A stretch of DNA of 64,000 bases from contig CANUEZ040000020.1 of the NCBI GenBank assembly GCA_948099385.1, forward strand, positions 8,588,501 through 8,652,500, written 5' to 3'. A model generated the notes under the pieces. That model was not told where the DNA came from. It saw only the letters and a program-made list of their open reading frames with translations, and ran no database searches. Of this stretch, positions 1-64,000 are shown one piece after another. The stretch is from Fasciola hepatica. Its lineage: Eukaryota; Platyhelminthes; Trematoda; Plagiorchiida; Fasciolidae. A program made the position numbers and the translations under genes. The stretch's first letter is position 1, and each line of letters starts with the position of its first letter.

Positions 1-2441
1 TTTCTAATTTTCATAAGCTCCAAAGGAACCGAACCATTTTGTCCATCGTCAAAAGAGTCGTCGTCCATATGCCATTCTGTTACGAAAAATGTGGCTCTAG
101 CCCCAATATCGATGACGAGATAATCTCACCGGATGGTTTTTCTGAGCTTCATTTAGTAGGTATTATGGTGATGAACGATGGTGTACGGGTAATAGCTATA
201 ACTATCCTACTACCCATATCACTTTCTCTGTTCTTGAGTAGAAATCTAGACACCTCTAACCAGAAGTCTGTCATCTACGGCAACGTTTAAATTTCCCACT
301 CTTGTCTTCCGTCTGATTTCGACGGATTCCCCAAAATGGCTGCGGTAAACGCACTTTCTTATATTATTGTTATCTAGTATTACGAGGGTTATGTAGAGGT
401 TCGTCGTCAACCCAGTCTGCTGCGTGAACCATGTACTTGACTCGAATGGTGTTCGTTTGAATTAAATTGCAATAAGCAAGCGGATGAGAGCCACTCTGGT
501 AAACTAATGTAAGTTAACGTTGCTTTCGCAAATCATTAGTTATGTGGGTTTTTCATTCGTCAAATTTGACTGTGCGTTTTGCTACCAGGAGAGCAAATAA
601 GTCACTGCCAGTAGTAGTTTCCACCAAACTTTCAGAATGGATCTCATCTTGCATACTCAAGTAATCCGGAAATGGGTGGACAGCTGTGAGTATAAGATAT
701 TCCATGGATATCTTGGTTGGACTTGCCTAAAGTACAGGTTGAATCTTAAGGGTTTGAAAAATCATCAGATTTCATTTCTACCTTTTTTCTTGGTCCTTAT
801 TTATCGTGATAAAATATTTTCAAAATCAGCTGAAAAGTATGCTACAAATATACTCACATTTGTGAACTGATTTTTGAAGTACAAAAATAAATATGATTAA
901 CAAGTGAATAACATTTATTATATAGGCATACATCATTTGACGACATGAATATTCTGAATTCACGGGGCATTTTTCGGTAGAATTTACCTTTTTCAATTTA
1001 GTTCCATTTAGATTACTGTTTTCCTTGAGGAAGCACGAATTCAATGATATTTGTGGGGACAAATGTCCCGCATTCACAGATCGTTGCTTTATTGATAGAA
1101 ATGGTTCTTTGGTCACGTACAATGTCAGTGAAGGATAGGTAGTGTGTGAGGATAACCCGCAAGCAACCGAGCAGCACACTCGGAATTCTATTAGTGGAGT
1201 TCAGGATACACAGTCAGGTACTGCTGGTTCCGTGGCATGATCTAGCTCGATGGGTATTAACTGAAGAAAGTTTTTTTCTTACAAGCCAGAGAGGAAGAGG
1301 CGTAGGACAAGTTCTGCCACGGATTTTAACTATCAGTTTGATGCTGAAACTGAAGGGATTGCTTTCTCATGAGCAATTTGGATCACTTACGGAAGAAGAT
1401 GTATCGACCCTCGGAAGCAGGTGGAGAAAGTTAGAGCTGTTCTATTTAACTACTGAATGGAACAAAATGTTACACTTCTTCAGAGTTTATTGTCGAAAAA
1501 CTGTTAGCTCATTAGACACATTTATCAATTCGATACTTTGGAAAATGCGACCAGGGGGGCAGCATACACCCTTCCTTTTATGCACTAAGCGAATAAGACA
1601 CGCCACTCTGAATGTGTTCAGACTTCACTCAAATCAAGGCCACCACTAATTCCATTCAAATTCAGCTCATTTCAAATTAGCTACGCAATTTTTAATTCTA
1701 TAAAACTAAGGGTAAACTTCTTTCTGCTTTGTAGATCTAATTATCTACAATTTTTAAGCAACTATACACTATTACCTACTGAGTTCATAAATCATTGCGG
1801 CATTTCCGAATGATTTCAGAAATTTCGGATTAGTGATCTCTTAACTAAAGTAATTTACAGAAATACAAAGAGACCTAGCGATAAATTTCCGTTGGGTGAC
1901 CTTGAGTGTTTGATTGTGCGAGAATCAAAGTGAATGTCAAGGTGAGCATGAGCCAAGCATCAATTTCTCGTTTAATACAAATAAAGCCAGAGATGTTTTC
2001 AAGATTATAAATTTGCACAACTTTCTCGGCAATATCCGTTCATTAAAAGTATTTATTGAATTATAGTTGGATAGCAAAATTATAAGCTGTTAGTATTACA
2101 ATTTGTAGATATAATGTAAAAAGCCATTAGAGTGAAATAGATAATTCTCTCGAAGCAACACTTAACCAGGCCTGATTTCAAATTAAAAGACAGAACTGAT
2201 GATGTTGCTGCTGTGTGCCACTAGTTACCGCCTACAGTCTGATTGGTGTTTATGATTGGTCAGAAAAATTGCCAATGAAAATTCAGGACCAGGAAGACAA
2301 ACCGCTGATTGGCTATGGAATATCTTCACTAAAATGTATAACAGTATTGAAGCATTTGGAATAGTCTCTGTCAGCAATACGATTTTCAGGAAATCACTCT
2401 AATGAACCAATACTGATAGTGTATTATTATTACTGTTCTGT
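1..2441. other. No supported gene upstream of the GPCR
   Basis: No coding region here can be supported. The longest open frame (1146-1649, +, 167 codons) shows no motif I recognise, has no flanking gene context, and is not long enough to exclude chance. A short stretch at 636-685 is bounded by an AG acceptor and a GTGAGT donor, but two frames are open, so it is not called. The promoter and any 5' non-coding exon of the GPCR may lie in this stretch; no convincing TATA box was identified. Confidence 0.5.
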
Positions 2442-3761
2442 ATGGAAGTCTTCAAGACTGACAGTTGGCCTGAAGCCATCCGACCATGCCCTTTCATGCA
2501 AAGTCAACACGTGGAAAACGGCACTGGTACTTCGAACGAAGAATTAAATCCGTTGGCTCGATTTGGTCAGAGATTTGGGGAGTTACATGGACCACTGAGT
2601 CTGGCTCTATGTTTTTTCGGTATTCCAACCAATTTGGCAAATATTCTGGTTTTAACCAGAACATCCATGTCACAGTCTGCAACTAATCATTTGCTTTTCT
2701 GGCTTGCTGTCGCGGATTTGATCACCATGCTACTCTATGTCCCGTCGTTGTATCATTTTTATATCGTTCGTCCCAACCCCATTCGCAGTCCTATGTACAG
2801 CCCGTACAAACTTTGGGTGATATATCAAACAGCCGCAGCTAGTGGGTTGATCATATTTCATTCATTGGCTTTGTGGATAGCTGTGGTTTTGGCTGTCTTT
2901 CGATATCTGTATATTGGATTCCCAACAGTTGGTCCAATATTAGCCACAAAACTCCGTGCATTCCTGTCAGTAATTATCCTGACTCTGTGTTGTGTTGTGT
3001 TCGTCATACCTAATGCATTGATAAACTATGTCGATCGGTGTTACGGGACAGTGTGGATCCCAGTGCGGCCTACGTTACGAGAAAACATGTCAGCCAAATA
3101 CGACGTGTACTATTCCGTAGGATTTGAACCCTATGAGGAAGACTCGTCGCTGCATGATGTTGCTGCCTGGCCAAAAAAGGAGCTGTACGCTATCAATACT
3201 TGGCTCCAAGCAAGTTTATTCAAAATTGTACCTTGCTTCCTATTGTCAGTTCTCACTGTTTTGCTGGTCTGTCAGATGAAAAGAGCAATCCGACGAAGAA
3301 AAGCTTTGCAACCAACAGCTGCCAGGAAACAGGTGAAACAGTTGTTGAAAAATAATCAAAAAGACAACCGGAATCAGCAGCATTCTGAGAACAGAACAAC
3401 TACGTTGTTACTGGCAATTTTATTGACCGTCCTTGTTGTGGAATTACCTCAAGGCATCCTTGTTTTGTGTCTTCAGCTGATTGAAAATTTCTATGTCAAC
3501 GTTTATCAGCACCTGGGAGACTTTATCGATTTTACAACCCTGGTCAACGAATCCACGAATTTTGTCATCTACACTACAATGTCCCACCAGTTTAGACAAG
3601 AATTTTGTCAATTATTTTTGATCGATAAAATTCGAGATTTTGTCAGACAAAAGTGCTGCACAAAAGAGGAGCGAAATTCGAAAGGACAAGAGAACTCGGC
3701 CACTTTGAAAAGGTTGAACGCACCAAATGATATTTGCTGTGCGACAAGTTTTCCGCTTTGA
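2442..3761 (+). CDS. Rhodopsin-class GPCR, myosuppressin/FMRFamide receptor-like (DMSR/Srw group)
   Basis: A 439-residue seven-transmembrane receptor in one uninterrupted frame, expected at the plasma membrane and coupling a neuropeptide signal to G proteins. Approximate segments: TM1 50-71 (GIPTNLANILVLTR), TM2 84-106 (LAVADL), TM3 126-152, TM4 172-194, TM5 254-278 (KIVPC, then basic RRRK), TM6 319-347 (ELPQGIL), TM7 356-379. N-glycosylation sequons sit at Asn26 (NGT) and Asn215 (NMS). FRYLYI (153-158) stands where DRY normally is, and NFVIY (373-377) replaces NPxxY. These substitutions, KIVPC, ELPQGIL and the MSHQFR after TM7 are the pattern I associate with the DMSR/Srw-type peptide receptors. 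Cys200 lies in the second extracellular loop, but no obvious partner Cys is seen at the top of TM3. The start is the first ATG after an in-frame TGA at 2403-2405. The ligand is inferred from family resemblance only; subfamily could be another FMRFamide-type receptor. Confidence 0.93.
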   Translation: MEVFKTDSWPEAIRPCPFMQSQHVENGTGTSNEELNPLARFGQRFGELHGPLSLALCFFGIPTNLANILVLTRTSMSQSATNHLLFWLAVADLITMLLYVPSLYHFYIVRPNPIRSPMYSPYKLWVIYQTAAASGLIIFHSLALWIAVVLAVFRYLYIGFPTVGPILATKLRAFLSVIILTLCCVVFVIPNALINYVDRCYGTVWIPVRPTLRENMSAKYDVYYSVGFEPYEEDSSLHDVAAWPKKELYAINTWLQASLFKIVPCFLLSVLTVLLVCQMKRAIRRRKALQPTAARKQVKQLLKNNQKDNRNQQHSENRTTTLLLAILLTVLVVELPQGILVLCLQLIENFYVNVYQHLGDFIDFTTLVNESTNFVIYTTMSHQFRQEFCQLFLIDKIRDFVRQKCCTKEERNSKGQENSATLKRLNAPNDICCATSFPL

Positions 3762-3766
3762 ATAAA
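3761..3766 (+). terminator. Candidate polyadenylation signal AATAAA overlapping the GPCR stop
   Basis: AATAAA begins on the last base of the receptor's TGA stop. If used, the 3' untranslated region would be very short. Another AATAAA near 4065 gives a more usual length, so this one may be fortuitous. Confidence 0.25.
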
Positions 3767-6700
3767 CGACGAATGTGGCAACCAAGTCATCCGATAGAAA
3801 TATATAATTGTGTCAATATGTTCAATGATATGCAAATACACCGACAATCCATTCCTAGTCTTTTAATCCATATTAACCAGTGATCACATTGGATGGAGTA
3901 AATTCTAGCTACGTAATTTCTAACCAGGTATTGTTTGCCTTTGTTAAATTTACCGAACCACTTGTCGTTTTATTCCACAGATTAGATTTTAAAAAGGTTA
4001 CAAATCAGGGCTAAGCAGGTCGAAATGGTTTCGGAACTGATTTCCTCGATACGACCACGTGACTAAATAAACAGTATATTTGATTTGTGGTGAGTTATTT
4101 ACATGCCAACTGTTTAATCCTTCTACGACAAAATAAGTATTCAAAATATTCAAGATATTTCTTCTGACCATTATTTTGTATTGTGTTTTGCGTGTATTCT
4201 CATACAGGCGTGCAAGAAGTGTATAACGGATTACCAAAAAGAACAGCAGGTACTTATACATCCGAAATGAAGTGGTTTATTATCCACCGAATACAAATAA
4301 AACAGTGGGGGACATTTAGAAAAAACATCGTGAGAATTATTTGGATGGATTGGTTTGGGTTAGAAACTCAAAATACTACCTCGAGAACAAAAATGACAGG
4401 AAACCACAAGGTTTTGCTGGCATAAATAAATGAAAAGAAACCAGATTCATCAATCCTGTAGCTGTTTATGTCCTTCATTTGGCTCCATTAGTTCACGGAA
4501 AAAGTGTTTGAACACATAAAAATAATTCTTTTTTTAATTTGCTTCTTGCTGATCCATCTGTAGGGGCACACTGCTCGGAATAATCACCATTTAAACTTGC
4601 TGATTTGGTGGACCATGTCAGTTTCGGCGTTGCTTACGGTACAGGTATCATGGATTCGCTGTCAGAATTTGGTTAGCCACAAAAAGATTTTCCTTAATAA
4701 GACAGGTCACGTAATATTTTTCTGAATATAAATGACGCCAGTCCTCGTGAAATAGAATTCTCACCTGCGGTCAGTTGTGTTTACAAACAGTCTAGGAGGT
4801 TTTCATTATGTTCATCATCTATTCATCGCCAAGTGACTTTGAGGTTTAGCGTTTTGTGCAGCGAGACATTTACATTGTATAATGAGGATATAACGTATTA
4901 GATTAAAACTCAATGCCATAAATTTCTACTTCACTATGAACATATTTAGTCCTTATTCTTCAGTTCCTTTGAAGTAAACCTTTCAGTTCACCAACCACCT
5001 TGATCCGAAACATCTTCATATCATCAAACCAAGCAGTATTTTAAAGGAGTTAGGAAACCACGGTCAGAATGAACGATATCGGAGATAGTAACTTTCGTCT
5101 GCATTGAGCGTCAATATCCATTTACTGTACAAAAACAATAATAACGAACTGAAAGAGAATAATACTGAACTATAAGGTAGGAGGAATAGAACGTGAATTC
5201 CGCAGGACAAGTTTAGCAATATGATTATGATCATGGGTTGGACAAACAGTTTGAGTGGTTTGAAAAGATTGTGAGTTGATTCGCTGCGTCCTGTGATTGT
5301 CAAGAAGTCAACAGACGACCTGACCTGACCAGGTGCAATTAGAATTGATGAAAGCATACTGTGATTCTTGATGGATGTTCTCACTTATCGTATGGAACTT
5401 TCGGGACTTCACAACTGTACTGAAACAGAAAGCTCGCCATTCATTCTTAGGGTAATACTGGAAGATTCGAGTGATTCAATCATCAGCTGTAACTGGGTGA
5501 TTATGTAATGAGCTATGATATGCCTTGTAGTAAGAAGAGCACCACAGAACCGAAGCTATAGGACATCCAGTTATTGGCATCGTTTGCGTATTTCCAGGGC
5601 AGTTGGCACTTATCCACGGGTATTGAGAAAAACACCAGTTGCAGATAGTGAAAACGCAAATACCTCTGACTGCAACAGGCTTCACAAAAATATAATCAAA
5701 TGAGTTTTATCAGGCACATAATTATTTGTCAAAACTAACCGTAGAATTAGTATGAAAACAGAAGCAAACAACTTATTTCTCGAAATGTTGGTTCATGGAC
5801 AGCAAGTCATACAGAACGTTGGACGGAGGATCTGGGTGTGTGTACATGCTAGCCGGTATTCATGTAGACGATTCACGAGCCGTTCGACGCAGTTTTGTAG
5901 GCAATTTTTAGTAAAGCCTGCCATTCCTGCTCGCATTTGCTTACGGTTCATTGTCACCATCGTTATCTGCTACGCTTCTTTCAGTAGTATCACCTTGTTT
6001 AGATATAAATGAACTAGAGATATAATTTTCTGATTGATTATAGGGCTGTAATTATACATTTCTAGAATGAAGCCAAAATAAATTTCACCAAAAGTACAGT
6101 ATGATTGAAAACAATGAGTCTTGAGCTTGAAAAACAGCACCTACAAATAATTTTGGTAACTGTTTGAACATCTTCACCAGACTATCGAAAATTGGTAAAA
6201 AAAAAACACTCAATAGAGAACTATCACAGTAAAGATGTTTACGGTTACTTGAGTTGTCCTGGACAAACCAAAACAAGCAAATGCATCCGACTGTGGCTTA
6301 CGGGCGGATGGATCGGGGTGTCATTTAGATTGTTGTCCTATAAATTGGGCATTACGAAAATACGCCATATTCTATCCGTACCACTGTACACCGAACCGAC
6401 AGCTCTAAAGATATAATGGATAAATACAAAGGTATCTGAAGTATACTACGCTGTCCGATTACTCTAGTCTAGTGTAGTTTTACTTGGTGCTTCACTGAAG
6501 CGACCCGTCGTTCGCTTAAAGTGTAAACTGGTCTCTAATTGGGAGAGCTTTTAAACACTAAACCCAATACAACTCTCAAAAAGCTTGTGTTAATAGATTT
6601 TACGGATAAACACAATTCTAGTGCTACGTTTTCTTCTGCAAAATCAAGCTTGAAGCTGAAACAGACCCATACTTTCATTGATCATCTAACAATCGCCCAA

Positions 6701-6965
6701 CCACTGTAAATTTCGAACCACTAATGAGGACAGAATAAATTATCTCGAGAAAACGGCCTAAGAAGCGGAAAAAAATCAGACCGGAGAAAATTCCAAATCA
6801 AATATATGGAACCTTTGCTGTATGTCAGAAATGTCCGATTTTGTCCTGAAACAACAATTAAAGGTTTTATTAAGTACCGTAACCACAAAAAGAAGTTAGG
6901 TTTTCGAAAAAATATTAAAAACGACTTCAGCCATCACTGTTTTCGAAGTCTGTAGGTGTTTTCAG
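3767..6965. other. No supported gene
   Basis: About 3.2 kb with many short open frames, none recognisable. 4758-4800 read on the minus strand ends in a strong splice donor (CGCAG then GTGAGA), but the preceding frames are stop-rich, so at most it is a non-coding exon. A frame at 5599-5703 (+) follows a CCAG acceptor and ends in a stop; it is not supported further. Confidence 0.45.
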
Positions 6966-7346
6966 TATATGAATGGTCTGTTGATAATGTCGTCCGGTTT
7001 ATTTATGACAATGGCTCGTCAAACCTTTATTTGCTGGGCGGTTTTCGTATGTACACTTCCAAGTAAACGAACATGATTACCTTAAAAATATAATACATTC
7101 GGAGTCGCACAAGATTATCGTGATTTATCTTCCGTGGGAAATGAAAAAGTACAAGTACAACATATACAGGAGCTATTCAAAGAGTTTTGCCATCTATTTT
7201 TGTCACAGCTGTCCGACCTGCTTAGGCGAGTACGCGGAACAGATTGTGATCACGTGTCTTGTGAAAAACCATGTGATTTTCAGGATAAAATGGTGAACGT
7301 GAAAGAAACAACAAAATTTGTGCGATGGATGAAGAGCCAGTGCACG
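6966..7346 (+). other. Two possible small exons, unassigned
   Basis: 6966-7046 lies between GTGTTTTCAG and GTATGT and encodes 27 codons with a hydrophobic, membrane-like run (GLLIMSSGLFM). 7284-7346 lies between TGATTTTCAG and GTAATG and encodes 21 codons, phase 0 at both ends, including MVNVKETTKFVRWMKS. Both are in-frame with each other by phase. I recognise neither. Short acceptor-donor pairs with an open frame arise often by chance, so this is only a pointer. Confidence 0.15.
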
Positions 7347-8263
7347 GTAATGCTCGGCGGAACATACGGAACACATTGACAAGGTGGACAGTGAAGGACT
7401 GTCAACAGGGGTCCTTATGTCATGTCAAATGCAGAACATGGTTAGTGGTCATCAGGATTCAGCAGCAATTGGGGAACGGCGGGTAGTCAAAAGTAGGTGC
7501 GCACCAACTGTAGAACTCAGAGTGATTCCTATTGCAATATTGCATTTTTACAGCAACTGGGAGAGGACACATTATGGTCACTACGCTCACTATGTTTATC
7601 GGGTATTGCCTTCAGAAGTGACCCCAAGATTCGGGGTGGAGTGACACATTAGTTCTCATTGGATCGGATGCGGAAATGGATCAAGAAATACCAGAATTTA
7701 TCACTGTATTTGCTCCGATTATCATTGTGGATGGGGCAAGTAAAACATATCGGTTCAAATATTGCACGGATAAAGATACTTGAAGTGGGTAAGATGGACT
7801 GAAGCCACTGATGGTACAGTGAAGCCTCCAGAGTTGGGGCCAAGAGAAACAAACATTCTGGCTTCCACCTCGATGCGCATCTTTTCTTATTGACTGCGTT
7901 AATACTGGATTACGTGAAGTTAATCTGGAAATGTGAGCCCGAAAAGAGCTCCCTTTAAATGGCTGCTCTACTTGTTGGTCCGCTTTTGTATTAGCTTAAT
8001 TCGGAACTACTTATTTTATTCAATCCATAATTGCCATGTTGAGTACCTAGAATTATTCAGAGCAACTTCTAATATCGATGAAAGACCGGCTTGGACAACA
8101 AAATGCGTGCCAACTATCGGAGCTCCGAAACTGGAGCCATCACGCAAAGAAACGCAAAACAGCAGTTTGGCAGGCTGCTTTTAAATGCACAACGCCAAGC
8201 ATTATGGCTGTTTCTAGTGCTATATGTAATAAAATGCGTTCGTTACTCAACAACCTATGAGAT

Positions 8264-8265
<2 letters not shown>
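7347..8265. other. No supported gene
   Basis: Short open frames in several phases, none with recognisable motifs. One at 7551-7640 (+) follows a good acceptor (ATTTTTACAG) but two frames are open and no clear donor is seen. Confidence 0.45.

Positions 8266-8318
<53 letters not shown>
8266..8318. repeat. (TA)n microsatellite, ~26 units
   Basis: A perfect alternating TA tract of about 53 bp. Frames through it translate to Tyr-Ile repeats and are not genes. Confidence 0.97.
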
Positions 8319-8320
<2 letters not shown>

Positions 8321-8668
8321 TATACACGGTCCTCAGGTTTAGAAACACTTGCGCAGTGTTACCAAGAAAATCGGTTGAAAGAAAATATGGAGGACATTAT
8401 GGTTCAAATAGAAGAATTTGCCTGCTTTATTCAAGTCCGTATGCAAAACAAGAAAGGAAAAGGTGGTGGCTTTGAAACCTACATCAGTTCTAAGTGGTAC
8501 TGCATGTTCTAGGTACTTTTTCCTACTCATGCGACGGAATCGATGGTTTATCTGTATCACGTTCCCCTAGATTCTCTCGTGTTGGTTGAGTTATCATTGC
8601 TTTAGCAGACTGTTCTATGGACTCCACCCTCCCGGCAGAAACTTCAGGCCACCTGACTTACCTGTACT

Positions 8669-8724
8669 GGGAAGCTCCAGACTCGAGTTTCGCTCTTGTT
8701 AGAGCTCATCAGTGGTGCATATCC
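8669..8724 (-). ncRNA. Hammerhead ribozyme, complete core
   Basis: On the minus strand every conserved core block is present: CTGATGA at 8712-8706, GAAAC at 8691-8687, and the cleavage triplet GTC at 8682-8680. Stem II is GCTCT/AGAGC, five perfect pairs around AACA. Stem III is minimal: after the A-U pair a single C-G pair closes TCGA, and CTCGAG is palindromic. Stem I begins CCA/TGG, has one A-A mismatch, then GC/GC, an internal loop, and GGA/TCC. The predicted cut lies between 8680 and 8679. The very short stem III suggests that cleavage may need dimerisation, as reported for other minimal metazoan hammerheads; that is inference. Confidence 0.85.
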
Positions 8725-8737
8725 TCTGCCACACTCA

Positions 8738-8790
8738 GGATTTGAACCCTGACCATTTTAACCTCAAAAGTTTGTGTTACTACTGTGCCA
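8738..8790 (-). promoter_or_regulatory. RNA polymerase III-type internal promoter (A and B boxes)
   Basis: Minus strand: TGGCACAGTAG at 8790-8780 fits the A-box consensus TRGCNNARYNGG except near its end. GGTTCAAATCC at 8748-8738 fits the B-box consensus GGTTCRANNCC exactly. The roughly 30-bp spacing is tRNA-like. A true tRNA gene is unlikely because no acceptor stem closes. Confidence 0.65.
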
Positions 8791-8994
8791 CCCTGCTCGC
8801 GTCCGGGCTGATCCGAATCACCACGGTAAGCTTATTCAGATGTCGACCTCTGTGACAACCAGAGATGCCCGACAGCTGAAACAAAGACCGATCAATCCCA
8901 CATACTACTCGCAAGTAATTCCGTGAAACCTAATTTATCATTGGTAAAATTTGCGTAAAACCACAGTGCTAACAAACCTCAGTTACCACTTTCC

Positions 8995-9276
8995 ATGATT
9001 TACTTATTCCTTTCATTGTCTCCATGCTTGACGATTGACTTTAATCACATATCAACACTTCCCCTTCCGTCTTTCCATCTTCCTAATATCTGTCATACTT
9101 CGACTCGTGGTGACTCCCAGTTAGACCACATCCTGACCAATCACTCAGAAATTTTCCCAGTTAGGCTGAGTACACCCTTTAGCATCGATGATCACTGCAT
9201 ATTGCATATTAGGCCTGAAAGGTATTTTCATCGTGGTCATTTAGCACGCACGCACACACATACATACACATTCTAA
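8995..9276 (+). pseudogene. LINE endonuclease, C-terminal fragment
   Basis: Open for 93 codons. TRGDSQLDHILTNHSEIF followed by SIDDHCILHI matches the end of the APE-type endonuclease of LINEs, where a conserved S-D-H histidine block lies about 30 residues after the QLD motif. Here the block reads DDH. The N-terminal catalytic part is not visible upstream; 8.9 kb runs into unrelated sequence. Nicking activity is not expected from this remnant. Confidence 0.7.
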
Positions 9277-9741
9277 ACAGATACGCTTCAAACAAAGAAC
9301 CACTTCGACAGCGAATATATTATTCCCTAACCATTCACTGTTCCTTGTTACATCTTGGCTCAAGGATTGGCCGCTCCCGTATTTTTATGTAACCTTTAAG
9401 GCGAAAGTGGTCAAGTGGATGTTTAATACTTGTTGTCTCATGGAAGCTGCTTACTTCTAATCTGGAGGGGTAGTTTTCATATCTGAATCCGTTACCCAGA
9501 AAAAGAGAATTAGCTCACTTGATGTCAAACAACACAGGCTCGTTGAATGTCACTTTTGGTAAAACCCCAGATCACACGGTTTGATGGTAAATTTTTCCGA
9601 CGGTTGTCTAACTCCTGAAATATCAAACACAGATGGCGTGAAATCGAGCTCCTCTGCGGCTGGGCAAGAAAATCCTCAAAGGCGAATGTAAAAGTAAACC
9701 TTCTCAATGTCTCATTTCTCCGACAATCTGATGAACGAAGT

Positions 9742-10500
9742 TTGATTTTTCCGTCGTCTATCTTGTTTGAAATTCAACTGGTTTCAACCACACATGTTCT
9801 CGTTTCCCTCAAATCAACAAAGATGACGAGGTCAGCTGGTCCAGACGGTCTTCCAACAGATGTGCGCAAATTTGGGTCCGGTTCTCTGTGTGACCTGATG
9901 AAGTCGGTAATTATTAATTTAGTGGAACCATATTTAATTTCCGACTATTGGCATCTTGTTGACATAATCCCTATACCCAAACAATCTCATAGCCAGAAGG
10001 GAATCAACGTTCGTCCAAAAAAGGCGCTGTTCTCATCGGCATTGAAACTTGCTTCTTCCACTTAAAGCACAGAGGAGGCCCAGACGAGGAGGTACGATTT
10101 TCGTACTAATCCAAACGCTCTACAGTTTATCCAGTAGTGTCCAATTTGCACCGTATTGCTTTGTCTCCTAGTGATTTAAACAAGTCAGTTAGATGTGCTT
10201 TTCTTGATTACTCCTCAGCATATAACAGTGTGCCACTCTCGCTTCTTCTCAAAAAATAATAACCTTTTGGCTGTTCCGCGTATTTACTGAATAGGTTGAA
10301 ACACAATGTGTCTAGAAGGACAAAATGGATCAAAGTAGGCAGAAAAATCTCCAAAGCTCTCGTAACCAGTGCAGGTGTACTCCAAGGTGCTGTTCTTTCT
10401 CCATATTTGTTTTCAACCTACGTTAGTGATTTGCCTGTCTTGCACCCACCCCCGCACCCTAAATATCGTGAAGATGTTGTTTTGGCTTGATCTTTCTGAA
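9742..10500 (+). pseudogene. LINE reverse transcriptase, broken
   Basis: SAGPDGLPTDV (near 9830) is the entry to the fingers. AFLDYSSAYNSVP (near 10200) is motif A with its catalytic Asp. TSAGVLQGAVLSPYLF (near 10360-10415) is motif B. KYREDVVLA (near 10465) is motif C, where YADD has become YRED, so the metal-binding pair is damaged. Stops occur after 10065, after motif A (TAA near 10257) and after motif C. Related coding (IAKKTYF) continues to about 10610. All blocks stay on the plus strand in the expected order. Confidence 0.8.
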
Positions 10501-10887
10501 ATAGATCAGACTTCGGCTAATTCAGTGCAAATCTCGGAGATAGTAAAAACTTTCCTAATCATTGTGTTTTCTGTTGAATGATAGTTATTGCCAAGAAAAC
10601 ATACTTCCCATCACTCCTTCCCGTTTCGATAAACACAATTCCACCCATAATACTACCCCCTCACACGTAGTAACCATGTGAAATAACTTGATATTACTCT
10701 GCAGCGTAATGTGCATTGGTCTTTGCACTTTGAAATCACAGTAGTATAACTGCGTCGTTTGTCGTATCAGATTCGAAGGCTAAGGCAATTCAGTTTACCA
10801 CAGTCTGTTATTTCCACTTTTCAGATACAGTGGATGTAATCTGTCATTCTTTATTTTTGCCTTGCAATTATTCCAGGACTACGAAAA

Positions 10888-11208
10888 ATGGATTTCATCA
10901 CACTTCGTAGAGTTCCAAACATCATTATTCTCGCTTCTGATATAGCCTTTATTGACTTAGTGTTGGATCTACGCACTATCCACATAACAACATCCATTGC
11001 GTTTGCACAGAAAGTCCATTCTGATACTTCGCACCCAATGCATTTTGATTTTACTGTCTGTCAGTCCCACGCATTGACTCGGCCTAGGCATGAACTGCTT
11101 CCCTGGAGATTGTTTCCATACAGGAATTCAGTTATGCCGTTTCTAGCCCACGCCTTAACGAGTAAGGGTGTCATTCTATCTGAAACGAAATCAAGTTTTG
11201 TTCAGTAA
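10888..11208 (+). pseudogene. LINE C-terminal domain, ~106 codons open
   Basis: Contains DFITLRRVPNIIILASDIA, then HSDTSHPMHFDF, ALTRPRHELLPWR and RNSVMPFLAHALTS. This is the tail that follows the thumb in CR1/Jockey-type elements, where a conserved pattern resembling DPSHPLH and RTSxYRNSxxPFLAR recurs. It is intact over this stretch but disconnected from the RT by stops. Confidence 0.65.
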
Positions 11209-11210
11209 AC

Positions 11211-12030
11211 TCATTTTGGTAGTATTTTTGGTTGAACATCTTTGTACACCTGTGTTCAAGCTGGTATATATACAATATATACCACATACAAACGTTGCAG
11301 AATTTAATGTTTTTGTAGTAAAAGAAGTCGACTTTTTCAGGTTACTTTGCTTATTCACAGAGATTTACATGACTGTTCTTGGTAAACATTCAAAAACTCT
11401 CTGAGACTCGTTCATTCAGACCGAGATCGTTGTAGCGATAAGATAATATGAACAGAACGGTTGAGCAAGTTTTATGTTGAAAAAAATAGAGTTATCGATG
11501 CACTCTACAGGAGAGAATGAGTGAAAAATTTGTGAAGAAACTGAGTCACATGTCATCATCTATTTAAGGACGAGGTGCTTCTATGCAAAGTCAATCAGCT
11601 TCAACGGTTTAAGTAATTTTCAGCACGGACTGCTACTTTAGTTCCTAAGTCTGAGTGATGAATTTGCCCCGGAGACCAAGTCGCATTAGAAATTTACCAG
11701 TATGTGTAACACTGATACAAATATATATAGCATGGAATATTTTACGTGTGCGTTCGATACGAGTGATAGAAGTGCTTGTATTTCGAATTGTTTCTCTATA
11801 TTTCAATCATCTGTATAAAGTGGACTTCAAACCTCTGGAATTCAACTATAGAAACACAACGAAGACTGAAACTACTTCAGTGAAGGGACTGGTGTCTTGC
11901 CTAAGAATGGCCGAAAGGTTAACATCTTCACCGGGTGGGCAGTACACCTATTTTAAACACGACAGTCTCACTATGTATTCACTGAAATACGGACAGAAAT
12001 CAGTTGAGGCGTTTTGGTAAAATAGAAATA
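11211..12030. other. No supported gene
   Basis: A 121-codon open frame at 11655-12020 (+) has no recognised motif. Otherwise nothing is seen between the LINE tail and the candidate minus-strand exon. Confidence 0.45.
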
Positions 12031-12266
12031 TCAGGATTCTTCTGATGAATAGCCGAGTTCGGCGGTAGGCGAGTCGAAGTCTGCATTGGGCTGTGTCGGT
12101 AGTTTGTTCCTGTTTTCACAAATACCGTAGATCTTTCTATTCAGGAAAACCGTGGGGAGCCCTTTTGTCTCATTGACGAGCCAATCAAAAACACTGGGCC
12201 AAGTTAGAAAGCTGTACAACAGAACAATGTATTGGGCACCATCAGTGGGATTTGGGCTATCTGGAA
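12031..12266 (-). CDS. Candidate terminal exon of a minus-strand gene (exon 6 of 6)
   Basis: Minus strand, bounded by ACGTTTTCAG and ending in TGA at 12033-12031: 77 codons after a two-base split codon. Segments include YIVLLYSFLTWPSVFDWLV, VFLNRKIYGICENRNK and an acidic end TAELGYSSEES. Asp, Glu, Gly and Pro are common, unlike chance frames in A+T-rich DNA. Its start phase (1) fits the end of the candidate exon at 14570-14694, giving Asn-Ile-Pro across the junction. No family recognised. It could still be chance; an RNA-seq junction would settle it. Confidence 0.33.
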
Positions 12267-14569
12267 CTGAAAACGTGATTTCCCAATGAATGAATATTTC
12301 ATTGAGCTTGGTGAATAAAAGTTGGAAGTACACAAAAAGGGCAACATGAATAGTCTACATTCATTTATGGCAATCCTTTATAAAGCAAAAGAATCCTACC
12401 CCTTTCTTCCTTTGTTAAGCTTCTGTTCTGTTATTGTGTAGAAAACAAAAGTTACCTAGAACGATCGCCATTGTCAGGGCAGACAAAGTCACCGCTATTT
12501 TGAGAAGATACCACACACATGGAGATAGTAAAAATGCACGGGTTTTAGAAAGTGAAATCTTATCAAAGCCATCTACCTACGTATATTCTTTAGGAAACTC
12601 AAAGGGACATATCCTCAAGCAGTAAAATTGTCTCAGCGATATTATCGTGGTCAACTCATAGAAAGTGAGTGAATTTCGCAAGATTAGTAGTGGCCGGTGT
12701 TAAAGGAGGCACGAATCACGTACTTACAGTTTATTAGCTAAATATCATCATTCCGGGGAAATTCTTTCATAAAAGAGGTTCATCTTGTTCGTTTCAAACT
12801 GATCTATAAATCACAGCTATTCCAATTGATGCGGAGATAGTGAGAGGGAACAAACGAATTTATCCCACAAACTGCAGGCATTTTGAATCAGAGGCACTTA
12901 GTTGCACCTAGCATTCCCGCATTTTGTGTGATTCACAACGGCCTTTCTGAGAACACCTGGTTGAACGATTTCAATAGAAAAATACTGTTCAACTCTGTTT
13001 GAACTCATAGGCTTACTTTGGAAAAATAAAAAGTTTTCAAATCGTCAGAATGAGTGTCTTTAAAAAGTTATTCTTTCAAATGTTTTCCTTTTCATAGAAA
13101 CAGAATTCCTCTGATAAATTTGATCATTTAATTGCGTTATTTCTCAGCCTATTACTCAGGGAACCGAATCTCATAGAGCAAATAAATGGGGATTTCGACT
13201 CCACCAAGTTCTGTGTTTGAAACTATGAACTATGTTGCGTGGCAAAACGTTTCTCTTTTTTATTCTCACTCACAAATAGAGTGCACAGCGTGTTCAGACG
13301 AGAGTATTTCTTACTGGTTGAGAATGGCCAAGCAAACGATCGATCGGAGTTGTTGACACTCATAATTCGAACCTAGGAACGAAATCGTCATTGTTACCTT
13401 TTTGTCTATTTGTGCAGGGCAGATCAAGAACCAAAATATTACAACACCGAAGCCCTGACGAATTTTAGAAGATGGAAATGGAACGTTTATCCTGTGATTC
13501 AATATGAAAACAATTAGTGGTGCTTATTCTGATCAGAACACAAATGCACATCATTTTTTACGGATGCTCTTTCAAAGAACAACACTTGTATGGGATGCCT
13601 CAAATGCATAACAATATTTTGCTTTCTTTTGCTGATAGGAAATAATAACGTAGGACGAATTCTGAGATTGGTCATACTGTAGCCTCTTCTATGGTATCTC
13701 TGAACCCATGCAACAGATGTTTCTTGAGAATCACCGACATTATGTTGTATTTTCGAATAAAAAATGGCCTGCACACCTTGGACAATGTAAACTATACTCT
13801 ATGAGTGCACTGCTGAACTTGCAGTAAAATACAGGTTTATGGAAACATTCCATTCAATCAATGGGAATATAAAACGTATTTTTCGAGTGACGTGATGCCA
13901 CTTAATTCGCTTCATTTTCTCATTTTAAATCTATGCCGTATTTCAGTTCTAGAAGACGCGTGTTTTGTCGTCGGATTAGCAAAACTCATCAGCCGTTTGA
14001 TGGGCTAAGCTGACTAAACGGCATCTGTCTATAGTGAAAATAAAATGCATTTACATTTATAATATTGATATCTTTATCAATGACAACATTCGGGTTGATT
14101 CACTATATCTTTAGTGACCGTACCGTTCCCTGTTCTGCGCAATACACTTTTGCGGCGCTTCTGTTTGCCTGTTCTTTATTAGTTTCTCGGTTACTGTGAA
14201 TTTCCATGGTTCCTTTCTTCCTTTGCCTAAGTAAGATGGCCCATTTTTACCTTCTGTTACTGCTCTATTGCAAGTATATACCCACCTTTCTATTCACAAT
14301 TTTGGGTTTATGAAAGACTTCGTTAGTATTACCCGTGATTGAGACTTGTCCTGCAAACTACAGAATCTCTTGTAGCAGATCAAGCAAATCAGCTTCAATT
14401 GGTTAGACCTAAGAAAACGGGTATTTGAAAATTTCTTTTGCCCGAGGTTAATAGGTTTTAAGAGGAACTTGAGAAAACATTGTTTGAATCCGCCCCATTT
14501 TACTATAAAAGTGCACATCGGCTGTTGTTATCCGTACTTGCAGTCCCAATTTGCCTAATTGAGCCTCAC
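12267..14569. other. Intronic or intergenic; no firm feature
   Basis: Two stretches look exon-like on the plus strand. One at 12442 follows a very pyrimidine-rich acceptor (TTCTGTTCTG...GTGTAG) and is open for about 60 codons (LPRTIAIVRADKVTAILRRY). The other, at 13418, follows TTTGTGCAG. Neither has a convincing donor. The hairpin-rich hammerhead-like stretch at 13933-14024 is treated under findings. Confidence 0.4.
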
Positions 14570-14694
14570 TGTTGAAAGTTAGCGTAACAAGTAAACTTTG
14601 ATAAAATCCTATATATGTATATAAATCAAGTGTTTCCACTCCTGGCTTCTTGGCTTTGACATCCGAAGAAATCACAGCTACATTTTCCATTTGG
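14570..14694 (-). CDS. Candidate internal exon, minus-strand gene (exon 5 of 6)
   Basis: Minus strand, 41 codons with one base at each end (phase 2 start, phase 1 end). Contains MENVAVISSDVKAKKPGVE and DLYTYIGFYQSLLVTLTFN. The donor is ACA then GTGAGG. The acceptor (GAAGTCAG) has a poor pyrimidine tract, the weakest point of the chain; alternatively the ATG at 14690 is a real start. The frame stays open beyond the donor to 14448. Function unrecognised. Confidence 0.27.
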
Positions 14695-14768
14695 CTGACT
14701 TCCGCTCACTGCGACCATCTTCCAGAATTGTTATACGTTTTAGTATAATCTGTTGAAAGGCAATTTGA

Positions 14769-14771
<3 letters not shown>

Positions 14772-14806
<35 letters not shown>
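14772..14806. repeat. (TA)n microsatellite
   Basis: An alternating TA tract of about 35 bp followed by a short degenerate ATAC/ATAT extension. Confidence 0.95.
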
Positions 14807-14809
<3 letters not shown>

Positions 14810-15846
14810 TATACACATATATAATTTTCAAGAATTATTGACGTCGACAACCTCTGTGCGTTATTTGACCGAATGATGGTTATCACGTGAGCAAATCGTA
14901 GTGAAATTATAAGCTACCTCTATGTGGGTATTTCTAGGCTATCGGCATTAACAAATTCCTCCACATCAAATGAAGAGCTAGCAAAGGCTTCGGAATCGAC
15001 CCTAAGATGAGCCGTGCTACGACCCTGCATAAATAACTTTAAAGCTCAGTTTTGAAGGAACTAACTGGTAACCCATACAAACGACTAAAGCACTGTATAA
15101 GTTCCCTTCTTTTCAAAAGAGACTACTGTTCAGAAAATTAGTGAAAATGAGTATTCTACGGGTTTCTTGGCGGGCTTTATTGGAGGTATAGTTAGGGGTG
15201 GAAAAACTGAGTCGCTGTGGAAGGGAGTTTGGCTCGTTCAATAAGTCCGTGCCTTTCGGATACGCCACTTTAAAACTCTTTTTCTCGGCAGAAGATTATC
15301 ATGATTTTCGGAAAATTTCAAATCAGTTTGTTTGTATTCATATTTAGAATACTTTTCTATGTTGTAATATGTGTTTATAAATTTGTGAACTGGCAGTCAA
15401 AATACACCCATTGTGGGGCAACATTCAACAGCTTTCTCATAGCCCCGTGTGTACAGCCAATCGTCTTTTTCTCGTTAAGTATTGCGTGCAAGTTTTTTAT
15501 TTATGACAACAACCTCATAGAGTTGTTCCGTTTGATGTTTTTGTAAACAATATTTGGGCAATGTTTCCCTGTTGCTAGAGCAATGTCTATCAATACGACA
15601 GGCGATCCATTTTAATTGTTTGGATGTTATCGATTATAGCCCGAACAAAACTCATATCTCATGTGATTGTAAATTTGGACTACTTCGAAGTTTTGTCGAA
15701 TCAGACAAGCCTTAGTTTAACCATCCTAAGTGACTAGATATCAGGTCAAAAGTAACTCAACAAATCGGCGCAGCAGAACTTTCGGCCGAAATTCTCGATA
15801 AATGATACAGAATAATAGATAAACAAAAGACAGTTCCAAAACTCAC

Positions 15847-15951
15847 CAAGTAGACGCAAAAGAACTGCTCTCGCATAGAATCGTATCACGATAACTGATT
15901 GGGCGGAACATTGAAAGATACTTGGTTAGTGTCTTTTTTAGTAATATGAGC
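15847..15951 (-). CDS. Candidate internal exon, minus-strand gene (exon 4 of 6)
   Basis: Minus strand. The acceptor is TTGCTTCCTACTTAG and the donor TTG then GTGAGT, both good. It has 34 codons, phase 2 at both ends, and the other two frames are closed. Contains KKTLTKYLSMFRPISYRDT. The single starting base completes Leu with the two bases left by 22174-22299. Product not recognised. Confidence 0.3.
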
Positions 15952-17032
15952 CTAAGTAGGAAGCAAATTTGAACGAGTGTATTCCGTTTTGTGGAAAAAA
16001 GACCGTCTATTCTACCAGAATCGGTATTATTTACCATCTGTCTTGGAGACAAGAATAAAAAACACAAAGATACTGATTTTCTTTAAGTTCCACACAGTAG
16101 CCCCTTTTTGGCTCGTGTTCAGTGGTATCGGTCATGCAACAGAGGTTGTTTCTCCTATTTATCTCGAATCTCTCAACAGACAGTTGCGACTGAGCACGAT
16201 AATTATCACTGACTGCGATTCATATGCGTTCAATTGACAGAGGAAAGGTATTTTCTTTTAAAGATGGAAATTTCTGCTCAGAGAAAAAGAAAATTCGCAG
16301 TGGTTGGCTTACAAATTAATGTGGGTAAGTGAAGTGCCCCCCAAAATACTGCGCCCATCGAAATAGTAACACGTAAACCATTATAAATTCCTTTGCGATA
16401 CCAGAATCTATATAGGCTTGGCATATTTAGCGAACAAAAGAACCGCCAGTCAAAACTGTGAGTGGTACTACACTCAGAAATGTCACACGTGCATCACACG
16501 TCCATCTAAATCTCTGCTTGGTCCGTAGAGTAACGATGTTGGGAGAAAGGTAATCGGGCGGCTTCAGACCGAGTGCTTCGCTGCCTTGATTCGTGAGCGT
16601 TTGAGTCTTTTGAACAGTTGCCATTTCGCAGCCAAAAGACAGGCTAAATGTGGATTTCACCTTTAATTAAGATGTCCCATCAGTTTGCGGCTGTGAAGCA
16701 GTTCACTAAGATCAGACCGCAAAAGTGATTATTGAATGCCTACGGAAACATCAACGAATAGCTTGCTTAGATAAACCCTCAAGATACATAGGCCCACTGC
16801 CGCAATCAAAGCAGATCTGCACAACGCAGAAGTAAGACACATGCTAACGAAAAAATCATTCTACTCGTAGTGTTTTTAGTGATAACAAATTTATGTCCAA
16901 ATTTAGGAAAACAAGTCCAACAATTATCTTCATCACTTTGATTCACATTTCGTCTCTTCTCATTTTAACCTTAATACCTGATGCATTTAGCAAGTTGTAG
17001 AACACCAAAAGCATATTTGTATTCTGTCTCAG
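15952..17032. other. No supported gene
   Basis: Short frames only. A 77-codon minus-strand frame at 16427-16660 has no recognised motif. Confidence 0.4.
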
Positions 17033-17119
17033 ACCTTATTGTACACATAAAACACAGAATCAAACTGGATAGAATTCTGTCACATAAGAATTCACAGACG
17101 ATTTTACCAGATGCCTTTT
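17033..17119 (+). CDS. Candidate internal exon, plus-strand gene (exon 1 of 5 seen)
   Basis: Acceptor TTGTATTCTGTCTCAG, donor TTT then GTAAGT. 28 codons, phase 1 at both ends; the other two frames contain stops. Contains HIKHRIKLDRILSHKNSQ. The leftover T joins the AC that starts 22435-22574 to make Tyr. No family recognised. Any 5' exons were not identified with confidence. Confidence 0.27.
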
Positions 17120-19250
17120 GTAAGTCAATCAGTGATCCATCAAATCCTAGTGAAATAACAGTCCCATAAAAAAGGTGGCCACGAAACACGGAAAAAGGAA
17201 CTGTGTTTTGCGTTTCCCTGCTTGTGTGGTGCTTCATGCTATCGAGCTACTAAACCCTTAGCAAATCGCCATGGTATACTACACTGCATGCAAGTAATCA
17301 AACATACGATGTAGATAATACGATTCCGCCAAACAGCCTAATCAACTCAGACAAATTTTTGTAGTAGCTCAGTCTCCAAAAGCATTTCCTCTTAGTGAGG
17401 CGTGCATCAGTTGTTAGCAATAACGTAACGTCATACGGAAAATTGTGATTCAGGATGATTGCAATAGCTGAGTAGTTGGTTGATTATGCTAATTGCGCTT
17501 CACAACGTAGATATCATCAAGACACGAGTCAGGCGAATGCCGCATTACCTGTCAACCATATGCCTGGCGTCTACGTTCGTAGGTTTCTAAAAAAATAGAG
17601 CAGCTCAGTATGATTCAAAGAGCAATAAGGCCATTATTCTAATTCCGAGGGAAAGAAGACATTTTCATCCATCATGACTTGCTTCCAAGGCTTTTAAAAC
17701 ATACCCAAAAGCATTGTTGGTATCACGGAACTTCCAGTGGCCCTGCTTTTACAAATTTATGAAGAATTCCTGGCACTTTCTGGGAAATAAACCCAGAGTT
17801 ATCGCCCGGGTCAACGTCTTTTGATGTGGTGCATTAGTTTTCTGTTATAGAATTAGATGCACGCAAACCATCGTAGGTAAATGGACTGTGTGATGTAGGT
17901 AGAATCAATGGACGGGTAAGCAAAGTCCCTCGGAAGCATGCGGCCAATTCTGATGTTATTTCAGTCCTTGAGGAGTACGCAATAATTATTTCTGTATTCT
18001 TTCACTCTTATGCATGTAAATCTTTTTGTGCTTTGTTCACACTAATCTCATTTGAAAAAACCACTTCCTATGATGGAATGGAAAAGAGAAGTAAGTGTTG
18101 CACGAATCATGTCCAAGACGATTTCGCTGCTGTGCATAATACAGACCACAGTTCACACCACCATTTATAGACCAGCGAAAGCTTGACAACACCATTAGGA
18201 AAGTGTGTGTCTCACCAGGGTCGAATGCAGTTCTTTTTGTTTGCACAGCCGTGGTTTCTATGGTTTATTTGCTATGGCTTCTACCCATCTGAGCAGGGTC
18301 TTGTTCTCCTTTCCGTTGATCACCCGAAAAGCTTTTTCTTTTGTTAACTTGTTGTTGCGTCACTAGTCATTGTTGAGCTATTGATGATGACGGCGTCCTA
18401 TCAGTTTGTCGGCCGTTGACGTGTCACGTTTTAGGGTAACTTGCGCGCCGCATCCACGTTGAGACACACATGTTCGTAGTTTTTGTCATACTTCCTCTTA
18501 CAAACTGTGCGACATAAGTGTAGGACCATCCCCCACATTCTTCTGCATAATTCGGTTTTAAAATTTCTGAACGAAATCACATCTGGCCAAAACAGCTGAA
18601 TGGGTGGTAGGACAAAGCGTACCAAATTTCAGAACGAAACAGTGATCTGTACGCAAATTAGAGCAGAAAATGCAAAAATCGATGACAAAAGTATAGGACC
18701 CACTCTTACTGTGCACTGTCCCTTTGGGAAATTTCATTGAAAATCAGGCGGAATGATGAGTCTGACAACAAGCTGATTTGTTCGGTCGGTGGATTTGACG
18801 ACTGAGATACTCATTATAGCCGGTATCACGTGATTCATGCACACGGTAGCACGTGATGCATCCCATTGACCTTGATTAGCTTCATTCACGTTGGTTGCAC
18901 GTATACACATTGCAGTCAGTATGTCAAATTTTGCCTACGCAGTGCCACACGGAGAGAAACCAACATAATTCGAGTATGGCAAAATGTCTAAGCTCTATTA
19001 ACAGGGTCTCGGTTTGCATGAGGTCTTCAGGTAATGCAACAGATCGTGAAACGTCTTGCGACTGCATCCGGAATGTATCGAGTGAAGCTCACCTAGAAAG
19101 CGAATAGGTCGTCCATAAATACTAACGGAATGGAATAAATGCCTCTAAGAACTCGTGTTCCATGTAGACTCTAAAATGTTTGATGGGATTCAGTGTTTTG
19201 AAACGAAAGTTACAAAGAAAGTTCAAAGCAGTGCCTTAAATAAAGCAAAG
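17120..19250. other. No firm feature
   Basis: 18.0-18.65 kb has coding-like minus-strand segments in different frames (for example RVINGKENKTLLRWVEAIAN near 18300), possibly a transposon relic, but nothing identifiable. 18895-19030 (+) is exon-like (GCAG acceptor, CAG then GTAATG donor) without further support. Confidence 0.35.
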
Positions 19251-19289
19251 TAGATTGCTTTCCCGCCACTGCCACAACGCTCATCGCGA

Positions 19290-19740
19290 ACACAAACACA
19301 CATTGCATGGACTAAGAAATGGTAAAGTGTGGATGGACTGGATACTTAGAATTATTGCTGACGTGACATCGTATAGGAACAAAGAATTTCTAGTTAAACA
19401 AACAACGACAAGATCTTGGTTACGAGTGGGGAGCCTTTCCCTTCAAAGGGCAAAGTGAGGCTGTTATACAAGATTCCGTTGTGTGTATTCCTATGCTGAA
19501 GCAGTTTTTCCTTCCGCTAGTGATCATCAGATTACAAGATGACACCATATTCCAGGTTTGTACACTGCAAAATGTTGGCTGCCATTTCGTGGAATCAAGG
19601 TCATGCGGTGCTCAACCTGCAGCCCGTACCTAAACCTGAATAAGAACCTATGGGGCATACTTGTTCGTCAGTTGTACAAGGAAGTCATGGTTTATTGGTC
19701 ACGGATTGCATTGGTTGTGGCTGCTCGATAAATAAAGGAG
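19290..19740 (+). mobile_element. Tc1/mariner-family transposase relic
   Basis: Characteristic blocks appear in order but in shifting frames: THIAWTKKW (near 19297), then GLD and YYW (19330-19360), WGAFPFKGQSEAV (near 19425-19465), SWNQGHAVLN (19587-19616), PAART, and NLNKNLWGILVRQLYKE (19633-19683). The last corresponds to the SPDLNPIENLWG region before the final catalytic acid of IS630/Tc1/mariner DDE/D enzymes. Stops and at least three frameshifts make it inactive. The N-terminal helix-turn-helix domain and the terminal inverted repeats were not found. Confidence 0.75.
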
Positions 19741-20654
19741 ACAAAATGCTACTCTACAGAAATATGGGGCAGCAGAAACAGAAATAGGTGACTCGCAGTG
19801 TGTCAACAGTGCTTAGCAATTTGATATCAAACCGGCCAAAGAAAAACTGTCCATCAAGTTTGGTTCTATGCAGCTCTCGGTCAGGTTGTTGTACGTAGTT
19901 CGAATAATCCTAATAATCCCAGTGCTGACTACCAAGTAGCGGTAGATGGGCTAGTAAGTTGTGCCTGAGATTGAACGAGTTTTTTTATTGCCACGTGTCA
20001 AAACGTTCACAAGAAAAGCAGAGCGAACCATCCGCGGTAACCACTTGCGGTGTGTGTTGAAACTGTGTCTTTGTGATTCTGATAAAACAATAAACCGTTG
20101 TGTACAGTACGGTGAGTAGGAAATGGTAGAACATGCAAAAAGCACAAGATACCACATGGTAACCGACGTCAGACGGGAATGGGTGAATACTGACCAAGAG
20201 ACTATCACGGGTTTTGTAAGAAATATACCGAGAAGATACATCCAGGTCATCAGGCTGGCAACTGTAGACGCCTAGCAGGTGGGGGCTATGATTTTGTCAC
20301 CCCTTTTTTCGCATATTCCAATTTAATCCCCTCAGAATAAATTATTTCCCTTTGGAATTTCGTATTCTACTTCGCCACGGGTATTCGGTTATTCTGACCG
20401 GATATGATTTCGTTAGACAATACAGAAATGGAAATATGCGGAAGATGAAGGGATTCCTATACTTTTGTCACTCAGTATATATGAACAGTGGTATTACCTT
20501 TCATCTGTATTACGCACTGTGTAGAGATGTAGCTAAATCCTCCTGGACACAAATGGTGCAAAAGCGATATTCTGAATTCGCATTTCAAACAACCTCATTT
20601 GAGCACCCGAAGTACGGGTGAGTGTTCCTCTTAGAAGTGTTCAATAAGAAAAAC

Positions 20655-21185
20655 GGCTAAATCTTTTCCCATCAAGCTTTAGCTAAGACCCGCAATTCTT
20701 CAGCCACCATTCGCAATGCCTTTGCTATGGCCCATCTTTCTTTAGCCGAGACCCACCATTCAGTAGCCGCAATCCACAGTGCTTCAGCAACGACCCGCAA
20801 TCCTTTAGCCACGATCTATCATTGGTTAGGCTTGACGCACAGTCTTTAGCTATTGTCCGTTGCCGGGATAGCCAGATTCCCGACTTTCTCTCAGGTTACC
20901 TCACCACTGTTTGTGTGTTGCAGTGGGAGCACCCCCGCACACGCACACGCGTGAATCTCCAGTCACAAACTCACCCTTCGGAGTTATATGTGGGCAGGTG
21001 ACACGCCTTTTGGACATGGTTAGCAAGTCGCCTGCAGCACGGAACATCTCTAACCATCCCAGGAAAGGACCGCGGGTAAAGGTTGTGGGTCAAGGCTAAA
21101 AAACGATTGGTCGTGGCTAAATAATTGTGGATCAAGGCTAAAGATTTTCGAGTTTTGGCTAAAGCTTGGTGGGAAAAGATGTAGG
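20655..21185. mobile_element. Fold-back (MITE-like) element with tandem-repeat inverted ends
   Basis: The left end (20662-20864) carries about nine degenerate copies of a ~21-bp unit near TTTAGCCACGACCCRCAATNC. The right end (21081-21180) carries about four copies in reverse complement (GGTTGTGGGTCAAGGCTAAA and variants). The outermost bases pair: ATCTTTTCCCATCAAGCTTT on the left against AAGCTTGGTGGGAAAAGAT on the right. The middle (about 20865-21075) is non-coding and includes an ACACGCACACGCGTG stretch. Left TA and right TA next to the ends might be a target duplication, which is uncertain. It may be mobilised in trans or be a local inverted duplication of a satellite. Confidence 0.65.
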
Positions 21186-22173
21186 ATTCACTGATTGCTC
21201 TATGTGGGTTAGTTGTAGCTGACCTGGAGGAAGTGTAACTAAGCAGTAGACACAATGAAATTAATGACAAAGGTGAATAACAATATCATTATTTATATGA
21301 TCGTGGTCTACAGTCAAATGCACAAGGAGAGGTACAATTTTATTTCAATATTTTCGGTGTGCATGAAAGTATTCCGTATTTCGAGCTGGTTGAAGTGCAA
21401 AACACTTCTTTGGATAGTGCGGAGTGAAGGAAACGATCGATGTTTTGTAACAATTAATGAGTGAATTTGTCGCCAGCATCAGCATGATTGCTGATGACGA
21501 AGTTGACGAGAACATCTCAGTTGATGGTACTAAAGCGAGGAACCATGTTCAGAGAATTTGTATCACAATCAAAACCTTATAAGCTCAACCAAGAAAACCT
21601 TCGGGGAAACAGTAAAGTCAGGTAAAAAAAAGCAAATCGTTACCAAATGAACCACTATATTATAAGGCGTTCTAGGTTTCTTAGTTTGAAAAATTGAAAG
21701 GGATTATTGCTTACTTTAGATAACACGCTTTCCACATCACCAGTTCAACTAAGTTGTGAACTAAAGTACCTCCAGGATGACAGGAGGTTGAATTGTTAAA
21801 TTTAGTCTGGTGGTTCGTTGAGAGAAAGTTGAGAACTTTTTGCACGTTATTGTGGTGCGTGGTCTAACTATTCAAGTGAACAGTTAACAAATTTCCCGTT
21901 CCTTATTCTGCGTGTGCTTAGTCCCGTACACTAAGTGCTTTTCTTCGTACAATACAAATATGTATCTGCTCCTTATCTGCTTATTTCTGAACACAACATT
22001 TCGGTGGTCGCGGGTGATTCTGCTTGTGGTATCACAGGCATCGAATTCCTTGATCTTTTCACCACAGTAGAGCAATGGTTCGCTACTTTTAGTTTATATT
22101 TGTATTCATTTTTGTTCGTAAAACTGTTTGATTTTTAACCGTTTTTCGCATCATCACAAATAAGCTTACTCAC

Positions 22174-22299
22174 AGTGGGTCAACGGATTTCACATCAGAT
22201 GAGTCTTCTGGACATTTTGAACTGGAAACCTTGGTAAATGTGGCAACTGAGTATTTTCCTTCAACAGTTTCCAATATCAGATGAACATATTCGAACGAA
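22174..22299 (-). CDS. Candidate internal exon, minus-strand gene (exon 3 of 6)
   Basis: Minus strand, 41 codons, phase 2 at both ends. The donor (CACT then GTGAGTAAG) is strong; the acceptor (GGATGCACAG) is moderate. Contains SFEYVHLILETVEGKYSVA and SSSKCPEDSSDVKSVDP, which is acidic and Ser-rich and unlike random translation of this DNA. The phases join 27232-27392 (making His) and 15847-15951 (making Leu). No domain recognised. Confidence 0.33.
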
Positions 22300-22434
22300 C
22301 TGTGCATCCATCATATATGACATATATGAAAACACAAGAACTATCATGAAACACCTAGTCATTGCTCCTTTAGCAGGGCCATTCAAATGATGATTCAGTT
22401 GTCAAATGATGTTAGGTCTTGATCTGTATTTCAG

Positions 22435-22574
22435 ACCAAATATTATCCGGATGTCACGAGATAAAAACTAGTACTCCATTCAACAAAACATTCTATCTGA
22501 AAAGTAACCTACAAAATGATCTGACTTTTTCACGGATCAGACAGGACCTCGTACTTCGTCTGAATAAAACGATT
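22435..22574 (+). CDS. Candidate internal exon, plus-strand gene (exon 2 of 5 seen)
   Basis: Acceptor TCTGTATTTCAG, donor ATT then GTAAGT. Two bases then 46 codons, ending in phase 0. Contains ILSGCHEIKTSTPFNKTFYL, LQNDLTFSRIRQDLVLRLNK and two N-x-T sequons. It joins the next candidate exon (36864) in phase 0. Not recognised. It lies only 135 bp from a candidate exon on the other strand, which argues for caution with one of the two. Confidence 0.3.
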
Positions 22575-25500
22575 GTAAGTAAAGTTATTCTGAAGGACGA
22601 TTACAATCCCGTTTAAGCGCCTTATTGAAAAGTTCAGCTGATACTGCATTTGACGTATGATCTTCCATAGGTTCATTTGGCTGATTTTTGATGAAACACT
22701 TTATATGAACTTATTCAGATTGTTTAAAAAACCACTTGAAAAACCTTTGAAATAGGTTTGCAGAGCACATCGGAAACGTATACTTCTTTATTCGACTGAG
22801 AGAGAAGACAGCTTTGATAACCAATCTTTCGTAGTTGTGATTTTGCATGGGTCCATGCATGAAGGACTGTGCACACTGTGGCTAAGCTTGTACCGGACAC
22901 GTTCCATTGTGACAAAAGCTCTTCGGAGAGTCTGTGCTGCAACCCGGTCACGTGATTTGGTGAGGCTTACTAGCACCCTGAAGTACTACCGAAAAATAGG
23001 TCAGGAAAAATAGACGCACAATAAATTTCCCATGCTTTTGATTTCCTTATTTTATTTTTCCTGATGACTGACTTGCTCTGCATTGAAATACGTTCACCGC
23101 ATGATGCATAAATCATTAGCACTGGCAACAAACCGTCGATGTGTGACTGAATGCTGGTAGTGTTTTTATTCCTCCCAATAAAAGTGTCAGTCTGCGCTGT
23201 AGCTGTTTTGGATTTTGTTGTTTCTCACCATGTTATCGTCAAAAGCTTGGGCTGATAGACTAATACTTGTTAGACTGACTAATGTAAATAGCACAATGTT
23301 CTAATCTAGATATCATATAGGCGAATATTGTATTTGGAACCAAGTGTTGTTTCGTAATTAGCTTAGAGATTATTTGTTACAAATTGCTTCCTAGAAGTAT
23401 TTGCAGGAAGGTGCTTGTGCATGCATCCATCTGGTCGCTTTGGTACTCAAGCCATGGAGGATCCAATCAAATCGAAATAAATTAAATGTCGTCAAGAAAA
23501 CACTTTTAATTCATGAGGTCACCAAATCTCATGCCTATGAGAACGGCAGTCTTGGATAGTCATACTACCACAACCACCTTAAAGCACGGATTCATTGATG
23601 TGTTGTTTAAGAAAACATCGATTTTGATCATGACTTCAATGCTATGTATTACGAAAACTTCAACAGGTTTACTCTCATGTGGTGATCATAAACCACAAAA
23701 TTGCCAATAAACTACCGGAGAGTACAGTTTTTCCCAAGAACGTTTGTACCGCAATTTTGCTATGCACAAGGGTAATTGAAAAGTACACAGATGTCATTTC
23801 TCCCGACAGGAACAGAATACATGCCTTCGTGCGGAAAACCATATACAGTGGATTCTACAATCGTGATTGTACAAACTATTTATGTCAAACCATTCGTACA
23901 ATTTCGTCTTTCAAGCATCAGTCAAGTTATTCATGTTAACCGCAATCACAGTTATGCACAAAATATTACAGAGCTTATTTCGATAGCTTTCGATAATCGG
24001 GAAACTTACTTTCCCAGTCCTTGCTTAGCATTATATGAAGAAAATTACAAAGGGCAAAAGTTCTTTTTCTTTGGAGTTTCAGCCGTGCTTGTACTTATTA
24101 CTGGAGGTAGTTGGTAGGGGACCGGTACTAATAGTACTGATGATTTCAAATGGCTGAATGGTTTTCACTAGTTCTCCGAATTATTGATTGGTGGAACAGA
24201 ATTTAGGTCCTGCAAAAAACTAGGCGTTGATTGATAACTGTTCGAACTTCCTCAACCGGTGATGGTAAAATCTAGGAACTGACGAAGTGCAAGACCCGTA
24301 TGACACCAGGATGAAAACGTGTACCGCGTAAATACTTAATATCAACCCACAGCATAGCGGGAACACCACTTTCCAGAGAGAAGGAGTCGGCCGCTTTGTT
24401 GGAGACTCCAGATCAATAGTGGATATAATAATGATAAGACAGGAGCTCCAACATCCACCGCTGAATTTGGTCATCCTTCACTTTGCATTTATGCCATCTG
24501 TTGTGCATAAGGGTGGCCGAGCGCTGCTTAGCCTTGAGGGTAACGTGGTTTCTGAACAAGTAATGCTTTCATTTTCTCAGAGCTTTGACAAATGCACGGC
24601 CTCTCTTTCAATTGCTGAGTACTTCCGTTTATTCGGATATAGAGTGCCTGAACAGAAAGCATCAGTATAACAATCTGTTCAATATGGCCGTAACTGCAAT
24701 ATCTAATTCGTCCTTTTCTGCTGTAGACGACATAAATCAGTTCAGCAATTTGCACTTCGTCTTTAGGATTTCAAAAGCCCACGGTTTCTTTTTCAAGAAC
24801 CGGAATTTTATGGTTGTGCCCTGGAGAATAAATCTTATCAGTGAGGCAGGGATCCAGTTGACGTAGGACGCGAGCTTTCCTACCTCCTTCTTCTAGAAGC
24901 GGTCATCCCTTGGAGGAGGAAGCTTTCCGAGAGCCCGGAACCCCTTCTGGGTCTGTTATGACGAAGTCTGAAAATGTTTTGCCCAAGCAGTCGGAATTTT
25001 GTTTTGGGGATCACACTCTTGCTCTCGTTGGGCGTATTACCACACTTTATTGCAAATGTAAAGAAGGTTCCCCAAGATGCCTGCTGGACATTTGGCATTT
25101 GCTTTACAGGTAAACTTAGATAAATGATGTCAGAATGCAACCATGTGATGAATTCTTCAAGGGTACCCTGATCGCGGTGTTTATCGGAGAGAACGGCTTC
25201 GAAGCTGATATTTATCAAGGTAGGGTAATTTATACTGGAGCATATATACTATCTGGTCTAGTGCTTGTTTGGTTGTAGCTAGCATGTGCAGAAAAATCAG
25301 CTTATTCTTCTGCCTAGTGTAGATCTATTCAAGAGTTCGTATGGTGTTCTCTTAGTTAAGACTACCAACCATGTGCTGGTAGATGGAAGAGGATTGAATT
25401 TTACATATTTTTTAAATCAAGATTAGACATATCAGCAATAAAAAGTGTGTGGATAATGTTGAGTGCCAGTAAGCCCACTGTTCAGCTGCCGATGGACTAG

Positions 25501-27231
25501 GCTTTGCGTCGATTTTTAAAAGATTATATTGGTAAGACACCAGATGATAGGGCTATAGAAGTAGGACGAAAGCGGGTCCAAAACAAGACCTGATTCTTCC
25601 TAGTATACCGGTACATCGACTGGTAGCAGGAAAACGGGAAGACGTCAAACTAGTTCATAACAAAAACGGTATGCATTCCATACAAAACTAAGCTCCTATC
25701 CGTCTCAGTTACATTAATTATGCGGAACACATTTTTCGTTCCTACGGACTGGTTAACACCCCGGTGTTTTGCTGACGCTATTTTACCCGCACTTGACAAG
25801 TCTCTTATTTGGTGCTTCGTCCACATTTTCAAACTATTTTCCGAAAATCAATACCATTTGGAAGGCACTGATACAATAATATGATGACTAGGAGTCGTTG
25901 TCTTCTCTGAACCGTTCGAATACGTTCCCTTCAGAACACTGACATAGTTGTTAGAAAATAAAAGTAATGTTTTAGTAACCTCGCCTCTGTGGCCCCCAAC
26001 GATTTGCTTCCTGGGAAGAGAATCCCTTCTAGCTTACAAAGGTCAGGCATACCGCATTTACATGCCTTCAAGGTATTGAGGAGACACGACAATAAAGCAC
26101 ACCACCAAGCGATGATATGATCCAAGTTCAGTACTTGAAATTACCATAGCCTAGCACTACACGGAAATCCGGACTGGCATAGAGCATATTATTTGGTATT
26201 GTGAGGGCCATACTTTGACATTACATTAAGCTAGTTATATCACGAGGGATTTAACATACGGACTCGAAGATGAAAACCATAATATAATTGGAAAGATTCT
26301 ACAATACAGGTTGTTAGGTGTGCATAAGAATTTGCAGTAAAAGTGCAAGCATGAAAATACCCCGAAGATCGCGAAACTTCCAAGGACGAATACAAAGCGC
26401 TGCTCGTGTGCATGACAATTAAATATTTCGAGAGGTGATTTTCCTAAGTAGAGTAAAATGTTAGCGGAATTTGAAATGCGTAGCCATGTTTGATTGCTGC
26501 CAATTATCATTCCCGATCATTGTTTGTGAGAAAATAAAATAGACTGTAGAACTGTGTGAATATAGCGCTCAATGTTTATAGCTAAATGTTCGGGATTTTT
26601 GCAGAACTCAGCTGTAGCAAATAGCTTTGCTTTACCCAGTGCGCATACAATTAAGGAATTAGGTCATTTTCGTATTCGTCTACTTTTAGATCAGTCACTT
26701 TGTAAAAGCAAATGAAAACTGCTGCTTCACTTTATCCCAATCTGGCGCAAATCAACTCCAGTACACGGTAGGGGGCATTTTGGTTTACCGTGGCTGTGCA
26801 CTCGTGTTTCTTCACTTTTCGCCTGAACTTTGGGGTTTTCCTATTAAAAAGCATTGGAAATCAATTGCAAATGTCACCGTCTATCCAGTCATGCAGTGCA
26901 TTCTCGCTGCGGCTTTGTTTCCCATTTATTGCTTCAGACACAGTGTGATAATTAATCTCCGCGGTTATTTTGTTCATGGCAATGTAGCTGCTTTTAAAAC
27001 AGTCTTATACAACGTAACAGTTCTACCGAAAATGAATTCAGGTTTACTAAACCGCAGCAATACAGGAGACAGTTATCTTATGGTCGGTCTATTGAAAGCT
27101 TTTTTACCTCAATGGAAATATTGAGCTGTGAAAGTCACAACCAGCTCTCTAAATCACTATATGTCAAACTATTCAGAAGAACGTTGGTCTTCTTAGTCCT
27201 TATCATTCATTCTTACTAATTTTAAATGTAC
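22575..27231. other. No firm feature
   Basis: Several 60-113 codon frames occur, none identifiable. 24880-25218 is open on both strands over G+C-richer DNA. A plus-strand frame there ends at CTTTACAG followed by GTAAAC (25109-25116). Confidence 0.4.
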
Positions 27232-27392
27232 TGCCAGATAAAAAAATCATGAATCATGACGGAATTGAAGGTGCTTGTACAAATTTCAGGGTTCTCTATA
27301 AAAAACAGCAAACAGGATTCCATTCGAAATGCACTGTAGATGTTACTGTTAATCGAAGATGCGTTTACAAGGTCGTTACCAAGATAGAAAAA
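27232..27392 (-). CDS. Candidate internal exon, minus-strand gene (exon 2 of 6)
   Basis: Minus strand, 53 codons plus two bases, from CTAATGAACTTCAG to a weak GTACAT donor. The frame is open from about 27500, so the start is chosen only because phase 0 fits the preceding candidate. Contains FFYLGNDLVNASSINSNIYS and MESCLLFFIENPEICTSTFN. Function unknown. Confidence 0.25.
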
Positions 27393-30300
27393 CTGAAGTT
27401 CATTAGGATCAATGCCGGACGTTAAATTCATGCTTATGATGTAATCAATTGTACAAACACCAGGTTTTAAACATATGGCACATGTTTTGACCACACCCGT
27501 TTATGAAGGTAACTGACCATTTTTTCAATGTCGGCCGAAGTCTTCGGCACCTGAAGACTTTCCGTATTATTATTTAAGAACCCATTTTGTTAAGTTTTGT
27601 GCTAAGGTTCTATTCGAAAATTGTATGACTAACATAATTTTTCAGTTATCATAGTGTGCCCCTGCTATATTATTCACTGACCACTGATATCTAACAGAAT
27701 GGTAAAACTAATAATGCAGTGTTATCATCCAATAACTACTTCAAGTAGTATTTGTTTGGAAAATTTTCTGGGCTCATCGCGCAAGTCTGTTTGATTGTCA
27801 AACAGTGAAACCAGTCTGATGCCTGAGTGTCGAACAAAAGTTGGGATGCCGATGCATCTGAATTAGTAGCAACATTTCTCACAGCTTGCCCAGTTCACCA
27901 GAACTGATAGAATATACATACGAGGACTCCAAGTCAAAATACCACAGGTCCAAATGAAAGCCTGTCATCGCTACCGAAGAAGAGTTTATTATCAAACTTC
28001 ACTGTCAAGTAAATAAATGAGCATTCGTTTCCCTCCTTATTTAGAGCGAATTCACAACAGGCCTTCTATTCTCTAATCACCAACGGTCGAAGCTTTTATT
28101 CTCAATTTGTCCTCTGTTGTTTCGATGGAGAAATATTTCATTGCCGTTGCTATTCTCTCATCATATCACGTGTTCTGAGTGTGTGCTTTTCCTGATGGAT
28201 GCTGTTCTTGTCCTTCCGTTATTAGCCAGGAATAACTTTGAAAATCTAAAAGGAAGTTTGGTGAGATACGTCCTTCTTTATTCCGAAGCTGCCGAAATCC
28301 GGAAGCGGCTCTCACTTCAATGGCTTCGAAGCACGTGCATCAATGACATTGGTTTTGAAAATAATCTTGTTTACAAGATCGTACGCAGGATTCACATCCC
28401 CTTTTTGTAGGGAAAAACATACTCAACAATATTTCGAAAGGAAGGAAGATCTGATCTGCCTGAAACCTATCAGCCTACAGCTTCCTCCTATTTTAGTCGT
28501 CGCTTTAGTGATTGTTAGGGATACTTTTTGGCAATAGTTAGTTCGTTATGAAAACCTGACATTTGATTGTTTTAACTCCCGTTTATTCCTTAACACCGCC
28601 AACAGTGACATCACGGTTATCTGCTCCACCAAAAATCGCAATCGGGAGGGTACAGGCTTTTTACCGAAGTCGGTAGAAATCCCAAACTCTATCAAAATGA
28701 AGGTTTTTTTTATTAAATTTATTAATATCCTTCCCCTAGCAAAAGTTTCCTTTCTGAATATTTCCCACGCTTCCATCCTTTATATATTTATATAATGGCA
28801 AATCCCTTTTGCATTTTTCATATCAAAAAGTCGAACTCCGCGAAACAGCCTTCGAGTTTTTCGTGTAAAAATTACAAGTTGATTTTCCGTCATTGTACTC
28901 AGCCTCTTCTTGCCAATAATGAATTCCATGAATACGCTTTATATTTGAATTTTGTAATGCGAGTGCCAGAGAATAAATACCGTCTATTTTTACAAGATTG
29001 CCCAACACTTGAAATAAGCACTGAGAGTATTTGAGAACCTAATAATGAGTAATCAAATATTCATTTCAAACAGCTTGCACCCTGGTTCGATGTAAAGCCT
29101 AATGACTGACTGCGGGATTATTAAAGATCTACTATATTGCAAAAAAGTTAAATCTGAATGAATGAATCAGTTGCTGGCGCAGTCCACTCCGGTTGGACTG
29201 GGTACACGGAGGATTATTTTGACGTTTTTTGGTTGAGTCAGGTGTTGCTCCAACTTTCTTCTGCTTTCCCCTTGGAGATAAAACTGACAGATACGAGCTA
29301 TACTCATATTTCAGTACGATAGTTGTAATGAAATATATGTTTACCTGCTCAAACATCGGTAGTTATGGTTCTACCTATCGGGGACGCTGTAAGCAACACT
29401 ATGAAATCAATGACATGAAATAGGTCACTGTTGTCAGTTCACTGTCCTTGCATTTTAATAGTCTGCTTTTAAGTGTTATAACTGTTATCTAATAGTGGCC
29501 CGATATCATGCTCATTTGCTCATGTCGTCATCAACACATTCGTTAGATTTCCTCTTCTGGTACCTCTCGTTTTGTTAACATCAGTCGGTTGATCTAGATG
29601 GGACGGTATACATCCGAGCGCCTTGATGGAACTAATCAAATCTGCCTCACTGGGATGCACCGTTATCCAACAATTTTTCCACCCGTTTGCTAGTGTGTTA
29701 GTCAAGGAAAAAACACATGGGATGTACGCGGAGCACCAAAGAAACTCAAAAGTGACATTTATAGTTGAACCTCAGGAACCGCCGTTGCACTCTAATTCAT
29801 TTGGTGCTAGCACTGCCTACCGCAGGAACAATACGAATCCATCTGTTCTCGCACAGAAGAAATTTCCGGCTTTCACGCACAACGGATGGAGTTTGCTCAA
29901 TTCGGCTCTGGTAGGCTTTAAATGTCTGTTAGAATGTGGTCATTTTGACCAAGACTCCAGTATTAACCCATGAACTTCTTCCAACCTCTGTGCGATTTTC
30001 AAAGGAAAGTGTTGTATTTTCACAAATAAACAAGACTGACCATGAAAGAATGGAAACTATTTTTCTACTTTATCATAGATTCCATGCTCTTGTAATTCTT
30101 TCTCTTGCGTTTATCATGACCTACATGAGTAAACTTTTCCACAAAGTGCCAGTACAATTCTCCTTATTCATCTTTATGTTTTTATAGCAATGGCCTCAGT
30201 TTTCAAGTGTTGTTTAGCACACGTCTAACAAAAACGCTCAGTTATTCCGTACAAAATACTCACGTACGCATTTTAATAATCAAACGTACGCTAGTGCGAC

Positions 30301-31386
30301 ATATACCGGGTATTTATTTTCTGGGACTTGCACCGAGGCGTCATGGTTCACCTGAATATGATTTGATCACTTATAATAAACACGTAGAACCTCTTACTTC
30401 CTGCGCATCATTTTCACTACCAAAAGTAACCCTTAAATTTTTTTGTTGTTGCGTAAACTCAGTTTGAGAACAACGAGTCAACCCCAATCATAACTCATCA
30501 AAAAACTTGCAGACCGACACACCTAGAAGTTGAATCTATTTTTGATGGCTTTAAATACTTGTGATTTGTAATTTCAAGGTATCATAAGAAAGTATTCAAC
30601 GGCGCGTTAATTTTTGGCATAATTATATCGAACGTACGCTTTTTGACTGAACCACCATAGCTATTTCCGGGGCATGATGCATTATTAGAAAATTATAACT
30701 TTTGTGAAGTACGTCTGGATTTCCCAGGAACAGATATTTTACTAGACGACTTTGAACACAAAAGTCGCTTTCGAGTTGGATGGAAAATAATGCATTCAGC
30801 AAATTTTTTTGTTCACCTTTAAATCTAAGACAAACATCCGTCTTCAATAAGACCTACTCTGAATGCAGGCATGAAGATTTTTCTACTGTTTTTGAGATTT
30901 ATCTAAAACCTGAGAAACAATGGCAGTCTAACCTACAGGAGGTAGAATATCCTCAAATCTTTACAAGAACACATTTACAAACAGCAGTGCTAATTACATG
31001 ACACGTTTTTCAGAATTACGATGCAATCTTTGCATTGAACTGCAACTTGTATATGTACTATATCATCGTAAATTCATGACTCGAAGCTATAACTGCTTCT
31101 CCAAAATAAATATGACCGTTATTCACTTGTCCTGTAATCTTATACTACCGGGAAACTAGAAAATAAAGCATACTTTTTCGGTTCTAGTGTTTAGAGGAAC
31201 TGGCATATACACCAGTAACTGGGTCGGACAAAACAAACGGATGACATACGGTTATCAGATGCTGTCCGTTACAAATGTTGCTTGACGTTGCCAAATCGGC
31301 CTCCGATTAAAAAATAGATTGACATGACAAAAATCAGTTAAGGGAAATTATTTGTTATGCTCCCAAAAACATATCTTGGATCTTAC
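27393..31386. other. No firm feature
   Basis: Many short frames (the largest is 116 codons at 29623-29973, +), none recognised. No repeat longer than local low-complexity noted. Confidence 0.4.
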
Positions 31387-31489
31387 CTCCATCACTTTAG
31401 TATTTCCCATCAGTGTCTTCACTCTTGGTAATGGGATAAACGAGAATGAGTGACGGTTTGCATGTGAATAATAATCACCAATGAAGGGG
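31387..31489 (-). CDS. Candidate internal exon, minus-strand gene (exon 1 of 6 seen)
   Basis: Minus strand. The donor is near-ideal (GGAG then GTAAGATCC); the acceptor is TTATCCGTAG. One base then 34 codons, ending in phase 0. Contains FIGDYYSHANRHSFSFIPLP and VKTLMGNTKVME. More 5' exons would lie at higher coordinates and were not found. Not recognised. Confidence 0.27.
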
Positions 31490-31785
31490 CTACGGATAAT
31501 TTGCCAAAATAAGCCTCATTATTTCATTTTTACACTTAATTCACTGTAAATTAGCATAGCACTCCTTCGTTCAACAAAATAATGGACTTTTGAATTTTTA
31601 TGAAAACACTGCTACATCTTAGGTGAGAAAAGTGTTTCAAACTGAAAATATGAGAAGGTGCCTTGGTGTTGGGTTGAGATTTTCTCGTTCATCAGTAAAT
31701 TCAATGTTGATTCCGAATGGCAGAAAAATTGAAATAAACTCTAGAGAAACTCATCGAAATTATTGAATATATCCGTATATAATAA

Positions 31786-31786
<1 letters not shown>

Positions 31787-31821
<35 letters not shown>
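31787..31821. repeat. (TA)n microsatellite
   Basis: An alternating TA tract of about 35 bp. Confidence 0.95.
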
Positions 31822-31824
<3 letters not shown>

Positions 31825-32065
31825 AAATGCAAGAGAATTTTCCATTTTCTGTTAGGTTCAGGCTCTCCGTGCCAATATTGCATTCTATGAATTAATTTCA
31901 ATGTCCATTAGATCCCGTTCAGCCGTGTACTGTTCGCCCCTGTGGGAATTGGCTGGCAAGGCTATCCCAGTGAATAAATCCAGGACAGTTGCTGAGTATC
32001 ACTGGAATAATGGTTCCTGCATCATTGGATTTTCATCCTTGTTATTCACAGCCGACCGGTCCCAC

Positions 32066-32102
32066 CGCGATAGCTCAGCCGGTAGATCATCTGCCCGGTA
32101 AG
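32066..32102 (+). mobile_element. Truncated tRNA-like head (A box only)
   Basis: GCGATAGCTCAGCCGGTAGA begins a tRNA-like head. TAGCTCAGCCGG at 32071-32082 fits the A-box consensus exactly, followed by an anticodon-arm-like stretch. No B box follows, so this is the cut-off start of a short element rather than a tRNA gene. Confidence 0.5.
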
Positions 32103-32624
32103 TGATACGTCACCATTTTTATTACGGCTCACGGCGTTTAAATTTTAGATGTGAAAAAAGCAGGCGGATTCTCCATTTTATTAAATAACTCAATGTTATG
32201 AGTATTTTCTGCAGATGAAGAACATATTACCTCACTCCACACAGATTTTCCATTGAAAATCATTTCAAACAGTGCTTGCCTTCAGTTATAATGGAAATTT
32301 AATGACCCATACAAATCTCTCAAGCATACGTGAATGCTCTGATTAGTGGCCAAATTACAGAATTGGCTCAGTGATGTGCGGACCTGGGTTCCCTGAACGG
32401 GCCGAGAAACGAATTCTCTGATCAAGCCATCCAGTACCAAATGAACACAATGGATGGTACTGACCACCGTGAAACTGTTTGAGCTTTTTTATCCTTTATA
32501 CAGTTGAAGTTATCAGTTCATACTGTTCCAATGGGCTTTAGTGCGTGCTTTGATTCCAAAAATCTGATCTTTGGATATTGAACTATGTGTAAATTTTTTA
32601 GACTATTCCACCTTCTGTTGTAAC

Positions 32625-32639
32625 GGGGGGGGGGGGGGG
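32625..32639. repeat. Poly-G run of 15
   Basis: Fifteen consecutive G. Length is error-prone in sequencing; it could mark an assembly or polymerase-slippage site. Confidence 0.9.
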
Positions 32640-33919
32640 TGGAGGTTCGCGAATGATAATACTGAGGTAAGGATATGGTTATTCCGTTTTGGGAAAGTAA
32701 CTCCTTTGTACTTTTACTTTGCTTATTTTCGATCAATAAAGATAAAACTGGAAATATGGGAAATAAAATAAGTCTTTTCGAGGACGGAAGTCACACCACT
32801 CGCGTGGATTATGCAAACGCTTTGGGTAGTAATCTGAATACGTATGTGAACTGAATGACTTGAACGGTAACTAGACCCCCTCTGATCTTCAACTCAGTCA
32901 AGAGTCATAGGGTTAATGTGAGAGTATGTGCTGAGTCACGGTCGATAGTCAGCCCTGCTCCGTCAACAATCAGCACGTCAGCTCCCGTCCAGAATCCAGG
33001 TTAGTGCATTTGTGAGCGGATCGACAAAACACGAATGAATTTCCGTCTAGTGGTAGCTGGTCACATGACATTTCAACCAATCAGAAAACAGACTGCTTGA
33101 TGCGAGTATGAAACAGTTTGCTTGTGTTGCAGCAATTGATGTCAGTGACTGTTCCTTCCCATATAACCAATGTTTTGCGCTGATAAACTGAGATGTTTTG
33201 TCGGTAGAATAGACTGCTTGCTGGAGTTAATGGGCAGGTTCGAAAGAGTTGATATCTGTGGTTGAAGCAAACGGCTAAGTATAATACGTGATCAATAATG
33301 TTTCAAGATTAAGCTAATTTGAATCAGTTCGTTGTCCTTTTTCATGCCTATTACGGACAATTATGAATGCTCATTCTGACCGAGTTTCTTGCACCAGCAC
33401 AGTTATGCCAGATGTTGAACTCTTTGGTTAGAGGAAGATGGATGTACTAGACGTGATATTAGCTGAATAATTCCAAGTGTATCCGGTAGATCAGGCATAA
33501 TAAGGGAGCAAAAAGGAAGGAAATCTAGTTACCGTCAAATTTAATCAGTGGGAGGTGACTTGACACGTCACCGCTGAAATCCTTTTAGCAAACAATGTGT
33601 GCTACTTGGCAGCAACTGTGAGATCCTATTCAAAAGGTTTTATCTGGTGACCATTCTGGCGCTACGCCAAAGTTGTGAATGTGATAATATGAAGTAATGT
33701 GTCGGAATAACCCGATAAGATAGATTGAGATCATCGTCGTTCGGAGAAACGTTAGGAAATAGAGTTTACCGAAGAAGGTGCGTATGGTGGTTCTTTCTTT
33801 CATTGACCGACTGTAATGCCGTACTCATTTTCCTGTGAACAACCCAGATGTTTTGCTTGCGAATAATTTTGCCATGTAGATATCCGACGGGTGAAGTGTG
33901 TCATCGGATAACACTCCCG

Positions 33920-34104
33920 GTTTCGGTCCGATGGATATGCACTGCTTTTTCCGCTTAGCAAGAATGAAACACTGAGACGGTGCTTCCGTGATTTTATCTT
34001 GGAAAAGCTGTCTGATTTCTCATGGTGCGTCAATAAGTGACAAAGTGCAAATCTCCTATTGCCCACGAAATTCAATGTGTTGCATTTTGGCGGAGATCCA
34101 CGAT
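33920..34104 (+). pseudogene. LINE reverse-transcriptase scrap (motif C/thumb region)
   Basis: Frame through 33990-34104 reads LEKLSDFSWCVNK, an in-frame TGA at 34038-34040, then ANLLLPTKFNVLHFGGDP. This resembles the LQxDLDxLSxWCxKWQLxLNxxKCxVLHFG stretch that follows the YADD motif in CR1/Jockey-type RTs. Only this fragment is seen. Confidence 0.45.
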
Positions 34105-35663
34105 GAATCTGCATTAGTGATAAGGGTAATGCCCTAGTATTTTAGTGATTATTGGAAAGCATGTTTAACATTGTAAATTTAAATTACCGGATGATTTTGT
34201 GATCGAATATTTTCTTCCTGTTCGCTCTCAGTATTGAGCCGTCATTTTATCACGCAACGCAGATAAAAGAAAGTTTTTTTACATGCAGCCATTTATTTGT
34301 AGATACTAACATAAATAGGTTATTGGGATTCCTGAACCTAAATGGTTTTCGACCGGAAAGCGTTGTAGCTGCTTTTTCGAGATCCCGGTGAAAAAGCTAC
34401 GTGGTTATTATTCCATGGAAGTAATCAGCGGTGAGCTGAATGGGAATGCTTCCTGATAAAGCTTTGAGGGAACATCTTTACGGATCAACCTATGGTCGAC
34501 AACATGCAGTCATCATGAACTACTAGATTTAGGCAACATTTTCAAAGTCGTCTGTACTATCCATCCATCTCAAGCTGCTGAAACATTTCTAACCATATAA
34601 TCAGTTTTCCTTCAACAGATTGATTTTATATTCAGTATCTGACTATATGCAAACTCTTCTTGCCTGTCTTTCTAGCAGTAGTTCTGTTTGAAAGACTAAA
34701 GGGTCTTGTGATTTTATTTTTCTGTATATTACCGAAGGTTTGATTTCATAGTGATCTCATTCTGTTTTACCGGGTAGTAAATTCTTGAATAAACTTAACA
34801 TTATTGCTGTCACTGACTACTGATACATACAAACGTTTACCGTGCGTATTACTCTGAAATAAATGAGCATAAAACACACTTGAGTTGGATTTTGTGTATT
34901 TTCAATGTGTTTTGGTGCTGGAGGTTTACTTCCCTTCTATCTAGCCATAGCTAATGCATGTCTTAGTGTTTGTCGTTCATTGTTCAAACCATCCTCAGAG
35001 TGCTTAACAGCAGAGAAAAGAATTTTGATACAGCACCGGCTGATTATGAATGTCTACACGGAAAAGACCATAATCGGGCATATATCTAACCTAATCTGTA
35101 CACTGCTACAAGTTCTAAACAATCCATAAAGTACATGATCTGCAGCATAAGATTGAATGTCATTTGTCTGTAGGATGAATGTAAACTTTTGTTTTGAGAC
35201 TGTCTGATGCTAAAGGGGATTTTCACATTTTCCTGGAGAACGTTTTTAATTATCCAATGCAAATTTGTTCCCAAATGTTAACACTAACGTAGATAATACA
35301 GTAATTGCTCCGAGCCTGTCATAATTCTTAGCAGAAATTGAATGCTCTCCTACTCTCAAAAATCTAGATGATATTTCCTTTCTCATCTTGAAGGAGAAAG
35401 TAATGGGCGCGAAGTAAAGCACGTAAAACAGATGAACTCAATTGTGGTTTCTTTAACTTCGCCAAGAAATCGGTGACTGATATTGCACCTGAAAATGTAT
35501 TAATTGCCATTCTGAACACTATTCATCCAAAGTTTACACTATTAAGGCACGAAAACGGAAAAACGACAAAGTTTATCCTCTGGAATGGCAAGTATCAACC
35601 AGATGTACAACTTTTCACATAACACGAGATTCATCATTTAGTGTGAAGTTCCAAGCGACCAAA
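34105..35663. other. No supported gene
   Basis: Short frames only. A small imperfect hairpin (GCTTTTTC paired with GAAAAAGC) lies at about 34370-34400. Confidence 0.45.
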
Positions 35664-35752
35664 GATCATGGACGCCCTGTTCATCCTTTTCACCCGAGTC
35701 AGAGATCATCAGCAATGCGTATCCAACGAGTCCCCCAAGTGAGACTCGAAGC
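35664..35752 (-). mobile_element. Ribozyme-SINE relic, antisense copy
   Basis: Minus strand reads a B-box remnant (TTCGAGTCTC), GGATACGCATTGCTGATGA, an altered stem II and GTCCATGATC. It aligns with the head, ribozyme and tail order of the 61.9-kb element. CTGATGA is kept (35712-35706); GAAAC is degraded. The head upstream of the B box is missing. Confidence 0.6.
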
Positions 35753-35754
35753 TG

Positions 35755-35841
35755 GATTGATGATTCCTAAAAGGGATGATTCAGGTGTGCAGTGTTTCCA
35801 TGATTTTCAGAGATTTCAACTTTCACACTACATGATGAATC
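35755..35841 (+). mobile_element. Ribozyme-SINE relic, sense copy
   Basis: Reads TTGATGATTCC, a loop, GGATGATTC, GTGTGCAGTGTTTCCATG and, further on, CATGATGAATC. This matches the ribozyme 3' half and tail of the 61.9-kb element, including a shared ATGATGAATC near the end. GAAAC has become GATTC, so no activity is expected. It faces the antisense copy with almost no spacer, making an imperfect inverted repeat. Confidence 0.6.
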
Positions 35842-36863
35842 TGAAATAACGTGGAGTCTAATTTCTTACTACTCACTCGTACAACTTTCGTCTGGAGAGA
35901 TTGTGCGTTCATTTAGAAGTTAAATGACTTATTATCGTGTAGAATGAGACCACATGCAATTCGAGGAAATAGTATTATGTCTTCAATATTCTGAAAAACT
36001 TCGTGTAGTTTATCAATAAACTCTACCTTTTGTGTAGCTACCTAAAGGACGATACTTACTTATTAAGATGTACGAAGATATCAATGGTTCAGTGATTTAT
36101 ATTACTTCACGAAACGGGCTTTCATATTAAAGCATTTGATTTGGTTGGTCATTCGGCAATACATCTCAGTCCGGTGATACGTCCATACCAAAGACCAATT
36201 GATGTTAAAAGCCTCACTTCTCTGACTGTTATCGGCATGCTAATAGGTGGCGTTACCACAATTAAGGCAACACAGTAGAACATTTTAGATCCTTTCAACA
36301 GAATGAATTTTTTATTTTTATCAAAATTATCCGAATAAAAGTCACACAGCTCGAGTTTTTGTAAACGAGCGAAGTTCCCTTCAGTAACCTAGTATTAATT
36401 TAAAAAGCATATCGTAATTCCCTGCTACTTATTTCGCTTTTGTCGAAAATTTCTTGTTTTCTAATGATGAATGTTTACGGAAGATAAAAAGCGCTATCAG
36501 ATTATATCGTCCGTGGGTAGGCAAACAAAATCCCAGTACCGTGCATTCAGTCATTAATAACATGCAATAACTAACTAAGTGTAAACGCAATTAACTGAAT
36601 TTCAGAAATTTGGTGGTAACTATTGTCTGTTCTAATAAATACATCACACAGATTCGCGCCGCAGAATGCTGCACACAAAAACATTTTGGTCTCTATTGGG
36701 GCTTTGTTTGGTTCTCCATTCCAAGTCCCATTTTCATAATTTCCGACCACGAAACTTTAGAATGAGTTTTGTTTTGAAAATGGAGCATGCACGTTCTGTT
36801 GCCGTCACGCGTGAGCAGAGAATAGAAAAAGCCTCGTGTTTCTAACATTTCCGGAGTCTTTAG

Positions 36864-36970
36864 GTTAGGTTCAAACGGAAAGCAGACAAAAGCGAGCCAG
36901 TTAATCCGTTTGGGACTTACGCGGTATCACTTGAATTACAAACAGAAATCATAGACGATAACAAACAAAG
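36864..36970 (+). CDS. Candidate internal exon, plus-strand gene (exon 3 of 5 seen)
   Basis: Acceptor CCGGAGTCTTTAG, donor AAAG then GTATGC. 35 codons in phase 0 plus two bases. Contains RFKRKADKSEPVNPFGTYAV and SLELQTEIIDDNKQ, charged and protein-like. The remaining AG joins the A that opens 41787-41845 to give Arg. It is the most convincing peptide of the plus-strand chain, but I do not recognise its family. Confidence 0.37.
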
Positions 36971-38457
36971 GTATGCAGTAATAAGTTGGAATGAATACTT
37001 TGTTTAATTTCGCTCTTCTGTCCAACCTTGTTAGAAAAATCGAGGAATGTGGAAACCTGATATTAGTAAGCGAAGGTCAGTCAGCCGGTAAATATTTCCC
37101 ACAGAACCCTGTAGAGGGTTGGACTTGTTTAGTATTCTTCTAAAGTTCGTAAAATGTGCAAAAACAGCAGTACATTATGGCTTCAGTAAACTGGAGGTAC
37201 AATCTTAGCAGACCGCTAAGTGGACACTGAGAAAATAATTATTTTTGGGCAACATTTGGTTGTGTAAGGCCAACCTTGTTTTATCCCGAACGAAAACGGA
37301 ATAGATAACTTAACCTGTCAACAAGCTTCTATTACACCGTCGTAGCAATGAATTCCTTGGGGTTTATTACGACAACAACATATGTCATCTTACCCTTTCG
37401 CAGAAAACAAACATGCAAACAAGCTCTACGCTCTATACATTCCAACAGTATCACTGAATGCTTGGGCTGAAGGCTGAATCGAAAAAAAAAGGCTGCACAA
37501 TTCATACTACAACAAGCCGTAAATAAAAGAATAAACAGCTGATCTCATCTATATCACCAACAAAAACCCCTTAGAGAATACTTCGGTCAACCTGCTAAGC
37601 GCAATTCTGTGTCTGCTCCACACTTCGTTTTAAAGTGATGTAGTAAGCCATTCAATATTACAAGCAATGAAGCATGATTTCATCACAATTACTGAGTGCT
37701 TAGGTCTTCTCTTCGTACTTGTCTTCCTTGTTTGAGTATTTAAAAAAATGAGAAATAAACTGTCATAGTTAAAACTCCCCAATTATTACTAGTAGATATT
37801 TAGAGTGTCTCTAAAGTATGTACGCATAACTCCGTTGTAGATGATACCTGTTAGCTGACCACATCATTTCTCTCTCAGACTTCACTCCCTCAGTGTTACG
37901 ATCCGTGCATGCCAACGGCAACAGACTGAACCATCAAAGCTTGCTCGTCAGTGCATGCTTCGACTGACTTCAGATCTTATGAGACAAAAGAAAAAATCTG
38001 CTCTTATTTTTTGCAACTGCTGCGCGTGGAACTGTTGCACACTAGTTGATACCTCACCGAGAGTCCACCTGCGCTTTGATATGCTGCTTTACACAGTCAG
38101 TTACACACAGATCGACCCGTCCGGGTACTGGTCCTACTGATGCACGCTGAGCAATTACGAACCCGAGAAATGAACAGTAAGGAGTGGGAGATGAGGAAGG
38201 GTGTTTGTCTAATCTGAAATACTGAGCTTGCAGACGTGGAGGGTGGACTACCTGACCGAGAAGGCTGTCTGTTTGCTGACTGCAACTCAAAAATACCCTC
38301 TGAAACTTTGTTAGGCGGGTTGTGAGATAACTTTAGCTTACATTCTTTTGATCGAGATGTAGTGGCTAGCGTCATGGAGTTATGTATATATATATTTGTG
38401 AGCTATTCAATGAAGAGTATCTATTCACACTCCAGAGGATTCAAATTAGATCCTAGT

Positions 38458-38460
<3 letters not shown>
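36971..38460. other. No supported gene
   Basis: A stretch with short frames on both strands; overlapping open frames at 38054-38375 (-) are not recognisable. Confidence 0.4.

Positions 38461-38498
<38 letters not shown>
38461..38498. repeat. (TA)n microsatellite
   Basis: Alternating TA, 38 bp, about 70 bp before the large hairpin. Confidence 0.95.
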
Positions 38499-38501
<3 letters not shown>

Positions 38502-38565
38502 CTATAATCATTAGCATAAATTTTAGTTCAATATGAAGACAAGTTTTCAAATGTTGTTGATGGAT

Positions 38566-38718
38566 TACAGCTGTAATCTCATTTGAATCGAATGGAGCGT
38601 GAATAAACAGGGAGTCCATATTTAGGATCACACTCTTCGAAAGAATCACCGTGTGATTCTAAAAATGGACTCCCCGTCCATGCACGTTCCATTCGATTCA
38701 AGTGAGATTACAGCTGTA
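38566..38718. repeat. Large hairpin: 68-bp inverted arms, 17-bp loop
   Basis: Left arm 38566-38633 and right arm 38651-38718 are reverse complements at 60 of 68 positions. Both ends carry TACAGCTGTA, itself part of the palindrome TTACAGCTGTAA. The arms contain AATCTCAYTTGAATCGAATGG and GGGAGTCCAT. No coding frame spans it. It lies about 50 bp before the hammerhead at 38769. Confidence 0.88.
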
Positions 38719-38768
38719 GACCAACTGTGGAGCGCTCAAGTAGAATGATAATTGGGCGGAAGAGTACC

Positions 38769-38821
38769 GGGTACTCATATCTGATGAGCGGCTATAACCG
38801 CGAAACCTGTAGTGTGTTTCC
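38769..38821 (+). ncRNA. Hammerhead ribozyme, all core bases present
   Basis: CTGATGA at 38781-38787; stem II GCGG/CCGC, perfect, around CTATAA (38788-38801); GAAAC at 38802-38806; cleavage triplet GTA at 38809-38811. Stem I is CATAT/GTGTG (two of five pairs are G-U), an internal loop, then GG/CC. Stem III has only two closing pairs and a two-base CT loop, shorter than in the 8.7- and 61.9-kb copies, so activity as a monomer is doubtful. No tRNA-like head precedes it, so it belongs to a different element from those copies. Confidence 0.72.
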
Positions 38822-38885
38822 GGGGAATTTTCGCCCTATCATCCAGATACAATGCCATACTACTCATGTTGATGATGGATGTTTT
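38812..38885 (+). repeat. Dispersed repeat unit downstream of the hammerhead
   Basis: TTTCCGGGGAATTTTCGCCC, then CATCCAGATACAATGCCATA and CTAC. The same order recurs at 49283-49352 with a few changes, which shows that the ribozyme is part of a dispersed repeat. Boundaries beyond this core are unclear. Confidence 0.7.
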
Positions 38886-38889
38886 TATC

Positions 38890-41651
38890 AATTAGTGGGA
38901 AAATTATCCCACCCTTTTGAAAGTACATGCCCTTTTCAACTAAATGCACCTATATAAAAGGTGCGCAAGGTTTCGCCTCCACTGACAACCTTTTTGCTTG
39001 TTGTAATTCACCTAACTTATCGAGTGAATACACGGATACATAGAAACCACTCTTTCGGTGATCAACAAAATCATTCAACTACTTCAAAACTTTTTATTTA
39101 TACCACAGCTATCCCGTCCACGTTAAGCCTGAGTTCTTTTGGCCGGCGGATATAATCATATGGCTTACATGCTTTACTCTCTTATTGCTTTCAGCATGTT
39201 TGACGTAATTGTGTTCACTGTCGCCCCTCAACTGTCCACACTGCTTTGAGTAGTAAACTACTTACTTCCTCAATGGGTAGTATGTTTAATATATATAATT
39301 GTGAAAGCCAAGTTTTCATGTATGCATACTGATGCTGAACGCAGATTGTTTGGGAATGTGTCAAGCCTTCTGTGAGTCAACGATGCAGAGTGTGAGAAAC
39401 AAGTATGTTCCGAATGCGTTTTGGAAACCATAGAACAGTGAACACCGTTTCACAAGTATACATTTGTTGCCATGAAAGAATTACTAACGGGGATGGTGTA
39501 AATTAGGACACAGACTCATTCATATTTCTATCATTCAGACTGGGCAATCCTCCAGTCAGTCTTTTAGCCCAACGAAGATGGCTATATTCGACACCCAATT
39601 CCATTGACATCTTTGAGGTTCTACGTGTATGGATAGGAAAAAAAGAATGAGAAGGCTCCTAATTTGAAAACCTGCTTACTATGGAATTCTGAGTACGAGC
39701 TTTAAGTAACCGTTTTCGGTCACAGATGGATATGTCTACTTAATCGCCTAATTTCGTTGTTGAATAAAACTAAATACTTTAGATTGTTTCATATGAATGC
39801 TTGTTTCTTGTTGTTTTGTCTTGAAGCTAAAGCAAACTAAAAAAAACCTTTCTTAAGCATATGTGAGTGCTTGATCGAGAAAGACTTTTTAACGGCAAAT
39901 CACAGATGTGCAATGGAAGTACGCTGACCTATTATTTGTGTGGAAGTATTTTATTAGACGTAAAACAGCAGCTTAGAAAAGGTCAACGTGTTTTTCTTTC
40001 TCATTGTTACATCAGTTACGCCGATTGCAACAACTAGTAGATCAATTTTCACATTATCAGAACCAGTCCTTCGAAACAATCGTTTATTGTAGTAAGAAAT
40101 GATTTTATACTGACACTTTGGGTTTATGTGACTTTATCATTATTGTTATTACCAGCAAAAAAGAACGAAACCATTATGCCATATTTGATGCACACCTATT
40201 TAAAATTAGTAAAAACTCTAGTAAGAAATGAAGTTCAAGTTCGGTCCCCCGGTAGGGAGGTAGGCAGAGACAGAACGGAACCTATGGTAATGATATAAGC
40301 TTTGTCTATCACTTTTACCATAATTTAATTAAATGATCCACATGGTTATCATGGGCAATATTCACTTCGTTGTTCAAGTTTTTGAACATAAAATTTACAG
40401 ATTATCCTCAGGTAGCTACGGCCGTAAATAAAACCGTAAACTGTCATTTCTGATTTATTTCTTATCTCCACATTCCCACAAAAGAATCTACTGAAGACTG
40501 GTTAGTACATTTCTTTACCACATCAAAATGCGGACATTGGGGTTCAAAGAACCACAAAACTTCCACTTTGTTTCAATCATCTTACGCTTAGCCTCCTCAC
40601 ACGTTTTCGTTACGTGTTTGGACAGAATATACACAAGGCGATTCCAATTATCCCCGAATTCCTTTGCTTTTTATCATTTCACTTTTATTTCCATAAGACT
40701 TGTAATTATTCTAAAATACGGGCTACGTGAGATTTCGATAATTCTTTAATTGAACAAAAGTTCCAGAGGAATCCGAATTTCCCGCATGACCTTGCTTGGC
40801 AGCTTTGAAAGAAATGCGAATAAAACCGTACGTTAAAATAGTAGAATCTAATTCCAGGCATTCACCAGAATTAATACGTGTGCACGAGACTGTCCTTTGT
40901 TGTCAGAGACAGGCCAAATCTGTTCAATTCCTCGGGTACCATATGACTTACGCAGCTGGTAGCACACTGGCGGAAATGAATTCGGAACGGCGTGGTTTGT
41001 AGTTTGATACAATCACCTTCACTGTGTTTGTAATGCTAACAAGTGTAAAAGCACTTCAAATGCTAAAGAGGTGCATTGGTATACGACCCCAGGAATGTAG
41101 TCAACTCTTTTGGGCAATGAGCACATTTGCCCTATATCCGGAAAAGTGAAGATAACCCTACGATTCGTAATTCAGGTAATTTTTGCACCGACCAGTCCTG
41201 TAAACCACATTTCTCCATATCTGTGAGTTTCGTGGTCTATAATTTCTCAAGAAATGTTCGAAACACCAATGAGAAATATATATTGGATCTTGTTCTTTTA
41301 AAAACCAGGCCACATCGTCATCACACGTTGAATTCGCACAATACCATTTCAACCTGAAGAAGACCGGAATGAAATGGGAAAATAACTCCTCAGTCGGATA
41401 AGGCCAGATGTGCCCTGACCGTTACCAATAACGTATATTATTTACCAAAAGATGGATCGGCATTTTGGCATTTAAATTCCCTACCACACAGCAAATGTGA
41501 ATTATAAAATATTGCTTAGATTTTTAAAATGTAAATCTTTTATGAACAATAGGCAACTCGGAGCAGATAGGGGAAAATATCGAGAATTGATCGTATACTT
41601 TATTTCAGCTGTAGAGAATAGTTGAATGATTTGTCGGAAAATGGCTTTTAA

Positions 41652-41654
<3 letters not shown>
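38890..41654. other. No supported gene
   Basis: Short unremarkable frames only (largest about 76 codons). Nothing else recognised. Confidence 0.4.

Positions 41655-41700
<46 letters not shown>
41655..41700. repeat. (TA)n microsatellite
   Basis: Alternating TA, about 46 bp. Confidence 0.96.
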
Positions 41701-41703
<3 letters not shown>

Positions 41704-41786
41704 AACAAAAACAGAAACGTCGGAATTGTTGCTTGTACCAAAAATTATTCCCTGCATTTAACATTTCGCTTTTACTCATTTCACAG

Positions 41787-41845
41787 AGAGCTGATCTCCA
41801 CCCTGAAAGGTTTTATTGCTAAAGCAAACGGTTCCGTTTCACGAG
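41787..41845 (+). CDS. Candidate internal exon, plus-strand gene (exon 4 of 5 seen)
   Basis: The acceptor TTTTACTCATTTCACAG and the donor CGAG then GTGAGT are both good. One base, 19 codons (ELISTLKGFIAKANGSVSR) and one base. The other two frames have stops. The ending G joins GA at 56560 to give Gly. Unrecognised. Confidence 0.33.
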
Positions 41846-44398
41846 GTGAGTAATTCCATGCTTATTGATGCATTTTGTTTCATTGATATACCCAGCTGTG
41901 GTGTTGTTTTGTAAAGTATATTTTTACCCAATTTTCTATCGAATAAAAGAAATATTTAACGAAATACGTACCAATAAACCGCTAATACTTGTGCATAAAA
42001 CGTTTGAGTGAACTTAACACTGACTGATCAGAATTGCTGTTTGGCTAACGGGGTTTTCAGATTGAAATTTTGTGTCAAGCAAATTCCAGAAACTTTTTGA
42101 TACATAACCTTTTGTTCTGACTGACCAAGATCGTGCAGTCTGCTAAATATATTTGCACAAAAGCTGTTTTCCGTTATATGAGGTTTGTTTTTTATGTGAA
42201 TGTGGCGTTTTGCTTAGCCATCATTCAGCAGACCACAGGTGGTGGCGCTGATAAATATCAAACCCATTACTCCCGTATTTGACTGCGAGGCCACGGAAAA
42301 TTGCATAGCCAGAAAAAGTTAACATTGGCATTGGAAGGATTTCAAAGCTGTTTCGTCATTCAGTAATGATATATTTACGTTAGGTGAGGAAAACCGCATT
42401 CATCGGCTAAGTACGTAGGTAAACTATTTTCTGGATCCTGAATTTGTTCTCAGATCCATTCTCATCATTTCTTGCATTTATCACTTACAAATTTAGCTAG
42501 GGTTATTTGAGCTGTGAAGGTGCATAGATGTCATGTATATGACACAAATCATTGGTATAATTTGAAGCTTTTGCTATGAAACTTCCGTCACATGGCCTTA
42601 CTTTGCGACAAACAATGATGTGACATAAATGTGGAAGTGGTATCATCAGCTAGATTGTTGATATTGTGGTATGGAATAAACCCTAAAGTCCTCTTATTCA
42701 GGAAACCAATCGAACGGTAATACTGTACGCTGATATAGGCACAGGCATCATATAAAGCAAGAGAGAAAATAGGCGTAAAGGTAGAAATCTGATTGAAACA
42801 ATGAAACAGTAGTAAGATCCCACTTTCGTGTTTATACTTTGTATTATTTTCATTCATCATCGTATGATTATCATGGACAAAAATGGCTCGTAATATATGA
42901 AACCTGGCCTACGCTTTAGATTTTTTCTCCGTGAATAAGAGCTATCAGCACTAGGTTATTCACAAGTTCACTCGATATGACTCATTCCACTCGGATCCCC
43001 ATGATCACAACAGATTGTTGGAAATTTGGGAATCCTTGAGTTCTACACCAAACATAGATAGACTGGGAATAAAATGATTTATTCTACCGAAGTGGTGAAA
43101 TGGTTTCACAAAATGCACAATGTCACAGAGATCTCCCTGTGATTGCCAAATATAATGTGTCTGAAATATGTAAGCTCTGATTGTAGTGGATATGAGGTAA
43201 GAAACCAAGGCCATAAGCGAACAGAAGCTTGCATCCTGATGAATTCTAATCAACGTTTATTTCTTTCGTCAAATGATTTGGTATTGGAAAATATTGCAAG
43301 GGCATTGGACGTGAAATGGGAATACTCAGTTGCCAATATTTGGAAGGGAAAGGTACTTCCTATTGGTAATTTCCAACCGCTTAAACTCATTTGATAAGAG
43401 ATTGAGTTATCATGTTATTAGAACAGTCGTTCTAAATTGCAGGGAAAACTCTCATTTCCTAGTCCATCGAAAAGATGCAAAGCCTTTTACTTATATATGA
43501 ATAAAAACATACCAGTTTTATTTTCATCAGACTCTGGTCGAAAGAATAGTTATACGAAGAGAGATTGAGCAAGGAGGATCAATTAGTAACAGTTTAACTG
43601 GAAGCAAAAATTCAGTAACCTCCTAGTGGAATACCTATCAGGAAATAAACTGTTTGTTGATGTGCGATGAATAATTCCAAATCCCTAAATACCGTTTCGG
43701 CTGTTCAAATTTTAACTATGACACAAGAAGGTGCCACGCAGAAAGTGCTAGTTTCAAAGGTTTATCTGTGAATAACTTCACTTTTGATAAGGGTAAACCA
43801 GTTAAATTTTTGAGAAGATGCCTTGAACGAATTATTTTTTTCTGCAAAATACAACTAACAGGAGGAAAGACAGGTGAGTACTCGATTCGTCGATAGGTAT
43901 GTACGTGACCAACAAAAGGGTTACATGAAATACTCGAATATTCTTGTATAGATAAACAATCCACCAAGTAAATGCTAGTAAATAACCAATTAAAACAGCT
44001 TGCCACCAAATCTTTTCACGTATATTTCATTTAGTTCAGTGATAAAGCTTGATTTAATAACCTATTTCCCTTAAGTAACATTCTTTCAGGATAAACTGAA
44101 GAATATGGCCTCCCCGAAATCGAGGTTTGACATTTATGCCTATCGGCTTCGGAATCCAGCTTCACTCCCATGGGAAGACTTCAAGGTTCTTGAATCTATC
44201 GCTTCACTGTCCCTGTAAACAATCATGAGAACAAGTTCCGTTAGGAAAGGTAACTGTTTTAACAGTCGATTTGTTCGTTTTGTTGAACTGACAGACCGAC
44301 TGGAAATTTAAATGAAGTATTTATTAGATCCAACAGTTTTTGAAACGCCGTTTTATTTAGCAACAAATGAAACTTAATTTTTCAGTTCGATGATTGAA
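41846..44398. other. No supported gene
   Basis: Several good-looking acceptors occur (42060, 43435, 43535, 44090), but each is followed by an early stop or no donor. Nothing identifiable. Confidence 0.4.
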
Positions 44399-44530
44399 GG
44401 TGGTCAGACTGTTGTAATTTTTAACTCTGAGGCTTACCGGCCCTGGTTCGATTCCCGCCACCACAGGTCATATCCCTATTTGGCCATCTCTCACTGGCTG
44501 CGACCCCTTTTGTCGTGAAACAAGTTAACG
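44399..44530 (+). mobile_element. tRNA-headed short element with decayed ribozyme
   Basis: A-box-like TGGTCAGACTG at 44401-44411 and an exact B box GGTTCGATTCC at 44445-44455. GGTGG at the start can pair with CCACC after the B box. Downstream, CACTGGCTGCGACC, TTTT, GTCGTGAAACAAG keeps GAAAC and a CGAC/GTCG stem, but CTGATGA is lost. Probably a related SINE with a dead hammerhead. Confidence 0.55.
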
Positions 44531-45269
44531 AAGTAAAAAAGAATACGCATTCAAATGTTTGCAAGAATGTATTTTTTTCGTTTTTGACGGGTTACATATC
44601 CGAGCAACAATAACTTTATTCATTATATTCATTCATCCAGTGCTAATCAATGGAGTGTTTCTAAATTATTTTACTTCAAGATATGGAGCACCAAAACATA
44701 CGGTTGTAAATGCAGCTTGAAAAGACAGTAAGAACTATACAACAATCTTCTGGTTTAATTCGTGGTCTTTCGACTGGCAAGCTCTACTCAGAATTAGAAC
44801 GTTTTGGTTTGAATAGGGGGAAATTATTTTGGATCAAAAAACGGGGAACTATTGGGATTGACTAGTGTAGCTCCCTGGTATCGGACTTATTTTCTGTGAA
44901 GAATAACTAATTCTGATTCATCGTAAAGTAGCTGTACTTGTAGGAGTTTCTTCCCTACTCAGAAAAACGTTTCCCTTTACCATATTGGGCAAGGATAGAT
45001 ATGTATGTACATACTTCCTCTGTTTAGTGAAAATTCAAACGGTAAAAATGAAAATACTTCAGGAACTAACATTTAAGAGGCCATATTCTGGTTCAAAAAT
45101 CATTCTGAAAGAGATTCCTGGCTTTTGTTGATAGATTTACTGTGAATAAACGACACCAGACTAATCGGCCACTAGACAAAAAATAAACAAATAAAACATT
45201 TAGATTCGGTTTTTTGCTATTTTTCAAGTTGCAATAAAGAAAATCGATTGCTACTTCACCGTGGTGATC

Positions 45270-45840
45270 CCGTTTGTGTGTCACGAGGGCTCCGAGAGCT
45301 ATGTAAGTTGGGGCCTAAAGCGCTTCTTCAGGGTCACCCATATCAGGCAGGCCGAGGGCAAGTAGACAGACAGAAGCGACGCGTCTTTGGTAAATGGTGT
45401 GGGGTGATTTTAGACTGGCAGCAAGCCCTCTACGTAAAAGCTAGAGCAAACCGCAGAGCATAAAGTTACGTTCATAAATGTAGCCAGACACTAAGTAAGG
45501 CCAATAGTTCTTGCCTGCTACTCGTTTGTCCTAAGTTAAGATCCACTAGGATGTTTTGGGCACCCTCGACTGGCGTACGATGGTGCGTAAGACTTATGAA
45601 CCGACTGTTCGGTCACCGGCTCCAAACACAGAAACTTCCTGCTGCTCGACAGGTATAACTTGGTTGTGCACGGACTACAGTAGCTACGTAGAACAATATG
45701 CCAATACGTTGGGGACGCCACTTTGTAACTGATTCCCAAGATTCTTCAAGAACCTTTCCTCTACACAAGCCGCTCACGGGCAAGGGCCATTCAGGACATT
45801 CACGAAGCTGGCTCATCCTCTCGCATGTGCAAGCAGCCGA
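45270..45840. other. G+C-richer unclassified segment, possibly a dispersed repeat
   Basis: About 570 bp clearly richer in G+C than its surroundings, with broken frames on both strands (for example 45248-45463 + and 45536-45816 -). No motif is identifiable. The composition suggests imported or repeat-derived DNA. Confidence 0.3.
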
Positions 45841-48660
45841 AAAGTAAGTTAGTATGAAGCCTAGATGACGACACTAAATCAGCACCGTGGATTAGTGATT
45901 GATATTGACTGACAAATCTCGTTTTTCTTGCCCGTCTTCACGTCAAATAACCGCGAATGGTTTACGCGTGGTGCACGAACAAACGTAAGCATGTTACTGT
46001 ACTTTCAAAGGAACTGAATCAGTAGGAAGATAAAGTATATTGATGACATGAAAACAGTTACCAGCTTGTACCTAGAAATGCACGATAATTAAATTCACGA
46101 TAGCTGCGAAGGCTAAGAGTTTATGGGAGTTCTATTTACTGTTTTAATTCGAATACTCTCGACTTAAGGTTTCACAAGCCGTATGGGATCAGCGAAATCG
46201 CAGATGTTTAGTCCGAATCCCGAAGGTTAAACACAAACACTTCTTTTGGGTTCTTTGAGGATCTCAAAAGCTTTCCAGATCCGTACACGCGTAGTAGTAG
46301 GTAACTTTCGAGAATCCGTGAGTTCGCTTGATCCCAATAAGCAAATGCACGGGGTATTACTGTATGTTTCGCATTCATCACGGGACTGACGTTTGAAATT
46401 GGATGCTGACGGTTGGTAAATACGCTTCCTGTATGGATAATGGTTCCAACAACAATCGAAATAAATGTCGACGAAAAAGCCATAAGTGATGATTGGTCTC
46501 AAACCGAGAGTTGCGAGATCACATTAATCCATTGCCAGTCACTCTACCTTCTGGCAGCCTACAGTTTACCATAATTGCCTTCTTGAAATGTTGTGGCATC
46601 TGTGAATGGCAGATAAAAAGGCAGGCAAAATATTTTCATGGGTATTTTTCTACAAAAGTTATTGTGCCTTTTTGTTTGCACCATGAGAGTTTATACCTGT
46701 CAAATGAATAAAAAACTTAGACAGACTATTCTTATCTTCTGGATACACTTACGATAATGCAAAATGCACTTGATGAAAGAGTGTAGTTTTGCCTCGATGG
46801 ATACTGTACTGTTTATATCTTCTTGAGAATCGGTTCCGCGTTGCTCTGCTTTCTGAAGCCGAACTCAGAAACAAGCTGAGAACCATCAAGAGGTGAACTA
46901 GATTTTCAGAGAAAAAAGGGAATAAAGTTCCACCGTAGATGAATCAAGACATAGAAGTTGTTCTCTCGCTTAGAACGGCAGTAGGGAATACCAACAATTC
47001 ACAATGAAAGCTGCTTCTGAAACGTGATCTGTCCCGCTTGACTTGAACTATGATTTTAGTTCAAACTAAGACCAATAAATCATTTAAAAGAAATTTTAGC
47101 AACGCACCCAGAGTAAATAGTTGATCATTATTTGGACTTGATGGATTGTAATTCTCTCATCTGTTTGATTTGAACCACTGATGCATACATCCTCCAAGAA
47201 AGATTCAAATGCTTGTGACAGGTGCAAAAAACGATGTTACTCAAGCCCTTCCCTAAACAAATTCGTGAAAAACCATGGATTGCAAAAGCTGTAGCCAAAA
47301 AGAAGATCAAACACAGGCCTGTTCAAGGAAAACCGTGAAGTCGCGTTCAATTTTAGCATAGATGAATCATGGATAAAAACACTCTGATGTCAACTTTTCC
47401 TTGTTCAAAGTATGCTTACTTGAAATGACAATATTACTTTTAGTACAAAACGACGGGCTGAGATTAAAGAACTTGTTTTTCGAACTTCTCAGAACAGATC
47501 GCTGGGGGTTCAGTGCCGTGTTTGCATTGCTTTTTTGCTTACTTTATTCATCATCCACCTATTGAATATTGTCATAGATAATCCGTATACACAAAAATAA
47601 CGAAACAGTGCTGGTCATGGTTTATGTTCTTCAAGTGAACGGCATCTCTAGCTGATTTCCTAAACTGAAACCATCTTTTTCTCCACCGCGGATTTTCCAA
47701 GTATTTTGTGAATAATCCTCTGCATTCCTCTACGTCGTAGAAGGTTATTTAACCGCGTTATTATAAACGAAATGATACGTTATCGGAGGTGCATATTTGC
47801 CTGTCAGATCAACAGTTGTTACTAGGATTTAGTCAAGACAATTTAGAAAGAAGCGGGTGAAAGATTAGTGAGGTTATTTATTCATTTCGTAACCCGTGTA
47901 GCTAAGCAAAATGGAACCTCCGACGTTTCTTCACTGAAAATAATAAAGATGGGCATCTTTTTCATTTTTTTCACATTATTCGTAGTTTTTTATAAAGGTG
48001 GACACATTCATGCTGAATTTGGTGCTTTTTGTCTATTTGCAGACACGTGAGTCACACAAAAGTAAAGATATCGATGTTTCCTGGTTCGATTTTACACGCT
48101 GCTTTCGAAATCTTTTATTCAACCCTCTGCTGAATACAGCCCATCTCCGATTCACACATGGTCTCATCTACTTATCTTTTTACCCGAGCTCACATTTTAA
48201 TTATTTCTTCCTAACTATGAAGATCGAATGAAATCTTCATAATGAAATGCATTACAGAACATTGGCTTTCTCTCTCTTAGTAATATTTTCATTGATCTTT
48301 ACATTGCTCCTATAGCCGGGCTTCTTCATTATATCATTGTTCCAGCGGAGCCCTCATGAGCGAAAAAACACAATTTCAGTTAGGGTTTATTTGCCAAAAT
48401 CCAGCAGCATAAAGTGATACGAAGTGCAACGGATAGAAAACTGGCTAACAACGAATTCAGCCATAGCAAGATCGGATTGATATGACATGCAAAAAAGGAA
48501 ACAAGCCTTCACCTAACATGAAGCTTGGTTAAGTAATTATTACCTTGGACAGGGCTGATTTGTAATAAGATATGACTTGTTTGTGTGACCTTTGGGTGAG
48601 CCGGTTTAATCATAGGCTGTGGAAGTAGAAGTTTTCAAAAACTATCTTCTTGGTTATGTT
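45841..48660. other. No supported gene
   Basis: Short frames only; two overlapping 91-codon minus frames at 46208-46502 are unrecognised. Confidence 0.4.
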
Positions 48661-48666
48661 TCTTCG

Positions 48667-49104
48667 AAAAATATTGTCCTGCTTCACTTTCATTCTCTCC
48701 ACTCACTGAGAACGGCCTCGCTTTTTACAACAACTGGAAGTTAAACCTCAGAATAACAAAGTGTTCAGGAGTTTTGGCTCTCGGGTATAAACCGGACTGT
48801 TTTGCACCAATGAACAAAATAAGTCAACTAGTTGACCGCCACATGTACGTCCGTAGACAAGTAAACATCGTGCACGTAAATCTGCTAGTTCCATCAGAAG
48901 TGTATTCTACTTGCAGGAAATCACAATTCACCTTTCACTGGATACGTTGCCTCACTGGTTTAGGTTGCGAAAACCAAATCCACTATAGCAGTTTGCTGCT
49001 AGAATTTTCAACCCGAAGTTCAGTTTATTGCAGATATCTTACAATCATTATGTTCAGTGTTCACTTAGAAACCATAAGTTATCTCCGGTGCTTCGAAAAA
49101 AGTT
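48667..49104 (+). pseudogene. LINE fragment: post-YADD and thumb region
   Basis: Open from about 48680 to a stop at 49104-49106. ENGLAFYNNWKLNLRITKC then GVLALG resembles the W-x-L-x-x-N-x-x-KC-x-VL segment after motif C. SLLLEFSTRSSVYCRYLTI then FSVHLE resembles LLRSFSTRxxxxLLxxYxTxVRPHLE of CR1/Jockey elements. The catalytic motifs A-C are not present nearby. It ends less than 200 bp before the 49.28-kb repeat unit. Confidence 0.5.
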
Positions 49105-49282
49105 AGGAATTATGCACACTATCCAAATATCAAAAAGCCTAAACCTACTGGATGGTGTATTCATTACAAGATGTCTACCACCCGTTTGAAAGGTAAGGAT
49201 TGTGTCCCATGCATCAAATAACAAGTCGCTGATCACGTCATATTATACAATAACCAACTCAAAATTATTCCTCAGTAATAGA

Positions 49283-49352
49283 CATGGGTTGTGTGCTTCC
49301 GGGGAAATTTTGTCCCTCATCCAGATGCAACGCCATACTACAGCTTTCGAAA
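49283..49352 (+). repeat. Second copy of the hammerhead-linked repeat unit
   Basis: GGGTTGTGTGCTTCCGGGGA, AAATTTTGTCCCTC, then ATCCAGATGCAACGCCATAC. It matches 38812-38880 but starts inside the ribozyme's stem I 3' strand: the CTGATGA/GAAAC half is absent. A 5' end close to the predicted cleavage point is what a copy of a self-cleaved RNA would look like, though a simple truncation is equally possible. Confidence 0.7.
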
Positions 49353-49764
49353 ATTAGTGCGGAAAGTTTGATTCTATTCATAACCTGAAGTTAAATTTCA
49401 TCCTGGTGTTAAAACTTTTTGGTCTCCAGTTAAAAAATCTTCAGACATATTTTCACTTGGTTCTTTCAAAAACTAATTCTGGAACCTAGAACCAAATTTT
49501 TAGTTATATAATTTGCTCCCACATTTGTGGGTATCTAAATTCAATAAGATTGAAACAAGCTAGTAAGCTTGTCCTATATAGCTTCATGTTTTGTTAACCC
49601 CACGATATACAGGGTCAGAGTACGTAGTCCAAAATGATATCATCAATGTTCTTGACTTGATGAGTAATGATTGATTGTGGACAGCAAGTCTTTGTGAGAC
49701 CGTATAAATTTCAGTTTGCGGCTTGTAGGAAAATAGGGTCATTTTTTGTGAAGAGACTGGGTTA

Positions 49765-50310
49765 AACTAATTACCCCAATCAGATCCAACCGCTGGAGCT
49801 TACGTCCATGGCTCAAAGTAGCATTGAAAAAGCTTGTAATCAGTCGTTGTAGCACGAAACCACCAACTGCAGTGAATTACTAAACGAACTGAAGGAAGAA
49901 AACGGTGAATTTTTTCAACCCCAAATTGCAACTGCTTTGGTATTTGCCAATTTCTGTTAGTGAATCTGTTGACACCATTTTGGAACGTAGTAAATCACTG
50001 GGAATGCGTTGTACTCTTTTACGGTGGTCTCGTTATCAAAGGACGGAACGAAAATGGCACTTAAGCTGGCCTTGATCTTCTTTCTGGCCACCCGAGCCGG
50101 TTTGGGTTCCACTAGCCTTTGGGAAATGTAACTGTTGCTGAACCTACATGGCTTACCGAAAATGAACTATCTCAGTAAAGTATGTAAACATGAGACAGAC
50201 CAGAACAAGTGGTTCATCTTTCGTGTTCAGAATGGTCACCAGTGGTGCTTGTGGTGCATTCGTTACGAACCCACTGTTAATGGTAATCAACAGGTGCCCG
50301 CTTAAAAACT
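49765..50310 (+). pseudogene. Coding-like relic in shifting frames, family unknown
   Basis: Three collinear segments read like protein. The first (about 49774-49960) has SMAQSSIEKACNQS, an in-frame TAG, then NCSELLNELKEENGEFFQPQ. The second (about 49900-50070) has ISVSESVDTILERSKSLGMR and WSRYQRTERKWHLSW. The third (about 50131-50305) has LPKMNYLSKVCKHETDQNKW, FIFRVQNGHQWCLWCIRYEP. Each is under 60 codons and the frame changes between them, as in a decayed gene or transposon ORF. The Cys/His/Trp-rich end could be a binding module. Not recognised. Confidence 0.3.
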
Positions 50311-50693
50311 GATTTCCGGAGTCTCCATGGAATTCAGCGGCCTGCGGAGTTCTTTTTGTTCAACCGGCATTACTGAGTGCTGATTGGGATTTGTCTTTTA
50401 CTTGGAGACGCACCACGTGGTGTATCTGTTTTTACGAGCATACACTTCATAGATCGAATTACTCAAACAGCTTTTTCACGAGAGTCAAGACAATCAACGA
50501 TAGATCAATTCATCCCAGCAGATAAAATGCCAGCACCAAGACCATTGGAGCATTCCTCATCGTATATAATTATTGACCATTCTAATGGATGAATAAGTAA
50601 AAGCATGCTACTTTCAAATAGGACCAAAAGGGAAATTAGAGCATGTTGGTAGAACAAAACCTTTTGGATTTCAGCTGTCACCAACGATGGGTT

Positions 50694-50945
50694 TTAAGGC
50701 ATCTTGCAAAGTAGTACGGGACACACAGACAGAGGATCAGCTACTACTAGAGGATACAATAAACGGTGCTTACACCTAAATGATGAGAAGGATACACTCC
50801 CATTTAAGTGCTCATGCAATAGGTGATTTGGATCCAATGAGATCACGTGAAGTGAAACATTCCGCAGTAGGGATATTAACTTAGCTAGGACAGACCTTCG
50901 CAGAATGACAAAATCTTTCATTCGCAAAACATGACAAAGATTATT
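50694..50945 (-). pseudogene. LINE C-terminal tail fragment (minus strand)
   Basis: Minus strand, open about 94 codons: MKDFVILRRSVLAKLISLL, then SLDPNHLLHEHLNGS and FRCKHRLLYPLVVAD. The order (KDFxxLRR, then DPxHxLH, then an R-rich block) resembles the tail seen at 10888-11208. Moderate support by pattern only. Confidence 0.4.
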
Positions 50946-50978
50946 GAGTGGTACGTGATGTTGTATTACAATACACAA

Positions 50979-53900
50979 AACGTGAAATCAGATATCATGA
51001 AAAGCATATAGCCTTCGGGCGGGAAGCATGAACTCATATTCATTTTATCTGGGGTAGCGTATCAGTAGTACTTTGCGACCGGGTGAGGTTTTGAGGAATT
51101 CTAAGGCTGAATTTCTTCATTTGTGGAGCTCAAGATGTAGCCGTTTTGTAGACTTATTCTCTTGTCAAACAAAGAATATATCGACACATTTTGGTGAATT
51201 TCTAGAAACGTTCGATGATATAATAAAATCGGATAAAAAGTATCAACCTCTTCTCGATGGATGCTTCATTGGCCCCTATTCATCAAGAAATAAGTGAGAC
51301 AATCTGACTGGTACTCGGAAGTACCCCTACATCAGGAGTAATCAGAGGTGATTTCCGTAAGTCGCAAACCTTTCCATCGATGGACAAGTCCCGAATCTCT
51401 AAAATCGATGGTATTTAGTGAGCTTTTATATTGCATCCAAGATAACAAACGGAGCTAAATCTGCCCCATTGAAAGCCTCACTGTGCTCAAGAAGACTCGT
51501 TCGGAAGGGTTTTTGGTACAATCAAATGTGCCTCGGGTGAATTTGACTGAATATGCGGTTCTAAATGTCTGTGATAATGTGTGTAAAATAATGAGCACAA
51601 TAGACGTCGATACACGACTCAATGTGTGAAATAGAAATTATTTTACAAACATTTTTAAGAAAAGAAATACAATCAACTAAGGAAAATTTTCCGATATCAC
51701 GTTTTGTTTATAGCGGCCATATCAATTAGTTTCGAGCGGAAGGTAGCATTCCTCTCATTACCGGATTTTCTAAAACATACGGCAAGAAGCTCAACAAAAT
51801 ACGAAGCACACTCCTCGTGGATGGTGGGGGGGGGGGAATGTGTGTTTGACTAGCAGCTTACCTGGTTATTAGTTTTGGTAAAGTTTGACAATAATCTTCT
51901 CCAGTTATGGGCTATGATCAAAAGTACATTCCAGTGGCATCATTTTGACTGTTGATAGGTGTTACCTTTGTCTGAGTTATACAGCCTTTTATTTTGAGAG
52001 ATGCGGAACGCGCACCACGAAGACCTATCATCGCGTTCCAAATCGGGAGTAGGTTTGAGTTTTTAAGTTTAGTTTCTGCACGAAGCTTATCCAGTCTTCC
52101 TATTTCACTTTAAATTAAAGGAGTTATGTGTTTCACTACTGAGAGATATTCTGTCGACAAAGCATGTTATTTTTCTCTACTGGGAATATTTCCGGGTTGT
52201 GTTTCGCGTATCTCAAACAACACTAGAAGTCCGTCGGAATTAGTTTGCGACTCGTCAGATTGAAACAGCGTAGCAAATGAAATGAGTAAAATCGAAGTCC
52301 CTAGTTACTTCTTGCAGTAGTATTACGTGAACTGTTTTGCGATACTGTGAACAAGAGCAAAACACGACATGATTTGGAACAGATCTTACGCGAGAGCCTT
52401 GATCAGAGCTGAGAAAGGGGCTTTCTGAAGGGTAAAGTTGGTATTCCTTGACTCCAAGACTTAGTCCCATTAGTAGTACCCTTGATTAGGGAAAGACTGT
52501 GAGTAAAATACGAAGAATGTTCGAAAAGTTGAACTCCACCAATCTTGCTGGGCTATGGTCGTATCTCACATAGATAGATTGGTTGAGGTTGGCAAAACTG
52601 ACCATCATCAATATGAACAGCTCCAGAGTCAGTCGTTTGTTGCCAGCTCCAATATTTTCACTTGTTTTTGGCGCTGTCACACTCCAGCTCTTTACCGCTT
52701 TTTACCTCTGTAAAATCTGTAGAATCCCCAGCAGTATAGTATAGCATGAAAGACTAGGTTCATGATCGGGTGCTCGTTGATGCCTTTCTCAGTGTTTCAG
52801 GCGCAGAATTTCGATAACACCTCCAAAGTAAAGCCAGAATATCTCGTTCTCTTCTGCAGTTCTGAATTTAAAACAACATATTGATGTTTCTCCACCACTT
52901 TTACCTATTTTCCAGTCGTCTTTCTTTATTTAAAACATCGAAAATGTTAGCTCTTCTGCAACGGTTCATTTTTGTGGTCAGAAATGCTCTATTCAATTAC
53001 ACCGGCGTGATTTTTATTGCTGAAGATTTTAAGAAGCAATAATAATGATAAAAATGGATTCTTTCTTTCACGACTACCATTCCATGCAGGCAAACATGTC
53101 AGGAAACTTAAATTAACTGAACTAAGTAACTTTAATAATTATATTTCATGTCACGTATTTACATCGGTGTATGGGCTGAGTGTGTGCTCTGAATTGCGTG
53201 GTACTACTACCTCTGTTGTAAAATGAATTCAAAAGTGATTTGCTGGACCCCTTTAAAACGCCTTCTAAAATTGAGTTAGTAAGATGCAACAAAGCTGTCG
53301 ATGATATTTTTAGTGACAGGTTAACAACGAATCAGAACAAATGTCCGCAAATTATCTTCGCTTACCAAATATCTGCGCCAGGAAAGCTGTGTTCAACATG
53401 TTCGTTCGTTTGCCAACTCAGTTGTCATTACGAGTACACAGTAATGAGCTCTAATTCTGTTCTGGTAGCAACTTCGTGTCAGCCATTACCCTCCGGCTCG
53501 TGCATTATCAAAATTACAATGTGATCAAAAGCCAATAAATCAAACTAGATCATATTTAGGAAGTATGGCTTATCAACGTTTTATATACAAGCAAAAACAT
53601 GACCATTAGCCAAGGTTTGGCTCATTAGGTGTGCCTCGCAGACCACTTTTATTGTGAAACAACTAAATGTCTAACAAACTGCTGCTCGAATTGATCATTG
53701 CTTCAACGTAGTTGTAAAGCGCATAGCCGGTATCTTACTTTCAGTCACTGGTCTATGATCCAAAACATACACGTGATTGCGAATATTAGGCAGGATGTAT
53801 AAGTATAATGGCATACATATACTAAAATTTACACGAAATATACGCATTTTGAAGAACACACAGTGGGCGCAAAGTGGCCTTAAGTGTAAAACAGCTTTTG

Positions 53901-56559
53901 GCACGCATTTTAAAAAGTTATTACTAACAACCTTTATATTCCCTCATTGCAAGAATATACACAGCTTTCTACTTGCCCAGTATGTAATGAATGAAACCTT
54001 TTGATCAACCTAAGATCCTCGGTAAAATAAGTTACTTATATGGATAGTCTGGCTCATTAATAAATTCCATTTTGACATGGGTGAGTTGCCAATGTATTTC
54101 ATTCACTAACTGATTTAGTATTTCTTAATTGATCTTTATTCACTATTTGCACAATTTCCTTTACTGTAAAGTTTTGCCCAACTTGGAAGGACTGCGACTG
54201 TTATTTCATTTTTTAATTGAAATCTTATACTCCACCATTTGGAAAGCTGTGAATAAAAGAATTATTATTTAAGAAAAGAAATGTCGCTCTGCTAACTTAA
54301 CCACTATTCGGAATTTCGAATTGGAAAGAAGTTGTATGAAGCGTACGCTTGTACTGGTTCCACAGAGAAAAGCAATCACAAAAGACCCTTAATTGGGTCA
54401 CAGAGAGAAAGAGAGCTAACTATTTCAAACGGAATGTCATGAACACTCAGTGACACAAAGGGACGAGCTGTTGCTTCTGTTTGTCGTTTGTTGTTTTCAG
54501 GCTTGCTCATTAAATGAAGTTGAAACAAGAATTATGACCTGAGAAGGAAGCAGCGAAGTTCATTTAGGCAATGTAGCGCTCAAACTTTCACGAAACGAAA
54601 AATTATTGACACTAAATAAGCTGTCAAACCTGCCTGCCATTGTCATAACTAATAGAGTGTGGCAAGAAATTTCAAAATGTATTATAAATTAAAACAACTT
54701 TTTTCCGTTATCTCCTTTTTTACACTCGTGAGCCAAGTGAGAAATTCGAGGTCTCAAAAACTATGACGCAAATCAAAAAAGTATTTCGAGTATTCAGACA
54801 CCATCGACTACCTTAAAAGCAATAGAAAGTTGCTTCATCCTAGGGACCATATGTGGTTCTACAGCACTCGAAGGCTCGCAGTCGGATAGTCAGCTGTCCC
54901 CGATAGTGCAGTGTGCCTTTGTGTCTGCGGGACATTCCCCATCCACTGAACCCATACTTAAGCATGCAATAATAATAAATAAGATGAGAAACGCACGAAC
55001 ACCGAATGCCAATTTAACCTCAATCCAGCGGTAAGTGTTTTCACCTCAAACATTTTTTACTTTGTCCTTAGTGCCGAATTGATCACCAATGTCGTAAGTT
55101 GTACCCAGAGAGAATGTCTCACTATTCCAACCGAGGACTAAAAATAAGTCACTGGTAAACCCCTAGTAATGTAGTTTGTGACACTGGTTTCACTAATTCG
55201 TTTTCATTTTGTTACTTTACTTATCACAATGGAGAATTCGGGGAGCTTTTTCCACTTGAATTAAACGTGTATCGCATAATGATATTGTCATTTCTAGAAG
55301 CACAGTAAAGCATGGTTTAAGTTATTCTGAATGTTCTTTGTACTCAAAGAATTGGTACAAAACGAAATTGCATAGCTTTGAGTCAGGGGAACAAAGATTA
55401 GTACAATTCCTAGGTAAATAAAACAGATAATTAAATTACAAATCTACTGGTTTTTGAATTTCAGAGACAATCCAACTGCATTGAGACCAAAAGCGTAAGA
55501 AAAGCCTTCTGAACGTACTTCAAATTGTAAAATAGTGTACTTGCCGAGTTTTCTCCCGAGATTGTAGTGTTTGGATAACGTGAAAACTTCTACGCATTGT
55601 TTGGGTGTAACATGTCAGCGGTACCTTGAACTTATTTATCCGATCATTCCGTTCTTACTTCCGGACAATTCAGACCCAATTGTTTCAATCCTGAAAGCAT
55701 TCTATGAATAGCGTAGAAGTTGTCTACCATTATCAGCAGGTTTGTGCACTATTTGGAAACTTACATTGATTTTGGTGTCTAGGCAAACGATTTTGCATGA
55801 CTTGTCATGGTCCTACAAGTGGCTGTAACTGGCCTCGGAAAATCACGCAGAAAGTAATTAAGGTGTTCCCTATTTAGCAGTAAAAACTAAGATAATTTGT
55901 TTGCATGAAAGAGCTTATGACAAACACATTTGGATTGATGAATCCTACGGAACGCATTTAATCCTACTAGCCTGGAATCCCGATCCCAGTCATTGTGTTT
56001 CCCCTTTAAATTAACGCGAATTCTAAATGCCACAAATTGGGGTCACTCTGATTTGCACTATATAATTATCAAAGCTTTGTGCACTGATACATATTGTTAT
56101 TGTAAATTGTATCACAATGGGGCATTTGGAGTTCAAACTCATTTTGGACGATTTCTCGATGGTGGTTCAGTGATGATACGACAAAATGATTTAGATTCAT
56201 CACGAATGCATAGGCCATCTGTGAACGGAATGGTTTTTTTTTCGGAAAGCCGGGCGGCAGAACAACTAGATCATTTTCAGCATACCGAAATTGTTGGCAC
56301 TGAATAAGTACAGTGCGAAGCTAGAGACGGTTTTTTCGGAACACCTAAATGAGTGATGGGATCGGGTGTTGTGTTATTATGGCAAATGCATTACATTTGA
56401 TTCACTGTTATTGCTTGTATTTATTGTATGTGTATTGATGCAGTGTCCAAACTGCTCCACCGAATTGTGTTTTTTATCTGGCTGTGCCTTGCAAAGAAAG
56501 AGTTTACGTGGGATTATTTAGAAAAATGATTGACTCCATAAATGTTGTGTCAACCTCAG
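50979..56559. other. No firm feature
   Basis: Short frames without recognisable motifs, plus a poly-G run (separate entry). The acceptors near 52800, 54500 and 55470 lead quickly into stops. Confidence 0.4.
51826..51836. repeat. Poly-G run of 11
   Basis: Eleven consecutive G, preceded by GATGGT. Possible length error. Confidence 0.9.
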
Positions 56560-56696
56560 GAACGTCGGTCCGGTCCGAACGGCATCGGCGGTTCTACCAA
56601 GGGTATCCACGGCATACTGATGGTTTGGTTTATTCTAAACCTAATCAGTACAGATTTAACACTGATTCTATGAAGGGTTTGGGACCGAAGTCGTGA
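56560..56696 (+). CDS. Candidate terminal exon, plus-strand gene (exon 5 of 5 seen)
   Basis: Acceptor GTTGTGTCAACCTCAG. Two bases complete Gly from 41845, then 44 codons and TGA at 56694-56696. Contains SVRSERHRRFYQGYPRHTDG, LVYSKPNQYRFNTDSMKG and ends GLGPKS. Basic at the start, with no hydrophobic segment. No AATAAA directly downstream was noted. Unrecognised; the last exon assignment rests on the in-frame stop. Confidence 0.3.
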
Positions 56697-59600
56697 AGTA
56701 GACCTGTAAATGACTTGCATTAACAGTCGTGATTGACATCATTGATTATCCGTCGTTTCCGACTTTTGGGTCGTTGTGGCTGGTGATAAACGTCCTTGTA
56801 TTATTTGAATTTGGAACTTACATCTTTCCCCGGAAAGGATTTTATAGGCCTAAAGTGTATACATAAAAGATTTGCGATGAATATGTTTATGACTAAGGAA
56901 ATGTTTGCTACTGATACACCATTTTGGTTCAGTTGTTTTCTGGTATAACAACCAATTATTCCGTGGGTATAAACATCATAATTCTTCTTGATGGCATATT
57001 ATTAAATAATCTGTAGGCCTCTCGTTATTGCTGGATAATCTATCATTGTATGCGTACCTGTCGCATGTCTGGTCATCAAATCTGCATGACGCCCAAAAGA
57101 GAAAATGGAAAGTAACCCCAGGAATGTAAGCTTACTGTTAGACCGGTGAATAGAATGCCGAGTGTTCATAAATCTAGGCGAAACAGTTGTAAGAGAGAGT
57201 CGTATTTCACGGTAAGGATAGGCTATGAAGCCGTATCGCTGTCTCCTGTTCAACAAACACTTTGTGGTCATTGCATCATAACAGTTAGTCTGCTTTGTTT
57301 AGTTTTGGCGTTTGTATTTCGTACGGTAGCGGTGAATGAGTGCTACATCTAGAGTTGCGTACTCACTTCGGTTCACAATAGCTTCAAGCAGTAACAGAGT
57401 CGGAATATTATTAGAAACAGAGAGTATAACTTGGTAAGTTAAATTTTCTACCCATCTGTTATTTCACCCTTGTGAATTCATGGCGGAAATGAACTCCATC
57501 ATTGAGGGAAGTCACTTCCAGCAGATTTTGAAACAGCAGTACTAATTCCATTGTAATATTTTATCAAACCTTGAATAAAATCTTCTTAACTTGGATACTT
57601 ATTGTCTCCACGTACAACGTTACACTCTGTCAGAAACGCATTATTTAGCTGTTTCCACACTGCTTTACTTCCGGTGAAGTCCACTTGGCATTGTGTTGTT
57701 TTTTATTTCGGTAAAAACCACGTGATGAACATCATAGACTTTTTATTTCTTCATAGATGCCGTTGACCCACAAGCATGAAATAATATGTACGACAGTAGA
57801 AATGTAGGAGGTACTTGCTAGCACGAAAAAGTAAGCCGTAATGATTGAAGTACACATACTCTATAGCTATTACAGTGATATATTTCCATCCTTCAGAGGA
57901 ACTGGTTTTGAGGCAACCAGTAATCCCATGCATGATTGCCTGCGTTTTCCCTCTTTGATGCAGAAACGTGGAGAAAGTCCATTACCTTCCCACTTGAACA
58001 ATGGTGATCGGTTCCCAGTCACGTCCAAGTCTTGGCTGTTGTTGGGGGTTAAAGGAGAGTGGAACGTTAGCGTTTTTAACATTGTTCTAATATGACGACG
58101 TCTAATGAATGGATAGATACGACGGCGGGCATATGATCATAATGTTAAACTCAACGGGGCACGTTGGTCTAGAGCAAGGTAGTCTCTCGCGGTAAATGGT
58201 TGATCAGACCGACTACAAAAGTTCAATTTAAGAATCAGACAAATTTCATGTCATTCAGGTTACTACTGGAAACAGTCATCAGACAGATTTGATCTTGATT
58301 TATTACATTCAGTTTTGTTGGGCATGTGGAGGGTTGGGACCTCAAACCATGTTTAGGTTTTTCTGATAATTCCCCACAAAAAGTTAACCTCAAAATAGCT
58401 CATTCAAAGTAAAGCAATGGCCAAAATGCCTTGCAATGCTGTTTTAACATATTCGGAATCTCAACAAGAAACAGTCTTTTTTAAGTTCATAAAGCCAGAT
58501 TACCCAACGGAGGATGCAGATTACCTGTCGTCATTCCCAGGAACTCCCACACAGATTCACTATCACTAGAGAATGGCATCAGGTTCTACTAGTTTTATTT
58601 ACTAAAGTATTAAAAGGTATTGGTTTCCGTTCCAGGGTCACAAAAAATAGCTATCTGATATGTTGCACCCCATGACTGGTTTTTTGGTTCTGCCATCGAA
58701 ATGCGCCTAAATGTTGCTTCCGTGAATCTACCGTCAACTGCCAGACTATTGCTGAGGCGCTGGATGATATGATAATCTCCATATTTGTTTGAGGCCATTT
58801 AAAAAAAATAAGATCAACGTTTATCGTTCAGTGATCGAATTACTTTTGCTTAATATCAACATCATATTTTAAACATCATCCATACTCGACATCGGACTAG
58901 TTATGAATTTTCGGGTTTGGTCATATTTATCACAATAATCAAGGTCACACAACCTTGGTACTCACGTATCACCACGGAAGGAATGCAACCATTTTATAGT
59001 TGTTTGTCATTTTATATATTCAGACTATGTAAAGGACAACATGATATAAAAGAAGAACTGTTTCATGGTGGAGAAAATTGATTACCAGTGTAATTTCGAT
59101 AAACTGTAAATGGAATCCAAACAACAGCTTCTTTCGGTTCCTTTTTGAAATAGCTCATTACTTTCAGTCGCGATTTTCTTCTTCACTTTAGAAAAAAAGA
59201 GCACTTTATTCCCGGAGTTGGAACAGTGTTGTGTTTGCTATCCTTATTAACGGTATACTAAAACGTGTGGAAATCAAAGTCTGTGTGACAAAGTATCTTT
59301 TATCTTTGTTAGTTTTACCGGAAAAGTACTTTAGTCGATTTTATTTTAACTTCAAGAAAATTTTCTTTTGATCCTTCGCATTGATGTGCTAATAACAAAC
59401 GGCATTATTTGACTAAACACAAGTAGACTGTTTTTGAGTTGATGTGTTTCGTGATTACTGGGGAAAATTCGTTATAAGGTTTTTGAAGATTTGTTTACAA
59501 CCAGCACGTGCCTTTTGAGATTTCACATAATAGTATGTATATCACTCTCATTTATCATATATTTTTAGAAGGAAAACCAATAAAATTTACCTCGGTTATT

Positions 59601-61842
59601 CACTGATCAACACGGACAGGTTCCAGCAATTTAATAAGTAAATTTCCCCAGGCGTGACATCATGATTTACGGAATAAATTGCATCGTAACGCAAAAAGAA
59701 GGCGTTCATCATGTGACTCATCAATTTCGCGTGCTTGTGTTCAAATTTCACCGCGAATGTCAAATGTTTTATTGAGTTACTGAGTAAACTTGTTGCCAGA
59801 TCCGTCAACTTTGATCGGAAAATCATCTCATTGAGTTTTACGCGGGTTTTTGAAGACCGTTTAGATAGCCGTAGGCTCTGCGAATAGTAGACAACAACAC
59901 CAAGTGGATGTGTTAATTACTTAGAATTAGCGCTGAACCGATCAGCTAAAAACGATTCCGCTAAAACAGACAAAAATGAAGGAAAAATACGGTCCAAAAA
60001 CGTAGTAGAACCAGAGGCAATAAAAGTATACGGGGTCAACAAGTGCGCCGCTGGTCAGTAAGCTGCAGTGGTTCTAAATGATTCAGCCACACCAAATAAA
60101 ATCTCCTTTGTAAATATGATTATTTCGCCTTACATACGGTAAAATAAGTGTTCATCAGGTCTTATTTTTGATCCAAAAATTTGAAACTCCTTATTGCTGT
60201 TCAATTCAGCGGGGTCCCGGGAATGAAGCTAACATCCGCTTTCCCTGTTTTTGTTACTAAGTAGAGAGAATCCAACTAAAAATTATCTTTTTTGAAATTC
60301 AGTTTGACAAAAAGTCATTAAAAACGATGCTGGGATTATTTTTTATTCTGCTCAACTTAACGAAAATAACGATGACCAAACAAATGCGAAGAAACCCATC
60401 ACATCCACTTCCACCCTTGATTATTAGATACACTTTCAGACCAACCAGTGTGCTTTGCAGTTGCCCTTCTGCGTGCATCATATTTACGTTGATGGGTATT
60501 GCTTTCGCAATCAATAAATGTGTGGCACAGATCTCGCAATGCATGTCCTTTGCCCATTATGTTGCATGCAAAGTCAGTCCTTTTTTCTAGCACTCTTCCT
60601 TGCATAATTATGTTATAGCAAATGGACATTATTTAGCTCGCATTCGATCGTGTTTGAAATCGCTCGGTATCCAGATGTACTAGACTTTTAATGCAGACAT
60701 GGAAACACTGTCCATGATGAGCAAACCCTCACCGAGCAATGGAATGGAAGGTCAGATAGTTATTTCTGTTTGCACGTACTCCGAGAGTTTCCGCTGTCGA
60801 CTGTGCTTTTCTAGTCAACTGTCAAACGTACTTGGAAGCTCACGGGCCTATTTGCATTTCACTGATTTTGTAAGTCGAATGATCTCGAGAAATAACCCCT
60901 GAAGAATGTCCCTACATGGCAAGTTTCCAGACTCTTCCGTTAACTGTTCGTCACGCAACCAGCCGTGCCTTTCACCATACCGCATGGTTTGTCATTGTAT
61001 ACTGAGGCATCACAAATAACCATCTAAGAACTATTACGACTCCGCGGTAAAACTTTACGATGAGGATGGTTTTGGAGTCAGGGTAAACAAGCATTAGGGG
61101 AAACATTTTCAAAAGTAATCAGCCTCAACGTAGTTCCAAATTCACTCAGCCACATAGGCAGGTTCTAACGTTTATGTGTGTCACTATTTTTTATCCGCTA
61201 TCACTTTTTCGCATAAAAAGACAAAGGAGCCGTTGTTCAAGTGGCAGAAGCGGGTAATGGGGTCAGAGAATTACTGAACACGATATATATATATTTTGTT
61301 ACCCACTGTACCCCCTGTGATGACCTCAACAGGCTTTCTGTTGTCCGATTGGGACAACAGAAACGATACCTTCACCATGTGGAATCCTATACAACCTTGA
61401 ATACGTGGGTAGACAACATTTCACTTCATAGTACACATGCACGTAAATTACAAGCAGTCACACAGATTGAACAGAAAGTGAGGGTGTACAAAAGTTCCTT
61501 TGATAGCAGTGATAATTGCTTTTGAGCGTGTTGCTTGAGTTAGACTTTCATGATGCAGGCTTTTAAACCCACTCAGACAGTAAATAAAAAGGTCAAATTA
61601 CTTGGAAATCCGTTGAATTTATTGAAGTATTATCCTCCGGTAATTTATTTGCTCCAGCTGTTCCATTGCCCACTGATTAGCAGTCAGTCAAGTGGATTTT
61701 CCAGAAATCCATTTCTAACTATTTATTCATATAATCTAACACGTGGAATTACCGCGCTATATTTAACAGTATTTGGCTTCGACTTTCATTCATACTAGTA
61801 TCACTTACAAGTATATAATATGATTCATCATGCAGCTTGAAC
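56697..61842. other. No supported gene
   Basis: Short frames only on both strands (largest about 94 codons at 61241-61525, +). A minus-strand stretch ending at 57372 has a good donor (CGAA then GTGAGT) but no clear acceptor. Confidence 0.4.
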
Positions 61843-61866
61843 GCTCAACTCACCATTGAAGACCAT

Positions 61867-61921
61867 GGAAGCACTGTACAGCTGTTTCATCCTTGTTGGG
61901 AATCATCAGCAGTGCACATCC
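61867..61921 (-). ncRNA. Hammerhead ribozyme, slightly degenerate
   Basis: CTGATGA at 61909-61903, GAAAC at 61888-61884, cleavage triplet GTA at 61879-61877. Stem I GCACTG/CAGTGC is perfect, then an internal loop and GGA/TCC. Stem III is C-AGCT-G within palindromic CAGCTG. Stem II keeps three pairs and the AACA loop, but its first pair is a T-T mismatch where G-C is expected, so activity may be reduced. Confidence 0.7.
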
Positions 61922-61936
61922 ACCGAGCCCCCACAG

Positions 61937-61990
61937 GGACTCGAACCCGGGGTGAACGATTGTGAATTGAACACCTTAACCACAAAGCTA
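61937..61990 (-). promoter_or_regulatory. Pol III-type A and B boxes
   Basis: Minus strand: TAGCTTTGTGG at 61990-61980 (A-box-like) and an exact B box GGTTCGAGTCC at 61947-61937. Confidence 0.6.
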
Positions 61991-62111
61991 TCCGGGCTGG
62001 CTCTCAAAGGCTTGTTGAACATCTACACTACATGATATAGCAACCTTCCGTCACTGGCTTTTGAACGGTAACAACCCGCTTCCCACACAAGTATATTTGG
62101 TTTGGTTTTCA

Positions 62112-62290
62112 CACGAGGTCGCCTAATGGGACGGTCGTTGATCTGTCTCTAAGACTTACGGTGCAGAAGCACATAGGGTTCAAATAGCCCGGCCGTGGGA
62201 CCAAGCCGGATGGTTTTACATTACCTTCTTCCAACAACTTGACGGTGGTTACATTGGCGTAGCTGTTCGAACCTTGTATCTTGGAGGCTT
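62112..62290 (+). mobile_element. Degenerate tRNA-like short element
   Basis: TCGCCTAATGGG (62119-62130) resembles an A box with one mismatch, and GGTTCAAATAG (62177-62187) a B box with a damaged end, followed by CCCGGCCGTGGGACCAAGCC. No hammerhead motif was seen downstream. Low-copy evidence; it could be chance. Confidence 0.38.
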
Positions 62291-64000
62291 TGAGTGAATA
62301 CGGAGTACGATCGCGTTACCGTGATCTTATGACATAGCATTATTTCCAGTTAGCCAAACTTCACGCTCAACGAAAACTCCCTAGTTCACCCGACGAAGGT
62401 CTTTTAACAAAGTTCGACCCGTACGTTCCTTGCACGGACAACCTCAGTTTCTCCGAAAAAGTCGAGTATCGAATGAACTCAATGAAATGTGAAAACCTCT
62501 TTCGTATCAAACTCGATCTATTTGTTTCCCTCTTTTTTGTTCTCAAGCTTCTCTTCTTTTAGGATTTTTCGGGGGAATCTGCTGTGACCTTCCCAAAATG
62601 TATATTGCCAGAATTCTCAAGATGTTGCCAACAACTGCCAACTTTTGTAAACAAACTCTGAGGAGTTCACAGTTACTGATCATCAGTCTGATGCATTAAA
62701 GGGCAATCAATTCAAAACTTATTTGCTACAATTTTCTGTGTTACTATGTCAAAGTTTCAGCCAAACGACTTGAATGACCAGTAAAAAATTTAACAAGCAA
62801 CTCCATATTTTATTTATATGGAGTTAAACGTGCTATTATCTTTCCTAACATATAACATCCAAGAAGTCTTACTGTTTGCTCATTCTGATTATGTTTGTTC
62901 CTCTTTTATGAAATTTTAGACAACAGTTTGACGAAACATCGATCACGAATGCGAAGTTTTCACGCTATATTCTCATATTTAACGAAACAGTAATCAGATT
63001 GTGCTGGTGCTTCGAGAACTTTATTCTGGCTTTTTCAGGTTTTTCAAATTGACATTATGAGAATAACAAACTCCCGTTGAGACTCAGATGAGCAAATCAC
63101 ACAGGGCAGAGAAAATCGGCTCTGGTTCGTTGATGCCTGTCAGTTAGATCATTTCATTATTCTGTTTGTCGTGAGGATCATTTTTACGAGCAAAATCAGT
63201 TACGTTCCTCTCGTGCATTTCACCTCGGCCCCTGTATAAAAATCAGATAAATTTTTCTAAAAGTTCTGCATTTGAACACTTTTGTTATTCTTCCAGCCAC
63301 AGCTGTTGGCTAAAAGAAACTAGGGCACACTCTTTTGACTCTTCACGGACAAGCAACAAGGCTTACATAGGACATAATCCACAACAGTTATCAAATGTAT
63401 GAAAAGAGTACACAAAACCAGTTAGGAAACATCACGAAGAAGCCGCGTAAGGTACGAAGAGGGAAACCACTTGGGAATCATCCTGCATCTCATCCAATCA
63501 ACCATTTCGTCTTTGGCAGCCAAGTATGTACCGTGGTCAGGTCAGTCTATACTAGTCTTGGAAGCAACTTTGCCTGCAGCGCTTATTTCATATTTTAGTA
63601 TTATTTAATTTTTTCGTGCTGATCTTCCTTCAGTGGCAGTAGTTTAATTACTACAGGTCTATCCTTTGTCAAAAGTGGCTTTTTCTGGGTAATACACTAA
63701 ATCTGCTGTCTTGAGGTGATTGAAAAGTAAGCTGAAAACAGTATATGGTCATATGGAGCCCGAATAATATTTGTTCCCTCGCTGGAAGACGTCTTTATCA
63801 AACCATTCTTTTGAGGCTTAGTCGTAAAGTTCCACACAAGCCACGACATTCTTATGGGAGGGGGAGAAATGCCTCGGCGTTTTATTGCTTACTCAACTCT
63901 GTAAGTTCGCATACATAAAGGAGACAAACAGATAGCTTGCAATATGCAGATTCATCTGCTTAGGTTGGACACACTCATAGCCGGATTTAAGAAAATATTC
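62291..64000. other. No supported gene
   Basis: One 67-codon frame (63395-63598, +) is unremarkable. Nothing else recognised to the end of the window. Confidence 0.4.

Follow-up and report, generated by a model that had tools for sequence, protein, structure and literature searches.

The window analysed here, a stretch of 64,000 nt from Fasciola hepatica, carries on its minus strand a sequence that a first-pass annotation had taken for an apparently intact hammerhead ribozyme in a tRNA-headed retroelement copy that looked young enough to work. The locus raises the question of what kind of element this sequence belongs to, and by what machinery such an element is inserted. The most informative feature bearing on this question is a head-to-head pair of element copies with two different 3' ends and a single target-site duplication, which lies outside the segment to which the first-pass annotation had drawn attention.

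Structure of the insertion

When a real copy of the same family from elsewhere in the genome (L005) was used as the blastn query, a minus-strand copy at 8601-8877 was found to abut a short piece of the family's 3' end in plus orientation at 8873-8926. The long arm (8600-8877, minus strand, 81-84% identity) is a 5'-truncated copy that ends at a short (S) site at about 8600, and it lacks the linker as well as the segment that corresponds to q22-74 of L005. The short arm (8873-8934, plus strand, 81% identity over q345-397, followed by tail sequence) is a 3' end of the family, here called family A, and stops at a long (L) site. At the head-to-head junction (8873-8877) about 5 nt are common to both arms, as judged from the overlap of the two BLAST alignments. 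The pair is flanked by an exact 9-nt repeat, TTATCATTG, at 8591-8599 and 8935-8943; among random pairs of 35-nt stretches of the window, a shared word of at least 9 nt occurred in 13 of 3000. Since the inverted arms abut and TTATCATTG flanks them, 8600-8934 is best read as one insertion.

Hammerhead motif

The minus strand from 8718 to 8674 reads GCACCA-CUGAUGA-GCUC-UAACAA-GAGC-GAAA-CUCGAG-UC-UGGAGC, which can be arranged base by base as a type I hammerhead, with the core CUGANGA...GAAA...UH, three stems and an open stem I. The core is complete (CUGAUGA at 8712-8706, GAAA at 8691-8688 and a GUC triplet), stem II is a perfect helix of 4 bp (8705-8702 with 8695-8692), and the predicted cleavage site falls between 8680 and 8679, all as the first-pass annotation had it. 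Stem III is short and palindromic. In stem I one pair is broken: the sole change in the hammerhead of the window copy, A8676, gives A8716.A8676 where most copies have A-U, and the plus arm of L007 and the minus arm of L028 share this change.

An Rfam scan of the window copy found no family at its gathering score, so that one of the refuting outcomes named at first pass, no covariance hit above threshold, applies to this copy; the best match was Hammerhead_HH9 with 32.9 bits (cut-off 52). At permissive thresholds this match has an E-value of 1.5e-6 when 451 nt are searched and of 2.1e-4 when the search space is the entire 64 kb. A hammerhead match was obtained in all 13 sister loci scanned, only one of which (L012) exceeds a cut-off (RF00163, 35.3 vs 34 bits). 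The E-values together with the sister loci indicate that the hammerhead is genuine at the family level. Among the 36 family-A arms aligned with the motif (one arm is cut inside it), 13 had the core and all the listed pairs intact. Judged from these comparisons, the motif at 8718-8674 is more than a chance resemblance.

Pol III-type boxes and organization of the unit

Upstream of the hammerhead and in the same orientation, pattern matching confirmed an A-box-like word, TGGCACAGTAG (8790-8780, minus strand), with one mismatch to TGGCNNAGTGG, and a B-box-like word, GGTTCAAATCC (8748-8738, minus strand), with a full match to GGTTCRANNCC. Between the two boxes lies TTTT (8769-8766, minus strand), a possible pol III terminator that could stop transcription there. 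The family-A copy at L016:1700-2200 has no run of four T and carries both the A box (TGGCGCAGTGG) and the B box (GGTTCAAACCC) of a tRNA-derived SINE.

The layout of the whole unit can be seen in L018, a direct tandem in which tail, linker and head are joined and recur every 449 nt. From the start of the linker to the A box there are about 220 nt, so that the tRNA-like part is internal and is not the head of the unit. The 5' head of tRNA-derived SINEs is a tRNA-like segment; here about 220 nt precede the A box, and a tRNA-headed element, as first proposed, was accordingly rejected. The head sequence (from q22 onwards in L005 numbering) recurs in most full-length copies. No open reading frame for reverse transcriptase (RT) and GIY-YIG, the hallmark of Penelope-like elements (PLEs), was found: the longest stop-free frame is 104 codons in a doubled family-A unit and 54 in the window insertion. 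Family A can therefore be at most a non-autonomous passenger. The features of retrozymes, i.e. tandem units of 150-450 bp, a type I hammerhead and no coding region, are present both in family A and in the related family B described below (units of 449 and 401 nt; longest stop-free frames of 104 and 64 codons).

Age and condition of the window copy

The copy had been thought young enough to work. Among the 40 of 2596 candidates scored, full-length matches to it are at most 84% identical and partial ones at most 86%. Counts from the match searches, in which 40 of 2596 and 40 of 5154 candidates were scored, are lower bounds and are biased to query-like copies. Compared with the family majority, the window arm differs at 42 of 225 bases outside the hammerhead and at one of 52 inside it. 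In the other arms, 56 of 1848 hammerhead bases and 580 of 9561 remaining bases depart from the majority; in these comparisons the bases are not independent and the search is enriched for query-like copies. The lower divergence inside the hammerhead hints at constraint on the source copies, short of proof.

The minimum-energy RNA fold of the window stretch as a monomer is not a hammerhead. Two strands folded together are predicted to form a double hammerhead joined via the 8-nt palindrome ACUCGAGU. With full-length identities of no more than 84%, the mismatch in stem I, the monomer fold and the TTTT inside the putative promoter, a young functional copy was rejected; the window copy is old and damaged, and probably non-working. 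What survives of the first description is a hammerhead retroelement with pol III-type boxes, at the level of the family.

Family A across the genome

The family-A set comprises 24 distinct insertions, namely the window insertion and 23 others, taken from two sets of 20 and 8 loci drawn from 48 and 65 matches, respectively, and is biased toward copies resembling the query. Duplicates were removed (L001, L022, L023 and L024 are the same places as others), and the near-identical L019 and L029 were counted once with L018 and L028. Seventeen insertions are head-to-head, none is tail-to-tail, two (L008 and L018) are direct tandems and five are single. The family has two 3' ends, S (...AAACAAAT) and L, the latter about 46 nt further on. 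All 16 pairs with readable ends consist of one S arm and one L arm, which has a probability of 2^-16 if each end is chosen independently; L026 is also head-to-head, but one of its outer ends is unreadable. Flanking repeats of 9-16 nt reached a score of at least 8, with mismatches penalised, in 9 of the 24 insertions vs 3 of 552 pairings of mismatched loci. Head-to-head copies, a tail on one arm and a short duplication are features of PLEs, and family A has all three. Seven of the 24 insertions have no readable second arm, and a search of these revealed no convincing remnant (L008 is a weak candidate).

The two arms of a pair resemble each other more than they resemble arms at other loci (combined p ~3e-5 for 15 family-A pairs). 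L002 and the window pair, whose arms have too little overlap, and L011 and L018, which are not head-to-head, do not enter this value. Private variants common to both arms occur in L013, L020 and L025. In L020 and L017 the first base of CUGAUGA is changed from C to G, in L020 in both arms. As the element at L020 was mobilised despite this break in the core, the ribozyme is not a strict requirement of every event. The head-to-head pair of L020 (G000:C20:8567323-8570573) lies upstream of the window hammerhead, at a distance of about 28 kb. In a density sample, nine readable 6-kb stretches (54 kb) contained no family-A copy and the tenth (L038) was all N; a sample of 54 kb is too small to give the copy number of the family.

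A second family with tandem arrays

Family B, which is related to family A and has a clearer tRNA-like segment, occurs in the same window. The copy at 61811-62080 (minus strand) consists of a tRNA-like segment and a hammerhead with the triplet GTA, and ends at the S site. It scores 28.8 bits for Hammerhead_1 and 23.5 bits for tRNA in cmscan, both under gathering; the hammerhead has a GUA site, and a T.T stands in place of the first pair of stem II. Its identity to full-length family-B copies is 96-98% among the 40 scored out of 3707 candidates. An older head-to-head pair lies at 35628-35875, with a minus arm at 35628-35750 and a plus arm at 35758-35875 (blastn, 71-73% to a 401-nt unit).

Elsewhere family B forms tandem arrays of 400-401-nt units, and in contigs C149, C163, C43 and C30 a minus block is followed by a plus block, i.e. 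the blocks are head-to-head; the middle of the C163 array is known from search hits alone. Seven hits on contig C251 are spaced at multiples of 400 nt over about 90 kb. In the unit L072:1501-1901 the S site is at position 270 and the L site at 301, which leaves a tail of 31 nt. The four family-B pairs with both ends readable (L066, L067, L007 and C163) are all S+L, and their outer repeats are 6, 15, 13 and 8 nt long, respectively. This count omits copies that are decayed or have an unreadable end (L035, L052, the L018 stretch and the window pair at 35628-35875) and also the arrays C30, C195, C149 and C43, for which fewer than two ends were read. The pair of L007 (1995-2454) is situated where a long tail of family A ends, and its 13-nt outer repeat belongs to that tail, so that one such element was inserted beside another.

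In C163 a private variant at position 146 is common to the units and the opposite arm, and in C19 one at position 179 is present in both arms. In C102 position 163 distinguishes the plus arm from the minus arm, while the two units of one arm agree; one template per insertion is therefore not general. Mean identity of units within the C30, C195 and C163 arrays is 99.1-99.6%, with some internal variation in C30. The variants fit reverse transcription of a circular or multi-unit RNA, sometimes from one and sometimes from two source RNAs; it is possible that the arrays grew later by unequal exchange.

Penelope-like elements of the same genome

When the genome was searched for GIY-YIG and 150 of 302 candidates were scored, at least 90 matches emerged; open frames of 798-869 codons contain 11 of these, and some have tandem or inverted neighbours. 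Among the 19 loci examined, inverted arms with an outer repeat of at least 8 nt (actual lengths 9-12 nt) were found in five rows, which correspond to four insertions (L051, L057 = L058, L060 and L061). All four are head-to-head and S+L: one arm ends at about ...ATTCTACCAT, and the second extends 61-65 nt beyond this point. Inverted arms are also present in L040/L042 (the same place), L044 and L050, which were not counted with outer repeats of just 7 nt. Over the three kinds of element the S+L combination is found in 24 of 24 readable pairs (family A 16, family B 4, PLEs 4).

The search for a partner PLE was negative: blastn of families A and B against 23 PLE loci gave no tail match that counts, family A being absent from these loci, and a motif scan for PLE open reading frames near family-A copies did not point to a partner. 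An Rfam scan of 18 PLE loci detected no hammerhead. One PLE locus (L052) holds an old B-like pair; the part of this locus common to L048 and L049 is 995-1796, and since the pair is located beyond it, it looks like a separate insertion. L060 (G000:C72:4550200-4559900) contains tandem PLE copies with a period of 2752 nt and a third copy head-to-head, with 100% matches; it has an 11-nt outer repeat and looks like a recent insertion, and a hammerhead scan of it recognised none.

Other features of the window

A third family, C, is represented at 38560-39000 (plus strand) and more weakly at 49288-49341. Its hammerhead-like motif (HH9, 23.5 bits, below gathering) adjoins a palindrome with 68-nt arms (38566-38633 and 38651-38718) as well as the word TATATAAAAGG. 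Family C has at least 69 matches genome-wide (40 of 4208 candidates scored), some of them in inverted pairs, and could be a pLTR of a PLE. At 2439-3761 (plus strand) there is a gene for a G-protein coupled receptor in one uninterrupted frame (PF10324, PF00001), whose product, in a database clustered at 90% identity, matches a protein of Fasciola hepatica at 100% and one of Fasciolopsis at 78% identity. This is in keeping with a Fasciola, probably F. hepatica, although at this level of clustering a different species of the genus is also possible.

Comparison with known elements

The schistosome element Sm-alpha contains A and B boxes, and the pol III boxes come before the hammerhead. In the available text of PMC2770079, Sm-alpha is described as SINE-like, tRNA-derived and hammerhead-bearing; together with PMC8490949 this covers Sm-alpha and Sj-alpha of schistosomes, the unit of Sm-alpha-like repeats being 335 bp. 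By description, the Fasciola families are like these elements in their hammerhead, SINE-like character, tRNA derivation, high copy number and trematode host. They differ in the approximately 220 nt that precede the A box, and in the head-to-head S/L pairs, which do not figure in the accessible descriptions of Sm-alpha and Sj-alpha (PMC2770079, PMC8490949). Metazoan non-LTR retrozymes, as summarised in the available part of PMC7229834, likewise have a type I hammerhead and duplications longer than 4 bp, and their tandem units measure 150-450 bp (449 and 401 nt in families A and B). In contrast to those retrozymes, the families described here have pol III-type boxes in the unit and head-to-head S/L ends.

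A parallel in insertion anatomy is offered by PLEs such as the Pen families of A. vaga and PAc of Anolis. According to the accessible text of PMC3846280, Penelope copies can have an adjacent inverted pLTR, head-to-head being the commonest inverted arrangement, with duplications of 8-10 bp and a 31-bp tail that is optional on one inverted pLTR; here the tail is on exactly one arm in 24 of 24 readable pairs. A PLE protein has been found to cut both target strands and to extend them from two internal start sites, one at each boundary of the tail; the hammerhead, which was dispensable for insertion in vitro, lies slightly upstream of these start sites, as it does here (PMC11167929). Unlike PLEs, family A has no RT/GIY-YIG open reading frame.

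In the literature that names both Fasciola and hammerhead (PMC8490949 and PMC5993326 included), titles and abstract openings, with few subscription papers among them, mention no hammerhead element of Fasciola. The words 'ribozyme' and 'retrozyme' are absent from the main text of PMC11270206, which deals with Fasciola transposable elements.

Mechanism of insertion and alternative explanations

We consider it likely that the window insertion is a non-autonomous hammerhead retroelement, similar to Sm-alpha and to retrozymes, that was inserted by Penelope-type target-primed reverse transcription. The hammerhead motif, the S/L ends, the head-to-head geometry, the duplications, the tandem units and the PLE parallel can all be read directly from the sequences. 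A PLE-like protein, acting in trans, would make staggered cuts in both target strands and so give rise to duplications of about 9-16 nt. The element RNA, which may be a pol III transcript, would then be reverse transcribed from both target ends, each serving as primer at an internal site: S for one end and, for the other, L, which lies 31-65 nt more 3' in the different families. The resulting cDNAs would grow inwards, usually remain 5'-truncated, and be joined, often at microhomology, so that a head-to-head pair results. In some arms two or more tandem units are present, which implies that the template RNA was multi-unit or circular; hammerhead processing, if the RNA cleaves itself, followed by circularisation would supply such a template. 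Against the involvement of PLE machinery, none of the 23 PLE loci gave a tail match to family A or B that counts, 18 PLE loci showed no Rfam hammerhead, and in 7 of the 24 family-A insertions no second arm can be read. Moreover, the start site was alike on both strands in PMC11167929, from which strict S+L pairing would not be expected, and the hammerhead was dispensable there. The broken core of L020, the differing arms of C102 and the bias of the sample to query-like copies also count against this reading.

Other origins have to be weighed against this one. A chance hammerhead-like sequence, or an assembly artefact of inverted repeats, is hardly conceivable. The window copy does score under all Rfam gathering cut-offs, but its HH9 E-value in the 451-nt stretch is significant, hammerheads are present in the sister loci, and the core and listed pairs are intact in 13 of 36 family arms (with one arm cut inside the motif). 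In addition, departures from the majority affect 3.0% of the bases of the motif, compared with 6.1% and 6.0% on either side of it, and the pairs occupy different sites, each with different duplications; a chance motif was rejected. If the element were an ordinary SINE derived from a tRNA, of the Sm-alpha type and mobilised by a LINE, the A and B boxes, the hammerhead and the target-site duplications would be accounted for, and the inverted pairs might result from twin priming or nested insertions. We think this improbable, since the A box lies some 220 nt within the unit rather than at the head and all 16 family-A pairs are S+L, a pattern shared by the GIY-YIG PLEs of the genome. Both arms, moreover, carry the same region (e.g. 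in L016 and L020), which simple twin priming of one RNA cannot give, and this form of the explanation was rejected.

It is also rather unlikely that the insertion is a solo pLTR of an autonomous PLE carrying a tRNA-like segment and a hammerhead, instead of a free-living non-autonomous element. Its anatomy is indeed pLTR-like, with a hammerhead followed downstream by the S and L ends, and in the available text of the respective papers PLE hammerheads without a proper stem III (PMC7761336) and solo pLTRs (PMC3846280) are on record. However, the direct tandems L008 and L018 join tail, linker and head with no open reading frame between, family B forms long arrays of 400-401-nt units, family A is missing from all 23 PLE loci, and the B-like pair of L052 falls outside the common PLE stretch.

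Penelope-type insertion of a non-autonomous element, which we prefer, can be extended to an ordered process, although we regard this extension as speculative and would not expect it to hold as a whole. PLE insertion would be ordered with two RNAs or priming events, one for S and one for L, and the hammerhead would join RNAs and make circular templates that give rise to arrays. The RNAs would be joined by the palindromic stem III (ACUCGAGU in family A and ACAGCUGU in family B), and the circles would be copied round and round into long head-to-head arrays. If so, the ribozyme would serve template dimerisation and circle-making, beyond cutting.

Implications

PMC7229834, in its available part, calls autonomous PLEs 'a strong candidate' for the mobiliser of animal retrozymes on the grounds of shared traits and co-existence. 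The insertion anatomy shared by two hammerhead families and the PLEs of one genome bears on which enzyme moves the short hammerhead elements of animals, and provides a structural link to the candidate mobiliser. The S+L rule contrasts with the tail that is optional in the accessible text of PMC3846280 and with the strands that did not differ in PMC11167929. Different start sites for the two arms, as seen in 24 of 24 readable pairs, thus constitute a sharp prediction for the biochemistry of PLEs.
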